Below, in pieces: positions 1-64,000 of a DNA stretch of 64,000 nt (positions within the stretch are counted from its first letter, which is position 1; every line of letters starts with the position of its first letter). Both the position numbers and the translations under genes were made by a program. Location: contig NZ_JAQGJM010000027.1 in NCBI RefSeq assembly GCF_028290625.1, forward strand, positions 186,001 to 250,000. Reading direction: 5' to 3'. This stretch comes from Devosia sp. (GTDB taxonomy: Bacteria > Pseudomonadota > Alphaproteobacteria > Rhizobiales > Devosiaceae). A model generated the notes under the pieces. The model saw nothing but the letters and a program-made list of their open reading frames with translations. It did not search any database and was not told the DNA's origin.

Positions 1-910
1 GCGCCAGCGCGCGGCTGTTGCGGGTTTGCAGATCCCGAGCCAGTCCCGCCAGTACGTGCAATCCTTCGTAATATCCGACACTGCCGGCCGAAACTGGCGG
101 CGCCAGCGCCCCGAACGCATCGTGATAGCGTTCGAGGAAGTGGTCGTTGGAGCGCGAATGATGATCGGCGAAATAGCTGGCGGCGGTAAAGAGATTGGCC
201 GATGCATCCGAGCCGATGCCGCAGATCACCGTCTCGTCGACGATCAACCCGAAGCGGAGCATTTTCTGATCAAGCCCCGCCGCGGCGAAAGCGCGGTTGA
301 ACTCGACGGAGCTCAGGCCGATCAGCGCCTGGATAACCACCTGCGCACCGCTTTGGGCAATCTGCTTCAGCAGTTCGGAATAATCGGCAACCTTGATCGG
401 CACGATAGCCTGTCCCACCAGATGCGTGCCCTGCTCCCGCATCAGCCGCCGCGTCGTGGTCAAAGCCATCCGGGGCCAGATATAGTCGTTGCCAACGAAG
501 AAAAAGCGCTCGGCCTGCTTCTCGCTGCGCAGCCATTGCAGCGCCGGTGCCATCAATTCATGGTCGGTACTGCCGATCGCGACGGTGGAAGGGCCACAGG
601 CAATTCCCTCGTATTGGGGCGTGTAGATGTAGGGCACCTTGCTGGCCACGCGGCGGCTGACTGCGTCGCGCACGTTGCTCGCATGGCCGCCGATAATGGC
701 GTCGACGCCATCGATGTCGATCAGGGTATCGACTGCGTCCAATGACTCGCGAACGGAAAAGCCGCAGTCGCCGAACACCAGTTCGATCTCCTCACCAAGG
801 ATGCCGCCGGCCGCATTGATTTCGGCAGCACCGACCAAGGCCGCGGCGTCCATCGAGGGGGCCCACATGCCGGCGACGCCGCTTCTCGCATGCAACAATC
901 CAACCTTCAT
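1..910 (-). CDS. AmiC/UrtA-type amide/urea-binding protein, no signal peptide, partial
   Basis: Reads leftward from ATG at 910 and stays open to the window edge (about 303 codons visible). GGAAGGGG lies six bases before the ATG. The product starts directly with the first strand of a type I periplasmic-binding fold (MKVGLLHARSGVAG) and has the family pattern EINAAGGILG, IIGGHASN, YTPQYEG and RFFFVGNDYIWPR seen in AmiC, UrtA and FmdD-like proteins. No hydrophobic signal peptide is present, and none appears if the frame is extended upstream. Known family logic: AmiC is a cytoplasmic amide sensor that controls an amidase operon through the antiterminator AmiR. Divergence from an amidase gene suggests a ligand-sensing regulator rather than a transporter component. 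An AmiR partner would lie outside the window, so this is inference. An ABC-transporter binding protein with a lost signal peptide is the alternative. Confidence 0.8.
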   Translation of the reverse strand, partial: MKVGLLHARSGVAGMWAPSMDAAALVGAAEINAAGGILGEEIELVFGDCGFSVRESLDAVDTLIDIDGVDAIIGGHASNVRDAVSRRVASKVPYIYTPQYEGIACGPSTVAIGSTDHELMAPALQWLRSEKQAERFFFVGNDYIWPRMALTTTRRLMREQGTHLVGQAIVPIKVADYSELLKQIAQSGAQVVIQALIGLSSVEFNRAFAAAGLDQKMLRFGLIVDETVICGIGSDASANLFTAASYFADHHSRSNDHFLERYHDAFGALAPPVSAGSVGYYEGLHVLAGLARDLQTRNSRALA

Positions 911-1185
911 CGTCCGCCCCTTCCAGATGAGCCCCGCTTCACGGGATCCGATGACCCCGTCGATCGATAGGCAGGACACGTGGAAAACAATTGCCTGGGC
1001 AATAATTTGTGTTTCCGCCTCGATACACTGCAACGCGGTTTCCACCATGTCAAACGCTTGATGCAATTTTCATCTACCGCACAACCTGCCTATTTTGTAT
1101 GCATATACCACTTCCAATAATATGCTTGCTATTTCGATATTTTCATATTTGACTATCTGAATTGAACGTTAATCGGGAGATTCTG
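911..1185. promoter_or_regulatory. Divergent amidase control region with a GCATAT/ATATGC inverted repeat
   Basis: This 275-base gap separates the AmiC-like gene from the amidase gene and contains no credible gene. Bases 1075-1165 are markedly AT-rich against the GC-rich surroundings, as expected for promoters. An inverted repeat GCATAT (1101-1106), 13-base spacer, ATATGC (1120-1125) could be an operator or a leader stem. I see no classical T-run terminator that would prove an AmiR-type antitermination leader. Confidence 0.35.
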
Positions 1186-2616
1186 ATGGATGCCAGGGCG
1201 CCAGCTGCGTTGGGAACGGCCGATGACCTGCATTATCTCAGCCTGACCGCGGTATCGGATTTGATCCGGTCGGGCGCCGTCAGTCCGGTTGAAGTGACCG
1301 AGGCCATGCTGGCGCGGATCGAGGCGATCGACGGCGAGCTCAAGAGCTACACCACGGTGTTGCCGGAGCATGCTCGTGCCGCTGCCAAGCGGGCGGAGCA
1401 GGAATTGCAGGCCGGCATCTGGCGAGGTCCGCTGCATGGCGTGCCGATCGCCGTCAAGGATCTGTGCGACACCACGTTCGGGCCGACCAGCGCCGGCATG
1501 TTCATCCACAAGGATCACATGGCCGCCGCCAACGCCACGGTGATCGAGCGGCTGCAAGGCGCAGGCGCGGTGATCCTGGGCAAGCTGTCGATGACCGAGG
1601 GCGCCATGTCCGGCCATCATCCCAAGATGAAGACCCCGGTCAACCCATGGCTGGCCGAGGCCTGGACCGGGGCATCCTCGTCCGGCTCCGGCGTGGCCAC
1701 CGCCGCCGGCCTCTGCTACGGCGCGCTGGGCTCGGATACAGGTGGCTCGATCCGCCTGCCATCGACCGCCAATGGCCTTGTCGGGGTCAAGGCGACCTGG
1801 GGACGCGTGAGCCGGGCCGGCGTCTGGGCCTTGGCCGACTCGCTGGACCATGTTGGCCCGATGACCCGCTCGGTCGCCGACGCCGCAGCCATGCTCGCCG
1901 TCATCGCTGGCCATGATCCGCGCGACCCGACCAGCCTAAACGATCCCGTTCCCGATTACCTGGCGGCCCTTGGTGGCTCGATCGCCGGCCTGCGCATCGG
2001 CATCGACGAAAACTACATCTTCGGAGATGTCGACCCGCAGGTCGCGGGCATGATGCGCGATACCATCGCCACCTTCCAAGCCCTTGGCGCCGGGCTGGTG
2101 CCGGTAAAATTCCCCTCGCTGGCCGGCCTTGGCGACTACTGGATGCAGATCTGCGCCGCCGAATGCGCGGTCGCCCATATGCCGACCTTTCCCAGCCGCG
2201 CCGACGAGTACGGCCCGGTATTGCGCGGCATCATCGAGCACGGCCGCTCGCTTTCAGGCGTCGAAGTCGCCGCCGCGCTGCAATACCGCCTCAAGCTCAA
2301 CGGCGCCGTTGCCCGCGCCATGCTCGATTGTGACGTCCTGCTGGTGCCGGGCATCCCTGGAACGGTCGACGAGGCCACAAAATGGAGCGGCACCGACAGC
2401 GCCAGCAAAGTCGGCGACGTGGTCCGCTTCACCGCCGTCTTCGATATGACAGGGCAACCAACCCTATCGCTGAATGGCGGGTTCGATACGCGCGGCGTGC
2501 CGATGGGGTTCCAGCTTGTCGGTCGCCATCTCGATGAGGCGCTGCTGTTCAAGGCCGGCCATGCCTTCCAGGCCGTCACCAGCTGGCACAGCCACCACCC
2601 TTCCCTGCTCTCGTAG
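1186..2616 (+). CDS. Amidase signature family hydrolase (AtzF/GatA-like)
   Basis: A 476-residue amidase-signature enzyme that hydrolyses a C-N amide bond. The Ser-cisSer-Lys triad is readable: Lys91 in PIAVKDLCD, Ser164 in TGASSSGSG and Ser188 in SDTGGSIRLPS; the 24-residue spacing between the serines is standard. I chose ATG 1186, with GGGAGA seven bases upstream, over an in-frame TTG at 1162. It is the first gene of a rightward group with an isochorismatase-fold hydrolase 24 bases downstream and a second amidase after that, so the three probably attack related amide or urea-type substrates. No tRNA-dependent GatB or GatC partner is nearby, so a GatA role is unlikely. The substrate (biuret, allophanate, carbamoyl amides or other) cannot be read from sequence. 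Confidence 0.88.
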   Translation: MDARAPAALGTADDLHYLSLTAVSDLIRSGAVSPVEVTEAMLARIEAIDGELKSYTTVLPEHARAAAKRAEQELQAGIWRGPLHGVPIAVKDLCDTTFGPTSAGMFIHKDHMAAANATVIERLQGAGAVILGKLSMTEGAMSGHHPKMKTPVNPWLAEAWTGASSSGSGVATAAGLCYGALGSDTGGSIRLPSTANGLVGVKATWGRVSRAGVWALADSLDHVGPMTRSVADAAAMLAVIAGHDPRDPTSLNDPVPDYLAALGGSIAGLRIGIDENYIFGDVDPQVAGMMRDTIATFQALGAGLVPVKFPSLAGLGDYWMQICAAECAVAHMPTFPSRADEYGPVLRGIIEHGRSLSGVEVAAALQYRLKLNGAVARAMLDCDVLLVPGIPGTVDEATKWSGTDSASKVGDVVRFTAVFDMTGQPTLSLNGGFDTRGVPMGFQLVGRHLDEALLFKAGHAFQAVTSWHSHHPSLLS

Positions 2617-2640
2617 CCACGCCAACCCAAGGAATTTGCC

Positions 2641-3336
2641 ATGCACCAGGTTTCCATTCCCCAGCACATTATCGACCGCGTCCGCGCCGTGCGTGGGCGG
2701 GACCATATTTTCGATCACATCGACATGAGCAAGACCGCTCATGTCATTGTCGACATGCAGGTCGGCTTCGTGGCGGAAGGTGCGCCGATCGAGGTGCCGA
2801 TGACGCGACAGATCAGCGACACCATCAACACCATCTCCCGGGCCGTCCGCCAGGGCGGCGGGGTCAATGTGTTCACGCGTTACACCTACGACCCAAGCGA
2901 GAAGCTGAGCTGGGACCATTGGTTCAGGACCCTGGGCGTCACCCAACTCGCTGCCCAGGCCAAGATGGGCCCGGGCATGCCCGATTGGGAGGTCGATCCG
3001 TCCATGGAGGTCGAGGGCGGCGACATCGTCGTCGACAAGACGCGTTTTTCGGCGATGATTCCGGGCACTTGCGACATGGACGAGCAACTCAAGGCGCGCG
3101 GTGTCGATACCCTGATCATCACCGGCACCCTGACCAATTGCTGCTGCGAGAGCACGGCGCGAGACGCGCAGCAGATGGGCTACAACATCATTTTCATGAG
3201 CGACGCCAACGCGACCCTGAGCGACGAAGAGCATCTGGGTACGCTGCTCAGCATGTACACGATTTTCGCTGACGTGATGGACACCGAATATCTGCTCGGC
3301 CTGATCGACAAGTCCGCCCAGGCCGAGGCCGCCTAG
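2641..3336 (+). CDS. Isochorismatase-superfamily cysteine hydrolase (RutB/biuret hydrolase-like)
   Basis: A 231-residue cysteine hydrolase of the isochorismatase fold. The expected triad is visible: Asp38 in IVDMQVGF, Lys133 in VVDKTRFSAM and the nucleophile, most likely Cys168, inside a run of three cysteines in TLTNCCCEST. Relatives include N-carbamoylsarcosine amidase, ureidoacrylate hydrolase RutB and biuret hydrolase, all acting on carbamoyl or ureido compounds. It lies between two amidases in the same direction (24 bases after the first, 95 before the second), supporting a short catabolic route that releases ammonia or urea. The triple cysteine and the 30-residue N-terminal segment are ordinary variation. 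Which ureido compound it uses is unknown. Confidence 0.85.
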   Translation: MHQVSIPQHIIDRVRAVRGRDHIFDHIDMSKTAHVIVDMQVGFVAEGAPIEVPMTRQISDTINTISRAVRQGGGVNVFTRYTYDPSEKLSWDHWFRTLGVTQLAAQAKMGPGMPDWEVDPSMEVEGGDIVVDKTRFSAMIPGTCDMDEQLKARGVDTLIITGTLTNCCCESTARDAQQMGYNIIFMSDANATLSDEEHLGTLLSMYTIFADVMDTEYLLGLIDKSAQAEAA

Positions 3337-3431
3337 GCCATTCCCGAACAAGCAGCCGGCGCCGTCCTGGTGCTGGCCGCATTCACTTTCGCCCACGGGA
3401 TCGCGGGGCGGCACACTTCAAAGGTCACACC

Positions 3432-5009
3432 ATGAATGCTCTAGCCCAGACTGTAGAGGCGGCGGAAATCGACGTCGTCGAACTGACGATCGCCGACGTA
3501 CAACGGGGATTTGCCGATGGCAGCTTCACTTCGGAAACGCTGACCTTGGCATTTCTGGCGCGGATCGAGCGTTATGAGCCCTATTACAACGCTTTCACGT
3601 TCATGAACCCCGGTGCGCTGGCCGATGCCCAGGCAATCGATGCGCGGCGTGCTGCCGGCGAGACGCTGGGCCCGCTGGCCGGCGTTCCGGTGGTGATCAA
3701 GGAGGCAATGGATTTCGTCGGCCTGCCCTCGACCGCCGGTTGGGCGCCGCTATCGAGCGCGGCCGGCGGGTTTGACCTGATGCCGGAGCGCGATGCGCCC
3801 GTGGTGGCGCGGCTCAAGGCCGCCGGCGCGATTATTCTGGGCAAGACCAATATTCCCGCCTTCAGCCGGGATGGCACGCGCGCCAATACCAGTTGGGACG
3901 GCCCCACCTATAACGCGGTCGATCGCGCTATCGCGCCCGGCGCCAGTTCCAGCGGCACGGCGACCGCGATTGCGGGCAGCTTCGCCGTCGTGGGCCTCGC
4001 GGAGGAAACCGGCGGCTCGATCCAGAACCCGGGCGCGGCGCAGAGCCTGATCAGCGTCAAGCCGACCTTCGCGCTGATTCCCAATAGCGGCGTGGCGCCG
4101 CTGGCCGGCTCGACGCGCGATGTGGTGGGTCCGCATGCCAAGACCGTCACCGACGCCGCGCTGCTGCTCGATGTGCTGGCCGGCTATACGTCCGAAGACC
4201 CCAAGACGGTGGCCTCCATCGGCATGATCCCTGAGGCCGGCTATACCAGCAAGCTGAGCCGGACTGCGCTCAACGGAGCGCGCGTTGGATTATATGGCGC
4301 CGGCTGGCGCACCAAACCCTTGTCGGCAGAGGCGCAGACCCTCTATGCCGCAGCCATCGCCGAAGTCAAAGCGCGCGGCGCCATCCTGATCGAGGACCCT
4401 TTCCTCGGCACCGATTTCTCCAGCCTCGCGTCGGGTGATGAATTCGATCTGCGCGGCCTGGAATCGATGCCGCATGATTTCGAAAATTTCCTGCGCCGCA
4501 TGGGCCCGTCGGCCAAGGCCAGTAGCCTGGCAGCGCTGGCGGCCTTGCTGGAGGTCAATCCATTTTCGCCCGAGGGTCCGCTTGGCATGCATCTGGTTCA
4601 GCCGGTGCTGAAGAAGTCGCTGGAGAACCCGGCGCTGCCGCCGGACTTGAGCGAGTTCCTTGCGGCGCGGGTCGCCTACCTCAAGACGTTCAACAGCGTG
4701 ATGAAGCAGCACAACCTGGACGTGCTGATCTTCCCGCAGATGTCGGCCGAATTACCGGGCATTTTCGGCACGGAAGATTACCCCGCAACCACGGTGTCGG
4801 AAATCAACATTGCCGGACTGCCCGGCGTCACCGTTCCGGCCGGCAAGTTCGCCAACGGCTCGCCCTTCGCGCTGATCCTGATTGGACCCATGTGGAGCGA
4901 GGCCGAGCTTCTGGGCTACGCCTACGACTACGAGCAGGCGACCGCGCATCGAATCGTCCCCGCGCTGGAAGAGACTTTCTATGCCGACGCACCGAGGGCC
5001 GTTGAATAG
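3432..5009 (+). CDS. Second amidase signature family hydrolase
   Basis: A 525-residue amidase, only distantly similar to the one at 1186. Its triad is Lys90 in PVVIKEAM, Ser172 in PGASSSGTAT and Ser196 in ETGGSIQNPG. The second-serine loop reads EETGGSIQNPG rather than the usual DTGGSIRxPA, which suggests a substrate pocket different from GatA. About 15 extra N-terminal residues precede the conserved core; they look soluble, not like a signal peptide. Start ATG 3432 is the only reasonable start; the ribosome site (AAAGG) is modest. It lies 95 bases after the cysteine hydrolase and 85 bases before the HupE-like gene. I infer that it belongs to the same ureido/amide degradation group. Confidence 0.87.
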   Translation: MNALAQTVEAAEIDVVELTIADVQRGFADGSFTSETLTLAFLARIERYEPYYNAFTFMNPGALADAQAIDARRAAGETLGPLAGVPVVIKEAMDFVGLPSTAGWAPLSSAAGGFDLMPERDAPVVARLKAAGAIILGKTNIPAFSRDGTRANTSWDGPTYNAVDRAIAPGASSSGTATAIAGSFAVVGLAEETGGSIQNPGAAQSLISVKPTFALIPNSGVAPLAGSTRDVVGPHAKTVTDAALLLDVLAGYTSEDPKTVASIGMIPEAGYTSKLSRTALNGARVGLYGAGWRTKPLSAEAQTLYAAAIAEVKARGAILIEDPFLGTDFSSLASGDEFDLRGLESMPHDFENFLRRMGPSAKASSLAALAALLEVNPFSPEGPLGMHLVQPVLKKSLENPALPPDLSEFLAARVAYLKTFNSVMKQHNLDVLIFPQMSAELPGIFGTEDYPATTVSEINIAGLPGVTVPAGKFANGSPFALILIGPMWSEAELLGYAYDYEQATAHRIVPALEETFYADAPRAVE

Positions 5010-5094
5010 CCGCACTACCGAGCCGCCGGGAGCTCCTGCGGCTTCGTCCTTGCAACACCGACCACCATTGGGGCAGCCGCCCCGAAAGGGCATC

Positions 5095-5682
5095 ATGCGC
5101 AGACTCCCCATTATCATCGCAGCCTTGCTGGTTCCCACTGCCGCCTTCGCGCATCCCGATATCAGCCATGCGGCCGGGCTGCTGAGTGGCTTTGAGCACC
5201 CGCTGGGCGGCATCGACCATGTCCTGGCCATGATGGCGGTCGGTGTGTTCGCCTTCGTGTTGGGCGGTCGGGCGCTCTTTGTGGTGCCGCTGAGTTTTGT
5301 CGGCATGATGACCGCTGGTTTCCTGCTTGGCGCCGGCGGCGTCGAACTGCCGTTCGTGGAACTGGCCATTGGGCTATCTAGCGTGATCATCGGGGGTGCG
5401 GCCGCCCTGAGCCGCCCGATGTCGACGGCCGGCGCCGCGGCGCTGGTCGGCGTCTTCGCCATATTCCACGGTCATGCCCATGGCGCAGAAATGCCCGCGA
5501 ACGCTGGTGGAGTGCTTTACGCCGCCGGCTTCGTTGCCGCCACAGCATTACTACACGTTGTCGGTATCGGCGCTGCAGGCGGCAGCTCCAAATTGGTCGG
5601 CAAATTTGACGGGCTCGTCGCCCGAATCGCAGGCGGCAGTTTTGCGGTCGGCGGTGTCGGTGTGCTGCTGGGCTGGATCTAA
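5095..5682 (+). CDS. HupE/UreJ-type nickel (or cobalt) permease
   Basis: A 195-residue inner-membrane protein with a cleavable-looking N-terminal hydrophobic segment ending in AFAHPD and about six further hydrophobic segments. The signature HPLGGIDHVLAMMAVG at about residues 36-51 defines the HupE/UreJ family, which supplies nickel to urease or [NiFe] hydrogenase; some members move cobalt. A second histidine cluster FHGHAHG is also typical. Start ATG 5095 follows CGAAAGGG. No urease or hydrogenase gene is in the window. Placement directly after amidase and ureido-hydrolase genes is consistent with urea as the route's product and a nickel-requiring urease elsewhere, but that is inference. Confidence 0.85.
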   Translation: MRRLPIIIAALLVPTAAFAHPDISHAAGLLSGFEHPLGGIDHVLAMMAVGVFAFVLGGRALFVVPLSFVGMMTAGFLLGAGGVELPFVELAIGLSSVIIGGAAALSRPMSTAGAAALVGVFAIFHGHAHGAEMPANAGGVLYAAGFVAATALLHVVGIGAAGGSSKLVGKFDGLVARIAGGSFAVGGVGVLLGWI

Positions 5683-5903
5683 GCGCTATCGAATCTAACC
5701 GACCCGTTGGTGCTTGCTTTTTCTGTTAGCCTTCCTGTTCCACCTTCGTCCTGCAAGGATGTTTCTGGACGCCTGTTCGATGGGTGCTCTATCCGCGCGG
5801 CAAGTAAGCCCTCGACCGCCCGAGCGGCCTCCTCCATTCGTTCGATAAGAATTTTACCGACCTCGTTGAGCAATTTGAAGTACCGGCATCCTATAAGGGA
5901 AGA

Positions 5904-6149
5904 ATGGAACCCGACCGCCGCAGGCAAGTGAGACATCCCGTGAAAATCAGCGCTACGCTGGTTGCTGGCCACGGACTTGACCGCATGGCGGTGGCGATAA
6001 CCGATATCTCCGACGCAGGGGCCGGCCTCGCATTTAGACCTTCCTCCCCACTCCATGGGGAGATTTACATGCTGATTCCGGACAATACCCTGCAGCCTTG
6101 CCGCCTTGTGTGGCACCAGGACGGACGTTTTGGCCTAAGCTTCCTTTAG
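5904..6149 (+). CDS. PilZ domain protein, predicted c-di-GMP receptor
   Basis: An 81-residue protein that is essentially one PilZ domain. The two c-di-GMP-binding motifs are present: the arginine motif RRRQVRHPV near residues 5-13 and DISDAGAGL near residues 34-42. The rest follows the PilZ beta-barrel pattern with a late CRLVWHQDGRFGLSF strand. AAGGGA precedes the ATG. It stands alone, with 221 bases upstream and 242 downstream lacking convincing genes, so its target process (motility, exopolysaccharide or other) cannot be inferred from neighbours. Confidence 0.82.
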   Translation: MEPDRRRQVRHPVKISATLVAGHGLDRMAVAITDISDAGAGLAFRPSSPLHGEIYMLIPDNTLQPCRLVWHQDGRFGLSFL

Positions 6150-6391
6150 CGGCCACTGGGGTACATTCAAGGCCAGCCAGCAGTCGCCCCTCACTACGCC
6201 CCCCGCATTGGCGCTCCTGCGGGCGTGACGACGATTTTGTCCCCTTGATGTTCCCTGTCCGCGTCGTGTCCGGCAGCGTCCCGCGCGACGATGCCAAGAA
6301 GTGGAGACGCAGCTCCAAATAGCGCCGTCCTGCGGAACCTGCCGGCACCTACGACATTGGATGCGCAAAGAAGGTGTGAGGCGACCATATA

Positions 6392-7216
6392 ATGCAGATC
6401 AAGGCCGGATTCTCGCTGACCTACGACTGCCCCCAACCGACCCCGATGTTGCTGACCCTGAACATCCACCCATCGCGCCGCGGAGACCTACTCACTCCGC
6501 AGTTATTGAGCTTCTCACCGGAGGTAGAGCCCTGGGAATATCTGGATGTTTACGGGAACGTCTGCACCCGAATAACCGCCCCGGCAGGTCAGTTGACGAT
6601 CTCCACGGAGTTCGAGGTTTATGACGCTGGCCTGCCTGACATTGTGCCCTTGGATGCTCGGCAGCACGATATCCGCGACCTCCCCGATGACACCCTGATC
6701 TACCTGCTGGGATCCAGGTACTGCGAGACCGATAAACTAACCAACATCGCCTGGAATCTCTTCGGTCAGTCTCCCCTGGGTTGGCCGCGCGTCCAAGCTG
6801 TTCTCGATTTCGTGCATCAGCACATTGCGTTCGACTATCAGAAAGCAGACCGCACAAGGACAGCGTACGGGGCTTACATGGATCGAACCGGAGTATGTCG
6901 CGACTTCGCCCATCTGGCACTGACGTTCTGCCGGTGCATGAATATTCCGGCCAGGTACTGCACCGGGTACCTGGGAGACATCGGGGTGCCATTGAACCCG
7001 GACCCGATGGATTTCTCCGGATGGTTTGAAGTCTATCTAGGCGGGCACTGGTATACGGCAGACGCTCGCCACAATGAACCGCGAATTGGGAGGATCCTGA
7101 TGGCTAGAGGGCGCGACGCCACCGATGTTGCGCTGTCCACCCAGTTTGGTCCGGCGATCCTGTCGAGCTTTGCCGTCACAACCTACCAGATGCCTGATAC
7201 GATCGACCAGCGATGA
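6392..7216 (+). CDS. Transglutaminase-like family protein (bacterial N-terminal plus core domains)
   Basis: A 274-residue cytoplasmic protein with an N-terminal beta domain (residues 1-100) typical of bacterial transglutaminase-like proteins and a papain-like core. The nucleophile is Cys169 in TGVCRDFAHLAL and the acid is Asp224 in TADARHN. The position where many family members carry the catalytic histidine reads FSGWFEVYL, with no histidine; a nearby histidine in GGHWYTADARHN might substitute. The C-terminal RILMARGRDATDVALSTQFG is a family hallmark. Such proteins often accompany circularly permuted ATP-grasp and alpha-E genes, but those partners are absent here. Physiological role unknown; a protease or amidase-type activity is only a family guess. 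Confidence 0.8.
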   Translation: MQIKAGFSLTYDCPQPTPMLLTLNIHPSRRGDLLTPQLLSFSPEVEPWEYLDVYGNVCTRITAPAGQLTISTEFEVYDAGLPDIVPLDARQHDIRDLPDDTLIYLLGSRYCETDKLTNIAWNLFGQSPLGWPRVQAVLDFVHQHIAFDYQKADRTRTAYGAYMDRTGVCRDFAHLALTFCRCMNIPARYCTGYLGDIGVPLNPDPMDFSGWFEVYLGGHWYTADARHNEPRIGRILMARGRDATDVALSTQFGPAILSSFAVTTYQMPDTIDQR

Positions 7217-7383
7217 CGGAACATCGACCTATCGTTCCTCGAGGGCCCCTGCCTTCTGAAAGCTTTTTGTTGCCGCGATCGAAACATCCTGAGGCCTAAT
7301 GACCCGGGTAACAGCGGCACGCTGCGAGGGAGCCCACCAGAGCCCCCACGCTACCGGCTTCCTCGCAGCGCCAGTACGACGAA

Positions 7384-7776
7384 CTACTGAGATTTCGCCC
7401 TACTCGCCAATCGTAGCGATATGCGAGCACGGTTGAGTGCAATCGCCTCCTCGGTCGGCTCCCAGTCTTGGCACCAAGCTTCGGGGAAGCCATCGAGCAG
7501 CTGGCCTGTGTCGACGAAAAGCGGCTGGTAGCCGCGCGCCTTCATCTCGGCGACAAGGGCAGCCTGACGCCGAGCCAGGAACCCAAGCCGACAGTAGAAA
7601 AACCGGACGTGCCCCGTGCCCAGCAGATATTGGGGCGGGTTTCTTGAATCATCGGGCATCTCATTGCGTGCGATAGCCGCACGAACGAGGGCGAAGACCC
7701 TGGGGAGTTCTCGGTATTCAGCCACCAGGTGCTGCCCCGAGAGCTCACTGGGTGGAATGCAGTTGATGCGCGTCAT
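7384..7776 (-). CDS. Pyrimidine-dimer DNA glycosylase, T4 endonuclease V (DenV) family
   Basis: A 130-residue protein closely matching phage T4 endonuclease V: it opens MTRIN and continues SEL-GQHLVAEYRELPRVF, then GTGHVRFFYCRLGFLARRQ. Catalytic Thr2 (whose alpha-amino group attacks the damaged base), Arg3, Arg22, Glu23 and Arg26 are all in register with the phage enzyme. The T4 enzyme cleaves the glycosidic bond of UV cyclobutane dimers and nicks the abasic site. This copy ends SLRLASRAKSQ and lacks the aromatic WYKYYG tail that T4 uses for substrate contact. It sits alone between unrelated genes beside a decayed dehydrogenase, which hints at lateral acquisition. Function as a base-excision enzyme is likely; dimer specificity is uncertain. 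Confidence 0.88.
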   Translation of the reverse strand: MTRINCIPPSELSGQHLVAEYRELPRVFALVRAAIARNEMPDDSRNPPQYLLGTGHVRFFYCRLGFLARRQAALVAEMKARGYQPLFVDTGQLLDGFPEAWCQDWEPTEEAIALNRARISLRLASRAKSQ

Positions 7777-7871
7777 TGAACCGTCTTGAAGATAAGCAGC
7801 GAAAGCGCGTTAACCCGTGAACCATCTCGGCCGCTGCGGCTTGTGTCAGGAGTGCCAAACAGGAGCTCACC

Positions 7872-8009
7872 ATGACTGATACGAAATCGAAACCAGCACC
7901 GCTCGAAACAGAACCCGGCAAGCAGATGGACGATAACATCGATGACTTGGGACGCAAACAAGATGGCTCCAAGCAAGAGCAACCCGGCAAGGCTAAGCCA
8001 TCGAAATAG
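7872..8009 (+). CDS. Small highly charged hypothetical protein (45 residues)
   Basis: A 45-codon frame with a perfect AGGAG six bases before the ATG. The product is almost entirely polar (many Lys, Asp, Glu, Gln, Pro and Gly), with no hydrophobic core, cysteine or signal, and ends GKAKPSK, so it should be disordered. It is divergent from the DNA glycosylase gene, with a 95-base gap. I do not recognise a family. Support comes from the ribosome site and the strongly non-random composition rather than homology. Confidence 0.5.
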   Translation: MTDTKSKPAPLETEPGKQMDDNIDDLGRKQDGSKQEQPGKAKPSK

Positions 8010-8116
8010 CACAGCTAGCGCAGCGGCAACGCGGGTGCTCGGGGCGGAGCTGGACGCGTAGCCGAGCTGGAGGTCCGCCAGCATAGGTGCCGCTTTCCTT
8101 CATCGGACCAAGTCAG

Positions 8117-8256
8117 GTCGCGCGACTTCCTGCCGCTAGTGCGCCTACGGTGCCAGCAAGGCAGCGCTGAACAATCTGTGTGAGGCGCTGCAGCCTGATC
8201 TGGCACGCCATGGCGTGAGGCTGTCGGTGATCACTCCAGGCTTCGTCGACACGCCA
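8117..8256 (+). pseudogene. Remnant of a short-chain dehydrogenase/reductase gene
   Basis: Translation from 8143 gives AYGASKAALNNLCEALQPDL followed by ARHGVRLSVITPGFVDTP, the catalytic YxxxK helix and the downstream PG motif of a classical short-chain dehydrogenase. Just upstream, a different reading frame (8117-8142) gives VARLPAASA, the loop that normally precedes YGASK, so a frameshift separates the two. The Rossmann N-terminal half and the C-terminal end are missing, and similarity stops at DTP about 70 bases before the next gene's stop codon. This gene fragment accounts for most of the 319-base stretch between 8010 and 8325; I see nothing else there. Confidence 0.75.
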
Positions 8257-8325
8257 AATCCCGATTGGAAAAGAAGTCAACGACGCCTTCTCCCCCACAG
8301 GATGCCAAGAATAGCGGCAAGAGCT

Positions 8326-10887
8326 TCAGCTTCTCGGTTTGAGGTTTTCGGGGTCGTAGAGGGGCTTGTAGCCGACGCTGGCGACTTCGGCGCGGTAGGT
8401 TTCGCCAAAATATTCCAGGGTCAGTTCCCGGCCCACCTGGCAATAATCCCATGGCAGATAGGCCAGGGCGATGTTCTTGCCGATGGTCGGACCATAGGCG
8501 ACCGAACTGGTGAAGGAGCGACGGCCAAGGGCGTCGACCAGGGTCTCTCCCGTCGCCGGGTCCATGACTGGCATGATGCCGACCGGGAAGCGAGCCACGC
8601 CCTTGCTGTCCACATTATCGGTCATGACCAGCGTGCAGAGCATGGCCGGCTGGTGGTCGCGCTCCTTGTATTCGATGTGCTTGGCCTTGCCGCGGAAGTC
8701 AGCTTCCTTGACCTTGGGGCGGGCCAGGTCGGCTTCCATCAGGTTGTATTCGGTCAGGAGGTCGGCGTTCTGCAGGCGCAGGCTCTTTTCCATGCGGCGG
8801 GTATTGGCATAGGTCTCGACGCCCACGGCGATGACGCCGGTCGAGCGAAGGGCGTCCCAGACGGCAAGCCCATCCTCGTAGGCCATGTGGAGTTCCCAGC
8901 CCTGTTCGCCCACATAGGAAATCCGGAACGCGGTGACCGATTTGCCGGCAATAGTCAGCGGCTTGATCGCCGCAAAGGGGAAGTTTTCCGGCAGCAGGAC
9001 GCTGGGGTCTTGGAGCAGCTTGCTCAGGTTTTCGCGGGCATTGGGGCCCCAGATGCCGACGGTGATGTACTTTTCCGATACATCGGTAATGGTGACGTCG
9101 AGGCCGCGATCCTGGGCAATGCGGCGCATATAGTGATAGTCGCGCGGGCCGGCGTCGGCGCCGTTGACCATGCGAATACGGTCGGCCATGCGGATGATCG
9201 TGAAGTCGGCACGGACCATGCCCTCATCGTCGAGGAAGTGGGTGTAGATGCCCTTGCCGATATTGGCGTCGCCGCCGATTTTTGCGGCGCAGAGCCACTC
9301 CATCAGCGCGACGTGATCCGGGCCCTCGATATCGCAGATGGCGAAGTGCGAAAGATTGATGATGCCGCAATTTTCGGTCAGTTCGAGATGTTCGGCATTG
9401 GACACGCGCCAGAAGTGGCGGTTGTCCCATTCGTTTTCTCGCAACGGAACGCGATCACCGTATTTTTCCAGCAGGTGCTCGTTGGCCGCATAGCCATGCG
9501 CCCGTTCCCAGCCGCCCAGCTCCATGAAGTAGCCGCCAAGTTCTTTTTCGCGCTCGTGGAACGGCGAGCGGCGGATGCCGCGACCGCCGGCAAAGGGTTC
9601 GCGCGGATGAACCGGCGGGTTGTAGATCTTGCGCGCCGTCTCGGTGCAGCGCTCCTCGATGAATTTCTCCTCCAGCTGGAAGCTGCTGAAGCGGGCGTAG
9701 TCGATCTTGTTGTGATCGATCGCGGTGCGGCCGTCGGTCATCCAATCGGCGATGAGCTTGCCCATGCCGGGGCCATCCTTGACCCAGATGCCAACCGCGT
9801 ACCACAGGCCGCGCACCTTCTGGCTTTCGCCCATTGAAGGGCCGCCATCGGTGGTGGTCTGCAGCAGGCCGTTGAAGGAATGCCCCTCGTTGTAGCCGAG
9901 TTCGCCCAGGATCGGCGTCAGCTCCATGGCGCGCTCGAGCGGCTCGATCACCTGCTCCATTTCGAGGTCGCGCTGCGAGGGAGACAGGCGCGCCTGCTCC
10001 TTTTCGAGCAACTCGCGCGGATGCACCAGGCGCGGATTGTGCTCCTCGTAATAGCCCCACTCGATCTGGCCGCCTTCGGCAGACTTCGGATCGCCAGTAT
10101 CGCGCAGATAGGCGGAATTGCCCTGGTCGCGCAGCAGCGGATAGCCGATCTCCGCGCCGGTATCGGCAAAGGCGTTGTATGGGCCGAAAAAGGTCAGCGG
10201 ATGGTCCACCGGCATGACTGGCAGGTCTTCCCCCGCCATCTCAGCAATCAGCCGGCCCCAGAGACCGGCGCAGACGATGACATGGTCAGCCAGAATCGTG
10301 CCGCGGTCGGTGACGACACCCTTGATGCGACCTTCTTCGATGTCGAGCGAGCGGGCCGAGGTATTGGCAAAGCTCTGCAGCTTGCCGGCGTCCACGGCCT
10401 GGTCCACCAGCCTGCCGGCTACGGTCTGCGAGCGCGGAATGACGAGGCCCGCATCGGGATCCCACAGCCCGCCCTGGATCAGGCTCTCCTCCACCAGCGG
10501 CATCTTCTGCTTGATCTCGGCCGGATCGATCAGCCGTGCCCGCGTGCCAAAGGCCTTGCCCGAAGCCACCTTGCGCTTGATCTCGTCCATGCGGGCATCA
10601 TCGCCGACGCGGGCGACTTCGAGGCCGCCGACGCGGGCGTAGTGGCCCATCTTGTCGAAGAAATCGATCGAATAGAGCGTGGTCCAGCAGCTCAGGAAAT
10701 CATGGCTGGTAGCGTAGCAGAAGTCGGAAGCATGGGCGGTCGAGCCGATATCGGTGGGAATGCCCGATTTGTCGATGCCCACGATATCGTCCCAGCCGCG
10801 CTCGACCAGATGGTGCGCAATCGAAGCGCCCACAATCCCGCCCAGGCCGACGATAACGACCCGTGCTTTTTCGGGAAACGGTGCCAT
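8326..10887 (-). CDS. FAD-GcvT demethylating dehydrogenase, dimethylglycine dehydrogenase-like
   Basis: An 853-residue fusion of an N-terminal FAD/DAO oxidoreductase and a C-terminal GcvT folate-binding domain, as in dimethylglycine and sarcosine dehydrogenases. The dinucleotide-binding motif VVIVGLGGIVGASIAHHL lies at residues 10-27. His52 in GSTAHASD matches the histidine that binds FAD covalently in dimethylglycine oxidase. The GcvT part runs from about residue 420 to the end (GPDHVALMEWL, SYVGEQGWELH). It is expected to remove a methyl group from dimethylglycine, pass electrons onward and deliver the one-carbon unit to THF. It is last in the etfB-etfA-purU operon, and the ETF genes argue for dehydrogenase rather than oxidase chemistry. 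A related N-methylamine substrate is possible. Confidence 0.85.
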   Translation of the reverse strand: MAPFPEKARVVIVGLGGIVGASIAHHLVERGWDDIVGIDKSGIPTDIGSTAHASDFCYATSHDFLSCWTTLYSIDFFDKMGHYARVGGLEVARVGDDARMDEIKRKVASGKAFGTRARLIDPAEIKQKMPLVEESLIQGGLWDPDAGLVIPRSQTVAGRLVDQAVDAGKLQSFANTSARSLDIEEGRIKGVVTDRGTILADHVIVCAGLWGRLIAEMAGEDLPVMPVDHPLTFFGPYNAFADTGAEIGYPLLRDQGNSAYLRDTGDPKSAEGGQIEWGYYEEHNPRLVHPRELLEKEQARLSPSQRDLEMEQVIEPLERAMELTPILGELGYNEGHSFNGLLQTTTDGGPSMGESQKVRGLWYAVGIWVKDGPGMGKLIADWMTDGRTAIDHNKIDYARFSSFQLEEKFIEERCTETARKIYNPPVHPREPFAGGRGIRRSPFHEREKELGGYFMELGGWERAHGYAANEHLLEKYGDRVPLRENEWDNRHFWRVSNAEHLELTENCGIINLSHFAICDIEGPDHVALMEWLCAAKIGGDANIGKGIYTHFLDDEGMVRADFTIIRMADRIRMVNGADAGPRDYHYMRRIAQDRGLDVTITDVSEKYITVGIWGPNARENLSKLLQDPSVLLPENFPFAAIKPLTIAGKSVTAFRISYVGEQGWELHMAYEDGLAVWDALRSTGVIAVGVETYANTRRMEKSLRLQNADLLTEYNLMEADLARPKVKEADFRGKAKHIEYKERDHQPAMLCTLVMTDNVDSKGVARFPVGIMPVMDPATGETLVDALGRRSFTSSVAYGPTIGKNIALAYLPWDYCQVGRELTLEYFGETYRAEVASVGYKPLYDPENLKPRS

Positions 10888-10932
10888 TTTGAAATCACTC
10901 CGAATTGGTGGGCAAGGCAGACGGCTACGCAA

Positions 10933-11790
10933 TCACTGCGTGAAGACGACGGTCCGATGATGGTTGAGCATGACTCGGCCCTCAAGGTGAAACTTCACCG
11001 CGCGAGCCAGCACACGCGATTCGATATCGCGACCGGCGGCGACGAAATCTTCCGTCGTCATGGCGTGGCTGACGCGCTCGGTTTCCTGCTCGATGATCGG
11101 GCCTTCGTCGAGATCGGCCGTCACATAGTGGCCCGTCGCGCCGATCAGCTTCACGCCGCGTTCGTGGGCCTGATGATAGGGCTTTGCGCCTTTGAAGCTC
11201 GGTAGAAAGGAGTGATGGATGTTGATGATCATACCAAACAGCCGGTTCGACAGGTCATTGGACAGAACCTGCATGTAACGCGCCAGAACCACCAGCTCGG
11301 CGCCGGTTTCCTTGACCAGTTCTATCAACTGCTCTTCACGCTCGGCCTTGTTCTCCTTGGTCACCGGCCAATAGTGATAGGGAATGCCTTCATGCTCGGT
11401 CGTAGCGCGGGAATCCTCGTGGTTGGACACGACACCCGCGACCTCGGCATTCAGCCAGCCGACCTTGATCTGGTAGAGGATGTGCAGCAGGCCGTGATCG
11501 AACTTGGAGACCATGATGATGATCTTGGGCCGCCGCGACAGGTCCTCGATCTTGAGTTTCATGTCAAAGCGATCGACGGCCGGCTTCAGGGCCAGCTCCA
11601 GCATATCCCTGGTCGTCGCAAGGGGTACCGCAAAGGCAATGCGCAAGAACAGTTGGTTGATCGGGCGGTCGCAGAACTGGTTGGATTCAAGAATGTTGGC
11701 GCCACGCGCGGCCAGTGCGGTGGTTATGGCTGCCACGATGCCCGGCTGGTCAAGACAGGTCAGTTTCAGGATGAACTTATGCTCGGTCAT
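10933..11790 (-). CDS. purU: Formyltetrahydrofolate deformylase
   Basis: A 285-residue enzyme hydrolysing 10-formyl-THF to formate and THF. An N-terminal ACT domain (residues 1-80, LTCLDQPGIVAAIT) is followed by a formyltransferase-fold hydrolase with NIHHSFLPSFKGAKPYHQA and GATGHYVTADLDEGPIIEQ; the Asn-His-Asp catalytic set is intact. It lies 23 bases after etfA and 45 bases before the demethylating dehydrogenase. Known logic: one-carbon units released by betaine, dimethylglycine and sarcosine demethylation load THF, and PurU regenerates free THF. Placement in this operon points to catabolic service rather than purine synthesis. Confidence 0.95.
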   Translation of the reverse strand: MTEHKFILKLTCLDQPGIVAAITTALAARGANILESNQFCDRPINQLFLRIAFAVPLATTRDMLELALKPAVDRFDMKLKIEDLSRRPKIIIMVSKFDHGLLHILYQIKVGWLNAEVAGVVSNHEDSRATTEHEGIPYHYWPVTKENKAEREEQLIELVKETGAELVVLARYMQVLSNDLSNRLFGMIINIHHSFLPSFKGAKPYHQAHERGVKLIGATGHYVTADLDEGPIIEQETERVSHAMTTEDFVAAGRDIESRVLARAVKFHLEGRVMLNHHRTVVFTQ

Positions 11791-11813
11791 CGTGGGTTCC
11801 AGTCGGATTGGGG

Positions 11814-12743
11814 CTAGAGCTGGCGCTCGAGTTCGGGAAGCAGCTCAAACAGGTCACCCACAAGGCCGTAATCGGCGATCGCGAAGATCGGGGCATCTTC
11901 ATCCTTGTTGATGGCGACGATAACCTTGGCGTCCTTCATGCCCGCCAGATGCTGGATGGCACCCGAGATGCCGACGGCAATGTAGAGGTCTGGCGCCACG
12001 ATCTTGCCGGTCTGCCCGACCTGCCAATCGTTCGGCGCGTAGCCGGCGTCGACGGCAGCGCGCGAGGCGCCGACGGCCGCGCCGAGCTTGTCGGCAATCG
12101 GCAGGATGAACTCGCGGAACTTCTCCAGCGAGCCCAGGGCGCGGCCACCGGAAATGACCACCCGGGCCGAACCAAGCTCGGGGCGTTCCGTCTTGGCGAT
12201 TCTGTTCTCGAGGAATACGGAAAGCCCGCGATCGGCAACCGCCGCCACCGCTTCGACCGAAACTGCCGCTCCGGTGCCGGCGGCCGCAAAGCCTGCGGTG
12301 CGGACGGTGATGACCTTCTTGGCATCGCTCGATTGGACGGTCTGGATGGCATTGCCGGCGTAGATCGGCCGCTTGAAGGTGTCGGTCGATACGACCTCGA
12401 CGATTTCGGAAACCTGCATGACATCGAGCAGGGCGGCGACACGCGGAAATACGCTCTTGCCCGTGGTGGTCGCGGCCGCCACGAACACGTCATAGCCCCC
12501 GGCCAGCGAAACAATCAGGTCGGCCAGCGGCTCGGCCAATTGATTTTCCAGTGCATCGCTCTCGGCCAGCAGCACCTTGCGCACGCCAGCCAGCTTAGCG
12601 GCCGCGTCGGCGGCCCCTTGGGCGCCCTTGCCGGCCACCAGAATATCGATATCGCCACCAATCTGCGCGGCGGCGGTCAGCGCACGCGCCGTCAGGTCGG
12701 AGACGGTTGCATTGTCATGTTCGGCGAGAAGTAGGATAGCCAT
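11814..12743 (-). CDS. etfA: Electron transfer flavoprotein alpha subunit
   Basis: A 309-residue ETF alpha subunit carrying the FAD site. The C-terminal half holds the family signature: [76 protein letters not shown] longer in-frame opening runs upstream into etfB, but ATG 12743 with GAGGAC upstream is the natural start 20 bases after etfB. Together with EtfB it should shuttle electrons from the dimethylglycine dehydrogenase-like enzyme to an ETF:ubiquinone oxidoreductase that is not in this window. Confidence 0.95.
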
Positions 12744-12763
12744 GTTTGTGTCCTCGCTCGGGA

Positions 12764-13513
12764 TCAGATGACGCGGGCTTCGTTGCGCAGCTTGTCGACC
12801 AGTTCGGCGACGCTCCCGACCTTGATGCCTGCCTTGCGCGTACCGGGCTCCTCGGTCCTGAGCACCTTGAGCCGTGGCTCGACGTTGACGCCGTAATCGG
12901 CGGCGGTCTTTTCTTCGAGCGGCTTCTTCTTGGCCTTCATGATATTGGGCAGCGAGGCGTAGCGGGGCTCGTTGAGGCGCAGGTCTGCGGTGACGATCGT
13001 GGGCAGCGACACCTCGATGGACTGCAATCCACCATCGACTTCGCGCAGCACCACGGCCTTGTCGTCGCCCAGTTCGAGCTTGGAGGCGAAGGTCGCCTGC
13101 GACCATCCCAGCAGCGCCGACAGCATCTGCCCGGTCTGGTTGGCATCATCGTCGATCGCCTGCTTGCCCAGGATGACTAGACGGGGCGCTTCCGCCTCGA
13201 CCACGCCCTTGAGCAGCTTGGCGACCGTGAGCGGCTCCACGGCACCATCGACTTTGATCAGGATGGCACGATCTGCGCCCATGGCGAGGGCCGCCCGCAG
13301 CGTGTCCTGCGCCTGCGCAGGACCGATGGAGACCACCACGATCTCGGTGACCTTGCCGGCTTCCTTGAGACGGATGGCTTCCTCGACGGCGATTTCGTCG
13401 AAGGGGTTCATCGACATCTTCACATTGGCCAGGTCGACGCCTGAACCATCAGCCTTGACGCGGATTTTCACGTTGAAGTCGACCACGCGTTTGACGGGCA
13501 CCAAGACTTTCAT
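12764..13513 (-). CDS. etfB: Electron transfer flavoprotein beta subunit
   Basis: A 249-residue ETF beta subunit: [19 protein letters not shown] at the start, [17 protein letters not shown], the AMP-binding region [17 protein letters not shown], and the recognition-loop segment [33 protein letters not shown] 13513 is preferred over an in-frame start 14 codons upstream because family members begin MKVLV. It is first in the leftward etfB-etfA-purU-demethylase operon, and its promoter shares the 123-base gap with a divergent GlxA-family regulator. Confidence 0.95.
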
Positions 13514-13544
13514 TTGCAATCCATTCTGACGGTCTTGCAGGGAG

Positions 13545-13587
13545 CATTGCGACACTTTTTGCGGCTTGCCCAGAACGTTTGCGTCAA
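13545..13587 (-). promoter_or_regulatory. Two-part candidate operator upstream of etfB
   Basis: Read in the direction of etfB transcription, TTGACGCAAACGT (complement of 13575-13587) is followed after 20 bases by TGTCGCAATG (complement of 13545-13554). The same two blocks in the same order, 19 bases apart, occur upstream of soxB at 14729-14770. The shared core TG(A/T)CGCAA in each block suggests a direct-repeat site for an AraC-type regulator. The adjacent divergent GlxA-family gene is the obvious candidate; that link is inference. Confidence 0.6.
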
Positions 13588-13636
13588 TCCTGGATTAGCG
13601 ATACGACATGGACGCCATGAAAATCGGGGGAATGCG

Positions 13637-14692
13637 ATGGACGTCAGGACGGGCGGTAACCGGACAAATGCGACGTCTGCCAAATCCTTCAGGCCGCGCC
13701 CGGAAGGGCTGCGCCTTTCGGTCGGGTTCATCCTTGCCAAGCGCTTCACGCTTTGCGCCTTCGCCAATTTCGTCGATGTCCTGCGCCTGGCCGCCGACGA
13801 GGGCGATCGCAGCCGACCCATCATGTGCGGCTGGACCGTGTTGTCCGATACCATGAACGCCGTGCCCTCGAGCAGCGGCATCACCGTGCAGCCCAATGAA
13901 CGGCTCGGGGACCCGACCAAATTCGACTACATCGTCGTCATCGGCGGCGTCATGGATGACATGTCGGGCCTGGGTGCCGAATATACTGCCTATCTCGAAA
14001 GAGCCGCCGCGGCCGGCGTTCCTCTGGTCGGGGTCTGCACCGGCGGTTTCCTGCTGCACAAGGCCGGCTTGATGAAAGGCTATCGTTGCTGCGTCAGCTG
14101 GTTTCACCACGCCGATTTTCTCGAACAGTTCGACGGACTTGACCCCGTCTCCGACCAGATCTTCATCGATGACGGTGCCCGGCTGACCTGTTCGGGCGGC
14201 GCCAGTTCGGCCCATCTTGCGGCCTACCTGGTGGAAAAGCATGTGGGCCGTGCCCAGGCCAGCAAGAGCCTCCACATCATGATCATCGACGACGCGTTGC
14301 GGCCCGAAAAGCCACAGCCCGGCGTGCCCATGGGGATTTCGACACGCGACCCGATGGTCATGCGCGCGCTCCTGCTGATGCAGCAGAACATCGACAATCC
14401 GCTGTCGGTGACTGAGCTGGCGCGGCGCATGGGCAACAGCAAGCGCCAGCTTGAACGCCATTTCCGTGCGGCTCTCGGCGCCTCGCCACAAGCGGCGTTC
14501 CTGCAGATCCGCCTGACATTGGCCCATCATCTCATCGAGACCACGGACAAGTCGGTCGCGGCCATCGCTGTCGAATGCGGCTTTTGCGACTCGTCACACC
14601 TGAGCCGGATGTTCCGCCAGCGCTTCGACAGCACGCCCCACGAGATTCGCAAGAAAACGCCGGGCAAGATGCGCGAACTCGAATTGGCCTGA
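13637..14692 (+). CDS. GlxA-family (DJ-1/PfpI plus AraC HTH) transcriptional regulator
   Basis: A 351-residue regulator with a DJ-1/PfpI-like ligand domain (about residues 25-215; note DYIVVIGGVMDD and VGVCTGGFLLHKAG around the nucleophile-elbow cysteine) and a C-terminal AraC double helix-turn-helix (about 235-335; NPLSVTELARRMGNSKRQLERHFRAALG and AAIAVECGFCDSSHLSRMFRQRF). ATG 13637 with GGGGGA upstream is chosen; a longer reading frame exists but its 41 extra residues are not family-like. Pseudomonas relatives (GbdR, SouR, CdhR) sense betaine-pathway intermediates. It sits between the etf operon and soxBDAG, both preceded by the same two-part motif, so control of both operons is likely. Confidence 0.87.
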   Translation: MDVRTGGNRTNATSAKSFRPRPEGLRLSVGFILAKRFTLCAFANFVDVLRLAADEGDRSRPIMCGWTVLSDTMNAVPSSSGITVQPNERLGDPTKFDYIVVIGGVMDDMSGLGAEYTAYLERAAAAGVPLVGVCTGGFLLHKAGLMKGYRCCVSWFHHADFLEQFDGLDPVSDQIFIDDGARLTCSGGASSAHLAAYLVEKHVGRAQASKSLHIMIIDDALRPEKPQPGVPMGISTRDPMVMRALLLMQQNIDNPLSVTELARRMGNSKRQLERHFRAALGASPQAAFLQIRLTLAHHLIETTDKSVAAIAVECGFCDSSHLSRMFRQRFDSTPHEIRKKTPGKMRELELA

Positions 14693-14728
14693 CCGTCGCA
14701 GTCGTCCTGTCGTTTACCTGCGACCCGT

Positions 14729-14770
14729 TTGACGCAAACGTCCTGTCTTGCCGGCCGCGATGTCGCAATG
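14729..14770 (+). promoter_or_regulatory. Two-part candidate operator upstream of soxB
   Basis: TTGACGCAAACGT at 14729-14741 and TGTCGCAATG at 14761-14770, 19 bases apart, lie 31-72 bases before the soxB ATG. Both blocks recur upstream of etfB in the same orientation relative to the controlled operon. The first block is also part of the perfect inverted repeat GTTTG-N3-CAAAC (14727-14739). A further 9-base direct repeat CGTCCTGTC occurs at 14703 and 14739. The binding protein is not proven. Confidence 0.6.
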
Positions 14771-14800
14771 ATACCCCAAGTCTGTCGTCCGAGGTGAGCA

Positions 14801-16054
14801 ATGACCCGCTTTTCGTTTCCGTCACTGCTGGCCAATGCCCTGACGGGCAACAAGAACTGGAAACCCCAATGGCCCGATGCGGAGCCCAAGGCCGAGTATG
14901 ATGTCATCATCGTCGGCGCGGGCGGTCACGGGCTGGGCGCCGCCTATTATCTTGCCAAGGAACACGGCATCACCAATGTGGCGGTGATCGAAAAGGGCTG
15001 GCTCGGCGGCGGCAATACCGGCCGCAACACCACGATCATCCGCTCGAACTATCTCTATGACGAAAGCGCGATGCTCTACGAGCATTCGATGAAGCTCTGG
15101 GAGGGCCTCACACAGGAGCTCAACTACAACGTCATGTTCTCGCAGCGCGGCGTGATGATGCTGGCGCATAACGTGCACGACGTGCAGAGCTTCAAGCGCC
15201 ACGTCCATTCCAACCGCCTCAACGGCATCGACAACGAATGGCTGACCGCTGAGCAGGCGCAGGAATTCTGCCCGCCGCTCAATATTTCGCCTGACGCACG
15301 CTATCCCGTCATGGGCGCGGCCCTGCAGCGTCGCGGCGGGGTCGCCCGCCACGATGCCGTGGCCTGGGGCTATGCGCGCGGCGCGACCGCGCGAGGCGTC
15401 GATATCATCCAGAACTGTCCTGTCACCGCCATTCGCCGCGATGCATCGGGTAAGGTCATCGGCGTCGATACGGCGCGCGGTTTCATCAAGGCCAAGAAGG
15501 TCGCCGTCTCCGCCGCCGGCAACACCTCGGTGGTGATGGACTCCGCCGGCGTCCGCCTGCCGCTCGAAAGCTATCCGCTGCAGGCGCTGGTGTCCGAGCC
15601 GGTCAAGCCGATCTTTCCCTGCGTGGTCATGTCCAACACCGTGCATGCCTACATTTCGCAGTCCGACAAGGGCGAACTGGTCATCGGCTCGGGCACCGAC
15701 CAATATGTGTCCTACAGCCAGCGCGGCGGCCTGCCGCTGATCGAGCACACCGTCGCCGCCATCTGCGAAATCTTCCCGATGTTCACCCGCATGCGCATGC
15801 TGCGCAAATGGGGCGGTATCGTCGACGTAACCCCCGATCGCTCGCCGATCCTGGGCAAGACCCCGGTGCCGGGGCTCTATGTGAATTGCGGCTGGGGAAC
15901 CGGCGGGTTCAAGGCCACGCCCGGTTCGGCCCATGTCTTCGCCCATACCATCGCCCGCGACGAACCCCATCCGATCAATGCACCATTCACGCTGGAGCGG
16001 TTCACCACCGGCCGGTTGATCGACGAGGCTGCCGCCGCAGCCGTCGCGCACTAG
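14801..16054 (+). CDS. soxB: Heterotetrameric sarcosine oxidase beta subunit
   Basis: A 417-residue flavoprotein subunit. The FAD-binding motif [19 protein letters not shown] lies near residue 34, and [18 protein letters not shown] is a family hallmark. His184 in [11 protein letters not shown] corresponds to the histidine that covalently holds FMN at the alpha/beta interface. It is first in soxB-soxD-soxA-soxG, the standard order. The complex oxidises sarcosine to glycine, forming 5,10-methylene-THF when THF is present and making hydrogen peroxide. Confidence 0.95.
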
Positions 16055-16065
16055 GAGGGCACACC

Positions 16066-16368
16066 ATGCTGCTGATCCGCTGTCCCTATTGCGAAGCTGA
16101 ACGCCCCGAGGTGGAATTTACCTATGGGGGGCAGGCGCACATTGCCCGTCCGCAGAATCCATCGGCCACGACGGACGACGAGTGGCGCGACTTTCTCTAC
16201 ATCCGCGCCAATCCGCGCGGCATTCACTACGAACGTTGGCGCCACATGCATGGCTGCGGCCGCTTCTTCAATGCGGTCCGCGACACCGTTACCGACAAGT
16301 TCGTGATGACCTACAAGGCTGGGCTGCCACGCCCCGATCAGGCTGAACTCGAGGCCGCGCGCTCATGA
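16066..16368 (+). CDS. soxD: Sarcosine oxidase delta subunit
   Basis: A 100-residue small subunit that binds a structural zinc. The metal ligands are visible in MLLIRCPYCEAERPEVEF (two cysteines), His residues downstream, and HMHGCGRFFNAVRDT. TAGGAGGG lies seven bases before the ATG, 11 bases after soxB, and its stop overlaps the soxA start by four bases (ATGA). Length and motif spacing are normal for SoxD. Confidence 0.94.
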   Translation: MLLIRCPYCEAERPEVEFTYGGQAHIARPQNPSATTDDEWRDFLYIRANPRGIHYERWRHMHGCGRFFNAVRDTVTDKFVMTYKAGLPRPDQAELEAARS

Positions 16369-19358
16369 GCACTTTCCGCATCCCCGGCAAGGGCCGCGTC
16401 GATAGCACCAAGCCGGTGCAATTCCTCTTCAACGGCAAGACCTACGCGGGCTTTGAGGGCGACACCGTCGCCTCGGCTCTGCTCGCCAGTGGCGTGCATC
16501 TGGTTGGCCGCTCGTTCAAGTACCACCGCCCGCGCGGTATCCTCTCGGCCGGCTCGGAAGAACCCAATGCGCTGCTCGGCATCGACCACGGCCCCGGCCG
16601 CGTCGAGCCGAATACCCGCGCTACGGTCATCGAGATTTCGCCGGGGCTGAAGACCATCAGCCAGAACCATTGGCCATCGCTGGAGCGCGATGTCGGCGCG
16701 ATCAACGATGTGCTCTACATGCTGTTCTCGGCGGGCTTCTACTACAAGACGTTCATGTGGCCGAAGTCCTTCTGGAACAAGGTCTATGAGCCGATCATTC
16801 GCGGCACGGCGGGCCTGGGCAAGTCGCCGATTGTGCCGGATCCCGATATCTATGCCAGCCGTTTCGCGCATTGCGACGTGCTCGTCGTGGGCGCCGGTCC
16901 CGCAGGTCTGGCTGCTGCGCTCGACGCCGGCCGCAGCGGCGCAAAGGTCCTGCTGGTCGACGAGCAGGCGGAACTGGGCGGTTCGCTGCTGTCGGAAACC
17001 GATGCCGGCGTGGATGGCATGACCGGCTGGGCCTGGCTCAAAGCCAGCGTGGACGAACTGGCCGGCATGTCCAATGTCACGCTGCTGCCGCGCACCACGG
17101 CCATTGGCTACTATCACCAGAATTTCGTCGGGCTCTGCCAGCGCATCACCGATCACCTCGCATCGGCCCCCGAAGGGACGCCCCGCGAACGTATGTGGAA
17201 GGTCCGCGCCAAGCAGGTCGTGCTGGCGCAGGGCGCCATCGAAAAACCGCTGGTGTTCGACGGCAATGATCGCCCAGGTGTCATGCTGGCCGGCTCTGCG
17301 CGTAGCTATCTCAACCGCTACGGCGTCAAGGTTGGCGACAGCCCCGTCGTCGTGACCTCGCATGACAGTGCCTGGCTCGCTGCCTTCGATCTGGCCCGCG
17401 CCGGCGTCAAGGTCGCGGCGATCATCGATATCCGTCCGGCCGTTCCGGAACATCTGACCACCAGCGCGTCGGCGCTGGGGATCGAAGTGCTCCTTGGCTG
17501 GACAGTCACCGGCACCAAGGGCCGCCTGCGGATCTCATCGCTCCGCGCCAAGCCGATCGACGGTGGCGTTGCCCAGGCCCGCGAATTTGCCTGCGACGCG
17601 CTGCTGATGAGCGGTGGCTGGAACCCCAGCCTGCACCTGTTCTCCCATACCCAAGGCAAGCTGGAATGGCGCGAAGATGCGCAGGTGTTCTTGCCCGCCA
17701 AGCACATCGAACAGAGCCGCTGCGCCGGTGCCGGTAACGGCAATTTCGGTCTGGCCAAGGTGCTGGCCGAAGGCGCAGAGGCCGGCGTCGCCGCCGCCAC
17801 AGATGCCGGTTTTTCCGGCACGGTTTCGGCCTATACCGTCAGCGACGAACTGGACATGACCGGCGTCAGCAGCCGCGAACTGCCGACCGACAAGAACCCG
17901 TCGACGGCCAAGGCTTTCGTCGATTTCCAGAACGACGTTACTGCCAAGGACATCCGCCTGGCCGTGCGCGAAGGCTTCAAGTCCATCGAGCACATCAAGC
18001 GCTACACCACCACCGGCATGGCGACCGATCAGGGCAAGACATCCAACATCAATGGCCTCGCCATTGCCGCCGACGCCGTGCAGCGCCAGGCGCCTGCCGT
18101 CGGTCTCACCACGTTCCGCCCGCCCTATACGCCAACCACCTTCGGCGCTTTCGCGGGCTACAGCCGCGGTGGCCTGTTCGATGTTACCCGCAAGACCGCG
18201 ATCGACGCCTGGGCGCAGGAGCGGGGGGCCGTCTTTGAGCCGGTCGCCCTCTGGCGCCGTGCCTGGTATTTCCCCAAGCCCGGCGAAGACATGCATGCCG
18301 CGGTGGCGCGAGAATGCAAAGCCACCCGCGACTCCCTCGGCATCTTCGATGCATCCACCCTGGGCAAGATCGAGATTGTCGGCCCCGACGCCGCCGAGTT
18401 CCTCAATCGCATGTACACCAACCCCTGGAGCAAGCTGCAGCCCGGCCGCTGCCGCTATGGCGTGCTACTCGGCGAAGATGGCTTCATTCGCGACGACGGC
18501 GTTATCGGCCGCCTGACCACCGATCGCTTCCATGTGACCACGACCACGGGCGGCGCCGCCCGCGTGCTCAACATGATGGAAGACTATCTGCAGACTGAGT
18601 TCCCAGACCTCAAGGTCTGGCTCACCTCGACCACCGAGCAGTGGTCGGTCATCGCCATCAATGGCCCCAACGCCCGCAATCTTCTGGCGCCGCTGATCGA
18701 GGGCATCGATCTGTCCGAAGAGGCCTTTCCGCACATGTCGGTCGCCACGGGCCGCATCTGCGGCGTGCCGACCCGGCTGTTCCGCATGAGCTTTACTGGC
18801 GAACGCGGTTATGAAGTCAACGTGCCGGCCCGCTATGGCCGGGCGATCTGGGAAAAGCTGATCGCCGAGGGACAAGCCTATGGCATCACGCCCTACGGCA
18901 CCGAGACCATGCATGTGCTGCGCGCCGAAAAGGGCTACATCATCGTCGGCCAGGACACCGATGGGACGCTGACCCCCGATGACGCCGGCCTCGGCTGGGC
19001 CATCGGCAAGGCCAAAGCCGACTTTGTCGGCAAGCGTTCGCTGGCCCGTCCGGACATGCTCAAAGCCGATCGCAAGCAACTGGTCGGCCTACTCACCGCC
19101 GACCCGAAGGTTGTGCTGGAGGAGGGCGCCCAGATCGTGCTCGATCCCAACCAGTCGGTGCCGATGAAGATGGTTGGCCACGTCACGTCCTCCTATTGGA
19201 GCGTGTCGCTGGGCCGGTCCATTGCCCTGGCAGTAATCGAGGGTGGCAATGCCCGCATGGGCGAGACCGTTCACATTCCGATGCCGGATGGCACGCTGCG
19301 CGCCGAAGTCACAGGCACCGTCTTCGTCGATCCCGAAAACACGCGCCTCAGCGCTTAA
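16365..19358 (+). CDS. soxA: Sarcosine oxidase alpha subunit
   Basis: A 997-residue subunit with three regions: an N-terminal 2Fe-2S-ferredoxin-like fold lacking the cluster (about 1-110; SFKYHRPRGILSAGSEEPNALL), an NAD-binding flavin-reductase-like domain (GAGPAGLAAALDAGRSG near residue 174), and a C-terminal GcvT/THF-binding domain from about residue 610 to the end (MSFTGERGYEVNVPARYG, GTETMHVLRAEKGYIIVGQDTDG). This is the full normal length. The ATG overlaps the soxD stop, so expression is translationally coupled. It accepts the methylene group onto THF, directly linking to the PurU step encoded in the neighbouring operon. Confidence 0.95.
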   Translation: MSTFRIPGKGRVDSTKPVQFLFNGKTYAGFEGDTVASALLASGVHLVGRSFKYHRPRGILSAGSEEPNALLGIDHGPGRVEPNTRATVIEISPGLKTISQNHWPSLERDVGAINDVLYMLFSAGFYYKTFMWPKSFWNKVYEPIIRGTAGLGKSPIVPDPDIYASRFAHCDVLVVGAGPAGLAAALDAGRSGAKVLLVDEQAELGGSLLSETDAGVDGMTGWAWLKASVDELAGMSNVTLLPRTTAIGYYHQNFVGLCQRITDHLASAPEGTPRERMWKVRAKQVVLAQGAIEKPLVFDGNDRPGVMLAGSARSYLNRYGVKVGDSPVVVTSHDSAWLAAFDLARAGVKVAAIIDIRPAVPEHLTTSASALGIEVLLGWTVTGTKGRLRISSLRAKPIDGGVAQAREFACDALLMSGGWNPSLHLFSHTQGKLEWREDAQVFLPAKHIEQSRCAGAGNGNFGLAKVLAEGAEAGVAAATDAGFSGTVSAYTVSDELDMTGVSSRELPTDKNPSTAKAFVDFQNDVTAKDIRLAVREGFKSIEHIKRYTTTGMATDQGKTSNINGLAIAADAVQRQAPAVGLTTFRPPYTPTTFGAFAGYSRGGLFDVTRKTAIDAWAQERGAVFEPVALWRRAWYFPKPGEDMHAAVARECKATRDSLGIFDASTLGKIEIVGPDAAEFLNRMYTNPWSKLQPGRCRYGVLLGEDGFIRDDGVIGRLTTDRFHVTTTTGGAARVLNMMEDYLQTEFPDLKVWLTSTTEQWSVIAINGPNARNLLAPLIEGIDLSEEAFPHMSVATGRICGVPTRLFRMSFTGERGYEVNVPARYGRAIWEKLIAEGQAYGITPYGTETMHVLRAEKGYIIVGQDTDGTLTPDDAGLGWAIGKAKADFVGKRSLARPDMLKADRKQLVGLLTADPKVVLEEGAQIVLDPNQSVPMKMVGHVTSSYWSVSLGRSIALAVIEGGNARMGETVHIPMPDGTLRAEVTGTVFVDPENTRLSA

Positions 19359-19368
19359 GGAGCACAGA

Positions 19369-19926
19369 ATGATGCAGACCCATCATCCTCTGGCCGGCCG
19401 CGCACTGCCCGGCGCACAGGGCCGCGTCAGTATCCGCCCGGTCGAGGATTGCACCCGCTTCATCCTGCGGATCGACCCGCAAAACCTCGGTGCAGCATCG
19501 AGCGTGTGGGGCGCCAACCTGCCGCCGACCATCGGCGGTCTGGTCTCCGGCTCCGGCCGCATCGCCACCTGCATCGGTCCCGATGAGTGGTATCTCATCG
19601 CCCCGCTCACCGAGCAGGACGCCATCGAGAGCGCCTTTGCCGCGCTTTACGCCACCACGATCCACAGCCTCGTTGATGTCAGCCACCGCGAAGTCGGCAT
19701 TGCGGTCGATGGTCCCGATGCAGTCCTCGCGCTCCAGGCCAGCATCGCCTTCGACATTGCCGCCATGCTGGTCGGCAGTGGTTGCCGCACCATCATCGAC
19801 CGGGTGCAGATCATCCTGCTGCGCGAGGGCCAGGACAGTTTCCGCGTCGAGGTCTGGAATTCGTTTTCCGACCACGTCTGGAACCTGCTGGCCGGCATTT
19901 GCCGCGAAATCGAGCTTGGCGTCTGA
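19369..19926 (+). CDS. soxG: Sarcosine oxidase gamma subunit
   Basis: A 185-residue subunit ending the core sox set, 10 bases after soxA, with AAGGAG upstream of two adjacent ATGs (19369 and 19372). Family pattern: WLIGPDEWYLI-like CIGPDEWYLIAP at about residue 70 and LVDVSHREVGIAVDGPDA. The gamma subunit is structurally related to GcvT domains and stabilises the complex, with no catalytic residues of its own known. All four subunits are intact here. Confidence 0.92.
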   Translation: MMQTHHPLAGRALPGAQGRVSIRPVEDCTRFILRIDPQNLGAASSVWGANLPPTIGGLVSGSGRIATCIGPDEWYLIAPLTEQDAIESAFAALYATTIHSLVDVSHREVGIAVDGPDAVLALQASIAFDIAAMLVGSGCRTIIDRVQIILLREGQDSFRVEVWNSFSDHVWNLLAGICREIELGV

Positions 19927-19946
19927 CGCCTTCAGAAGGAAAACCT

Positions 19947-20456
19947 ATGACGACCGAAGCGCGCGCTGCCCTCGATGCCCTTTTTGCCGAGCTTGGGATC
20001 ACGCCCATCGCTATCGAGCATCCTCCGGTTCACACGGTGGAGGAAGCTCTGCCCTTCTGGTCTGCGCTCGAGGGCGTGCACACCAAGAACCTCCTGCTGA
20101 AAGGCGCCAAGGGCGGCCTCTGGCTCGTCTGCGTCCCCACCGATCGTCGCCTCGACCTCAAGGCCCTGGCGGCCCATGTCGGCGCCAAGAAATTCTCCTT
20201 CGCCAGCGGCGAGACGCTGCTTGAGGCGCTTGGCGTGGTCCAAGGCTCGGTCAGCCCACTCGCGCTGATCAATGACAAAGCCAATGTGGTGCAGTTGGTC
20301 CTTGCCAAGGACATGCTGGCCCAGCCCCGCATCACCGTCCACCCGCTGACCAATACGGCGACCGTCTCGCTGACCAGCGACGAACTGGTCAAAGTCGTCA
20401 CCACCACCGGCCACCGCCCGGAAATCGTCGACTTCGACACGCTGGCCAGCGCCTAG
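19947..20456 (+). CDS. Prolyl-tRNA editing deacylase (YbaK/ProX family, PrdX-like)
   Basis: A 169-residue stand-alone YbaK-type domain that hydrolyses mischarged aminoacyl-tRNA, classically Ala-tRNA(Pro). Family features: PPVHTVEEALPFWSALEGVHTKNLLLK near the start with the catalytic-site lysine, VGAKKFSFASGETLLEALGVVQGSVSPLALIND, and the terminal HRPEIVDF segment. AGAAGGA lies six bases before ATG 19947, 20 bases after soxG, so it is apparently part of the sox operon. It converges on the GbdR-like gene with a four-base overlap. Why a tRNA proof-reading enzyme should be co-transcribed with sarcosine oxidase is unclear; a role against mischarging by small amino acids such as glycine is speculation. 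Confidence 0.88.
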   Translation: MTTEARAALDALFAELGITPIAIEHPPVHTVEEALPFWSALEGVHTKNLLLKGAKGGLWLVCVPTDRRLDLKALAAHVGAKKFSFASGETLLEALGVVQGSVSPLALINDKANVVQLVLAKDMLAQPRITVHPLTNTATVSLTSDELVKVVTTTGHRPEIVDFDTLASA

Positions 20457-21415
20457 GCCGCGGCCTTGCGCTCACTGCTCGGGCTGTGTCCGAAATGGTC
20501 GAGATAGCTCTGTGAGAAATACGACGCCGAATTGAACCCGCTCGCCATCGCCACGTCGAGAACGGGCATGCGCGTCTGCCGCAACAACTGGCCGGCGTGG
20601 TCGAGCCTGATCTTGATATAGTGCCGGTTGGGCGAGGTGCCCAGATGCTTGAGAAACAGCCGCTCAAGCTGCCGCGGCGACAGCGCGACGCCGCGGGCAA
20701 ATTCCGCGATGGTCAGTGGCCGCTCGATCGAACGCTCCATCAGCGAGATGACGCGCAGCAGCTTGGGATCGGCCACGCCGAGCCGCGTCCGCATATCCAT
20801 GCGCTGCCGCTCGCTCGCTTCGCGAATACGATGGTGGATCAACTGGTCGGTCACGGCGCTCGAGACCGCCTCGCCGTGATCGCGCTTGATCAGCGACAGC
20901 ATCATATCCGCCGCCGCCACGCCACCAGCGCAGGTGAAGCGGTCCCGGTCGATCTCGAACAATTCCTCGCCAATATCGAGGTCGGGGAAATCCGCCCGAA
21001 TTCCCGGGCGATTTTCCCAGTGGATGGTGCAGCGATAGCCATCCAGCAATCCGGCCTGCGCCAGCACATAGGTACCGGTACAGACCGCCCCTGGCGATGC
21101 TCCGAACTTGGTCAGCCGCCGGACCACCGAGATGAGGTCGCGGTGGTCGATCAGTTGCACATCGACGCCGGCGCAGACCACCACCGCATCCATGTTCGGC
21201 GCGTCGCGAAACGACTGTTCCACATTGACGCGCACGCCATTGGAGGCCTCTGCGGTGAGCCCGTCCGCTGAGTACAGATGCCACTCATAGAGCTTGCGTC
21301 CGGTCGTGCGATTGGCCAGCCGCAGCGGTTCGATCGCTGCGGTAAAAGCGATCATCGAAAACTGCTCGGTGAGCATGAAGCCAAAGACCTGGGGACCAGA
21401 ACCGCTATGCACCAT
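20453..21415 (-). CDS. gbdR: GbdR-like GlxA-family regulator of betaine catabolism
   Basis: A 320-residue regulator with a DJ-1/PfpI-like ligand domain (about 8-195; QVFGFMLTEQFSMIAFTAAIEPLRLAN, PGAVCTGTYVLAQAGLLDGY, RFTCAGGVAAADMML) and a C-terminal AraC HTH (about 215-315; RPLTIAEFARGVALSPRQLERLFLKHLG). GbdR activates betaine, dimethylglycine and sarcosine catabolic genes in Pseudomonas. Divergence from gbcA with a TGTCGC direct repeat in the gap supports the same role. ATG 21415 gives the family-like N-terminus; a 19-codon extension is possible. The second GlxA-type regulator at 13637 may split the regulon by inducer. Confidence 0.82.
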   Translation of the reverse strand: MVHSGSGPQVFGFMLTEQFSMIAFTAAIEPLRLANRTTGRKLYEWHLYSADGLTAEASNGVRVNVEQSFRDAPNMDAVVVCAGVDVQLIDHRDLISVVRRLTKFGASPGAVCTGTYVLAQAGLLDGYRCTIHWENRPGIRADFPDLDIGEELFEIDRDRFTCAGGVAAADMMLSLIKRDHGEAVSSAVTDQLIHHRIREASERQRMDMRTRLGVADPKLLRVISLMERSIERPLTIAEFARGVALSPRQLERLFLKHLGTSPNRHYIKIRLDHAGQLLRQTRMPVLDVAMASGFNSASYFSQSYLDHFGHSPSSERKAAA

Positions 21416-21435
21416 GACACCCAACAAATATATAA

Positions 21436-21462
21436 TGTCGCAAAATCTAAAGCAGCTGTCGC
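21436..21462. promoter_or_regulatory. TGTCGC direct repeat in the gbdR-gbcA gap
   Basis: TGTCGC at 21436-21441 and again at 21457-21462, exactly 21 bases (two helical turns) apart, in the 137-base divergent region. Direct half-sites at this spacing are typical of AraC-family operators, and the half-site core matches the TGTCGCAA block found before soxB and etfB. Likely bound by the GbdR-like protein; not proven. Confidence 0.55.
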
Positions 21463-21552
21463 CCCGCATCAAGACAGCTTGGAAAAAAGCGAGAATTCTG
21501 TTCCATCGACAGCGGCCTTGCGCGCCCCATCTCGGTTGAGGAGAGTTCAGTC

Positions 21553-22809
21553 ATGCTCGATAAGGTGCCATCGCTCGAAGCGCTCGTTCACGGACGAAAA
21601 CCCGGCCACAGCCTCGATGCCCCCTTCTATACCTCGCCCGAGATATTCGAGGCGGATATGGACATGATTTTTTCGCGCCACTGGCTCTATGTCGGCGTCG
21701 AACCCGATGTGCCTGAGCCCGGCGACGTGATGACCATCGACATCGGTAGGAGCTCGGTGCTGATCGTCCGTGACGATGATAACAACGTCAAAGCCTTCCA
21801 CAATGTGTGCCGCCATCGCGGCGCAAGGCTGATCGACGAGGAAAAGACGACGGTCGGGAACCTGGTCTGCCGCTACCACAGCTGGACCTATGATCTCGAC
21901 GGCAATCTGGTGCACGCGCCGCATATGGGCGCGGATTTCGATAAGTCCTGCAAGGGCCTCAAGCCGGTCAACCTGCGCTCGCTCGAAGGCCTGCTGTTCA
22001 TCTGCCTCGCCGACAATCCACCGGAAGATTTTGACGAGGTTGCCGCCCGCATGGGGCCCTACATCGCGCCGCATAAGGTGCGCGACACCAAGATCGCCTA
22101 TCAGAGCGACCTGATCGAGATGGGCAACTGGAAGCTCACCATCGAGAACAATCGCGAGTGCTATCACTGCGAGGCCAACCATCCCGAACTGACCGTGCCG
22201 CTGTTCGCCTATGGCTTCGGCTTCTCACCCGAGGAGATGGACCCGCTCGATCTCGAAAACGCGCAACGCTATGATGCTCTGCGCCAGACCAGCCATGCCG
22301 AATGGGAAAGCATGGGGCTGCCGTCGCGCGAGATCGAGGAACTCGATACGCGCGTCACCGGCTTTCGCACCGAACGCCTGCCGCTGGACGGCGATGGCGA
22401 GTCCCATACCATGGATACCCGCGCCGCCTGCCGGCTGCCGCTGGGGGCCTTTACCAATGCCAAGCTGGGCGGCCTCTCCTTTTGGACCCAGCCCAATTCG
22501 TGGCACCACTTCCTCGGCGACCATATCGTGACATTCGCCACGTTCCCGCTCGATGCCGGGCGCACGCTTGTTCGCACCAAGTGGCTGGTCAACAAGGATG
22601 CCGTCGAAGGGGTCGACTACGACCTCGCCAACTTGATCGAAGTGTGGACCGCAACCAACCAGCAGGACGCGGCACTGGTCGAAATGTGCCAGAGGGGCGC
22701 AATGAACCCGGCCTACGAGCCCGGTCCATATTCGCCAAATACCGAAATGCTCGTCGAGAAATTCCAGCGTTGGTATATCGGCCGCATGGCCGAGCATCTG
22801 GGTGCCTGA
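21553..22809 (+). CDS. gbcA: Glycine betaine monooxygenase, Rieske oxygenase subunit
   Basis: A 418-residue Rieske non-heme iron oxygenase that demethylates glycine betaine to dimethylglycine plus formaldehyde. The Rieske ligands are Cys86-X-His88 and Cys106-X2-His109, in NVCRHRGARL and VCRYHSWTYD. The mononuclear iron region is IENNRECYHCEANHPEL. GAGGAG lies before ATG 21553. It is followed four bases later by its reductase gene and faces a gbdR-like regulator. The related stachydrine demethylase Stc2 is similar in sequence, but the flanking dimethylglycine and sarcosine genes strongly favour betaine. Confidence 0.9.
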   Translation: MLDKVPSLEALVHGRKPGHSLDAPFYTSPEIFEADMDMIFSRHWLYVGVEPDVPEPGDVMTIDIGRSSVLIVRDDDNNVKAFHNVCRHRGARLIDEEKTTVGNLVCRYHSWTYDLDGNLVHAPHMGADFDKSCKGLKPVNLRSLEGLLFICLADNPPEDFDEVAARMGPYIAPHKVRDTKIAYQSDLIEMGNWKLTIENNRECYHCEANHPELTVPLFAYGFGFSPEEMDPLDLENAQRYDALRQTSHAEWESMGLPSREIEELDTRVTGFRTERLPLDGDGESHTMDTRAACRLPLGAFTNAKLGGLSFWTQPNSWHHFLGDHIVTFATFPLDAGRTLVRTKWLVNKDAVEGVDYDLANLIEVWTATNQQDAALVEMCQRGAMNPAYEPGPYSPNTEMLVEKFQRWYIGRMAEHLGA

Positions 22810-22813
22810 AGCC

Positions 22814-23926
22814 ATGACCTCGTCCCTGGGCGACGCGAACCGACTTGAGCTTGCGTCCAACGCGTGGGACAGCGAGCAGGATGACACTTTGGTTTGCCGC
22901 GCCGTGCGGCAGGAGACGCATGACGTCAAGACCTTCGTGTTGTCCCCTGCGACTCCGGGGCGGTTCAGCTATCAGCCGGGTCAGTTCATGACCTATGCCT
23001 TTGACATCGGCGGGGAGACCATCCACCGCTGCTACACCATCTCGGCGGCGCCGACGCGGCCCAACGCCATCTCTCTCACGGTCAAGCGCGTCCCCAACGG
23101 ACCGGTCTCGAACTGGCTGCATGACAATCTGAAGCCCGGCGTTTCGGTGAAAGCCTTGGGACCGATGGGCAGCTTCACCTGCTTCGCCCATCCAGCATCG
23201 CGCTATCTGTTCCTGTCAGGCGGCAGCGGCATCACTCCGCTGATGTCGATGGCGCGGACCTATCACGACCTGGCCGAGCCCAAGGATATTGTGTTTGTCC
23301 ACTCAGCCCGTACCGTGACCGACATCATCTTCCGCGAAGAGCTGGAACTGATGGCGCGGCTATCGCCGAGCTTCAAGTTTGCGCCGATCTGCGAGGCGGC
23401 CAATCCGCTGGCGCCCTATTCCGGGCTGATGGGCCGGTTGTCCCTCGACCAGCTCAAGGTCATCGCGCCCGATTTCATGAGCCGCGAGATCTTCGTCTGC
23501 GGGCCGGCACCGTATATGGCGGCCGTGCGCACCATGCTCGGCTCCGCCGGCTTCGATATGGCGCACCACCACGAGGAGAGCTTCAACTTCGAGACGCTCT
23601 CGGCGGGGGAAAAGACAGAAGCGATCGAGGGTGAGATCGCCCTCGATGCGCCGGAAGCGGCCAAAACCTACACCGTCGAGTTCACCAAGACCCGCCGTTC
23701 CATCGAAGTTCCCGAAACCATGACGGTGCTCGAAGCCGCCAAGCGTGCGGGCATGCGCCTACCCTCGTCATGCACGCAAGGCCTTTGTGGCACCTGCAAA
23801 TCAAAGAAGGTATCGGGTAGCATCGTGATGAACCATCAGGGCGGTATTCGTCAGCGCGAAATCGACGCCGGCATGATGTTGCTGTGCTGCTCCAAACCCA
23901 CCAGCAACCTGGTGATCGAACGCTAG
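22814..23926 (+). CDS. gbcB: Glycine betaine monooxygenase reductase subunit
   Basis: A 370-residue NAD(P)H-flavin-ferredoxin reductase. Order of domains: flavin-binding barrel (about 35-130; HRCYTISAAP), NAD-binding domain (130-265; LFLSGGSGITPLMSM, IFVCGPAPYM), and a C-terminal plant-type 2Fe-2S domain with Cys320, Cys325, Cys328 and Cys358 or Cys359 (SCTQGLCGTCKSKK, LLCCSKP). It feeds electrons to GbcA. ATG 22814 is preferred; a GTG at 22802 would overlap the gbcA stop. Confidence 0.92.
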   Translation: MTSSLGDANRLELASNAWDSEQDDTLVCRAVRQETHDVKTFVLSPATPGRFSYQPGQFMTYAFDIGGETIHRCYTISAAPTRPNAISLTVKRVPNGPVSNWLHDNLKPGVSVKALGPMGSFTCFAHPASRYLFLSGGSGITPLMSMARTYHDLAEPKDIVFVHSARTVTDIIFREELELMARLSPSFKFAPICEAANPLAPYSGLMGRLSLDQLKVIAPDFMSREIFVCGPAPYMAAVRTMLGSAGFDMAHHHEESFNFETLSAGEKTEAIEGEIALDAPEAAKTYTVEFTKTRRSIEVPETMTVLEAAKRAGMRLPSSCTQGLCGTCKSKKVSGSIVMNHQGGIRQREIDAGMMLLCCSKPTSNLVIER

Positions 23927-23944
23927 GCTGAAACGCACTGCATC

Positions 23945-24994
23945 TTAGTGCACGCCACTCCCGGCGCGCACTGGCTTGCTGCGCAGAGCAGCGACGACGT
24001 TCTGATTGAAGATGCTCCCGACCAGTTGCCCGTCCGCCCCCCTGACACAAACCGATGGTGCCCCCGCGGACAGCTGTTCGATAACGGCGGCAAGCGGACT
24101 ATCGGCGGGCACCGCATTCACCCCGCTGCCGATTTCCGGCGACATGATGTCCATGGCTCGCAACACGTTGAGCGGGTTCATATGCGCCACGAAGTCCTCG
24201 ACGTAATCGTCGACCGGGCTGGCGATGATCTCCTGCGGCGTGCCGCATTGCACGATCCGCCCGCCCTCCATCAGCGCGATGCGGTCACCCAGCTTGAACG
24301 CTTCGTCGAGATCGTGGCTGACGAAAATGATGGTGCGTTTCAGCTTGGCCTGCAGATCCAGCAGCTCATCCTGCAGCCGCGCGCGAATCAGTGGGTCGAG
24401 CGCCGAGAACGGCTCGTCCATCAGCAGGATCGGCGCATCGGTGGCAAAGGCCCGCGCCAGCCCGACGCGCTGTTGCATGCCGCCGGAGAGCTCGCTCACA
24501 TGGCGCTGGGCCCAGTCGGTCAACCCGACGAGTTCCAACTGCGTGCGCACCTTGTCCTCGCGCTGTGCTTTGGGCATCCCGTCCAGTTCAAGGCCCAGCG
24601 CGACATTGTCCAGCACGGTACGCCACGGCAACAGGCCAAACTGCTGGAACACCATGGCCACCGTCTTGCGCCGCAGCCGCAGCAGGTCCTGGCGCGAACA
24701 CGCCGCCGGATCGACACTCCAGGCGCCATCGTTGATCCGCACCGCGCCGCGCACCACCGGATTGAGCCCGTTGACCGCCCGCAGCAACGTCGATTTGCCG
24801 GAGCCGGACAGGCCCATCAGCACCAGGATTTCCCCGGTCCTGACGGTCAGCGAGCAATCGTGGACGCCCAGGATTTGTCCGGTCTCCTTGCGGATGTCAT
24901 TCCGGGTCATGCCCTTGTCCATCAGCGGCAGGGCCAGTTCCGGATTGGGGCCGAAGACGATATTGACCCGATCGAAGATGACGGCGTCGTCCAT
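23945..24994 (-). CDS. choV: Choline/betaine ABC transporter ATP-binding protein
   Basis: A 349-residue ProV/ChoV-type ATPase. Walker A is GLSGSGKSTLLRAVNGL, the Q-loop MVFQQFGLLPWRTV, the signature VSELSGGMQQRVGLARA and Walker B PILLMDEPFSALDPLIR. The C-terminal 70 residues form a CBS-like segment (MDIMSPEI to GSIFNQNVVAAL) that in ProV/OpuA homologues senses ionic strength. MDDAV at 24994 is chosen; it lies four bases after the choW stop. It energises uptake of choline or related osmolytes for the adjacent catabolic genes. Confidence 0.9.
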   Translation of the reverse strand: MDDAVIFDRVNIVFGPNPELALPLMDKGMTRNDIRKETGQILGVHDCSLTVRTGEILVLMGLSGSGKSTLLRAVNGLNPVVRGAVRINDGAWSVDPAACSRQDLLRLRRKTVAMVFQQFGLLPWRTVLDNVALGLELDGMPKAQREDKVRTQLELVGLTDWAQRHVSELSGGMQQRVGLARAFATDAPILLMDEPFSALDPLIRARLQDELLDLQAKLKRTIIFVSHDLDEAFKLGDRIALMEGGRIVQCGTPQEIIASPVDDYVEDFVAHMNPLNVLRAMDIMSPEIGSGVNAVPADSPLAAVIEQLSAGAPSVCVRGADGQLVGSIFNQNVVAALRSKPVRAGSGVH

Positions 24995-24998
24995 GGGT

Positions 24999-25832
24999 CT
25001 ACCTCTGTTTGATCCGCAGCATCCGATCGAGGATGATGGCCACCACGACGATGATGAAGCCGCTCTCGAAGCCGAGGGCAGTATTGACCGAGTTGAGTGC
25101 ACGCACCACCGGCACGCCGAGGCCATCGGCACCGACGAGCGCCGCCACCACCACCATCGATAGCGACAGCATGATCGTCTGGTTCAACCCCGCCATGATC
25201 TGCGGCAGGCTATAGGGCAGTTCGACCTTCCACAGCTTCTGGCTCGGCGTACCGCCAAAGGCGTCGACTGCTTCGAGCAGCGCCGGGGGTGTCGTTGAAA
25301 TGCCCAGGTAAGTCATGCGGATCGGTGCCGGCAGCACGAAGATCACCGTGGCGATCAGGCCGGGCACCATGCCGATACCGAAGAATACGATGGCGGGAAT
25401 GAGATAGACGAATGTCGGCAGCGTCTGCATCAGGTCGAGCACCGGCTGCGTCGCTTGGTAGAGCCGCGGCCGATGGGCCAGTCCAATCCCGATGGGAACG
25501 CCGATCGCCATGCAGACGATGCAGGCCGAAATCACCAGCGTCAGGCTCTCGGTGGTCTCTTCCCAATAGCCCTGGTTGAGGATGAACAGGAACCCGATCA
25601 GCACCAGCAGGCACGTGCTCCACTTGCGTTGCAAATACCAGGTCAGCGCGAGAAAAATGGCGATGATCACCAGCGGATGCGGCGCCTGGAACAGCCAGAG
25701 CAGCGCGTTGATCAGGCCCTCGGCACCATAGGACAGCGTATCGAAGAACCCTGAAAAGTTGTCCTTTAGGAAATTGAAGACCGCGCTGGCCCATTTGCCG
25801 ACTGGGATCTTGTTGTCTGTCAGCCAATCCAT
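24999..25832 (-). CDS. choW: Choline/betaine ABC transporter permease
   Basis: A 277-residue inner-membrane permease of the ProW/OpuAB type with about seven hydrophobic segments. The conserved cytoplasmic EAA-like loop reads EAVDAFGGTPSQKLWKVELP, and the upstream LMQTLPTFVYLIPAIVFFGIGMVPG is a hallmark of glycine betaine/choline permeases. It is encoded 71 bases after choX, behind a stable hairpin, and four bases before choV, forming choX-choW-choV. Confidence 0.9.
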   Translation of the reverse strand: MDWLTDNKIPVGKWASAVFNFLKDNFSGFFDTLSYGAEGLINALLWLFQAPHPLVIIAIFLALTWYLQRKWSTCLLVLIGFLFILNQGYWEETTESLTLVISACIVCMAIGVPIGIGLAHRPRLYQATQPVLDLMQTLPTFVYLIPAIVFFGIGMVPGLIATVIFVLPAPIRMTYLGISTTPPALLEAVDAFGGTPSQKLWKVELPYSLPQIMAGLNQTIMLSLSMVVVAALVGADGLGVPVVRALNSVNTALGFESGFIIVVVAIILDRMLRIKQR

Positions 25833-25868
25833 GCCGCGCCCCCGGTATTGCAGGCTAGAAACAAATCA

Positions 25869-25888
25869 GCCCGGTCGCAAGACCGGGC
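25869..25888 (-). terminator. Intercistronic hairpin between choX and choW
   Basis: A perfect 8-bp stem, GCCCGGTC (25869-25876) and GACCGGGC (25881-25888) with a four-base loop, lies 15 bases after the choX stop. No T-run follows on the minus strand, so it is more likely an mRNA-stabilising or attenuating stem that raises binding-protein levels over ChoW and ChoV than a full terminator. Confidence 0.6.
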
Positions 25889-25903
25889 CGATGATTGCTT
25901 GGC

Positions 25904-26830
25904 TTAGACGCCGAGGGCCGCTTTGACGGCCGCGACACCGTCGCCACCATCTACCGTCGTCACGCCATCGACCCAGCCCAGGACCACGTCGGAATTGGCC
26001 TTCATCCAGGTCATCGTGGCTTCGTCCGCTTCGACGCCGTCATCGAGAATCTTGCCCATGATCTCGTTTTCCATCGGCAGCGAGAACTTGAGGTTGGTCA
26101 GCAGCTTGCCGACATTGGGGCATTCAGCTGCATAGCCCTTGCGGGTCACGGTGTTGACCACGCCTTCGCCGCCGAAGAAGTCTTCGCCGCCGGGCAGGTA
26201 TTTCAGCGGGAACTTGGCATTCATCGGGTGGGGTTCCCAGCCCAGGAACACCACGTCCTTGTTGTCCTTCACGGCGCGATCGACTTCGGCGAGCATGCCC
26301 TGCTCGGAGCTTTCCACCACCTTGAAGCCGCCCAGATCGAACTTGTTGGCATCGACCAGACTGATCAAGTAGCCATTGCCTTCATTGCCGGGCTCGATGC
26401 CGTAGATGGTCTTGTCGAGCTGGTCGGCGAATTCGTGGATCTTGGAATAGTCGGTCAGGCCCTTGTCATAGGTATAGGCCGGCACGGCCAGGGTATAGAT
26501 GGTCCCGGTCAGGTTGGTCGCCACGTTCTCGATTTCGCCGCTGTCGAGATAGGGCTGGATCGCGCCGGACTGGGCCGGCATCCAGTTGCCGAGGAAAATA
26601 TCCACATCATCGCTGTCGAGCGACGCATAGGTCACCGGCACCGACAGCACCTTGACGTCGACTTTGTAGCCGAGCGCTTCCAGGATCTGCTTGGTGGTCG
26701 AAGTCGTGGTGGTGATGTCGGTCCAGCCGACATCGGAGAATTTCACCGTGCTGCACTCGGCGGCGTGCGCAACGCCCGCGAGCAGCGACAGCGCGATCGC
26801 GCTGGTCAGAGTAAGGCTGGTCTTTTTCAT
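25904..26830 (-). CDS. choX: Choline-binding periplasmic protein
   Basis: A 308-residue secreted binding protein with a Sec signal peptide (cleavage predicted after AHA, residue 23). The residues forming the choline pocket in Sinorhizobium ChoX are all present with a constant seven-residue offset: Trp36, Asp38, Trp83, Tyr112, Asn149 and Trp198 here correspond to Trp43, Asp45, Trp90, Tyr119, Asn156 and Trp205. Choline (and acetylcholine) binding is therefore well supported. ATG 26830 follows GGAGAG. The gene is divergent from betI, with a BetI-like palindrome between them. Confidence 0.93.
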   Translation of the reverse strand: MKKTSLTLTSAIALSLLAGVAHAAECSTVKFSDVGWTDITTTTSTTKQILEALGYKVDVKVLSVPVTYASLDSDDVDIFLGNWMPAQSGAIQPYLDSGEIENVATNLTGTIYTLAVPAYTYDKGLTDYSKIHEFADQLDKTIYGIEPGNEGNGYLISLVDANKFDLGGFKVVESSEQGMLAEVDRAVKDNKDVVFLGWEPHPMNAKFPLKYLPGGEDFFGGEGVVNTVTRKGYAAECPNVGKLLTNLKFSLPMENEIMGKILDDGVEADEATMTWMKANSDVVLGWVDGVTTVDGGDGVAAVKAALGV

Positions 26831-26874
26831 AGTCCGTCTCTCCTGATTGCGGGTTTTGGGCGAAAGTCTTTTTC

Positions 26875-26894
26875 TTGATTGACGGCTCAATCAA
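26875..26894. promoter_or_regulatory. BetI operator candidate between choX and betI
   Basis: A perfect palindrome TTGATTGA-CGGC-TCAATCAA at 26875-26894 lies 45 bases upstream of the choX ATG and 50 bases before betI. It closely resembles the TTGATTG/CAATCAA-type sites known for BetI in enterobacteria and Vibrio. A second, weaker inverted repeat TCACAA-N13-TTGTGA lies at 26906-26930. BetI should repress both directions until choline is present. Confidence 0.75.
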
Positions 26895-26943
26895 AAGCGA
26901 GACAATCACAAATGTAAACTCAAATTGTGAGCAGCCCACGTAA

Positions 26944-27537
26944 ATGCCGAAAATCGGTGCAGAGGCAGTCCGCCGAAAAGCGATGATCGAGGCGGCCATC
27001 GTCGAGATCGGCGAAGCCGGCAGCCTCGACGTCACGGTCAGCCAGATCGCGCGCCGCGCCGGCATGTCACCGGCCCTGGCCCACCACTATTTCGGCTCCA
27101 AGGACCAAATGTTCCTGGCTGCCATGCGCCACATCCTCAAGCTCTATGGCGAGAGCGTGCGGCACCGCACGATCGGCCTCCGCACGCCGGTCGAGCGCCT
27201 CCACGCCATCATCGATGCCAGTTTCGCACCCGACCAGTTCCAGCCCGAAGTCGTCGCCTCCTGGCTGACCTTCTACGTCCGCGCGCTCCAGTCGGAGGAA
27301 GCCAGCCGCCTGCTGCAGATTTACGCCAGGCGGCTGCATTCGAACCTTGTGTTCAACCTGCGCCAGATTTTCGACCCCGATACCGCGCAGTCTGTGGCGC
27401 AGGGCATGGCCGCCCTGATCGACGGTTTTTACATTCGCCACGCCCTGCAGGATTTCGCCCCGGCCCAGCCCGAGGTGCGCGCGCTGGTGATGGATTATCT
27501 AGAACTTTATCTCGCTAGGAACGCAAAGCATGGCTGA
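26944..27537 (+). CDS. betI: Transcriptional repressor of choline-to-betaine genes
   Basis: A 197-residue TetR-family repressor. The N-terminal HTH reads VTVSQIARRAGMSPALAHHYFGSKDQMFLAAMRHIL, almost diagnostic of BetI, and the C-terminal ligand domain keeps SWLTFYVRALQSEEASRLLQIYARRLHSNL. Its stop overlaps the betC start by eight bases. It is expected to bind the palindrome at 26875 and control both choXWV and betICBA in response to choline. Confidence 0.94.
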   Translation: MPKIGAEAVRRKAMIEAAIVEIGEAGSLDVTVSQIARRAGMSPALAHHYFGSKDQMFLAAMRHILKLYGESVRHRTIGLRTPVERLHAIIDASFAPDQFQPEVVASWLTFYVRALQSEEASRLLQIYARRLHSNLVFNLRQIFDPDTAQSVAQGMAALIDGFYIRHALQDFAPAQPEVRALVMDYLELYLARNAKHG

Positions 27538-29047
27538 GCGGCCCAATATCCTGATCGTCATGGTCGACCAGCTCAACGGCACGCTGTTTCCCGATGGCCC
27601 GGCCGAATGGCTGCATGCGCCCAATCTCAAGGCTTTGGCGGCCCGCTCGGCACGATTCGCCCACACCTATACCGGCTCGCCGTTGTGCGCGCCGGGCCGT
27701 GCCAGCTTCATGTCCGGGCAATTGCCGCATCGCACCCGCGTCTACGACAACGCCGCCGAGTTCACCTCGGATATCCCCACTTATGCCCATCACCTGCGCC
27801 GCGCCGGCTATGCCACGACGCTGTGCGGCAAGATGCATTTCGTCGGCCCCGACCAGATGCACGGCTTCGAGGAGCGCTTGACCACCGACATCTACCCCGC
27901 CGATTTCGGCTGGACGCCGGACTATACGCGGCCGGGCGAGCGCATCGACTGGTGGTACCACAACCTCGGCTCGGTGACCGGCGCAGGCGTGGCCGAGATC
28001 ACTAACCAGCTCGAATTCGACGACGAAGTCGCTTTCAACGCCGTCCGCAAGGTGCACGACCTCGGCCGCCGCCTCGACGCGCGTCCGTGGATGCTGACCG
28101 TCAGCTTCACCCACCCCCACGACCCCTATGTGGCGCGCCGGAAATACTGGGACCTCTACGAAGACTGCGAGCACCTGACGCCTGAAGTCGCGCCCATGGC
28201 GTATGAGGATCAGGACCCGCATTCCCGCCGCCTGCTCGACGCCAGCGATGCCCAATCCTCGCCACTGACCGACGATGACGTCGCCCGCTCCCGCCGCGCC
28301 TACTTCGCCAATATCTCCTACATCGACGACAAGATCGGCGAAGTCCTCGCCGCTCTCGATGGCACGCGCCAAGCCGAAAATACCATCATCCTGTTCGTCT
28401 CCGACCACGGCGACATGCTTGGCGAGCGCGGCCTGTGGTTCAAGATGAACTTCTTCGAAGGCTCATCCCGCGTGCCGCTGATGATCGCGGCGCCGCAGCT
28501 GCCGCCCGGCCGCATCGACGTACCGGTGAGCACCATGGACGTCACGCCCACGCTCTGCGACCTCGCCGGCATCGCCATGGGCCCGGTGCTGGCCTGGACC
28601 GATGGCGAATCGCTGGTGCCCCTCGCCAATGGCGCCGCGCGCTTCTCGCCCGTCCGCATGGAATACGCCGCCGAAGGCTCCATCGCCCCGATGGTGGCCC
28701 TGCGGCTGGAGCAGTGGAAATACATCCACTGCGAAGTCGATCCGCCGCAGCTGTTCGATATCGCCGCCGATCCGCACGAGTTGAACAACCTTGCCGCCGA
28801 CCCGACGCATGCCACCACGGCCGCGTGGTTCGCCGTGCAGGTCGCCGAGATCTGGGCGCTGGCAGCTTATGACGCCGATGTCCGCGCCAGCCAGGCCCGC
28901 CGCCACCTCGTCTACGAAGCCCTCCGCAACGGCGACTATTACCCCTGGGATTTCCAGCCGCTGCAAAAGGCATCCGAGCGCTATATGCGCAACCACATGG
29001 ACCTCAACGTCCTCGAAACCTCCAAGCGCTACCCGAGGGGCGAATAA
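27530..29047 (+). CDS. betC: Choline-sulfatase
   Basis: A 505-residue type I sulfatase converting choline-O-sulfate to choline and sulfate in the cytoplasm. The sulfatase motif is [13 protein letters not shown], in which Cys53 would be oxidised to formylglycine. Metal-binding residues are visible in [15 protein letters not shown] at the N-terminus and [30 protein letters not shown]. The C-terminal choline-sulfatase extension ending [19 protein letters not shown] is present. betI-betC-betB-betA is the order known from Sinorhizobium, and overlaps on both sides show tight coupling. Confidence 0.94.
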
Positions 29048-30507
29048 TGCGCGATGTCCAACCCGCCGGCAGCCATTTTGTCGATGGCCACTATATCGAT
29101 GATCCCGCCGGCCGCCTGATCGAATGCATCTATCCGGCCACCGGCGAAGTCGTCGCGCGGCTGCATTCGGCCACCCCCGCTATCATCGAACTGGCACTCG
29201 CCTCCGCAGTCCGCGCCCAAAAGGAATGGGCCGCCCTCCGCCCCGTCGTGCGCGGCCGCGTCCTCCGCAAAGCCGCCGATATCCTGCGCGAGCGCAACCA
29301 GGAACTCTCCGAGCTCGAAACCATCGACACTGGCAAGCCCATCCAGGAAACCCTGGTGGCCGACGCGGCCTCGGGCGCCGATGCGCTCGAATATTTCGGC
29401 GGCCTGATTGCTTCCGACACCGGCGAAACCATCCCCCTGGGCGGCGATTTCGTCTACACGATCCGGGAAGCGCTCGGCGTCTGCGTCGGCATCGGCGCCT
29501 GGAACTACCCCACCCAGATCGCCTGCTGGAAAGCCGCTCCGGCGCTCGCCTGCGGCAATGCCATGATCTTCAAGCCCTCGGAAACTACGCCTCTCGGCGC
29601 GCTCAAGCTGGCCGAGATCCTGATCCTCGCTGGCGCCCCCGCGGGCCTGCTCAACGTCGTGCAAGGCTATAGCGACGTCGGCGGCGCACTTGTCACCGAT
29701 CCGCGCGTGGCCAAGGTCTCCCTCACCGGCTCCATCGGCACCGGCCGCAAAGTCTATGCCGCCGCCGCCGACGGGATGCGCCACGTCACCATGGAACTGG
29801 GCGGCAAATCGCCCCTGATCATCTTCGAGGACGCCGACATCGACTCGGCCGTCAGCGCCGCCATCAACGCCAATTTCTACTCAAGCGGCCAGGTTTGCTC
29901 CAACGGCACCCGCGTCTTCGTCCACGATGCCGTCCGCCCCACCTTCCTCGCCAGGCTGGTCAAGCGAACCGCCAATGCCATCATCGGCGACCCGCTCGAC
30001 GAGGCCACCCAAGTCGGCCCGCTGGTCTCCGAAGCCCAACGCAACAAGGTTCTGGGTTACATCGAAACCGGCAAGACCGAAGGCGCCAAACTCCTGATCG
30101 GCGGCCGCGTCCCACCGAGCCAAAACTCAGGCTTCTACATCGAGCCCACCATCTTCGCCGACGTTACCGACGACATGACCATCGCCCGCGAGGAAATCTT
30201 CGGCCCGGTTATGTCCGTCCTCGGCTTCACTGAGGAAACCGACGTCATCACCCGCGCCAACGCCACCCAGTTCGGCCTTGCCGCCGGCGTCTTCACCGCC
30301 GACATGGCCCGCGCCCATCGCGTCATCGCAAAACTCGAAGCCGGCACCTGCTGGATCAATACCTACAATATCACCCCGGTCGAAGCCCCCTTCGGCGGCG
30401 TCAAGCTCTCCGGCGTTGGCCGCGAGAATTCCCGCGCCGCGCTGGATCACTATAGCCAGATCAAATCGGTCTATGTCGCCATGAGCCCCGTCGCGGCCGC
30501 CTACTAG
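29047..30507 (+). CDS. betB: Betaine aldehyde dehydrogenase
   Basis: A 486-residue NAD-dependent aldehyde dehydrogenase oxidising betaine aldehyde to glycine betaine. Catalytic Cys284 lies in [17 protein letters not shown], the general base glutamate in [18 protein letters not shown], and the cofactor region in [13 protein letters not shown]. The C-terminal [23 protein letters not shown] is typical of BetB. The ATG shares one base with the betC stop codon. Confidence 0.95.
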
Positions 30508-30517
30508 GAGCCTGCCC

Positions 30518-32179
30518 ATGGAAGCCGACTTCGTCATCATCGGTTCGGGCTCGGCCGGCGCCGCCATGGCTTCGCGCCTCAGCGAGGACGGCAAGCATTC
30601 CGTCATCGTGCTCGAATTCGGCGGCACCGATGCCGGCCCGTTGATCCAGATGCCGGCCGCGCTCAGCTACCCGATGAACATGCCGCGCTACGATTGGGGC
30701 TTCGTGTCCGAACCCGAGCCGCATCTCGGCGGGCGCACCCTGGCCGTGCCGCGCGGCAAGGTCATCGGCGGCTCGTCCTCGATCAACGGCATGGTCTATG
30801 TCCGCGGCCATGCCGGCGACTACGATCATTGGGCCGAAAGCGGCGCCACCGGCTGGGGCTATGCCGATGTCGTCCCCTATTTCAAGCGCATGGAAAACTG
30901 GCATCCCGGCCCCCATGGCGGCGATCCCGATCGGCGTGGCAAGTCCGGCCCGCTGCACGTCACCCGCGGCAAGCGCGACAATCCGCTATTTCAGACCTTC
31001 GTCACCGCCGGCAAGCAGGCCGGATTCGAGCTCACTGACGATTACAATGGCGAGCAGCAGGAAGGCTTCGGTCCGATGGAACAAACGGTCTGGCAAGGCC
31101 GCCGCTGGTCTGCCGCCAATGCCTATCTCAAGCCCGCCCGCAGCCGGCAGAACCTCACCATAGTCCGCTGCTTCGCCCGCAAGATCGTTATCGAAAACGG
31201 CCGCGCCACCGGCGTTGAGATCGACCGCAATGGTGTGGTCGAAGTCGTGCAAGCGCGAAAAGAGGTCATCGTCGCCGCTTCTTCGATCAATTCACCCAAA
31301 CTTCTCCTGCTCTCCGGCATCGGCCCTGCTGCCCAACTGTCCGAACACGGCATTCCGCTGGTCGCCGATCGTCCCGGCGTCGGCGCCAACCTGCAAGACC
31401 ATATGGAGCTCTATATCCAGCAGGCCTCCATCCAGCCGATCACGCTCTACAAATACTGGAACCTGTTAGGCAAGGCGCTGATCGGGGCGCAATGGCTATT
31501 GTTCAAGAACGGCCTCGGCGCCTCCAACCAGTTCGAAAGCGCGGCCTTCATCCGCTCCAAAGCCGGGGTCAAATACCCCGATATCCAGTTCCATTTCATC
31601 CCCATCGCCATCCGCTATGACGGGCAAGCGGCGGCCGAGGGCCATGGCTTCCAGGCCCATGTTGGCCCCATGCGCTCGGCGTCGCGCGGTGCCGTCACCC
31701 TGCGCTCGGCCGACCCCAAGATCGCCCCGCGCATCCAGTTCAACTACATGAGCGACCCCAAGGACTGGGCCGACTTCCGCCACTGCATCCACATCACCCG
31801 CGAAATCTTCGGCCAAAAGGCCTTCGATCCCTATCGCGGCAAGGAAATCCTGCCGGGCGACAAATACCAAACCGACGACGAACTCGACGACCACATCCGC
31901 CGTCACGCCGAAAGCGCCTACCACCCCTGCGGCACCTGTCGCATGGGCCGCGCTGACGATCCGATGGCCGTGGTCGACCCGGAATGCCGCGTCATCGGCG
32001 TCGAGGGCCTCCGCGTCGCCGATAGCTCGATCTTCCCGCGCATCACCAATGGCAACCTCAACGGCCCCTCCATCATGGTCGGCGAGAAAGCCTCCGACCA
32101 CATCCTCGGCAAAACCCCGCTGCCGCCCAGCAATGACGTGCCCTGGATTAATCCCCGCTGGCAGACCTCGGACCGCTAG
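30518..32179 (+). CDS. betA: Choline dehydrogenase
   Basis: A 553-residue GMC flavoprotein oxidising choline to betaine aldehyde. The FAD motif [20 protein letters not shown] begins at residue 4; the GMC signatures [19 protein letters not shown] and [17 protein letters not shown] are intact; the C-terminal active site is [15 protein letters not shown] and [19 protein letters not shown]. It follows betB by 10 bases and ends the operon. Membrane association and ubiquinone as acceptor are family knowledge, not visible in sequence. Confidence 0.95.
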
Positions 32180-32322
32180 GATCGCCAACCGGCCATGCCT
32201 GTCCCGAAACAGCGCTCGGATGCGACGACACTATATTCTGGTGCCGCCTGCTGCTCCGATCGCATAGGCCCATGCCTTTGGTGGCGATAGCTTGGGGCCT
32301 TGATGGGGTCCAATCGCCAACG

Positions 32323-32580
32323 TTACGCGCGCGGCTCGTCGCTGGGCCGATCTCGCCGAGAAAACGCTGCGACGTTCGCCGCCTTTCGGGACTGCTGCAC
32401 TATATAACCGGCGAGTAGGGATTGGACGGTGAGTTCAGGCGCCACCGAATAGATGACAGGAAGGCGCTTAATACTGCCCCCTATGTTGGCATGAATAATG
32501 CCGTCCTCGACGAAATATGTCGCCTGATGCCTCTTGCCGGCCTGCTCGATTTCGACAGCTCGAATTGTGGTATGTTCCAT
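32323..32580 (-). CDS. Hypothetical protein, 85 residues
   Basis: A small soluble protein with a strong GGAGG site 12 bases before ATG 32580. The middle, YFVEDGIIHANIGG, followed by a leucine-rich segment and VQQSRKAANVAAFSRRDR, looks like a conserved fold and resembles short hypothetical proteins I associate with Hyphomicrobiales, without an assigned function. No signal peptide or membrane segment. It is the last gene on the minus strand before the convergent betA; the 143 bases between them show nothing clear. Confidence 0.6.
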   Translation of the reverse strand: MEHTTIRAVEIEQAGKRHQATYFVEDGIIHANIGGSIKRLPVIYSVAPELTVQSLLAGYIVQQSRKAANVAAFSRRDRPSDEPRA

Positions 32581-32657
32581 TTTTTGCTTGGTCCTCCCGG
32601 GGGGATCATGCTCTCGATGTGCCGAGATTCAAGCGAGTGCTGCTGACATATCATGGC

Positions 32658-32912
32658 TCAATTCCTGCGGCCGTCATCGCGACCCAGTTGAGCATGCTGT
32701 CTGCCTTCCTCGATGATACCGAGGATTGCATCGCAGGTCATGCCGCGCGCCGGCCTGCCGATCAATTCGAACACCTGCTGACAATCACAAGCGATAGCGA
32801 CCTGCCTGAGGTTGTGGTCGAGGGGCCCCAGCGCGACGATATCGTTCGTACACAGGTCCACTCGCCGGCACGGCCGGCAATGATCGATTTGCCAGCCATG
32901 AAGGTTTAACAC
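32658..32912 (-). CDS. Hypothetical protein with CxxC and CxC motifs
   Basis: An 84-codon frame starting at a GTG with no clear ribosome site. It carries HCRPCRRVDLC near the start and IACDCQQ mid-protein, a spacing reminiscent of small zinc-ribbon proteins, followed by GMTCDAILGII. It lies just upstream of the 85-residue gene and 15 bases after the kinase gene stop on the same strand. The translation start and even its reality are uncertain; an opposite-strand frame here (32517-32909) looks less protein-like. Confidence 0.4.
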   Translation of the reverse strand: MLNLHGWQIDHCRPCRRVDLCTNDIVALGPLDHNLRQVAIACDCQQVFELIGRPARGMTCDAILGIIEEGRQHAQLGRDDGRRN

Positions 32913-32927
32913 CGATTGCGAGCCAAC

Positions 32928-34262
32928 CTAGCTTGCTGCCTGGTGGGCGGGGAGCGTCAGTATGGCCTCGAACCCGTCCGTCGCGCCAGTTGCGGGAGAG
33001 TGGAGGGCGAGGCCGCCACCTGTCTGCTCCATGATGGAGTCGACGATGGACAGGCCGAGGCCCGTTCCGCTTGCCGATGTGGCGCCACGCACGAAGCGCT
33101 CACCGATCCGGGCCAGGACATCGGCCGGAACAATTGGCCCGGCATTGACGACGCTTATCGTGCGGTCCGGCCGCGCCGTAACCTCGACGGGACCATCGAG
33201 GGCGCCATGGATCAGGGCGTTTTGAATGAGGTTGCGAACCGCGATGGCGAAGGCGTCCATATTGATCGCACCGACCAGGGCGGTTCCCTCCTCGACGCTC
33301 AAATGCACTCGGGCTCCTGCTATCGCCTGGAAGTCGCGCACCACAAGCCGGAGCACCGGCAGCAGATCGATGTCGACATCGGATTGGGCGAAGCCTGCAT
33401 CCAATCGCGAGAGTTGCAGGAGCATTTCGGCAAGATGGGCCAAATGCCGCAACGCCTGTTCGATCTCCTTGAGGCGCTGGCTGCCGGGGCGGTCTGCGAG
33501 TTCGATCGCCAATTGCTGCGTCTGGGCCAGTGCGCCGGCGATCGGGGTGCGCAACTCGTGGGCACTGCTGGCGGCGAAGGAGCGCTCAGCGTTCATGGCG
33601 GCGCGCAGGCGCGTCAGCAGGCTGGCCACGGCTTCGGCAATCGGCGCGAGCTCCGTCGGGTGCCCTTCCGAGATCAGCGGCGACAGGTTCCGGCTATCCC
33701 GCGAGGCTATGTCCCGCCGCAACCGCTCGAGCGGACGCATGGCAAGGCGAATGGCGAACCAGATGCCCAGCGCGATCAGGGGAATGAGCGCCAGCAGCGG
33801 CCAGGTGAGCGCCGCCAGGCTCCTGCCCAGCGCCGCCCGACGATGATCGGTGCGCTCGATGACGACGATGCCATAGCCGAAACGATGGTCGGTTATGGAA
33901 AACAGGCGCTCGCCCTCGATCTCCGAGAAGCCGTCGCCGGCAGGGATCGATGTGACGTCATCGGCTAGACCGGCAGACCGCACGACGATTGCCCCCGTCC
34001 GATCCCGCACATAGTAGCTGAAGTCCCCCTGGTCTTCGGCTAGTCCCGCGATCTCGAGATCATTGCCCTCGCGGGGTTCGCGCAGGCCGTGGGTAACCAG
34101 CGGCAACAGGCGAAACGCGCTTTGCCTGAGGGTTTCGTCAAAGGCGGCATCGAGCTGGCGCTGCATCACGGTGCCGGCGATCGAGGCGGCGCCGATCCAC
34201 AACAGGGCCGTGCCCGCCGTGAGGCCAATGGCAAGACGCAGGGCAATCGAGTGTGGCGCCAC
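32928..34262 (-). CDS. Sensor histidine kinase (QseC/TctE-like)
   Basis: A 444-residue membrane kinase: N-terminal transmembrane segment (IALRLAIGLTAGTALLWIGAASIAG), a periplasmic region of about 130 residues, a second segment (LAALTWPLLALIPLIALGIWFAI), HAMP-like linker, H-box SSAHELRTPIAGALAQ, N-box RNLIQNALIHG and G-box ATSASGTGLGLSIVDSIM. The likely start is GTG 34262, two bases after the response-regulator stop, so the pair is co-translated. The system is divergent from the DUF2271-flavoprotein-ApbE genes, which it probably controls. The periplasmic signal is unknown. Confidence 0.87.
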   Translation of the reverse strand: MAPHSIALRLAIGLTAGTALLWIGAASIAGTVMQRQLDAAFDETLRQSAFRLLPLVTHGLREPREGNDLEIAGLAEDQGDFSYYVRDRTGAIVVRSAGLADDVTSIPAGDGFSEIEGERLFSITDHRFGYGIVVIERTDHRRAALGRSLAALTWPLLALIPLIALGIWFAIRLAMRPLERLRRDIASRDSRNLSPLISEGHPTELAPIAEAVASLLTRLRAAMNAERSFAASSAHELRTPIAGALAQTQQLAIELADRPGSQRLKEIEQALRHLAHLAEMLLQLSRLDAGFAQSDVDIDLLPVLRLVVRDFQAIAGARVHLSVEEGTALVGAINMDAFAIAVRNLIQNALIHGALDGPVEVTARPDRTISVVNAGPIVPADVLARIGERFVRGATSASGTGLGLSIVDSIMEQTGGGLALHSPATGATDGFEAILTLPAHQAAS

Positions 34263-34264
34263 GA

Positions 34265-34921
34265 TCAGGCCTCGACCTGATAGCCGAGGCCACGCGCGGT
34301 GCTGACAAAGTCGCGCCCGAGTTTCTTGCGCAGCCGGCTGATATAGACTTCCACCGCATTGCTCTCGATCTCGGCGCCGAAGGCATAGAGCGAATCCTCG
34401 ATTTCGCCCTTGGTCACAATGGCGCCGCGATGGCGGACCAGCCGCTCGAGCACCGCCCACTCGCGTCCTGTCAGCGTGGCGGGCTTGTCGCCGACGATGA
34501 CGATCTTGCGGCCAAGATCGATCGAAACCGGACCGATACTGATCGCGGGGGACGGATTGCCCGCATAACGCCGGGCGACAGCGGAGACGCGCGCGCTCAT
34601 TTCGCTCAGATCGAAGGGTTTGACGAGGTAGTCATCGGCGCCCGAATTGAGCCCTTCGATGCGCACAGCGATCTGATCCTGGGCGGTGGTGATGATCACC
34701 GGCACCCGATTAAGCGCCGCCCGCAATTCGCGCAACAGATCGAGGCCGCGCCCGTCGGGCAGGTTGAGGTCGAGCAGAACCAATTCGTAGGCAACGTTGG
34801 CCAGGGCCAGCTTGGCCTCATCGATGCGTTTCATCCAGTCGACGCCGTGACCGCTGGCGGCGATATGGTCGCGGATGGCGCCACCCAGCACGTAGTCGTC
34901 TTCGATCAGCAATACGCGCAC
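34265..34921 (-). CDS. OmpR-family response regulator
   Basis: A 218-residue regulator starting at GTG 34921 (AGGTGGA upstream). The receiver domain has acidic residues in LLIEDDYVLGG, the phospho-acceptor Asp51 in LVLLDLNLPDG, and the conserved Lys in DYLVKPFDL. The C-terminal winged helix includes LTGREWAVLERLVRHRGAIVTKGEIEDSL and NAVEVYISRLRKKLG. A 22-codon upstream extension in frame is not family-like. The best match in layout is QseB/TctD-type systems next to redox or metal genes. Confidence 0.9.
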   Translation of the reverse strand: MRVLLIEDDYVLGGAIRDHIAASGHGVDWMKRIDEAKLALANVAYELVLLDLNLPDGRGLDLLRELRAALNRVPVIITTAQDQIAVRIEGLNSGADDYLVKPFDLSEMSARVSAVARRYAGNPSPAISIGPVSIDLGRKIVIVGDKPATLTGREWAVLERLVRHRGAIVTKGEIEDSLYAFGAEIESNAVEVYISRLRKKLGRDFVSTARGLGYQVEA

Positions 34922-34965
34922 GGTCCACCTCTGCGCCGGGTTTAGCACCGTAACCTGACACCAGG

Positions 34966-34992
34966 CTGAAGAGATTTCTGGCCCCACTTCAG
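34966..34992. promoter_or_regulatory. CTGAAG/CTTCAG inverted repeat in the two-component/DUF2271 gap
   Basis: CTGAAG (34966-34971) and CTTCAG (34987-34992) form an inverted repeat with a 15-base spacer in the 131-base divergent gap. It is a reasonable operator for the adjacent response regulator, but short repeats of this type are common, so support is weak. Confidence 0.3.
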
Positions 34993-35052
34993 GGTGGCGT
35001 CAGCTTCCCATGACACTTCTGCCGTCCTCGATATCACCTTTGAGGAACTGTC

Positions 35053-35523
35053 ATGAAAAAGCTCGTCGCCATTCTGATGCTGGCCACGGCGATCGTCGCT
35101 CCCGAAACCGCCTTTGCCAAGGACCTTTCCATCACCGCGCAGATGGGACCTTACAGCGGGCGGCCCGCTTATCTCGCCATCTATGTCACCAAGCCGGATG
35201 GCTCCTATGATTCGACCCTTTGGATCGCAGGGCAAAAGACCCGGTTTTACCAGGACCTGCGCAACTGGTTCCGGGGAATCGCCGCCAGCGGCGAAACGAT
35301 CGACGGCATCACCGGGGCCAGTGTGGGCAGCGGACAAACTCTCAGCGTAAACGTCACCCTCGCCGATGCGCTTATTGATGCGGGCTACCAGTTGCACGTC
35401 GACAGCGCCGTGGAAGACGGCGGCTATTATCCCAACGACGTCGTCCTGCCCTTATCGACCGCCAGTTCGGGCAAGCCGGTTTCCGGCTCCGGCTACGTTC
35501 AGTCGCTCACCGTGACCATGTGA
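35053..35523 (+). CDS. DUF2271 periplasmic protein with ApbE flavinylation motif
   Basis: A 156-residue exported protein: Sec signal peptide with predicted cleavage after FAFA-like ETAFA (residue 22), then a single DUF2271 domain (SITAQMGPYSGRPAYLAIYVTKPDG, WIAGQKTRFYQDLRNWF). The segment IDGITGAS at residues 83-90 matches the ApbE target pattern D-G-x-(S/T)-G-A-(T/S), with Ser90 as the presumed FMN acceptor rather than the usual Thr. The next two genes encode a membrane flavoreductase and ApbE, so this is probably the periplasmic flavin-carrying end of an electron route. DUF2271 itself has no assigned biochemical function that I know of. Confidence 0.85.
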   Translation: MKKLVAILMLATAIVAPETAFAKDLSITAQMGPYSGRPAYLAIYVTKPDGSYDSTLWIAGQKTRFYQDLRNWFRGIAASGETIDGITGASVGSGQTLSVNVTLADALIDAGYQLHVDSAVEDGGYYPNDVVLPLSTASSGKPVSGSGYVQSLTVTM

Positions 35524-35541
35524 CTTGCAGAGGTCCCGATC

Positions 35542-37758
35542 GTGTTGCGCCGTCTGCACTCCCTTCCCGCGTTGATCGCCGCGCTCGTCGTCAGCTTCAT
35601 GGCGTTGACCGGGGCCTTCCTGTCGCTCGACCCCGCCATCCAGCATTTCGCGGCGAGCGGTACTCAAACCGCCGGAGTTAATGCCGCGGAACTGGCAAGC
35701 AGCGTTGCGGCCAACTTTCCGGGGGTCGAACGCATCGTCAAGTTGGCCTCCGGATCGGTCATTGCCTATTATTCCGATGGTGCCGGACAAGTGGCGGCCA
35801 CTATCGACCCGCAGACCGGCAATAGCCTTGGCGCCTACGCGCCCTCGCCCGTCTTCGGTTTCATGACCGAGCTGCACCGGTCGCTCTTCCTGGGAGAAGG
35901 CGGACGTGCCGTCGCGGGGATCGGCGCGTTTGCGCTGGTGATCCTTTCGATATCGGGTGGCCTGCTGCTGGTGGCGCGCCTGGGCGGTTGGGCCAAGGTG
36001 TTCAGTGCGGCACGTGGCACGTTCACCCAGCGCCTGCATGTCGATATCGGCAGGATTGCCATTGCGGCCCTGCTGCTGACCGCGACGACCGGCACTTACA
36101 TGTCGCTGGTCAATTTCGGTTTCATCAGCGACGGGTCCGGGGCCCTGGCGGCCTTTCCCACCAATGTCGATGGCGGCAAGCCGGCTGCCATCGCCGATCT
36201 GGCAGCGTTGCGGGCGACGCCCCTGGGCGATCTGCGCGAACTGGTATTCCCGTTCCGGGGCGACCCGACCGATGTCTTCACGCTGACCACCAATGCCGGC
36301 CAGGGCTTCGTCGATCAGGCGACCGGGACGATGCTGTCTTTCACGGCCAACAATTTTGGCCAATCGGTCTATGAGGCCTTTTATACCCTCCACACGGGTC
36401 AGGGCGTCTGGTGGCTTGGTCTGCTGCTCGGAGCCGCGGCACTCTGCGTTCCGGTCATGGCCGCCAGCGGCACGGTAATCTGGTGGCTGCGGCGCCGCAA
36501 TCTGCCGAAGCTGAACCGTAATGTAGCAGCACGCGCCGCCGATACCGTCATTCTGGTCGGCAGCGAGGGCAATTCGACCTGGGGCTATGCCGCCGCGTTG
36601 CACGAGGCTTTGACGCAGGCCGGCCATCGTGTCCACACCTCGGCGATGAACGGGATTGCGCGCGACTATGGCCGTGCACGGCAGATGTTCATTCTCACCG
36701 CAACCTATGGCGACGGCGGCCCCCCGGCATCGGCGAACCGCTTTCTCGCCCGTCTCGCAAAACTGGAAACGCCCGCGCTTTCCTTCGCCGTTCTGGGCTT
36801 CGGGGACCGGAGCTTTGCGCATTACTGCCAGTTTGCCGCCGATGTCGAGACAGCGCTGGTGGCGCGCGGCTGGTCGCCCTTTCAGCCGGTTGGCACCATC
36901 GATCGCCAGTCGTCCCAGACGTTCGCGCAATGGGGCGCTGCGACCGCCGCGCGGATCGGGACACAATTGCACCTGGTGCACACGCCTGCCCGGCCCCGCA
37001 CCACCGATCTGACGTTGCTCACGCGCGTCGATTATGGCGTCGAGGTCCAGGCGCCGACGACCGTATTGCGGTTTGGTGTTGCAGAAAGCGCGCGTGGCGG
37101 CTTGTTTGGCCTGCTTGGCGGCAGACGCTTGCTGCGCTTCGAGGCCGGGGACCTGGTGGGTATACTGCCTCCGGGCAGCTCCATTCCGCGCTACTATTCA
37201 CTCGCCTCCTCGTCCAGGCAGGGATTTCTGGAGATCTGCGTTCGCAAACTGCAGGGCGGGGCCTGCTCGGAATATCTGCATGCGCTGGCGCCGGGCAGTA
37301 CCATCGAGGCCTTCGTCAAGCCCAATCCCAATTTCCGGCCCGCTTCGGGCAGGACGCCGGTGATCATGATCGGCGCTGGAACTGGCATCGCCCCACTTGC
37401 CGGCTTCATCCAGGGCAATACCAGGCATCGCCCCATGCACCTCTATTTCGGCGGGCGCGATCCGCATTCCGACTTCCTCTACGAGGACGCCATGGCCGCG
37501 TGGCTTGAGGACACCCGCCTGACGCGCCTGGTCACGGCATTCTCGCGCATCGTCGATGGCGCCTATGTGCAGGACAGGGTGCGCGAGGATGCCGAACAAA
37601 TCCGCACGCTCGTCGCGCGCGGCGCGCAGATCATGGTGTGCGGCGGCATCGACATGGCGCGCGGCGCCAGGGAGGCGATCGACGAAATCATATCGCCGCT
37701 CGGTGAAAACGCGCTCACGCTCAAGGCAAAGGGACGGTATCTCGAAGATGTCTATTGA
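35542..37758 (+). CDS. PepSY membrane / flavodoxin / FNR-type reductase fusion
   Basis: A 738-residue inner-membrane flavoprotein starting at GTG 35542 (GAGGT upstream). Residues 1 to about 330 are a PepSY-associated membrane region with several helices (LIAALVVSFMALTGAFLS, LVILSISGGLLLVARLGG, IAIAALLLTATTGTYMS, LLLGAAALCVPVMAASG). Then comes a flavodoxin-like FMN domain (VGSEGNSTWGYAAALHEAL, TATYGDGGPPASANRF) and a cytochrome-P450-reductase/sulfite-reductase-type FAD/NADPH domain (PRYYSLASSS, MIGAGTGIAPLAGFI). The architecture implies NADPH to FAD to FMN to membrane transfer. With the flavinylated DUF2271 protein before it and ApbE after it, it likely drives an outward electron route. Confidence 0.88.
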   Translation: MLRRLHSLPALIAALVVSFMALTGAFLSLDPAIQHFAASGTQTAGVNAAELASSVAANFPGVERIVKLASGSVIAYYSDGAGQVAATIDPQTGNSLGAYAPSPVFGFMTELHRSLFLGEGGRAVAGIGAFALVILSISGGLLLVARLGGWAKVFSAARGTFTQRLHVDIGRIAIAALLLTATTGTYMSLVNFGFISDGSGALAAFPTNVDGGKPAAIADLAALRATPLGDLRELVFPFRGDPTDVFTLTTNAGQGFVDQATGTMLSFTANNFGQSVYEAFYTLHTGQGVWWLGLLLGAAALCVPVMAASGTVIWWLRRRNLPKLNRNVAARAADTVILVGSEGNSTWGYAAALHEALTQAGHRVHTSAMNGIARDYGRARQMFILTATYGDGGPPASANRFLARLAKLETPALSFAVLGFGDRSFAHYCQFAADVETALVARGWSPFQPVGTIDRQSSQTFAQWGAATAARIGTQLHLVHTPARPRTTDLTLLTRVDYGVEVQAPTTVLRFGVAESARGGLFGLLGGRRLLRFEAGDLVGILPPGSSIPRYYSLASSSRQGFLEICVRKLQGGACSEYLHALAPGSTIEAFVKPNPNFRPASGRTPVIMIGAGTGIAPLAGFIQGNTRHRPMHLYFGGRDPHSDFLYEDAMAAWLEDTRLTRLVTAFSRIVDGAYVQDRVREDAEQIRTLVARGAQIMVCGGIDMARGAREAIDEIISPLGENALTLKAKGRYLEDVY

Positions 37759-38749
37759 GCAGTATTCGGTGGTCCCCAGCGTCGCCTGGCAGCCATTTCC
37801 CATGTCCGCCCCGCTGCAGCGCTATGCCCTCAACGAGGCCACTATGGGGACGCGCTACTCCGCCATTTTCTTCGCGGCGGCGGGTCTTGATACCACGCCG
37901 ATTGCCGACGCCTTGCAGGCGGCCGTGGATGAGGTCGACAACCAGATGTCGACATGGAAACCGGCCTCCGACCTCTCGCGCGTCAATGCCGCCCCGGTTG
38001 GGCAATGGGTCGAGATTCCGCACGATCTGGCAAATGTCCTCGCTGCCTCGCTGGAAATCGGCCGGGCCTCCGGCGGCGCCTTCCACATTGGCGTCGGCGA
38101 CCTGGTCAATGCCTGGGGCTTCGGCCCAACCGGCGCGCAACCCCACACCGCGCGCATCGCCGAGCTGGCGGCTCAACCCCGGTCTGCGATGGACGATATG
38201 CTCGATCTGGACGCGGCCGGTGGCAGGGTGCGCAAACGCGCTCCGGTTACGCTCGACCTGTCGGGCATCGCCAAGGGTTTTGGCGTCGATCAGCTTGCAC
38301 GTTGTCTCGATGGCTTTGGTATCGCTCACTATCTGGTCGGCATCGATGGCGAGATGCGCGCCAGTGGGCACAAGCCCGGAGGCGGGCCCTGGGTTCTGGC
38401 GGTCGAACAGCCCGACCAGGCGGCACGTGATGTCGCGCGGCTCATCAAGGTCACCGATTGTGCCATCGCCACATCGGGCGACTACCGGCATCGGGTGGAG
38501 ATGGACGGCCACACTGCCTCGCACACAATGGACCCCGCGAGTGGCCGCCCGCTATCCAACAATCTCGCATCTGTCACCGTCCTCGCGGCCGACTGCATGC
38601 ACGCCGATGCCTGGGCCACCGCGCTGATGGTCCTCGGCGACATTGAGGGCCCCGCGTTCGCTGCGCGACGCGGCATGGATGCGCTGTTCATCGTCCGCGA
38701 CGGAAATGGCTTCCGGGAACTGGCGGTGGGCGCGTTCCGGCAGGGCTGA
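37748..38749 (+). CDS. apbE: FAD:protein FMN transferase
   Basis: A 333-residue ApbE-family enzyme that moves FMN from FAD onto Ser or Thr of target proteins. Core motifs are visible: EATMGTRYSAIFF, MSTWKPASDLSRVNA, LDLSGIAKGFGVDQLARCL, YLVGIDGEMRASG and HTMDPASGRPLSNNLASVTVLAADCMHADAWATALM. ATG 37748 overlaps the flavoprotein stop by 11 bases. The expected N-terminal signal peptide or lipobox is absent, both from this start and from the upstream in-frame extension. That is odd because its presumed substrate, the DUF2271 protein, is exported. Confidence 0.92.
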   Translation: MSIEQYSVVPSVAWQPFPMSAPLQRYALNEATMGTRYSAIFFAAAGLDTTPIADALQAAVDEVDNQMSTWKPASDLSRVNAAPVGQWVEIPHDLANVLAASLEIGRASGGAFHIGVGDLVNAWGFGPTGAQPHTARIAELAAQPRSAMDDMLDLDAAGGRVRKRAPVTLDLSGIAKGFGVDQLARCLDGFGIAHYLVGIDGEMRASGHKPGGGPWVLAVEQPDQAARDVARLIKVTDCAIATSGDYRHRVEMDGHTASHTMDPASGRPLSNNLASVTVLAADCMHADAWATALMVLGDIEGPAFAARRGMDALFIVRDGNGFRELAVGAFRQG

Positions 38750-38751
38750 AC

Positions 38752-39357
38752 TCAGGCCGGTGGCCGGGCGACGGCGAGATTGAAATCGGGGCCGCCATAG
38801 AGCTTTTCGAGCTGTATCCACATCGGGACCAACTGCTCCATGGCGCGGCAGGCGGTGAGATCGCCAAGGTCGAGGATGTGCTGCCAGCCGAAGCTGCGGA
38901 GCAGGTCGGTGACTTCGGCCTTCGCGCCGGCATCATTGCTGGCGATGAAGACAGTGTGGGCGGCGCCGAGGCTTGCCGGGTCGACCATCAGATGGGCGCT
39001 GACGCTGTTGAGGGTCTTGACCAGCCGCACTTTTGGGAACGCCGCCTGAATGGCTTCGCCCAGTGGGATAGCGATGGGCTGGTCGACGGCAAACTCGTAA
39101 TTGCCTATGTCGATGAGGATTTTACCATCGATGTCGCAGCCGCGCAGGCTTTCGATGGCGTGCTCGCCCGGCATGGCATCGACGATCCATTCGCCGTGTT
39201 TGGCCGCCTCGGCATGCGTGCCGATCTTCAGGCCGAGTTTCCTGGCTTTCTCGTCATCGGGCTCGCGCGAACCCAGCATGACATCGTGGCCCAAGGCGGC
39301 CAGTTTGCCCGCTATGGTGCTGCCGACTTGTCCGGTACCCATGACACCAAATCGCAT
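38752..39357 (-). CDS. NAD(P)-binding oxidoreductase, F420-dependent NADP reductase-like fold
   Basis: A 201-residue single Rossmann-domain protein: MRFGVMGTGQVGSTIAGKLAALGHDVMLGSRE carries a GxGxxG motif followed by the arginine expected for NADPH. The remainder (KILIDIGNY, VKTLNSVSAHLMVDP, VFIASNDAGAKAEVTDLLRSFGW, LGDLTACRAMEQLVPMWIQL) fits the pfam03807 group often labelled NADPH-dependent F420 reductase; in organisms without F420 the true substrate is unknown. It converges on apbE with a two-base gap but is on the opposite strand, so a functional tie is not implied. Confidence 0.78.
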   Translation of the reverse strand: MRFGVMGTGQVGSTIAGKLAALGHDVMLGSREPDDEKARKLGLKIGTHAEAAKHGEWIVDAMPGEHAIESLRGCDIDGKILIDIGNYEFAVDQPIAIPLGEAIQAAFPKVRLVKTLNSVSAHLMVDPASLGAAHTVFIASNDAGAKAEVTDLLRSFGWQHILDLGDLTACRAMEQLVPMWIQLEKLYGGPDFNLAVARPPA

Positions 39358-39496
39358 GATCGATCTCCCTCGGTTTCAGCTTACCAACACGCCGCGGCGG
39401 CTGGCGTTCCATGTTGTTCCCCGCACATTGGCATTTTTGAAATCCATTTGACATAATAAATGCCCGGTGCAAGTCTCCCCCATGAAGGGGACTGAG

Positions 39497-40663
39497 ATGG
39501 TGTTGAGGGGCACAAATCAGGAGCAGGCGCGGCCGTACAATCGGCGCATCGTGCTGGAGTGCATCCGCAATGACGGGGCGGCCACGCGCGGCGATATTGC
39601 CGAACGCGTTGGGCTCACCGTGCAGACCGTTTCCACCATCGTGCGCGAACTGGAAGAGCAGGGCTATCTGCTGTCGGTGCGCGAAAAGCCCAAGGGTCGC
39701 GGTCTGCCGCCGACGACGCTGCACCTCAATCCGGACGGCGGCTATGTCATCGGCATTTCGGTGACGCCATTGGGCGTCGATGCCGCCTTGCTGAACCTCG
39801 TCGGCGACATGCTGGGCAGCGCGGCACGCGACCGTCCCCATCCCACCCCCAACGACGCCTTTGGGCTGATCGCCGAACTGGTCGCCGAAATGCGGGCACT
39901 GCGTCCCGATGGGCGGATGCTCGGCGTGGGCTTTGCCATGCCGGGGCCGTTCGACGTACAGGCGATGAGCTTTGTGGGACCGACGACGCTGGATGGCTGG
40001 TCCGGCGTGCCGGTGCGGGCACGGCTGGAGGAAGTCACCAAGCTGCCGGCCTTTATCGCGGTCGATACGGTGGCGGCGGCGGTGGGCGTACGGCTCTATG
40101 GCGAGGGCGCAGGCCTAGGCCAGTTCTACTATCTCCACCTCGGCGTGGGCCTGGGCGGCACCATGATGCAGGACGGCATGCCGGTGCGCGGCGCCTGGGG
40201 CAATGCCGGCGAAATCGGCCATATTCCGGCGGTGCCGGGTGGCCTGCCCTGCCCATGCGGCAATGCGGGGTGTCTGGAGCGCTATCTGTCGCTCGATAGT
40301 TTCAGCAAGCGGCCCAAGGGGCAGAGCCAGGCGGAATGGGTCGAGGCGGTGACGCCGATTTTTCACAGCGCGGTGCGGACGATCGAGAACCTGTTCGACC
40401 CACAGACCATCGTGCTTGGCGGTATCGCGTCGGACGAACTGATCGCCGCGCTGGTGGCAACCACCGACACCCTGCCGACCTCGATTTCCAGTCGCTACGA
40501 CCGCACGACGCCTCGGGTGACCGCTTCTGTGGGGCATCAATCGGTGCTGCGTGGCGCCGCGGCTTTGGCCGTGTCCGGCGTGTTGTCGCCCCGGCAGGAT
40601 TTGCCAGTAACATCGGATCGCGTGCGCAAGCGCGATCCGTTCTCGAACGGAATGGCCGCATGA
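39497..40663 (+). CDS. ROK-family transcriptional regulator
   Basis: A 388-residue NagC/Mlc/XylR-type regulator. The N-terminal winged helix reads NRRIVLECIRNDGAATRGDIAERVGLTVQTVSTIVRELEEQGYL; the sugar-kinase-like domain carries the zinc motif CPCGNAGCLERY and GAWGNAGEIGHIPA. I chose ATG 39497 because AAGGGG lies six bases before it; in-frame ATG 39482 and GTG 39467 are alternatives. Its stop overlaps the ABC ATPase start (ATGA), so repressor and transporter are translated together. The inducer is presumably the imported sugar or polyol. Confidence 0.88.
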   Translation: MVLRGTNQEQARPYNRRIVLECIRNDGAATRGDIAERVGLTVQTVSTIVRELEEQGYLLSVREKPKGRGLPPTTLHLNPDGGYVIGISVTPLGVDAALLNLVGDMLGSAARDRPHPTPNDAFGLIAELVAEMRALRPDGRMLGVGFAMPGPFDVQAMSFVGPTTLDGWSGVPVRARLEEVTKLPAFIAVDTVAAAVGVRLYGEGAGLGQFYYLHLGVGLGGTMMQDGMPVRGAWGNAGEIGHIPAVPGGLPCPCGNAGCLERYLSLDSFSKRPKGQSQAEWVEAVTPIFHSAVRTIENLFDPQTIVLGGIASDELIAALVATTDTLPTSISSRYDRTTPRVTASVGHQSVLRGAAALAVSGVLSPRQDLPVTSDRVRKRDPFSNGMAA

Positions 40664-41436
40664 CCGAACCCCTGCTCGTTCTCGACAACATCACCAAGAA
40701 CTACGGCGCCGTGCAGGCGCTGCAGGGCGTGTCCTTCTCCATCGCCAAGGGCGAGGTGATTGCCCTGCTCGGCGACAATGGTGCGGGCAAGTCGACGCTG
40801 GTCAAGATCATCTCGGGCGGACTTGAGGCAAGCTCGGGCAGCATGACCTTCGAGGGTAAGGAGTTTCGCCCGAAATCGCCATCGCAGGCCAAGGCGGCGG
40901 GGATCGAGACGGTCTACCAGGACCTGTCGCTGTGCACCAATGTGGATGTGGTGGCCAATTTCTTCATGGGCCGCGAGCTGACCAAATCGATGCTTGGCAT
41001 CAAGGTGCTGGATGAAAAGCGGATGGAGGAGCAGGTCGCCAAGGCGATGGCCAATGCCGGTACCCGCATTCCCTCGCTGCGCAGCAAGGTGGAGCATCTG
41101 TCGGGCGGCCAGCGTCAGGCGATCGAGCTCAATCGTTTCGTGCATTGGGGCGGCAAGCTGGTGCTGCTGGACGAGCCTTTCGCGGCGCTCGGCGTGGAGC
41201 AGACCAAGCGCGGGCTGGAAATGATCCGCCAGGTGGCGGCACAGGGTATCGGCGTCGTCATCATCACCCACATCATGCAGCAGGCCTTTCAGGTCGCCGA
41301 CCGGATGGTGGTGATCCGCCAGGGCGTCGTTGCCGGTGACGTGCCACGCAAACAGACAAACGCGGACGCAGTGATCGGCATGATCACGGGCGAGACCCTT
41401 GCCGGTACCGGACCGGGCATGGGCGCGGGGCAGTAA
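40660..41436 (+). CDS. Sugar ABC transporter ATPase, single-domain FrcA type
   Basis: A 258-residue ATPase with Walker [20 protein letters not shown], signature [15 protein letters not shown] and Walker [14 protein letters not shown]. Most sugar ABC ATPases of this class (RbsA, XylG) are double-domain, about 500 residues; this one is single-domain like FrcA of the fructose system, and DEPFAALGV fits that subgroup. It overlaps the ROK gene by four bases and lies 26 bases before the binding-protein gene. The substrate is not identifiable from sequence. Confidence 0.88.
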
Positions 41437-41462
41437 CGATCCGGTTTCAGAGGAGCGACGAA

Positions 41463-42503
41463 TTGAGACACTTGTTGAAATACGGCATGGTTCTCCTGGC
41501 CGGAATGGCCGCCTTGCTGCACCCCGCCTATGCCCAGGATAAGGGCAAAGTCTACTACATGGTCCCTACCCTGATCGATGAGTTCCAGACCGGCTCCGTC
41601 AGCGCGATCGAAATGTTCCTCAAGCAGGTTGGCTACAGCGTGACCACGCTCAATGCCGACAACAAGACCGACCTGCAGCAAAGCCAGATGAACGACGTCA
41701 TCGCGCTGGCGCCCAAGGCGATCATCCTGGCGGCAGTGGACTTCAATGCGCTGGCACCGTCGGTGGAGGCCGCTCGCGCCGCCGGCATTCCGGTGATCGA
41801 ATTCGATCGCCAGATTTCCTCGACCATGTCGGACTTCACCTCGGTGGCCGGCACTGTGGAGATCGGCTATGTGGCCGCCGAGCAGGTGCAGCGCCTGCTG
41901 ACCGAGAAGAATGGCGCGGTGAAGGGCAAAGTCTTGCAGGTGCTGGGCGACCCAGGCGACCCCTACACCCTCGATATCCAGAAGGGTTTTGAGGAACGCA
42001 TGGCCAAGTTCCCCGAAGTGACCATCATCAGCCAGCCTGCGATGCAGTGGGAAGCCAGCAATGCCGGCACCATTGTGTCGGATCAGCTCCTGGCCAATCC
42101 CGATATCGACATCGTCTTCAGCCACGCAGCCCATCTCTCCGTGGCAGCCGTTGCCTCGCTGGAAGCGGCTGGCAAGAAGCCGGGCGACGTCTATGTGATG
42201 AGCTCGAACGGGGCGCCGGTCGCGCTCGACCTGATCCGTCAAGGCTGGATGCAGGTGGAAGTAGAGCAGCCGCTCTACGCCCAGGCCGCCGCCATCGCGA
42301 TGTTCATGGACAAGCTGGTGGCCAAGACGAAGATCGAGCCGGGCGAATATGACGTGCTTGGCTTGAAGTCGACGGTTACCGACGAGGCCTGGGGACCGAC
42401 GATCAAGATCCCAGGCGCCGCGATCACCAAGGACAATGTCGATGATCCGTCGTTCTGGGGCAATCTCAAGCCGCCCGCAACGCCGGTAACCTCGGTCCCG
42501 TAA
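41463..42503 (+). CDS. Sugar ABC transporter periplasmic binding protein
   Basis: A 346-residue secreted protein of the ribose/galactose-binding (type I) class. Translation most likely starts at TTG 41463, with AGAGGAG seven bases before it, giving a signal peptide [21 protein letters not shown]. The mature protein contains [66 protein letters not shown] and a C-terminal hinge strand. A strong hairpin follows the stop, which would favour excess binding protein over the downstream permease. Confidence 0.88.
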
Positions 42504-42512
42504 TCGCCATCC

Positions 42513-42536
42513 GCTCCTCCCGTTCGCGGGAGGAGC
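42513..42536 (+). terminator. Perfect 10-bp hairpin after the sugar-binding protein gene
   Basis: GCTCCTCCCG (42513-42522), loop TTCG, CGGGAGGAGC (42527-42536): ten perfect pairs nine bases after the stop codon. A run of six Ts follows only about 13 bases later (42549-42554), so it is a partial terminator or 3'-end stabiliser rather than a textbook intrinsic terminator. Confidence 0.65.
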
Positions 42537-42560
42537 CTCCATTCAGTCTTTTTTGGTCGC

Positions 42561-42607
42561 GCTTTCGAACCGGAAAAGTGAAGCCACTTTTCTTGAAAAC
42601 GCTCTAG
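42561..42607. repeat. REP-like palindromic element upstream of the sugar permease gene
   Basis: GAAAAGTG (42573-42580), loop AAGC, CACTTTTC (42585-42592) form a perfect 8-bp stem, flanked by CTTTCGAACCG on one side and TTGAAAACGCTCTAG on the other. Sequences of this form (a hairpin of AAAAGTG/CACTTTT ending in a GCTCTA-like tail) recur in intergenic regions of Hyphomicrobiales genomes as I remember them. It separates binding-protein and permease genes and probably affects the transcript. Other copies in this genome are not visible in the window. Confidence 0.55.
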
Positions 42608-42621
42608 CAGATGAGTCCGCG

Positions 42622-43617
42622 ATGTCGCCACGCCAACGCAAAGTGCTCGAATTCGTACTCGATAATCTCGTCTGGTTCATGCTGCTGGTCGTGCTGGCGA
42701 TTTTTTCGGCCACCATTCCCAATTATTTCCAGCCGGGCATTTTCGCCAACGTCATCGAGCAATCGAGCGTTTTGGGGGTGATGTCGATCGGGCTGGCGCT
42801 GGTGATCATCGCCGGCCATATGGATCTTTCTGTGGAGTCGGTGGCGGCGCTCAGCGCCATGGCCACGGGCATCCTGTTCGCATCATCGGGCATTGGCCTG
42901 GGGATCACGCTGACGCCGGGCTGGCTGGTGGTGCCGGTGTCGCTCGTGATTGGCCTCGCCGTCGGCGCCGTCATCGGTGCGCTCAACGGCTATCTGGTGA
43001 TCAAGATCAAGATGAACGCGTTCATCGTGACGCTGTCCAGCTACATCTGGGTGCGCGGCTTGGTGGTCGCATCCTCGGGCGGGCGCTCGGCGCAGAACCT
43101 GGCGCCGGACCTGCGCTTTCTCGGCATTCAGCGCTTTTTGGGCATTCCACTCACCGCCTATATCGCCATTCTGTGCTTCGTCGGCTTCTCGTTCATGATG
43201 GCCAAGACCCGGTTCGGGCGGCACCTGATCATGATCGGCGGCAATGAGGCGGCGGCGTTCCGCGCCGGTATCAAGGTCGACAAGGTCTTGATGATCGCCT
43301 TCGTGCTGTCGGGTGCCATTGCGGCGCTGGCGGGGTGGATATTGGCGATCCGCACTTCGGGCGCCACCGCCAATCTTGGCACCGGCCTGTTGTTCAACGC
43401 CTTTGCGGCCGTGGTGATCGGCGGCGTCAGCCTCAAGGGCGGCGTCGGCGCGCTACCCGGCGTTTATGCCGGCGTGCTGCTGCTGTCTTCGATCAATACG
43501 GCGATCAACCTGATGGGGCTGCCGGCGCACTACACCCAAGTCATCCATGGGCTGTTGGTGCTGGCCGCCGTGCTGCTCGATACGCTCAAGCAAACTATTC
43601 GAAAGAGACTGGCATGA
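42622..43617 (+). CDS. Sugar ABC transporter permease
   Basis: A 331-residue RbsC/FrcC-type permease with about nine hydrophobic segments. Family features are SIGLALVIIAGHMDLSVESVAALSAM, GALNGYLVIKIKMNAFIVTL and GGNEAAAFRAGIKVDKVLMIAFVLSGAIAALAG, plus NAFAAVVIGGVSLKGGVG near the C-terminus. ATG 42622 is chosen; a TTG-initiated extension from 42553 would read through the palindromic element and is not convincing. The ribosome site is weak. Its stop overlaps the dehydrogenase start (ATGA). Confidence 0.88.
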   Translation: MSPRQRKVLEFVLDNLVWFMLLVVLAIFSATIPNYFQPGIFANVIEQSSVLGVMSIGLALVIIAGHMDLSVESVAALSAMATGILFASSGIGLGITLTPGWLVVPVSLVIGLAVGAVIGALNGYLVIKIKMNAFIVTLSSYIWVRGLVVASSGGRSAQNLAPDLRFLGIQRFLGIPLTAYIAILCFVGFSFMMAKTRFGRHLIMIGGNEAAAFRAGIKVDKVLMIAFVLSGAIAALAGWILAIRTSGATANLGTGLLFNAFAAVVIGGVSLKGGVGALPGVYAGVLLLSSINTAINLMGLPAHYTQVIHGLLVLAAVLLDTLKQTIRKRLA

Positions 43618-44390
43618 CTGGACGGCTGGCGGGAAAGACCGCGCTCATCATCGGCATGGCGCAGGGCATCGGCAAGGGCATTGCGGTGCGCTTTGCCGAG
43701 GAAGGCGCCAACCTGGTGCTGGCCGACTGGGAGGAAGCGGCCGGGCGCAAGACTGCCCACGAGTTGGGCGCGCAGTTCATCCACACCGACATTTCGAAGA
43801 TGGCGGATGCGGAGGCGGCGGTGGCCTTGGCGCTGGCGAAATTTGGCCGGCTCGACATTATCGTACAGAATGCCGGTATCTATCCGTGGCAGCTGATCGA
43901 GGACACGTCGTCCGAGGACTGGGACCGGGTGATGGGGGTGAACCTGCGCGGCAGTTTTCACGCCGCCAAGGCCGCGCTCAAACCGATGCGGGCGCAGGGC
44001 TATGGGCGGATATTGTTCACCTCATCGATTACCGGCCCGCACGTGACCAGCCCCGGCCATGGGCATTATTCTGCGACCAAGGCGGGGATCAACGGGTTCA
44101 TTCGCTCGGCGGCGCTGGAATTTTCGGGTTTTGGCATCACCGTCAATGGCGTCGAGCCGGGCAATATCATGACCGAGGGCATCCAGGAGCATCGCGGCGA
44201 CGCGCACATTGCGTCGATGGTCGCGGCGATTCCGCTCGGCCGGCTGGGTAGCGTGCGCGACGTCGCCAATGCCTTCCTGTTCCTCGCCTCTGACGAGGCC
44301 AGCTACATTACCGGCACCACGATAGTGGTGGATGGCGGGCAGTTGCTGCCCGAGGGTAATGATTTTAGGATCGTGCCCACGGGCGTATGA
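43614..44390 (+). CDS. Short-chain dehydrogenase/reductase, sugar-cluster
   Basis: A 258-residue classical SDR. The cofactor motif TALIIGMAQGIGKGIAVRFAEEGANLVLADW has an acidic residue after beta-2, favouring NAD. NAG, the catalytic Ser in ILFTSSITG and the Tyr/Lys pair in HYSATKAGINGF are intact; the C-terminal YITGTTIVVDGGQLLPE is standard. Translational coupling to the permease and the shared ROK regulator suggest it oxidises the imported sugar or polyol. No kinase or aldolase gene is present in the cluster. Confidence 0.88.
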   Translation: MTGRLAGKTALIIGMAQGIGKGIAVRFAEEGANLVLADWEEAAGRKTAHELGAQFIHTDISKMADAEAAVALALAKFGRLDIIVQNAGIYPWQLIEDTSSEDWDRVMGVNLRGSFHAAKAALKPMRAQGYGRILFTSSITGPHVTSPGHGHYSATKAGINGFIRSAALEFSGFGITVNGVEPGNIMTEGIQEHRGDAHIASMVAAIPLGRLGSVRDVANAFLFLASDEASYITGTTIVVDGGQLLPEGNDFRIVPTGV

Positions 44391-44412
44391 GGGCGCCAAG
44401 GAGGGACAATCC

Positions 44413-44781
44413 ATGCACTACGCCATCCTGGCCTATCACGAAGAGGGCGTGGTCCAATCCTGGACCGAAGAAGAAGACAAGGCGCTGATGGTCGACCTGC
44501 TCGAGGTCAACGATCGCCTGGTCGCGCAGAAGAAGCTGGGGCCGGCCGCACGGCTTGGTCCGACGCAAGGCGCCGTGACCCTGCGCGGCAAGGGTGCGGG
44601 CATGGTCACCGATGGCCCCTTTGCCGAAACCAAGGAGCAATTGCTCGGGTTTTACGTCGTTGATTTTCCCACGATCGAGGATGCGATCGCGGCGGCACGG
44701 GACTTGCGGCGAGCCAATCCGACGGCGGTCTACGAAATCCGGCCGATCCTGCTCTACGTGCCCGGCGCGCCGCTGGGATAG
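44413..44781 (+). CDS. YciI-like (DGPF domain) protein
   Basis: A 122-residue YCII-related dimeric alpha/beta-barrel protein with the hallmark VTDGPFAETKEQLLGFYVVD at about residues 67-86. AAGGAGGG precedes ATG 44413. Such proteins are often encoded beside ECF sigma factors, which are absent here. It may be the last gene of the sugar operon (22-base gap) or independent. No catalytic function is established for the family subgroup. Confidence 0.85.
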   Translation: MHYAILAYHEEGVVQSWTEEEDKALMVDLLEVNDRLVAQKKLGPAARLGPTQGAVTLRGKGAGMVTDGPFAETKEQLLGFYVVDFPTIEDAIAAARDLRRANPTAVYEIRPILLYVPGAPLG

Positions 44782-44787
44782 CGGAGG

Positions 44788-44825
44788 ACAGCTGGCCCGG
44801 CCCGCCATGCGGGCAGGCCAGCTGT
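44788..44825. terminator. Hairpin between convergent YciI-like and ohr genes
   Basis: ACAGCTGGCC (44788-44797) pairs with GGCCAGCTGT (44816-44825), and the interior contains a further GCCCG/CGGGC stem. It lies in the 53-base convergent gap. There is no strong T-run on either strand, so bidirectional termination is plausible but not certain. Confidence 0.5.
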
Positions 44826-44834
44826 ATGGTCGAC

Positions 44835-45257
44835 TTAGACCAGGTTGATGGTCACATCGATATTGCCGCGAGTGGCCTTGGAATAGGGGCAAGTCTGGTG
44901 CGCCGCATCGACCAGCTTGCGGGCCGTCTCGCGATCGAGGCCGGGCAGGCTGACATTGAGGCGAGCCTGGAGCTGGTAGCCGTTCTCATTGGTGCCCAGA
45001 TCGACTTCGGTATCGACGGCCAGATCGGGCGGCAGCGTGACCTTGAGGCTGCGGGCAGCACCGCCCAGCGCGCCAATATAGCAGGCCGACCAGCCAGCCG
45101 CGAACAACTGCTCGGGATTGGTGCCAGCGCCAATGCCGCCGGGCGTGGACAGCTTGATATCGAGACGACCGTCGGAGCTGGCCGAGGCGCCGTCGCGGCC
45201 ACCGGTGGTGTGGGTCTTGGCGGTATAGAGCACTTTTTCGATCGCAGTGATGGTCAT
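44835..45257 (-). CDS. ohr: Organic hydroperoxide resistance protein
   Basis: A 140-residue thiol peroxidase of the Ohr/OsmC family that reduces organic and fatty-acid hydroperoxides. The two redox cysteines are Cys59 in AAGWSACYIGAL and Cys123 in AHQTCPYSKATRGN. The supporting Arg21 (GGRDG) and Glu50-region (TNPEQLFAAG) are conserved. It is divergent from its regulator gene ohrR, the standard arrangement. Confidence 0.95.
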   Translation of the reverse strand: MTITAIEKVLYTAKTHTTGGRDGASASSDGRLDIKLSTPGGIGAGTNPEQLFAAGWSACYIGALGGAARSLKVTLPPDLAVDTEVDLGTNENGYQLQARLNVSLPGLDRETARKLVDAAHQTCPYSKATRGNIDVTINLV

Positions 45258-45291
45258 GGCATTGGTCCTTCGGGCTTGGCTGGCTATTTAC

Positions 45292-45373
45292 TTATCGTGA
45301 TAATTATTATCGCGATGCAGCTTGTGTCACAGACCGGACGGACCTACAAGTGAGAAAATGATTATTGTGATAA
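45292..45373. promoter_or_regulatory. Paired OhrR operator candidates
   Basis: The 135-base ohr/ohrR gap holds the 12-mer TTAT(C/T)GTGATAA twice, at 45292-45303 and 45362-45373. The first copy is part of a larger near-perfect palindrome ATCGTGATAAT-T-ATTATCGCGAT (45294-45316). These AT-rich palindromes are in the right place, one near each gene, for OhrR to repress both directions. Confidence 0.65.
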
Positions 45374-45392
45374 CTATTTTGGGAGCCAGCGA

Positions 45393-45860
45393 ATGAGTGC
45401 CGTCAGAACCAGCCTGGGGGAAGCCAGCCCGCTCTCCGATTTCCTGTGCTTTTCGATCTATTCGGCCAACCTGGCCTTCTCGCGGGTCTATAAGCCGGTG
45501 CTCGAGGAGCTTGGGCTGACCTATCCGCAATACATTACGCTGATTGCGCTGTGGGAAGAGGACGGCCAGACCGTCAAGGGCCTGAGCGACCGGCTGTTCC
45601 TCGAGCCCAGCACGATGACGCCGATGCTCAAGCGGCTGGAGGCGATGGGCTATGTGACGCGGACGCGCGGCGTGGAGGATGAGCGGATCGTGCGCATCAG
45701 CTTGACCGAAGCGGGGCGGCTGGTGCGTGAAAAGGGCATTCCCCTCGCCGCGGTGACCGCCAAGGCATCGGGGCTGAACCGGGACGAGTTCGCCATCCTG
45801 CAAAAGGGTATCAGCAATCTGCGGAGTAACCTGATGGCGTCGGCCCGGGCGGACGCCTAA
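45393..45860 (+). CDS. ohrR: MarR-family organic peroxide sensor-repressor
   Basis: A 155-residue MarR-family repressor with the peroxide-sensing cysteine Cys19 in SDFLCFSIYSANLAFSRVYKPVLEELGLTYPQY, the OhrR signature. The winged helix includes VKGLSDRLFLEPSTMTPMLKRLEAMGYVTRTR and DERIVRISLTEAG. Oxidation of Cys19 by organic hydroperoxides would release DNA and induce ohr. ATG 45393 gives the family N-terminus. Confidence 0.94.
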   Translation: MSAVRTSLGEASPLSDFLCFSIYSANLAFSRVYKPVLEELGLTYPQYITLIALWEEDGQTVKGLSDRLFLEPSTMTPMLKRLEAMGYVTRTRGVEDERIVRISLTEAGRLVREKGIPLAAVTAKASGLNRDEFAILQKGISNLRSNLMASARADA

Positions 45861-45990
45861 TGCCTCGTAGTTGCGAATAATTTGCCTGCAAATGTCGAAA
45901 CCGTCTCTCCTCCTTCGTCACCGGGTAGGCAATTGCCAATCGGCGATAGGGCCAGCATCATTGCGGCTCATCTGAAAGCGGGGACACGGC

Positions 45991-48234
45991 ATGTATGGTT
46001 CGATTCTGATCCGCGGGGCACGCGAGAACAATCTCAAGAACGTGTCGCTGGATATTCCCAAGCGGGCGATCACGGTGTTTACCGGGGTTTCGGGATCGGG
46101 CAAGAGCTCCTTGGTGTTCGGCACTATCGCGGCGGAAAGCCAGCGGCTGATCAACGAGACCTATCCGGCCTTCGTGCAGCAATTCATGCCGCATTACGGG
46201 CAGCCGGACGCGGACCTGCTGGAAAACATCTCGGCGGCGATCATCGTCGACCAGCAGCGGCTGGGCGGCAATTCGCGCTCGACCGTGGCCACGGTGACGG
46301 ACGCGGCGCAGATGCTGCGGGTGGTGTTTTCACGGCTCGGGGAACCGCGGCTGGGGTCGCCGGGGCTTTATTCCTACAATGATCCGCGCGGCATGTGCCC
46401 CGATTGCGAAGGCATCGGGCAGGTGGCGGCGATGGATATGAGCGCGGTGATCGACGAGAGCAAATCGCTCAATGAAGGCGCGCTGCTGCCCAAGGATTAC
46501 GCGGTCGATACCTGGTATTGGGAGATCTACAAGAACTCCGGCCTGTTCGACATGGACAAGCCGATCGCCAGGTTCACCGCCGAGGAGCGGGAAAACCTGT
46601 TCACCCTCGATGATGGCCGTAAGATCAAGGTCGGCAAGATCGGGCTGACCTATGAGGGCATCGTCACCAAGCTCAAGAAGGGGCTCGGGAGCAAGGACCC
46701 CGAAAGCCTGCAGCCGCATGTGCGTGTCGAATATGACCGCATTTTCACGCGTGCCACCTGCCCCGCCTGTCATGGCGCGCGGCTAAATGCGGCGGCGCTG
46801 GGCAGCACGGTCAATGGCAGGAATATCGCCGAATGCTCGGCCATGCAGGTGTCGGACCTGGCGGTGTGGGTGCGGCAGATCGATGCCAAGAGCGTCGGTC
46901 CGATGCTCAATGCGCTGGCGCTGCGGCTGGAAAACCTCGTCACCATCGGGCTGGGCTATCTGAGCCTCGACCGCGAGAGTTCGACCCTGTCGGGTGGGGA
47001 GAGTCAGCGGGTCAAGATGGTGCGGCATCTCGGCTCATCACTTACGGACATCACGTATGTTTTTGATGAGCCCTCGGTGGGCCTGCATCCGCATGATGTC
47101 GGGCGCCTGGCCGGGCTGATGCAGCAGTTGCGCGACAAGGGCAATACGGTGCTGATCGTCGAGCACAAGCCCGACATGATCGCCATTGCCGACCATGTGG
47201 TGGATATGGGGCCGTTCGCCGGCAGCAAGGGTGGCGAGATCGTCTATCAGGGCGACTACGCGGGCCTGCTCACCTCCGGCACGCTGACCGGCAACCACAT
47301 GAAAAAGCACCAGGAGATCAAGACCAAGCTGCGCAAGAGTGAGGGCGTGCTGGAGATCAAAGGCGCCAAGCTGAACAATCTCAAGGACGTGTCGGTCAAG
47401 ATTCCGCGCGGGGTTTTAACAGCGGTGACGGGAGTGGCTGGATCGGGGAAATCGTCGCTGATCCAGGGCTGCCTGCCGAGCGCCTATCCCGATACGGTGA
47501 TCATCGACCAGAACCTCAGCCGCGGCTCGACCCGCTCGAACACCGCGACCTATACGGGCATCCTCGATACCGTGCGCAAGGCCTTCGCCAAGGAGAATGG
47601 CGTCGAGGCCGCGCTGTTCTCGGCCAATTCCAAGGGGGCGTGTCCCGACTGCAAGGGGCTGGGAGTGATCTACACGGACCTCGCGCATATGGACCCGGTG
47701 GCCAGCGTTTGCGAGACCTGCGAGGGCAAGCGTTTCACCGACGAAGTGTTGCAATATCATCTGCGCGGCAAGACCATCAGCGATGTCTACACTTTCGCCG
47801 TGGACGAGGCCGTGGGGTTCTTCACCGAGCCGGCTATCGCCAAGATTTTGAAGGGTCTCGATGATGTCGGGCTGGGCTATTTGACGCTGGGGCAGCCGCT
47901 ATCGACGCTGTCGGGCGGAGAGCGCCAGCGGCTGAAGCTGGCGGCGGAACTGGGCAAGAAGGGCAATATCTACGTGCTGGACGAGCCCACGACGGGCCTC
48001 CACATGAACGACGTCGATACGTTGATCGGGCTGTTCGACCGGCTGGTCGATGCTGGCTCCACGGTCATCGTCATCGAGCACAATCTGGATGTGGTGTCGC
48101 GGGCCGATTGGGTGATCGATATGGGGCCGGGCGCCGGCCAGGATGGCGGCACGGTGGTGTTCGAGGGGACACCGGAGGGGCTGGCGAAGGATAAGGGGCT
48201 GACGGGAAGGGCGTTGGCAACAAGGGGTAGTTGA
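45991..48234 (+). CDS. Short UvrA-like excinuclease ATPase (class II UvrA type)
   Basis: A 747-residue tandem ABC ATPase, about 200 residues shorter than housekeeping UvrA. Both nucleotide sites are intact: GVSGSGKSSLVFG with STLSGGESQRVKM, and GVAGSGKSSLIQG with STLSGGERQRLKLA. Zinc motifs are visible: CPDCEGIG and CPACHGAR in the first half, CPDCKGLG and CETCEGKR in the second. The missing length is in the insertion that holds the UvrB-binding domain in canonical UvrA. Class II proteins of this kind are linked to drug or damage tolerance but not required for repair. The ATG lacks a strong ribosome site. It stands alone. Confidence 0.85.
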   Translation: MYGSILIRGARENNLKNVSLDIPKRAITVFTGVSGSGKSSLVFGTIAAESQRLINETYPAFVQQFMPHYGQPDADLLENISAAIIVDQQRLGGNSRSTVATVTDAAQMLRVVFSRLGEPRLGSPGLYSYNDPRGMCPDCEGIGQVAAMDMSAVIDESKSLNEGALLPKDYAVDTWYWEIYKNSGLFDMDKPIARFTAEERENLFTLDDGRKIKVGKIGLTYEGIVTKLKKGLGSKDPESLQPHVRVEYDRIFTRATCPACHGARLNAAALGSTVNGRNIAECSAMQVSDLAVWVRQIDAKSVGPMLNALALRLENLVTIGLGYLSLDRESSTLSGGESQRVKMVRHLGSSLTDITYVFDEPSVGLHPHDVGRLAGLMQQLRDKGNTVLIVEHKPDMIAIADHVVDMGPFAGSKGGEIVYQGDYAGLLTSGTLTGNHMKKHQEIKTKLRKSEGVLEIKGAKLNNLKDVSVKIPRGVLTAVTGVAGSGKSSLIQGCLPSAYPDTVIIDQNLSRGSTRSNTATYTGILDTVRKAFAKENGVEAALFSANSKGACPDCKGLGVIYTDLAHMDPVASVCETCEGKRFTDEVLQYHLRGKTISDVYTFAVDEAVGFFTEPAIAKILKGLDDVGLGYLTLGQPLSTLSGGERQRLKLAAELGKKGNIYVLDEPTTGLHMNDVDTLIGLFDRLVDAGSTVIVIEHNLDVVSRADWVIDMGPGAGQDGGTVVFEGTPEGLAKDKGLTGRALATRGS

Positions 48235-48238
48235 AGAA

Positions 48239-48356
48239 CCCCTCACCCCACCCCTCTCCCCGGAGGGGCGAGGGGGCTGTCTGGTGAACGTCGTATATGT
48301 TGCCAAGCACCGGATGTGTCCCCTCGCCCCTTCGGGGAGAGGGTTAGGGTGAGGGG
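48239..48356. repeat. Long GC-rich inverted repeat, 37-base arms
   Basis: The left arm 48239-48275 begins CCCCTCACCCCACCCC and ends GGGGCGAGGGG. The right arm 48320-48356 is its reverse complement with about three mismatches; 44 bases separate them. Each arm also folds on itself (CCCC/GGGG core). It fills the gap between the convergent UvrA-like and ABC permease genes, so it may terminate both transcripts. Such CCCTCACCC elements are common dispersed intergenic repeats in proteobacteria. Confidence 0.75.
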
Positions 48357-48365
48357 CCTTGGACG

Positions 48366-49256
48366 TCAGTTGTCGTTCACCCGGCGGCGGTATTCGCTGG
48401 CCAGGTAAATCGCCACGATTGCAAACACCGCGCCCAATCCGATCTGCACCCAGTCGGTGCGGGCGATGAGGTCGTTGGCGAAGGCGGAGACGCTGAACGG
48501 GACGTCGGTGCTGAACCAGTTTTCCAGATAGCCTTGGCTGACCTGGAAATCGGCGCGGTAGGACAGGTATCGCCAGGTATTGGTATGGACGGGGCTGAGG
48601 CCGCCCAGCACAACCCATTCGGCCACCGCGACTAGGCCCGGCAGCAGCAGCGACAGCGGAATAGCCCAGCGGCCGACGACTGTCGCCATGGCGCCCACCA
48701 AAGCGGTGAACGGCAGATACCAGAGCAGACCGATCACCAGCACCAGCAGGAGCGCCAGCGCGATCTGCAGATAGACCAAGCCGACATGGCTCAGCATCAC
48801 CAGGCCCCCGGCGCCGCTGAACGACGACGACACGAAGGCGATGGCGAACAGCAGCAGGGCGCTGAGCAGGGCTGTGGCGTAGATCATTGCCGGCAGGATG
48901 GTCAGCGTGGCGGTCAGCTTGGCCAGCAGCATCTTGAAATCGGAGACCGGCATCGACTTCCAGAACAGCATGGCATTGTTGCGCTTGTCGGCCGAAAAGC
49001 CATCGGCGCAATAGAAGAACAGCACGCCGATCAGATAAAGGCACCAGGCGCCACCGAAGGCCAGGAAGCCGAATTCGTAGACGCGCATGGGCGCCGCGGC
49101 GAACAGGAAGCCGGTGAAGCGGCCATCGACGCGGCCGGTGGCAAACGAGATCAGCGTGGGCACGAACATGACCGCGACCAGGATCAGCGGCGCCAGGACG
49201 AAGGCGCCGCGATGCTCGATCAGTTCGCGGTGGACGAGGGCGACGAAGGCCTTCAT
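48366..49256 (-). CDS. ABC-2 type transporter permease
   Basis: A 296-residue membrane protein with about six hydrophobic segments and the ABC-2 layout: a short cytoplasmic start (MKAFVALVHRELIEHRGAFVLAPLIL), the RNNAMLFWKSMPVSDFKMLLAKL loop, and a large external loop before the final helix. It overlaps the upstream ATPase gene by four bases. With the YtrA-type GntR regulator it forms a GntR-ATPase-permease unit similar to Ytr/Bcr exporters of Gram-positive bacteria. The cargo (peptide, antibiotic or lipid) is unknown. Confidence 0.8.
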   Translation of the reverse strand: MKAFVALVHRELIEHRGAFVLAPLILVAVMFVPTLISFATGRVDGRFTGFLFAAAPMRVYEFGFLAFGGAWCLYLIGVLFFYCADGFSADKRNNAMLFWKSMPVSDFKMLLAKLTATLTILPAMIYATALLSALLLFAIAFVSSSFSGAGGLVMLSHVGLVYLQIALALLLVLVIGLLWYLPFTALVGAMATVVGRWAIPLSLLLPGLVAVAEWVVLGGLSPVHTNTWRYLSYRADFQVSQGYLENWFSTDVPFSVSAFANDLIARTDWVQIGLGAVFAIVAIYLASEYRRRVNDN

Positions 49257-50155
49257 TTGGCGGTCTCCGGATTGGCGGTCGGGCGCTGCATCAGCGCGAC
49301 GAACAGGTCGCTGAGGGTCGGGGTCGAGATATTGCCCAGCCCTTCGAACTGGCTGCGGGGGACACCGTCGAAGATCATCACGGTCTGCCCGAAGCGAGTT
49401 TCCTCGTAGACCGGGCCCAGCGCGCGAGCCGCGGCCTGCTTGCTCGGATCATTGACCACGAGCTGGGTGAACTTGTCGTTCACGGTCTCCATCTGCATGT
49501 GGAGGATCATGCTGCCATCGCGGATGAACATGATGTCGGAGAGCATGAACTCGATCTCGTCCACCTGGTGGGTGGTGATGATCAGGGTGCGCTCCTCGGT
49601 CATGTAATCCTCGAGCAGGCGCCGGTAGAAGCGCTTGCGGTAGGTGATGTCGAGGCCCAGCGTCGGCTCATCGAGAACCAGCAGCTTGGCGTCGATGGCC
49701 ATGACCACGGCGAGGTGGAGCTGGGCGATCATGCCCTTGCTGAGATGCTTGATCTTGAGGTCCGGCTTGAGGTCGGTGCCTTCGAGAAAACTCTGCGCCT
49801 TGGCTTGCGAAAAGTTCGGATGGATATTGGAGAGCAGCGCGAACAGTTCGCGCACCCGCAGGAACCGCGGCAGGCTCGCCACGTCGGAAATGAAGGCGAC
49901 GTTTTCCATCAGGTGGGCGCGGCGGGCGAAGGGGTCTTCGCCGAGCACGCGGATGGTGCCCTCGCAATTGGTCAGGCCCAGCATGGCATTGAGCATGGTG
50001 GTCTTGCCGGCCCCGTTATGGCCGATGACGCCATAGATGCGGCCGGGGGGAATCTCGAAATCCAGGCCATGCAGGACTTCCTTGCGACCGAAGGATTTCT
50101 TGAGGCCGTGTGCCGAGACGATCGGCGGGAGGATGGTAGTGGACATTTCGGTCAT
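49253..50155 (-). CDS. ABC transporter ATP-binding protein (YtrB-like)
   Basis: A 300-residue ATPase with Walker A GVIGHNGAGKTTMLNAMLGL, signature-region IKHLSKGMIAQLHLAVVMAIDAK and Walker B LLVLDEPTLGLD. The signature reads LSKGM rather than LSGGQ, a variation seen in YtrB/BcrA-type exporters. The C-terminal 90 residues form an accessory domain. Overlaps of four bases on both sides couple it to the GntR regulator and the permease. Confidence 0.86.
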   Translation of the reverse strand: MTEMSTTILPPIVSAHGLKKSFGRKEVLHGLDFEIPPGRIYGVIGHNGAGKTTMLNAMLGLTNCEGTIRVLGEDPFARRAHLMENVAFISDVASLPRFLRVRELFALLSNIHPNFSQAKAQSFLEGTDLKPDLKIKHLSKGMIAQLHLAVVMAIDAKLLVLDEPTLGLDITYRKRFYRRLLEDYMTEERTLIITTHQVDEIEFMLSDIMFIRDGSMILHMQMETVNDKFTQLVVNDPSKQAAARALGPVYEETRFGQTVMIFDGVPRSQFEGLGNISTPTLSDLFVALMQRPTANPETAK

Positions 50156-50523
50156 TGCTGTGGACCTTTGTTGGCTGGCACCTTGGCCAGGAGCGTGGTG
50201 GCGTCGAGTTCGAGCGCGGCAATCTGCGCGGCGATCCTGGGCCAGTCCTCGGTGAGGAATTTTTCGCGTTCATGCGCGAGCAGTTCGCCTCGCGCTCCGG
50301 TTTTGACGAACATGCCCAGGCCCCTGCGTTTTTCGACTATCCCAATATCCACCAGGGCTTCGAACGCCTTGGTGACGGTCAGCGGGTTGACCGACAAATC
50401 CCCCGCGATCTGGCGGACCGATGGCAGGGCATCGCCCTCGCCCACCGCCCCGCGCAGGATCATTTCGATAAGCCGCTGCCGGATCTGCACGAAGATCGGC
50501 TGGCTGGTGTGAAAGTCATCCAT
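50152..50523 (-). CDS. GntR-family (YtrA subfamily) transcriptional regulator
   Basis: A 123-residue regulator consisting of a GntR winged helix (FVQIRQRLIEMILRGAVGEGDALPSVRQIAGDLSVNPLTVTKAFEALVDIGIVEKRRGLGMFV) and a short C-terminal helical dimerisation part of about 45 residues, the YtrA layout. It is first in its operon, and its promoter is overlapped by an inverted repeat, indicating autoregulation. An 18-codon upstream extension in frame crosses the promoter and is rejected. Confidence 0.88.
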   Translation of the reverse strand: MDDFHTSQPIFVQIRQRLIEMILRGAVGEGDALPSVRQIAGDLSVNPLTVTKAFEALVDIGIVEKRRGLGMFVKTGARGELLAHEREKFLTEDWPRIAAQIAALELDATTLLAKVPANKGPQQ

Positions 50524-50537
50524 GTGGCTTGCTCTTG

Positions 50538-50577
50538 TAGTGTGGTGGTTTTGTAGCACACTAATATCGTATGTCAA
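50538..50577 (-). promoter_or_regulatory. GntR operon promoter with overlapping operator
   Basis: Reading leftward: -35 TTGACA (50577-50572), a 16-base spacer, and a -10-like TACAAA. The inverted repeat TAGTGTG-N12-CACACTA (50538-50563) covers the spacer and -10, ideal for repression by the GntR protein encoded 15 bases downstream. Confidence 0.6.
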
Positions 50578-50633
50578 GCGGGTTTGTGGACGGCCTATAA
50601 ACCCGGTTGGTGCGCTACAGCGGAAGAAGCGCG

Positions 50634-52301
50634 CTAGCCGACCAGCACCGCATGGGTGCAGCGAACGCCATAGACCTGCACATCGGCTTCGCCGAGCGAA
50701 AGGCCGAGGGTTTCGAGCAGGATCGAGATGACGAGGTCGAGCGTCGGCGTCAGCGGCATGAGCAGGGCTTCGAGCAGCGGGCCGATAATCCCCAGCCCGA
50801 TGCCGGCCACGGTCAGTTGCAGATCGCCGAGCAGGGAGCCGACGAGGGAGCCGGTGAAGCTGGTGGTCTTGGCGGTCTTGAGCGTCCCGGCGGCGATTTC
50901 GGCGGGGGAGAAGCTGAGATTGACCGGGGTGGTCTGGGCGATCTCGGCATTGGCGAGGCCGGTGACCTTGATGCCCAAGGCATTGAGCAGCGTGGCGGTG
51001 CCGATGGCGGGGGCGGTGTTGAAGGCGCCGAAGGTGCCGGCATTGACCTCGCCCAGGATCAGATGGACGACGCCGGGACGGGTGGCGATGATGGCGGAGC
51101 CGGACGTGTTGGTGCCGGTTGGACAGGTGGCGGAGGCGACGGTCGCCTCAGCATTGGCGATATCGAGATAGAGCGGCAGGCGCACGTCCAGCAGCGGCAG
51201 CAGGAGCAGTTGCAGCTTGAGGCTGGCGACGATGCGCAGCCGGATCTGGCTGGTGCGAACGACGGTGTGTTCGGGGCCGACGGCGTACCAGCTGCCGCCC
51301 TGCATCGGCTCGCCGATGGCGAGGGTAACGTCGATGCCGGTGAGACCGGGCACGCCGGCGGTGAGCCCCAGGGCGACCTGGTGGGTGCCGTCGCTGAGGC
51401 CGGCGCTGACTGAGAGCAGTTCGAGCGCCGAGATGTCGGCGAACAGATTGCTGCCGGCGCTGCCGAGGCTGGCATCCCCTAGTGCGCCGAGATCGAAGAG
51501 CTTGCCGATCAAAACCTTGCCATTGCCGCCCGCCGCATTGGCGATCTTGAGGGCGGCGGTCTTTTGCGCGCCGGTAAGAAGCGTGGCGATGGCCTTGCCG
51601 ATCTGTCCGTGATCGGCGCTGACGGCGAGAATGTCATTATAGGTACCGGCGGTGATGCCCAGTTGCAGCCCGAGGGCATCGAGAAAGGCCAGCGCGTCCA
51701 CCTTGGCGCTGGCGAGTCCGTTATAGTCCACCGCGGTCAGCGCGATGCTGGTGCCGAGCAGCTTGTTCAGTAGCGCATTGGCAATGCCGCCATTGAGGCT
51801 GGCCAGCCGCGAGCCGACGGAAAACGCCACCTGCGGCGTGACGGTGGCGACGGCAGCGGCGCCGATGGTGGGGACCGGGCTCCAGGAGCGAGCGAAATAG
51901 AGCGTGCCCGCCTGCTCGAACTGCACCCGCACGGCATTGACCGGGCTGCCGCCGGCGACGAACCGCAGATTGGGCGCGATGGCGGGATCAGCAGCATAGT
52001 GGCCCTGCTGTGCCTGGAGCGGATTGGGACCGGGCAGGGCTTCGAGCGCGGCCAGGGTCAGGGCGGGGTCGATCACGCCGGCATCGACCAGCACGTCATG
52101 GGCGATCGACAGGCGGTTGGCCGGATCGGCGGCGGCCGCAATGGCGGCCATGTCGACATTGCGCTGCAGCCCACGGCGTTCATTGTAAAGCGAGGCGCCA
52201 TCGACCGCCAAGGCGGACACCACCGCGACCAGCCCGATGGTGCCGGCGAACAGGACGGCGAAATTTCCGCGCGTATCAGCCCAGAAGCGGTGCCAGCTCA
52301 T
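50634..52301 (-). CDS. TadG-like pilus-assembly-related membrane protein
   Basis: A 555-residue protein with an N-terminal anchor (RGNFAVLFAGTIGLVAVVSALAVDGASLYNERRGLQRNVDMAAIAAA), the hallmark of TadG/Tad_C proteins, whose first helix resembles pseudopilins. The remainder is a long, low-complexity, Ala/Leu/Gly-rich exported region with few charged residues and no von Willebrand domain recognisable by eye. Only two or three cysteines occur. It overlaps the TadE-like gene by four bases. No TadA ATPase, TadB/C platform, secretin or Flp pilin gene is in the window, so assembly function would rely on a distant locus. Confidence 0.75.
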   Translation of the reverse strand: MSWHRFWADTRGNFAVLFAGTIGLVAVVSALAVDGASLYNERRGLQRNVDMAAIAAAADPANRLSIAHDVLVDAGVIDPALTLAALEALPGPNPLQAQQGHYAADPAIAPNLRFVAGGSPVNAVRVQFEQAGTLYFARSWSPVPTIGAAAVATVTPQVAFSVGSRLASLNGGIANALLNKLLGTSIALTAVDYNGLASAKVDALAFLDALGLQLGITAGTYNDILAVSADHGQIGKAIATLLTGAQKTAALKIANAAGGNGKVLIGKLFDLGALGDASLGSAGSNLFADISALELLSVSAGLSDGTHQVALGLTAGVPGLTGIDVTLAIGEPMQGGSWYAVGPEHTVVRTSQIRLRIVASLKLQLLLLPLLDVRLPLYLDIANAEATVASATCPTGTNTSGSAIIATRPGVVHLILGEVNAGTFGAFNTAPAIGTATLLNALGIKVTGLANAEIAQTTPVNLSFSPAEIAAGTLKTAKTTSFTGSLVGSLLGDLQLTVAGIGLGIIGPLLEALLMPLTPTLDLVISILLETLGLSLGEADVQVYGVRCTHAVLVG

Positions 52302-52726
52302 ATGCCGCCCCGGCGGATGACGGACGTATAGGTAATGACCGGGCTGGGCAGCGGCAAAGGCAGGTAGAGATTCCAAATCGGCAATTGAGAGGCGTCGTAG
52401 CGCACCGTCACCCGGTATTGCGTGGGATCGCCGGGCTTGTCGCCGATGGTGAAACTGACCCGGGCCTGGTCGATCAAGAGGTATTCGCCGGCATTGTTGG
52501 TGAGGAAGGCGCCGACCAGACGGTTACGCTCAGCCTGGTCGAGACCCGCAACGGCCGTGCGGGCGGCGTCGGCGGTCAATTGCTGGATCGAATTGGCGGC
52601 ACCGAAATAGATGCCATAGGCCATCATGCCGGTGAGCATCAGCAGGAACACCGGCATCAGGATGGCAAATTCGACGGCTGCGGTGGCTCGTGTGTCGCGC
52701 ACCCAGCCAGACAGCAGACACTCCAT
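52298..52726 (-). CDS. TadE-like pseudopilin
   Basis: A 142-residue TadE-family protein: a short cytoplasmic leader, then RATAAVEFAILMPVFLLMLTGMMAYGIYFGAANSIQQLTADAARTAVAG, containing the conserved glutamate after a hydrophobic-facing Ala-Val and the long amphipathic helix typical of pseudopilins. Translationally coupled (ATGA) to the TadG-like gene. The 251 bases between this gene and aqpZ hold no convincing gene. Confidence 0.82.
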   Translation of the reverse strand: MECLLSGWVRDTRATAAVEFAILMPVFLLMLTGMMAYGIYFGAANSIQQLTADAARTAVAGLDQAERNRLVGAFLTNNAGEYLLIDQARVSFTIGDKPGDPTQYRVTVRYDASQLPIWNLYLPLPLPSPVITYTSVIRRGGI

Positions 52727-52977
52727 GACCGGCCTCCCGCTGCGACAAGCGTTCAGCCACCCTCCGCCCGCAGGCTTACCCCGCGATGATCGCGCGGCAG
52801 CGGAACAGCCCGCAGCACGGATGGGAGGATTGCGCAGGCCCGGTAGGCAATAAGCCGGAGTGCCCGGCCGCCATCATCATGGTTAACGCAGGGTTAATAA
52901 TTGCGTGACAATCCTGCGACGGGGGCGTCGGCATGTCGTGCCAATGCGGCAGGGCGTCCCGTTGGGGGACTTCCATC

Positions 52978-53637
52978 ATGAACAAGCTTATCGCGGAATT
53001 CTTCGGCACGGCGGTGCTGGTGCTGATCGGGTGCGGGGCCGCCGTGCTGGGCGGAGATGCCATCGGGCAGGTCGGCATTGCCTTTGCGTTCGGGCTGGCC
53101 ATCGTCGCCATGGCTTACGGCATCGGCCCGATTTCGGGGTGTCACGTCAACCCGGCGGTTAGCCTCGGTGCCTATCTGGCCGGCCGCATGCCGCTCAACG
53201 AGATGATCCAATACTGGATCGCCCAGTTTGCCGGCGCTCTGGTCGGCGCGCTGATCCTGCTCGCCATCGTCGGGAGCAATGCCAGCGGGCTCGGCTCCAA
53301 TGGCTGGGGTCCAGGATATCTGGGCGAATACTCGCTGCTTTCGGCGCTGATCTTCGAGATCGTCTTCACCGCGATCTTCGTCGTGGTCATCCTGGGCTCG
53401 ACCGGAGAGAAAGCTTCTCCCCACTTCGCCGGCCTTGCCATCGGCTTGACGCTGGTCGCCATCCACCTGGTGGGCATTCAGGTTACCGGCGTCTCGGTCA
53501 ACCCGGCGCGCAGCTTTGGCCCGGCCGTTCTGGCGGGCGGCAATGCGCTGGTCCAGCTCTGGCTGTTCATCGTGGCACCACTGGTTGGCGGCGCGATCGG
53601 CGGGGCGCTGTTCCGGTTCAAGATTCTCAAGGTCTAG
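52978..53637 (+). CDS. aqpZ: Aquaporin Z
   Basis: A 219-residue water channel with six membrane segments and both NPA boxes, SGCHVNPAVSLGAYLAGR and TGVSVNPARSFGPAV. The cysteine before the first NPA and the Arg after the second match the narrow selectivity filter of AqpZ rather than GlpF. ATG 52978 follows the family start MNKLIAEFFGTAVLV; an upstream in-frame ATG adds 15 unrelated residues. It has its own terminator and no operon partner. Confidence 0.93.
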   Translation: MNKLIAEFFGTAVLVLIGCGAAVLGGDAIGQVGIAFAFGLAIVAMAYGIGPISGCHVNPAVSLGAYLAGRMPLNEMIQYWIAQFAGALVGALILLAIVGSNASGLGSNGWGPGYLGEYSLLSALIFEIVFTAIFVVVILGSTGEKASPHFAGLAIGLTLVAIHLVGIQVTGVSVNPARSFGPAVLAGGNALVQLWLFIVAPLVGGAIGGALFRFKILKV

Positions 53638-53692
53638 TGGCGTTGACCGGCCGGGCAGTCGCGCTGCCGGCCTGACGATTTTCAGACGCACA

Positions 53693-53740
53693 GTTGCGGG
53701 CCGGCGTTGGTTTCACACCAGCCCCGGCCCGCAACTTTTT
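53693..53740 (+). terminator. Intrinsic terminator downstream of aqpZ
   Basis: GTTGCGGGCCGG (53693-53704) pairs with CCGGCCCGCAAC (53724-53735), 12 perfect pairs with an interior GTTGG/CCAGC extension, followed immediately by TTTTT (53736-53740). It terminates aqpZ and lies just before the convergent SH3 gene's stop. A second GC-rich stem (GGCCGG/CCGGCC, about 53648-53671) precedes it. Confidence 0.8.
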
Positions 53741-53748
53741 GCCGAGCT

Positions 53749-54330
53749 CTAGTCGAACTTTTCGTCGGGATAGACGCCCCAGAGCTCTTCCTGATGCAGG
53801 AAGCCCGAATAGCTGGCGGAGCGTTCACCCTCGATCTGCTGGCTGGCGGTGACTTCGCACCAGTCGCCGTCGCAGGACTTGATGGTGACGCGGAGGCCCG
53901 CGCCCAGCGTGGCGCGCGTGCTGCTGCCGTCCGAGGCGCCCGAATGCAGGATGATCTCGCCATTGGCCATTAGCGGGGTGACGTAGCCGGCACGGCCGCC
54001 CTGCAACAGGTTCTGGTGCACCCAGCCCTCGGAGCCATCGACATCGCGAATCTTGCGCCAGGTATCGAATTCCTGGACGATTTCCACCGGTACGCCGTCC
54101 TTGAGATATTCCCAGGCAACTTCGTATTTCACGCCGGGGCCGACGCGCACATTGATCGGGCTGGAGCGGGTGGTGACGAAGCGCGGCAGCTTGAGGCCGC
54201 TGGGCGTATTGGTCTGGGCCCAGGCCAGGTCGGGCAAAGCCAGCGCCACGATCGCGCACAGCATGATCAGCGGACGCAGGGCCTGCCGGCAAAAGCGTGC
54301 GAAATAGGCGCCTCGGGGGGATTCAAACAT
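53749..54330 (-). CDS. Exported SH3-domain protein
   Basis: A 193-residue protein with an N-terminal membrane/signal segment (ALRPLIMLCAIVALALPDLAWAQ, cleavage likely after AWA) and two bacterial-SH3-like modules: NVRVGPGVKYEVAWEYLKDGVPVEIVQEFDTWRKIRDVDGSEGWVHQ-type first module, described here by its ends (residues about 60-110), and a second from about 120 to 180 with SCDGDWCEV. Such proteins usually bind the cell wall or peptide ligands. ATG 54330 is chosen over a start 23 codons upstream. Divergent from the D-2-hydroxyacid dehydrogenase gene. Ligand unknown. Confidence 0.78.
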   Translation of the reverse strand: MFESPRGAYFARFCRQALRPLIMLCAIVALALPDLAWAQTNTPSGLKLPRFVTTRSSPINVRVGPGVKYEVAWEYLKDGVPVEIVQEFDTWRKIRDVDGSEGWVHQNLLQGGRAGYVTPLMANGEIILHSGASDGSSTRATLGAGLRVTIKSCDGDWCEVTASQQIEGERSASYSGFLHQEELWGVYPDEKFD

Positions 54331-54425
54331 GACTTTGCAGATGGGTTGGATTTGCCCTATCACTACCGCACGAACCTTAATGGTCGCTGAAAGGGCCAAT
54401 GGCCCCTCCTCCCGTCCCGGACCGC

Positions 54426-55451
54426 ATGACCACGACCAAACCGAAAGTTCTTGTCACCAGGCGTCTGCCCGCGACGATCGAGGCGCGCATGGCGACGCTG
54501 TTCGAGACCGATGTCAATGAGGGCGACGTCACCCTGACCGCCGACGATATCATCGACGGGCTGGCGGGCAAGGACGTGCTGGTCTGCTCGATCACCGACA
54601 CCGTCGATGCCGCACTGATCGCCCGGCTGCCCAAATCGGTGCGGATGATCGCCCAGTTCGGCAATGGGGTCGACAATATCGACGTGGAAGCGGCGCTGGC
54701 GGCGGGCCTGACGGTGACCAACACGCCCAGCGTTTTGACCGAAGACACCGCCGACATGGCGATGGCGTTGATGCTGGCGCTGCCGCGACGGCTGGTCGAG
54801 GGCATGCAATTGCTGGTGCGCGACGGGGTCTGGGCCGGCTGGTCGCCGACCTGGATGCTAGGGCATCGCCTGCGCGGCAAGGCCCTTGGCATTGTGGGCA
54901 TGGGCCGGATCGGCACAGCGGTGGCGCAGCGCGCGAAAGCGTTCGGGCTCAATATCCATTATTTCTCCCGCGCCCGCCGGCCGCCCGGCGTCGAAGAGCC
55001 GCTGGAAGCCACCTATTGGCATGACCTCGACGCGATGATCGCGGCGGTCGATATCGTTTCGCTGCACACGCCGCACACCCGCGAAACCTTCCACATCCTG
55101 TCGGCCGAGCGGTTGGCGCGGATGAAGAAGGGCAGTTTCGTGGTCAATGTGTCGCGACCTGAGCTGATCGACGAGAACGCGCTGGTCGACCAGATCGAAA
55201 GTGGCCACCTGAGTGGGGCGGCGCTCGATGTGTTCGAGAACAAGCGTGGCATCAATAGTCGGCTGCTGGCGCTGGCGGAGGCCAACAAGGTGGTGCTGAC
55301 TGCCCATATGGCTTCGGCCACGCTGGAAGCGCGGATCGAGATGGGCGAGACGGTGATCGTCAATATCCGCGCCTTCATGGATGGACACCAGCCGCCGCAT
55401 CGCGTCCTGCCCGATGGGCCGCAGGCGCCGGGACGTCCGGCCCGTCCCTGA
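54426..55451 (+). CDS. D-2-hydroxyacid dehydrogenase (glyoxylate/hydroxypyruvate reductase-like)
   Basis: A 341-residue NAD(P)-dependent enzyme of the D-isomer-specific family. The Rossmann motif is LGIVGMGRIGTAVAQRAKAFG; catalytic Arg lies in VVNVSRPELIDENALVDQI, Glu in AALDVFENK, and the usual His region reads NKVVLTAHMASATLEAR. MTTTKPKVLVTRRLP at 54426 is the family-like start; ATG 54399, nine codons earlier and preceded by GAAAGGG, is an alternative. VNVSRPELIDE replaces the more common NxARGxxVDE. The physiological substrate may be glyoxylate or hydroxypyruvate. Confidence 0.85.
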   Translation: MTTTKPKVLVTRRLPATIEARMATLFETDVNEGDVTLTADDIIDGLAGKDVLVCSITDTVDAALIARLPKSVRMIAQFGNGVDNIDVEAALAAGLTVTNTPSVLTEDTADMAMALMLALPRRLVEGMQLLVRDGVWAGWSPTWMLGHRLRGKALGIVGMGRIGTAVAQRAKAFGLNIHYFSRARRPPGVEEPLEATYWHDLDAMIAAVDIVSLHTPHTRETFHILSAERLARMKKGSFVVNVSRPELIDENALVDQIESGHLSGAALDVFENKRGINSRLLALAEANKVVLTAHMASATLEARIEMGETVIVNIRAFMDGHQPPHRVLPDGPQAPGRPARP

Positions 55452-55605
55452 GTGTTGCGCTAAATACCCAATGAGGACGGCATCTGGCGTTGCCCCTCTC
55501 TGCCCCCTTGCTATGGCGAGGACTTGGCACCTACTTCTGCTGCATTGCGGCATGCCGGGGGGCAGCGCGCCGCGTCGGTGAGTTCTGGGCAAGGGTAACG
55601 GCCTG

Positions 55606-56265
55606 ATGATGACATACGCAAAACTCCCCCTTGCCGGCCTGTTGTTGGCGGCCTTGGCCATGCCGTCCTGGGCGCAGGACGCCAGCCAGCCGCCCTTGGC
55701 TGAGGCCGACGGCGTGCTGACGCTGGACCGGCTTGGCCATCACCTGACGATGCCGATGCCCGACTGGCTGCAAGCACCATCGGGCCCGATCGAATCGCAG
55801 CTCGAAATCCGCTATGTGGGCGACGATCGCCAGGCGGTGGTGGAATTGCGGCCCAAAGGCGAGACCGAGGCGCTGTGGAACACCCTTTATGGCGCGCGGA
55901 TCACGCTGGGGGCCACGCGGCCGCTGGCCCAGTTCCGCGCGGCGGTGATGGCGGGCTATGCGGCCACCTGCAAACCCGAGAGCACCGGCTTTTTCCAGTT
56001 GCAGCCCGACCAGGGCGAAGTGCTGGCCCCACTCGGCTTCATCTGCGGCGGCTATCGCGACGACCTCACCGGCTATAGCGGGCTTGGGGAGGTGGCGGTC
56101 ATGAGCTTCAAGAAAAGCACCACCGGCGTCGCCATCGTGTTCCAGGAATGGCGCGGCAAGAGCTTTGATCCGAAGACGCCGTCAACCTGGCCGGTCGCGA
56201 CGGACGTGGTGCAGGCTCGCGCCACCCAGCTGCAAGACCAGGCGGCACTGACGCCCACGGATTGA
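55606..56265 (+). CDS. Hypothetical exported protein, 219 residues
   Basis: A secreted protein with a clear Sec signal peptide (KLPLAGLLLAALAMPSWAQ, cleavage after WAQ/D at about residue 24). The mature part has two cysteines (ATCKPES and FICGGYRD) that could form a disulfide, and no domain I recognise. The start has two consecutive ATGs; AAGGG lies 10-15 bases upstream. It is 31 bases before rbfA on the same strand, but shares no obvious function with it. Confidence 0.7.
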   Translation: MMTYAKLPLAGLLLAALAMPSWAQDASQPPLAEADGVLTLDRLGHHLTMPMPDWLQAPSGPIESQLEIRYVGDDRQAVVELRPKGETEALWNTLYGARITLGATRPLAQFRAAVMAGYAATCKPESTGFFQLQPDQGEVLAPLGFICGGYRDDLTGYSGLGEVAVMSFKKSTTGVAIVFQEWRGKSFDPKTPSTWPVATDVVQARATQLQDQAALTPTD

Positions 56266-56296
56266 CGCGAGGGCCCCGAGCGCTTAGATCGGGCCA

Positions 56297-56707
56297 ATGA
56301 GCAAAGACCAAAAATTAGGCCCCAACCAGCGCTCGCTGCGTGTCGGCGAACTGGTGCGCCATGCGCTGGCGGCGATTTTCGCGCGCGGCGATGTCGAGGA
56401 CGACGCGCTGCGCGGCGTCATCATCACCGTGCCCGAAGTGCGCATGAGCCCCGACCTCAAGCTGGCCAATGCCTATGTGATGCCGCTGGGCGGCCAGCGC
56501 GCCGAGGCCATCGTCGAGGCGCTGAACCGGCACCGCAAATTCATCCGCGGCCGCGTAGCGCCCCAGATCAACATGAAGTTCGCCCCCGAAGTGAAGTTTT
56601 TCGTCGACGACACCTTCGAGGAAGCCGGCCGCATCGACGCGCTGCTGCGCTCCGACAAGGTGAAACGTGACCTCGCCGCTGGCGACGAGGACGAGAAAGA
56701 AGTTTGA
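56297..56707 (+). CDS. rbfA: Ribosome-binding factor A
   Basis: A 136-residue KH-fold maturation factor for the 30S subunit. Family pattern: SLRVGELVRHALAAIFARGDVEDDALRG, VRMSPDLKLANAYVMPLGG, FIRGRVAPQINMKFAPEVKFFVDDTFEEAGRIDALL-type C-terminus (visible in parts at residues 75-115). Its stop overlaps the truB start by three bases. In most genomes infB precedes rbfA; here an exported hypothetical protein does. Confidence 0.95.
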   Translation: MSKDQKLGPNQRSLRVGELVRHALAAIFARGDVEDDALRGVIITVPEVRMSPDLKLANAYVMPLGGQRAEAIVEALNRHRKFIRGRVAPQINMKFAPEVKFFVDDTFEEAGRIDALLRSDKVKRDLAAGDEDEKEV

Positions 56708-57606
56708 GCGCGCCCAAACGCGTCAAGCGCGCCATTTCCGGCTGGGTTGTGCTCAACAAGCCCTATGACATGACCTCGACCCAGGCCGTGGGCAAGGTGC
56801 GCTGGCTATTCGGCGCCGCCAAGGCCGGCCATGCGGGCACACTTGATCCGCTGGCCACGGGCATATTGCCGATCGCGCTGGGCGAAGCCACCAAGGCCGT
56901 GCCCTATGTGCAGGACGGCACCAAGATTTACCGCTTCGCCATAAAGTGGGGCAGCGCCACCGCGACCGACGATGCCGAAGGCGCGGTGATCGCGACCTCC
57001 GACGTGCGGCCCGACCAGGCGGCGCTCGAGGCGATCCTGCCGCAGTTCACCGGCACGTTTCTGCAGCTGCCGCCGATCTATTCGGCGCTCAAGATCGATG
57101 GCGAACGCGCCTATGACCTGGCGCGGGCCGGCGAAGTGGTGGAACTGGCCAAGCGCGAGATCCGCGTGGATTCGATCGCGCTGGTCAGCCACGGCAGCGA
57201 TCAGTCGGTGCTGGAAGTCAGCTGCGGCAAGGGCACCTATGTGCGCTCGCTAGCGCGCGATATCGCCGAGCAGCTTGGTACGCGCGGCCATGTCTCGATG
57301 CTGCACCGCGCGGCGGTTGGGCCGTTCAGCGATGCCGATGCCGTGACCATCGATGCACTGGAAGCGTTGCTGGCCGAAGAGCGCGATACCTTCATTCGCC
57401 CGGTCGCCGAAGCGCTGGATGGCGTGCCCGAATTGCGGCTGAACCCGTCGCAGGCGGCCTCGGTGCGGCATGGCAATGCGGTATTGCTGACGGGAGCCGG
57501 GGCGCCGGTGAGCATGGACGATTGCTGGGCCAGTTTCGCCGGTGTGGTGTTGGCGACCGGTTTCGTGCAGTTCGGCCAGTTCCAGCCGCGTCGCGTGTTC
57601 AACTGA
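56704..57606 (+). CDS. truB: tRNA pseudouridine(55) synthase
   Basis: A 300-residue enzyme making pseudouridine 55 in tRNA. GWVVLNKPYDMTSTQAVGKVRWLFGAAKAGHAGTLDPLATGILPIALGEATK is the diagnostic region; the catalytic Asp is in GTLDPLATG. YSALKIDGERAYDLARAGE and the C-terminal PUA-like part are present. It starts at TTG 56704, overlapping the rbfA stop (TTGA). rpsO, the usual next gene, is not found downstream; transcription meets a convergent small-gene unit instead. Confidence 0.95.
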   Translation: MSAPKRVKRAISGWVVLNKPYDMTSTQAVGKVRWLFGAAKAGHAGTLDPLATGILPIALGEATKAVPYVQDGTKIYRFAIKWGSATATDDAEGAVIATSDVRPDQAALEAILPQFTGTFLQLPPIYSALKIDGERAYDLARAGEVVELAKREIRVDSIALVSHGSDQSVLEVSCGKGTYVRSLARDIAEQLGTRGHVSMLHRAAVGPFSDADAVTIDALEALLAEERDTFIRPVAEALDGVPELRLNPSQAASVRHGNAVLLTGAGAPVSMDDCWASFAGVVLATGFVQFGQFQPRRVFN

Positions 57607-57613
57607 TCGAATG

Positions 57614-57638
57614 AAAAAGGCGGGGATTGCTCCCCGCC
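57614..57638 (-). terminator. Intrinsic terminator for the leftward small membrane-protein gene
   Basis: Read leftward: GGCGGGGA, loop GCAA, TCCCCGCC, then TTTTT (complement of 57638-57614). It ends the small gene at 57645. An almost identical stem (GGCGGGGA/TCCCCGCC) ends the ABC binding-protein gene at 59061. Confidence 0.85.
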
Positions 57639-57644
57639 CTGGCT

Positions 57645-57725
57645 TCATCGATGGATGAAGAAAACAATGATCAGTACCAGCCAGATCGGCACGCCGAGCA
57701 ACCAGAGACCTAAACCGCGTAGCAT
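57645..57725 (-). CDS. Very small membrane protein, 26 residues
   Basis: ATG 57725 is preceded by AAAGGAGAA at ideal distance. The 26-residue product is one hydrophobic helix, GLGLWLLGVPIWLVLIIVFF, ending in IHR. An intrinsic terminator follows its stop by six bases. Strong translation signal, compact gene structure and a helix with a Pro break argue for a real small protein. I know of no function; it could tune a membrane partner such as the 296-residue protein encoded just upstream. Confidence 0.65.
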   Translation of the reverse strand: MLRGLGLWLLGVPIWLVLIIVFFIHR

Positions 57726-57749
57726 GATGTTCTCCTTTGTTGGTGAGCG

Positions 57750-58640
57750 TTAAAAGCGGCGGAACACGTCGGCGAAGACGGTTTCGTCATCGCGATGATT
57801 GCCGCCCTTCTGGGCCGCCCAGTAAGCGCCGATAGCCGAGATCAGCAGCGAGGCGGCGATCAAGAAGGCGCCGATAATGCCGGTATTGCGGGCAATACGG
57901 GCAGTTTCGATGGCCTTGAGGCGCGCATCATTGACAGCAGCGGCGACCTGATCGACACGGGCGCTGGCTTCTTCGGGCGTCAGGCCCGTATTAGCGGCAA
58001 CCACATTGGCCAGGTAGGTCTTGTCATCGGCCGCGATGGTGCCATCGCCGAGCGCAGCCTGGGCGAAGATGCGGCCGGCTTCATCACGAACAGCGCTGAT
58101 ATCGCCGCCAGCCGCCGGCTGGTTCGAGCGGAACAGCGTATCGATGAAGTAGGCGTTCGGGTCAACGCTGACGTCGGCCGCGTTGGACGCCGCATTGGTG
58201 GCGGTGGCGACGACATTACCGGCCGTGCTGACCGCGGCCCCAATACCGCCGATAGCGATGATGGTGCCGAGGACGGCGGCGCCGGCCCAGACCAAGAGGC
58301 CATGGGCGCCATCGCGCACGTCGCTTTCATGCTCGGTGGCGTCGAAATGACGGCGACGCAGCCGGCCGGTGAGATAGCCGCCGGCCATGAAGCTGGAAAT
58401 CTGCACCCAGAGGAACCAGGACGCCGCAGCTATCGCGATCCAGATCGGGGACGCGCCTTCACCGTCAAAATCGAGGAAGTTCAGCCCGATGGCCGAGCCA
58501 AAGGAAATAAAGACCACAGAGATGGCCGAGGCCAATAGAATTCCGGCGAAGATTGCGGGCCAGTCGACATAGGACACGTCGTCTGTAGTTGAAGCCGCGC
58601 CGCTAACGACAGTTACGCCCGTCGGGGCATCGATTGCCAT
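57750..58640 (-). CDS. Multi-pass membrane protein of unknown function, 296 residues
   Basis: Two or three hydrophobic segments lie in the N-terminal half (AIFAGILLASAISVVFISFGSAIGL, IWIAIAAASWFLWVQISSFMAGGYLTGRL, GLLVWAGAAVLGTIIAIGGIGAAVS). A soluble loop of about 110 residues rich in Asp, Ala and Asn follows, and a final helix (GIIGAFLIAASLLISAIGAYWAAQ) near the C-terminus. The FMAGGYLTGRLRRR segment followed by DVRDGAHGLLVW is a pattern I associate with conserved alphaproteobacterial membrane proteins without assigned role. It lies between two very small membrane-protein genes on the same strand. Confidence 0.75.
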   Translation of the reverse strand: MAIDAPTGVTVVSGAASTTDDVSYVDWPAIFAGILLASAISVVFISFGSAIGLNFLDFDGEGASPIWIAIAAASWFLWVQISSFMAGGYLTGRLRRRHFDATEHESDVRDGAHGLLVWAGAAVLGTIIAIGGIGAAVSTAGNVVATATNAASNAADVSVDPNAYFIDTLFRSNQPAAGGDISAVRDEAGRIFAQAALGDGTIAADDKTYLANVVAANTGLTPEEASARVDQVAAAVNDARLKAIETARIARNTGIIGAFLIAASLLISAIGAYWAAQKGGNHRDDETVFADVFRRF

Positions 58641-58685
58641 GATAGTGCCTCCAAGAATTGTTGTGATTTAGGCTTAGTCGTGCGT

Positions 58686-58760
58686 TCAGTGCAGACCGAC
58701 GAACGACAATACGGCCATCACGACCACGACGAGACCGACGAGATAAATGATCGAATTCAT
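58686..58760 (-). CDS. Very small membrane protein, 24 residues
   Basis: ATG 58760 with AAGGG ten bases upstream gives a 24-residue product that is almost entirely one hydrophobic helix, NSIIYLVGLVVVVMAVLSF, ending VGLH. Similar short single-helix proteins occur in Hyphomicrobiales as I recall, without known function. A longer in-frame opening to 58940 has no family-like content. It is 45 bases upstream of the 296-residue membrane protein on the same strand. Confidence 0.6.
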   Translation of the reverse strand: MNSIIYLVGLVVVVMAVLSFVGLH

Positions 58761-58921
58761 GACAGAGCCCTTCTTGTTGTTTGTAACGCAGAGAGTGCGA
58801 GACAAAACCTCCATCGCGGCATTTGGTTGCGGGGCTGCGCAAAAATGCGGCAGGTTTTGGGAGATGGTCTGGTTTGTACGGAGGTGGTGGGCGTCGGTGA
58901 GTTCTGGGCTTGGGACGACAC

Positions 58922-58960
58922 CCCCTCCTACCTCCCCCATCTAGGGGGAGGTAGGAGGGG
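58922..58960. repeat. Perfect 17-bp GC-rich palindrome
   Basis: CCCCTCCTACCTCCCCC (58922-58938), loop ATCTA, then its exact reverse complement (58944-58960). It lies in the 300-base stretch (58761-59060) between the small membrane gene and the binding-protein gene. Apart from this palindrome and the terminator at 59005 that stretch shows no gene. Probably a dispersed intergenic repeat related in style to the one at 48239. Confidence 0.7.
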
Positions 58961-59004
58961 TGAAGCCGCTTGCGCGAAACCTTGATGCTCCCCCAAGGGG
59001 AGAG

Positions 59005-59038
59005 CCAAAAAAGGAAAAGGCGGGGATTCCTCCCCGCC
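59005..59038 (-). terminator. Intrinsic terminator of the pyrimidine-type ABC operon
   Basis: Leftward: GGCGGGGA, loop GGAA, TCCCCGCC, then TTTTCCTTTTTT (complement of 59038-59005), 22 bases after the binding-protein stop. The stem is identical to that at 57619-57638. Confidence 0.85.
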
Positions 59039-59060
59039 CTTCCGCCGTGACTCGTCAGGC

Positions 59061-60035
59061 TTATTTAAGCCCGTCGGTAATGGCGGTGGTGAAAGCGTCC
59101 TTGGGCTGCGCGGTGATGATCTTCTGGTCGAGCAAGGCCTTGACGGTGCGGTCATACACCGCTTGATCCAGGGCCGGGTCGGCCGGGTCGACCAGCTTGC
59201 TGACCTCGCCCACCATGTAGAGCTGATGATCGAGCGTGGCGGCACCGGTTTCGTCGCTATCGACGACGATCTGGGCGGCTTCGGCGGGATTGTCGAGGGC
59301 GTACTGCCAGCCTTTCATCGAGGCGCGCACGAAGCGCGTATAGGCATCGGCCTTGGCGGGATCGGCCAGCGTGGGTTCCATGACATAGAGGCCGTCTTCG
59401 AGCAGGTCATTGCCCAGTTCGGTGTAGTTGAAGATGGTCAGGTTGTCCGGGCCATAGCCGGCATCGAGCGCCTGGCCATATTCGTTATAGGTCATGACCG
59501 AGATGCAGTCGGCCTGCTTCTGGATCATCGGCTGAATGTCGAAAGACTGCTGCAGCACCTTGACGTCGCCGCCTTCGGCGGTGCTGAGCCCGAGCTTGTT
59601 CATCCAGGCGAAGAACGGATATTCATTGCCAAAGAACCACACGCCGAGCGTATGACCCTTGAAGTCGGCTTCCGTCTTGATGCCGGTTTCCTTGGGGCAG
59701 ATCATCATCAGGCCCGAGCGCTTGAAGGGCTGGGCGATATTGACCAGCGGCACGCCTTTTTCGCGCGCCGCCAAGGCACCGCCCATCCAGTCGACGATGA
59801 TATCGGCGCCACCGCCGGCGATCACCTGTTCGGGGGCCACATTGGGGCCGCCGGGCAGGATGGTAATGTCGAGATTTTCGTCGGTATAGAAGCCTTTTTC
59901 CTTGGCCACGATATAGCCGGCAAACTGCGCTTGGGTGACCCATTTCAGCTGCAGCTTGAGAGCGTCCTGCGCCCAGGCAGACGATGCCGAGAGCGCCATG
60001 GCGCCAGCGGCCAACACGACTAGAAGTTTTTTCAT
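59061..60035 (-). CDS. ABC transporter binding protein, NMT1/THI5-like
   Basis: A 324-residue exported protein: signal peptide KLLVVLAAGAMALSASSAWAQ, then the NMT1/THI5 fold (LQLKWVTQAQFAGYIVAKEKGFYTDENLDITILPGGPNVAPEQVIAGGGADIIVDW is recognisable in parts at residues 28-85; later VWFFGNEYPFFAWM and ISVMTYNEYGQ). These proteins bind pyrimidine-type compounds such as thiamine precursors. In Hyphomicrobiales a homologous transporter is encoded beside dihydropyrimidinase genes. It is the last gene of hydantoinase-ATPase-permease-permease-binding protein, so pyrimidine, hydantoin or their degradation products are the likely cargo. Confidence 0.85.
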   Translation of the reverse strand: MKKLLVVLAAGAMALSASSAWAQDALKLQLKWVTQAQFAGYIVAKEKGFYTDENLDITILPGGPNVAPEQVIAGGGADIIVDWMGGALAAREKGVPLVNIAQPFKRSGLMMICPKETGIKTEADFKGHTLGVWFFGNEYPFFAWMNKLGLSTAEGGDVKVLQQSFDIQPMIQKQADCISVMTYNEYGQALDAGYGPDNLTIFNYTELGNDLLEDGLYVMEPTLADPAKADAYTRFVRASMKGWQYALDNPAEAAQIVVDSDETGAATLDHQLYMVGEVSKLVDPADPALDQAVYDRTVKALLDQKIITAQPKDAFTTAITDGLK

Positions 60036-60063
60036 TGTTGTTCCCTTTTTCCCTTTTTCCCTG

Positions 60064-61155
60064 TTATGCCCGCCCGCGAACGGACGGATGCCAGAACGTG
60101 ACCGATCGCTCCACCAGAGCGATCACGCCATAGAAGGCAGACCCCGCGACCGCCGCCATGGCGATCTCTGCCCAGACCAGGTCGATATTTAGGCGGCCGA
60201 CCTCGGTCGAAATCCGGAAGCCCATTCCCACAATGGGCGTCCCGAAAAACTCTGCGACGATGGCCCCAATCAGGGCCAGAGTCGAATTGATCTTGAGTGC
60301 GTTGAAGATGAAAGGCGCGGCCGCCGGCAGCCGCAACTTGAACAGCGTCTGCCAATAGTTCGCCGCATACGTCCGCATCAGGTCGCGCTCGATGGATGAG
60401 GCCGCATTGAGCCCGCTGACTGTATTGACCAGCATGGGAAAGAACGTCATCGCCACGACGACGGCTGCCTTGGACTGCCAATCGAAACCAAACCACATGA
60501 CCATGATCGGCGCGATGCCGATAATGGGGAGCGCCGAGACGAAATTGCCAGTGGGCAGCAGGCCGGCCTTGAGAAAGGGCGAACGGTCGACCAGGATCGC
60601 CACGGCGAAACCGGCGGCGCAGCCCATGATATAGCCGGCCAGCACCGCCTTGAGGAAGGTCTGCTGGAAATCGGCCCACAGCGTGGGCAGCGAGGCGATG
60701 AGCCGCGTCCAGACCTGGGAGGGCGGCGGCAAGATGACCTGGGGCACATGGGTGCCGCGCGTCACCACTTCCCAGAACAGCAGGATCGACACGCCGAAGA
60801 CCAGCGGGATCAGCATGCCGAAACCCGTTGCGCGCCCGGCGCGAATGGCGGCCGCCAGGCGCTCGACGAACAGCCAGGCAAACAACCAGGTCGCGATCAG
60901 CGCCATCCAGAAGAACGGCGGCGCCGGGTCGAGCGCGGCAAGACCGGCCAGGACGGCGACAGCACCGAGGGCAGCCACGGCGCCATCTGCCCACAAGCCG
61001 AGCGGCAGGGTGAAGCGCAGCAGGCTGAGGAAGCCGAGAGCCAGGAACGCCTTGAGCACCAGCGCTGTTTCGAGCGGCGTAGCAAAACTCAGGGCCAAAC
61101 CCGCCGCGCAGAGGCCGCCGGCAACCAAAGCCAGATAATACTGCAGCTGGCTCAT
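60064..61155 (-). CDS. ABC transporter permease with extra N-terminal membrane domain
   Basis: A 363-residue permease. The C-terminal 240 residues are a standard SsuC/TauC-type domain (LPPPSQVWTRLIASLPTLWADFQQTFLKAVLAGY, EAA-like TYAANYWQTLFKLRLPAAAPFIFNALK, GMGFRISTEVGRLNIDLVWAEI). About 110 extra residues precede it, forming three to four additional hydrophobic segments (LALVAGGLCAAGLALSF, FLALGFLSLLRFTLPLG, AVAALGAVAVLAGLAAL, FFWMALIATWLFAWLF). ATG 61155 overlaps the stop of the second permease gene (ATGA). Confidence 0.86.
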   Translation of the reverse strand: MSQLQYYLALVAGGLCAAGLALSFATPLETALVLKAFLALGFLSLLRFTLPLGLWADGAVAALGAVAVLAGLAALDPAPPFFWMALIATWLFAWLFVERLAAAIRAGRATGFGMLIPLVFGVSILLFWEVVTRGTHVPQVILPPPSQVWTRLIASLPTLWADFQQTFLKAVLAGYIMGCAAGFAVAILVDRSPFLKAGLLPTGNFVSALPIIGIAPIMVMWFGFDWQSKAAVVVAMTFFPMLVNTVSGLNAASSIERDLMRTYAANYWQTLFKLRLPAAAPFIFNALKINSTLALIGAIVAEFFGTPIVGMGFRISTEVGRLNIDLVWAEIAMAAVAGSAFYGVIALVERSVTFWHPSVRGRA

Positions 61156-62024
61156 ACGGGACGCGCTCCCATGCGGGCATTGACCAGGCGCTCGAGGACA
61201 CCAACGGCGATGACCAGCACTGCGGCAAGGGCGGCCGCGATAAACAGGGCGGCCCAAATCTGCACGGTCTGGCCATTGTAGGAACCGGTGAGCAGGCGCA
61301 CACCCAGCCCGCCGCCAGCATTGTTGGACAACTCGCCCACCACCGCGCCAATCAGCGAAATGGCAATGCCCACCTTCATGGACGCAAACAGGAACGGCAT
61401 GGCAGAGGGCCAGCGCAGCTTGGCAAAGACCTGCCACGGCGTGGCGTTATAGGTTTGGAGCAGATCGAGCTGGATGGCTTCGGGGGTGCGCAGGCCCTTG
61501 ACCATGCCGACAACGACCGGGAAAAAGCTGAGATACATCGAGATCAGGGCCTTGGGCAGCAGCCCGGTGACGCCGACGGCGCCAAAGCCGACCACCACCA
61601 TGGGCGCGACGGCAAGGATCGGCACGGTCTGGCTGGCGATGATCCAGGGCATCAGCGATCGGTTGGCGGCATCGTTGTGCACGATGGCGACGGCGAGAGC
61701 GATGCCCAGCGCAGTGCCCAGCACGAAGCCGAACAGCGTGCCCGACAGCGTGATCCAGGCATGATAGGCCAGCGAGCGGCGCGAGGTCGGCGCGATGGCG
61801 ATCGCCGCGTTCCAGATTTCGCCAAACACCTGATGGGGCGCGGGTAGCACCGGCTTGTCCTGCGCCCAGCTATCGAGGACGAATTGCTGCACCGGAACAT
61901 CAACGAGACCGGCGCGGGCATAAAGCATGCTCTGCCAGGGCGCGTTCATCCAGATGGCGGCCGCGTACCAAAACAGCACGATGGCAAGCAGGACGATGAG
62001 GATGGGCAGCACGCGGCCCCTCAT
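61152..62024 (-). CDS. ABC transporter permease (SsuC/TauC type)
   Basis: A 290-residue permease with about six membrane segments. The family features are LPAPHQVFGEIWNAAIAIAPTSRRSLAYHAWITLSGTLFGFVLG near the start and the coupling loop QTYNATPWQVFAKLRWPSAMPFLFASMKVGIAISLIGAVVGE-type region (residues about 190-235). The pair of different permeases with one ATPase suggests a heterodimeric channel. It overlaps both neighbours by four bases. Confidence 0.87.
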   Translation of the reverse strand: MRGRVLPILIVLLAIVLFWYAAAIWMNAPWQSMLYARAGLVDVPVQQFVLDSWAQDKPVLPAPHQVFGEIWNAAIAIAPTSRRSLAYHAWITLSGTLFGFVLGTALGIALAVAIVHNDAANRSLMPWIIASQTVPILAVAPMVVVGFGAVGVTGLLPKALISMYLSFFPVVVGMVKGLRTPEAIQLDLLQTYNATPWQVFAKLRWPSAMPFLFASMKVGIAISLIGAVVGELSNNAGGGLGVRLLTGSYNGQTVQIWAALFIAAALAAVLVIAVGVLERLVNARMGARPV

Positions 62025-62851
62025 ACCACGTCCTCATAGGAATGCCCGGCACGCAGCCCATCGCGTACGCGCGCCGCAATTGCCAGGAATTCCGGTGTCT
62101 CGCGGATATCCAGCGGACGCTCTTTCGGCAGCGTGCTCTCGATCACGTCGGTCACGCGGCCGGGGCGCGGCGACATGACCACGATCTTGGTCGAGAGATA
62201 CACCGCCTCTGGGATGGAGTGGGTGACGAAGCAGATGGTCTTGTTGGTGGCGGCCCACAGCTTGAGCAGCTCGGAATTGAGATGATCGCGCACAATTTCG
62301 TCGAGCGCGCCGAAGGGCTCATCCATCAGCAGCAGGTCGGCATCGAAGGCGAGCGCGCGGGCGATGGAGGCGCGCTGCTGCATGCCACCCGAGAGCTGCC
62401 AGGGAAATTTCTGCTCGAACCCGGCCAGGTTCACCAGTTCCATGGTGCGAGCGATGCGCTGAGCCTGCTCCGCTTTGGGATAACCCATGATTTCCAGCGG
62501 CAGGGCGACGTTCTTTTCGATGGTGCGCCACGGATAGAGCGCTGGCGCCTGGAACACATAGCCGTAGGCTCGGGTTTCGCGCGCCTGGCGCGGCGTCATG
62601 CCATTGATCGACAGCGTGCCGGAGCTGGGCTGTTCCAGATCGGCGATGGTGCGCAGGAAGGTGGTTTTGCCGCAGCCCGATGGGCCGATGAACGAAACGA
62701 ACTCGCCCTTGGCTATCGTCAAGTTGACGTCGCTGAGCGCGTGGACCGGGCCATCATTCGTGCCGAAAGTCAGGCTGAGATTTTGCGCGGAGACCACCGC
62801 CTGGGGCGGCGGGCCCTTGTCCATGTTGGCGGCAGATAAATCGGTCGTCAT
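62021..62851 (-). CDS. ABC transporter ATP-binding protein (NitT/TauT type)
   Basis: A 276-residue ATPase with Walker A FIGPSGCGKTTFLRTIADL, Q-loop YVFQAPALYPWRTI, signature PWQLSGGMQQRASIARALA and Walker B LLLMDEPFGALDEIVR, plus the H-loop FVTHSIPEAVYLS. ATG 62851 is listed; TTG 62857, two codons earlier and better spaced from GAAAGG, is possible. It lies 98 bases after the hydantoinase stop and is coupled to the permease genes. Confidence 0.88.
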   Translation of the reverse strand: MTTDLSAANMDKGPPPQAVVSAQNLSLTFGTNDGPVHALSDVNLTIAKGEFVSFIGPSGCGKTTFLRTIADLEQPSSGTLSINGMTPRQARETRAYGYVFQAPALYPWRTIEKNVALPLEIMGYPKAEQAQRIARTMELVNLAGFEQKFPWQLSGGMQQRASIARALAFDADLLLMDEPFGALDEIVRDHLNSELLKLWAATNKTICFVTHSIPEAVYLSTKIVVMSPRPGRVTDVIESTLPKERPLDIRETPEFLAIAARVRDGLRAGHSYEDVV

Positions 62852-62949
62852 GGACAAAGGCGAAACCTTTCACTCGGAATAGAGGCGGCGGCGTTTGGCG
62901 CTTAATGCGACAGTCAGTGTCAACACGATGCTAGCCTATTGCTCACCAT

Positions 62950-64000
62950 TCAGACCCCCGTCGCCGGAATGCCGGTCCGTTCGATCTTGCGGGGCGCCAC
63001 GATATCTTTCCACTGCGACAGCGCGCGGTTCACAGGGTTTTTTGGCTCGCGGGCGACAAATTTGCCGTGGCCCTGCTCGGCCTTGATGTCGTTTTCCACG
63101 ATGGAGACCTTGCCCCGACTCAGCACGAAACGCGGCAAGCCGGTGACTTCAAAACCTTCGAAGACGTTGTAATCAATCGCCGATTGCTGCTTGGCGGCGG
63201 TGATGGTCTTGCCGCGCTTGGGATCGAGCACCACAATATCGGCGTCAGCGCCGACCAGGATGGCGCCCTTCTTGGGATAGCAGTTCAAAATCTTGGCGAT
63301 GTTGGTGGAAGTGACCGCTACGAACTCGTTCATGGTCAGCCGCCCGGTGGCGACGCCCTTGGTCCACAGCACCGGCAGACGATCTTCCAACCCCCCGGTT
63401 CCATTGGGAATCTTGGCGAAATTGCCGATGCCGTTGCGCTTCTGCGCCGTGGTGAAAGCACAGTGATCGGTGGCCACCACCTGCAGCGAGCCGGCAGCCA
63501 GGCCCGCCCATAGCGAATCCTGATGCAGCTTGTTGCGGAATGGCGGGGACATGACGCGGCGGGCCGCATAGTCCCAATCGGGATTGAAATATTCGCTTTC
63601 GTCCAGCGTCAGGTGCTGGATCAGCGGCTCGCCATAAACCCGCATGCCCTGCTGGCGCGCGCGGCGAATGGCTTCATGCGCCTGCTCGCAGGAGACGTGG
63701 ACCACATAGAGCGGCACCCCGGCCATGTCGGCCAGCACGATGGCCCGGTTGGTGGCTTCGCCCTCGACTTCGGGCGGGCGCGAATAGGCATGGCCCTCGG
63801 GACCATTATTGCCCGCATCGAGCAGTTTTTGCGTCATGGCGGCAACGATGTCGCCGTTTTCGGCATGCACCAATGGGAGCGCGCCCAGTTCGGCACAGCG
63901 CGAGAACGATGAGAACATCTCGTCATCATTGACCATCAGCGAGCCCTTATAGGCCATGAAATGCTTGAAACTGGTAATGCCGCGATCCACCACCTCGGCC
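62950..64000 (-). CDS. D-hydantoinase/dihydropyrimidinase, partial
   Basis: The last 350 residues of a binuclear zinc amidohydrolase; the start lies beyond the right edge. Visible active-site elements: the carboxylated lysine in GITSFKHFMAYKG, metal-binding histidines in PLVHAENGD and YVVHVSCEQAH, and Asp in VVATDHCAF. PIPNGTGGLEDRLPVLWTKGV-like IPNGTGGLEDRLPVLW is diagnostic of the family, and PKKGAILVGADADIVVLDP follows. It opens the ring of 5,6-dihydropyrimidines or hydantoins, the second step of reductive pyrimidine degradation. Upstream partners (dihydropyrimidine dehydrogenase, beta-ureidopropionase) would be outside the window. Confidence 0.92.
   Translation of the reverse strand, partial: AEVVDRGITSFKHFMAYKGSLMVNDDEMFSSFSRCAELGALPLVHAENGDIVAAMTQKLLDAGNNGPEGHAYSRPPEVEGEATNRAIVLADMAGVPLYVVHVSCEQAHEAIRRARQQGMRVYGEPLIQHLTLDESEYFNPDWDYAARRVMSPPFRNKLHQDSLWAGLAAGSLQVVATDHCAFTTAQKRNGIGNFAKIPNGTGGLEDRLPVLWTKGVATGRLTMNEFVAVTSTNIAKILNCYPKKGAILVGADADIVVLDPKRGKTITAAKQQSAIDYNVFEGFEVTGLPRFVLSRGKVSIVENDIKAEQGHGKFVAREPKNPVNRALSQWKDIVAPRKIERTGIPATGV

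Follow-up and report, generated by a model that had tools for sequence, protein, structure and literature searches.

The window, a 64,000-nucleotide stretch of DNA from Devosia sp., encodes a module that probably exports electrons from NADPH, by way of membrane hemes and FMN bound to a periplasmic DUF2271 protein, to iron, and that would be run by a two-component system (TCS) through a two-box operator. The module is of a known kind, here in a fused variant under TCS control. What appears to be new, as read from sequence, is the regulon defined by the operator and an ApbE that seems to lack a signal peptide.

A two-component system beside a transmembrane flavin module

All five genes named in an earlier note on this DNA are present in the window and are borne out by profile searches; the gene content given there stands, and the interpretation holds in part. 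The features are as follows.

32928..34262, minus strand: sensor histidine kinase (HisKA and HATPase_c) with a short N-terminal sensor region; start from homolog alignment
34265..34921, minus strand: OmpR-family response regulator (Response_reg and Trans_reg_C; Pfam)
34954..34970, plus strand: putative regulator box 1, CCTGACACCAGGCTGAA, CTGAC-N6-CTGAA, an 11-bp direct repeat (intergenic comparison)
34988..35004, minus strand: putative regulator box 2, GCTGACGCCACCCTGAA, an inverted copy, 34 bp from box 1 (intergenic comparison)
35053..35523, plus strand: DUF2271 periplasmic protein (Pfam PF10029, E 4.9e-32)
35542..37758, plus strand: PepSY_TM–flavodoxin–FAD/NADPH reductase fusion, whole gene (Pfam)
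35542..36522, plus strand: PepSY_TM half of the fusion, residues 1–327
36550..37758, plus strand: flavodoxin (FMN) and FAD/NADPH reductase half of the fusion
37748..38749, plus strand: ApbE, FAD:protein FMN transferase (Pfam PF02424, E 7.7e-78)

The 510-residue kinase frame that reaches 34460 is over-long, and homolog alignment places its start at ~34262. The likely ApbE start, ATG at 37748, gives an 11-bp overlap with the stop of the fusion gene. The PepSY_TM (PF03929) protein encoded with ApbE scores above the Pfam cut-offs. Upstream of the module, positions 27530–32179 have the look, by reading only, of a choline-sulfate/betaine pathway (a sulfatase, an aldehyde dehydrogenase and a GMC choline-dehydrogenase-like protein).

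The same combination of PepSY_TM, DUF2271 and ApbE characterizes the PepSY-like flavinylation systems (Meheust et al., 2021; PMC8238504), for which 1077 PepSY-like genes with PF00175 had already been counted. The terms ‘histidine kinase’ and ‘response regulator’ are absent from the main text of that paper, whereas the module in the window is TCS-linked. Another alphaproteobacterial operon, Caulobacter CCNA_03155–03159 (PMC12004947), likewise holds PepSY, DUF2271 and flavin reductase genes; in the accessible description it includes DUF4198, whereas the operon in the window is without DUF4198 and is TCS-linked.

A predicted heme-type membrane domain with a built-in reductase

The earlier note had described a PepSY membrane protein fused to a complete NADPH reductase, and both Pfam and the diflavin fold confirm these domains, with PepSY_TM at residues 3–317, Flavodoxin_1 at 337–459, FAD_binding_6 at 530–589 and NAD_binding_1 at 609–710. 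In the transmembrane half, His 6, 112, 166 and 284 are invariant in 19 of 19 sequences and are the predicted ligands of two hemes b. The sole PDB sequence match of this half at an E-value of 0.01 or better is FoxB of Pseudomonas aeruginosa (7ABW); three of the four invariant His lie inside the alignment, and His 166 is in the unaligned part. Structure comparison with the whole fusion covered mainly residues 327–738, and the transmembrane half was modelled separately; its predicted model matches the FoxB fold far above anything else. The two proteins thus appear to share the PepSY_TM fold together with the conserved heme-binding His.

Residues 333–738 unite domains for FMN, FAD and NADPH in a single polypeptide, a diflavin module of the P450-reductase/nNOS type. 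NADPH-P450 reductase, CysJ and NOS have the same flavodoxin and FAD/NADPH module, but that of the fusion is tethered to a heme-type membrane domain, and its connecting domain seems to be reduced, because the FAD/NADPH part aligns over ~240 residues, against ~435 in P450 reductase entries. The reductase half has a C-terminal Tyr and an invariant Ser668–Arg669 pair, which we take to be the NADPH specificity residues. Fold and residue pair together suggest that the donor is NADPH rather than NADH, whereas the accessible text of PMC8238504 suggests NADH for the PepSY-like systems. The fusion would give the PepSY_TM hemes a built-in donor and pass electrons to a likely flavoprotein acceptor; the donor of FoxB, in contrast, is called unknown in the part of its literature available to us, and FoxB reduces a siderophore in its own cavity.

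Gene order and fused and unfused types among relatives

The fusion was used as query against 60 relatives, and neighbourhoods of ~15–18 kb were then compared. Homologs spanning all or much of the query occur in 16 of the 60, counting two shortened copies, one with a frame that breaks near its end (G018) and one that matches residues 1–395 only (G025). The TCS, DUF2271 and the fusion are found together in 15 of these 16, and also in a Marivivens MAG (L053), a gene arrangement that on these comparisons is far beyond chance. The exception, G017, has only a TCS-less paralog type (L050), made up of DUF2271, the fusion, an ankyrin-repeat protein and ApbE. The genome of the window carries this type as well, as a second copy on another contig (C33, L005:5238–10357); here an exported ankyrin-repeat protein is encoded between the fusion and apbE, no TCS lies alongside, and no exact box occurs anywhere on C33.

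A scan of named genomes for the module gave two loci only. The class-wide search with PF10029, over 385 genomes, gave 20 DUF2271 proteins above the cut-off in 19 genomes, two of them the window's own; 16 loci from this search were examined besides those of G340 and G402. Within the class the fused type is present in G340, G402, G147 and G172, three of these four genomes having the TCS; the contig of G172 ends. Among 14 unfused alphaproteobacterial loci, nine have a homologous reductase encoded separately close by (a tenth, weak match on the opposite strand in L138 was left out), and the fusion therefore seems to unite two genes that are often adjacent elsewhere. No TCS at module-like scores was found at any of the 14 unfused loci, weak regulator or kinase matches being present in L130 and L136. 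In a flavoprotein survey of Brucella ovis, of which the table was consulted (PMC9045290), a split PepSY_TM, flavodoxin, FAD and NAD cluster, with apbE next by locus-tag order, is named sulfite reductase alpha; this name is probably wrong, because the domain order resembles that of the fusion type.

A putative two-box operator precedes the module

The TCS/DUF2271 intergenic regions were compared among the 17 first loci, that is, the 15 relatives, the Marivivens MAG and the window. Two exact SCTKAC-N6-CTGAA boxes, inverted and 34 bp apart from start to start, are present in 16 of them, and the region in L053 has a single box with one mismatch. Half-sites repeated every 11 bp are typical of OmpR-family regulators. 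The response regulator would act on the operon through the two inverted boxes.

The composite of both boxes was searched in whole genomes as a zero-mismatch DNA pattern at one spacing only, so that mismatched or differently spaced composites are missed. It matched 5 of 385 genomes of the class, 28 of 397 of the order and 10 of 398 of a phylum sample, the last all in the window's own class; the reversed pattern had no match in the same searches. Once overlaps and the window's own genome were removed, 37 other genomes with the composite remained, all in this class, of which four (G026, G027, G040 and G045) had served to define the box. Because these genomes are related, they do not amount to 37 independent events. 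A homologous regulator and kinase lie at or near the composite in all 37, in 36 within the stretch first examined; in G468 the TCS is downstream of apbE, ~4 kb from the composite. Where DUF2271 stands apart from the TCS/PepSY_2 unit (G618 and G714), composites are found at both units, and G147 has two near-exact box pairs. In the L143–L151 family the composite precedes DUF2271 even though the TCS and DUF2271 share direction, which argues that the inverted pair is not merely a pair of back-to-back promoters.

Other genes preceded by the putative operator or its box

DUF2271/PepSY modules lie at the composite in 30 of the 37 genomes, although in G482 and G618 DUF2271 was seen only in a longer region. 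In six others PepSY_2 and cytochrome b561 take this place, with no DUF2271 seen within the stretch. The remaining genome, G706, has an FMN_bind protein, ApbE (in a frame that starts with the domain), an RnfD/NqrB–FNR fusion and cytochrome b561 at the composite. The same TCS and operator thereby precede an NQR/RNF-like flavinylation system (PMC8238504), the carrier and membrane part of which are non-homologous to those of the window's module. PepSY_2, cytochrome b561 and DUF2271 occur in one locus in G991.

An identical copy of the box 1 17-mer lies on another contig of the window's own genome, 68 bp upstream of a gene for cytochrome b561, and a related cytochrome b561 gene comes after apbE in G007, G029 and G020. 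In a scan of 300 bp upstream, which included some but not every cytochrome b561 gene per genome, an exact box was found in 7 of 12 genomes with the TCS-linked module, against 0 of 18 without the TCS type; G018, G025, G027 and G034, which have the TCS-linked module, fall outside the 12, having no cytochrome b561 match good enough. These boxes are in one orientation throughout and lie 67–183 bp upstream. Because operator or box also precedes other modules and cytochrome b561, the TCS would regulate electron export as such and not a single enzyme.

Treating all single boxes of the window's own genome as a regulon was rejected, with 12 matches against 9 for the reversed pattern; of these boxes, the cytochrome b561 site alone is backed by comparison with other genomes. 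One lead is an exact box (L076:5702–5718), oriented like those of cytochrome b561, ~70–90 bp ahead of a gene that reads as encoding a secreted protein of von Willebrand type. Five near-identical 17-mers on C13, C19, C25, C35 and C46 of this genome (four CCTGACCTTCCGCTGAA, one CCTGACCCTCCGCTGAA) also fit the single box; one of them, that on C19, is flanked by ccmH-like and degP-like genes, and the five may represent a dispersed repeat and not operators. The cytochrome b561 gene of G026 (C1:3412210) contains one in-frame TGA.

The two-component system

The best NCBIfam matches, sub-threshold in each case, make the kinase QseC/PmrB-like and the regulator PmrA/QseB-like. The boxes of BqsRS, QseBC and PmrAB are 11-bp direct repeats, that of BqsR being TTAAG-N6-TTAAG; unlike it, the CTGAC-N6-CTGAA box of the window occurs in inverted pairs, and its targets are flavin/heme electron-transfer genes. 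An OmpR-family regulator and a short sensor are common to these systems and that of the window, and in the accessible literature BqsRS is adjoined by PepSY genes. No publication on the TCS, its box or the cytochrome b561 link was found in a search that reached few subscription papers. Further papers drawn on, as far as accessible, were PMC11334425, PMC7190382, PMC12666569, PMC12714742, PMC13038864 and PMC12052999.

A BqsS-type, Fe-sensing kinase, with a periplasmic (R/H)ExxE metal site, was considered on account of ExxE-type motifs, which occur in 45 of 57 kinase rows (overlapping loci list some proteins more than once), where shuffled sequences give 4.0. The matches fall mostly at a juxtamembrane HExxE, which is probably generic; the window keeps REPRE only, and relatives vary. 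The proposal is confounded by this juxtamembrane motif and was kept only as a hint.

PepSY_2 genes adjoin the homologous TCS in many relatives. This would fit a reading in which the TCS is a DbfQRS-type envelope-stress regulator, with the electron-transfer genes as one arm and PepSY_2 as periplasmic ligand, and so would reports, as far as their texts were accessible, that the small PepSY protein DbfQ binds DbfS, that DbfQRS responds to membrane integrity and that P. aeruginosa PA2658/PA2659 adjoin BqsRS. The PepSY_2 profile, however, finds no PepSY_2 frame in the window, and the genes adjoining the operator in the 37 loci are, by eight profiles or by reading, electron-transfer or PepSY genes. 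We regard envelope stress as unlikely and prefer the TCS as a regulator of electron export.

DUF2271 and the location of ApbE

Hydropathy and inspection of the sequence give DUF2271 a Sec-type signal peptide; a hydrophobic N-terminus is found, by hydropathy only, in 19 of 19 DUF2271 proteins, each scoring at least 1.53 over 15 residues. Its single [ST]GA[ST] site is TGAS at residues 87–90, within DGITGAS, and Ser90 is the likely flavin acceptor. The ApbE and the exported, DGITGAS-bearing DUF2271 protein of the earlier note are thus confirmed by an intact site, a signal-like N-terminus and PF02424. Its view that such proteins are without a proven role is out of date, for ApbE flavinylation of a DUF2271 protein, abolished by a Thr-to-Ala change, was published in 2021 (PMC8238504, in its accessible part), and on this ground the three-gene module belongs to a known class. 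Two features were missing from that account, the operator common to other electron-transfer modules and the state of the ApbE N-terminus.

By a crude measure, hydropathy alone over 15 residues, an ApbE signal peptide was found in none of 18 loci, no N-terminus exceeding 0.95. A signal-less ApbE sits badly with flavinylation of DUF2271, because DUF2271 is exported. Most ApbEs seem to be secreted, according to the accessible part of a review; others are cytosolic, and in Klebsiella the target of such an ApbE is cytosolic as well. Either DUF2271 receives FMN before export, or the ApbE–DUF2271 pairing is not what it seems. The missing signal and the target of the cytosolic ApbE in the review would both suit an arrangement in which the substrate of ApbE is a cytosolic protein from another locus, with DUF2271 functioning without covalent FMN. 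Yet [ST]GAS is kept in all 19 DUF2271 proteins of the set, and an [ST]GA[ST] site is absent from the fusion, ApbE and the response regulator (the kinase has TGAT near its C-terminus); moreover, in the accessible text of PMC8238504, a DUF2271 protein with this class of motif became flavinylated in E. coli with the signals removed from both it and ApbE. A cytosolic target is therefore improbable, and flavinylation of DUF2271 by ApbE remains the preferred reading.

A missing ApbE signal was also tried, and rejected, as a mark of the fused type only: most of the 14 unfused clusters seem to be signal-less too, as judged by hydropathy over the whole frame, with L130 and L139 borderline. L140 encodes an ApbE–DUF2271 fusion with a hydrophobic N-terminus. 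Unfused alphaproteobacterial DUF2271 proteins (L127–L129, L133, L135–L137 and L139) have a degenerate site, for example DGLSSAT or DGVSGPT, in which the last Thr is kept. Between PepSY_2 and DUF2271, L048 (7517–7981) and L049 (10398–10847) encode exported proteins with long Asp/Glu runs, maybe metal-binding; no Pfam family was found for that of L048.

The electron acceptor

Eight of the 17 first loci have VIT1 (PF01988), presumably a family of iron/manganese transporters, next to the module: L040, L041, L042, L047 and L037 after the kinase gene, and L045, L048 and L049 near apbE. Independent events are few, because the L040–L042 copies are 91–92% identical to that of L047; the L037 copy (12620–13602) is broken, in pieces. 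VIT1 was also found in L173 and L174, among eight further regions, while the same BLAST gave none in the four regions L071–L074, in the 16 class loci L127–L142 or in short stretches. No VIT1 lies in the window, a match in its genome being on this contig ~40 kb ahead of the window and 75 kb away from the module. Frames read as coding and common to at least three of the 16 relative loci encode VIT1, cytochrome b561, an ABC-type ATPase and a small exported protein.

For other classes of flavinylation system, the authors of PMC8238504 regard VIT1 neighbours as an argument for iron assimilation, and the related Caulobacter operon is reported to be up in iron-import mutants, insertions in it reducing fitness in EDTA (PMC12004947; both papers as far as accessible). 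Periplasmic Fe(III) or ferric chelates are the most likely acceptor. Among the acceptors suggested in the earlier note, iron gains support from the VIT1 neighbours and the Caulobacter chelation phenotype, whereas the frames shared among these loci give no support to a thiol or methionine-sulfoxide system.

The same electron path might end instead at periplasmic copper in support of heme-copper oxidases, as proposed for Bordetella CrpH, a PepSY_TM protein whose FoxB-like His are required for oxidase function according to the accessible text. A weak resemblance of the kinase to the heavy-metal sensor family cztS_silS_copS, with a score far under the cut-off, would point the same way. Against copper, VIT1 recurs among the shared frames, which include no evident copper family, and CrpH falls in its own PepSY_TM cluster, the words ‘flavin’ and ‘DUF2271’ being absent from its paper in the text available; we consider this acceptor quite improbable. 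Least probable is an MsrPQ-like role in periplasmic repair of methionine sulfoxide or thiols, which draws on analogy (MsrQ is reported, in the accessible text, to be structurally related to PepSY_TM) and finds no repair enzyme among the same shared frames.

Proposed mechanism and its implications

The transfer of NADPH electrons to a periplasmic flavin, as put forward in the earlier note, seems the best reading of a FoxB-like part, a diflavin reductase, a DUF2271 site and ApbE in one locus. Electrons from NADPH would move to FAD and on to FMN within the cytosolic half of the fusion, and would cross the membrane by way of two bis-His hemes b in the FoxB-like PepSY_TM half. The FMN that ApbE would attach covalently to exported DUF2271 would take up these electrons and, most probably, pass them to Fe(III) or its chelates in the periplasm, while the divergent TCS would govern the operon through the inverted two-box operator. 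Flavinylation of DUF2271 and the hemes of FoxB are published for relatives and are carried over here by analogy; we infer the electron direction, the iron acceptor, the binding of the regulator to its boxes and the signal.

A broader reading, which we advance tentatively as possible rather than probable, is that in Alphaproteobacteria a TCS with a fixed two-box operator drives interchangeable electron-export machines, and that DUF2271 is flavinylated in the cytosol before export. The machines, in part non-homologous, would be DUF2271/PepSY-diflavin, FMN_bind/RnfD–FNR and PepSY_2/cytochrome b561, with cytochrome b561 recurring among them.

The enzyme module is of a known kind. Its putative operator points to a candidate regulator, to the sequence that this would bind, to a probably co-regulated cytochrome b561 gene at another locus and to alternative modules in other genomes, which opens the physiology to direct test with a single regulator mutant and a single binding assay. 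The signal-less ApbE poses a clean question, namely where exported flavoproteins acquire their cofactor. If the broader reading is true, an ApbE acting before export would contradict the rule that FMN is added to exported proteins outside.
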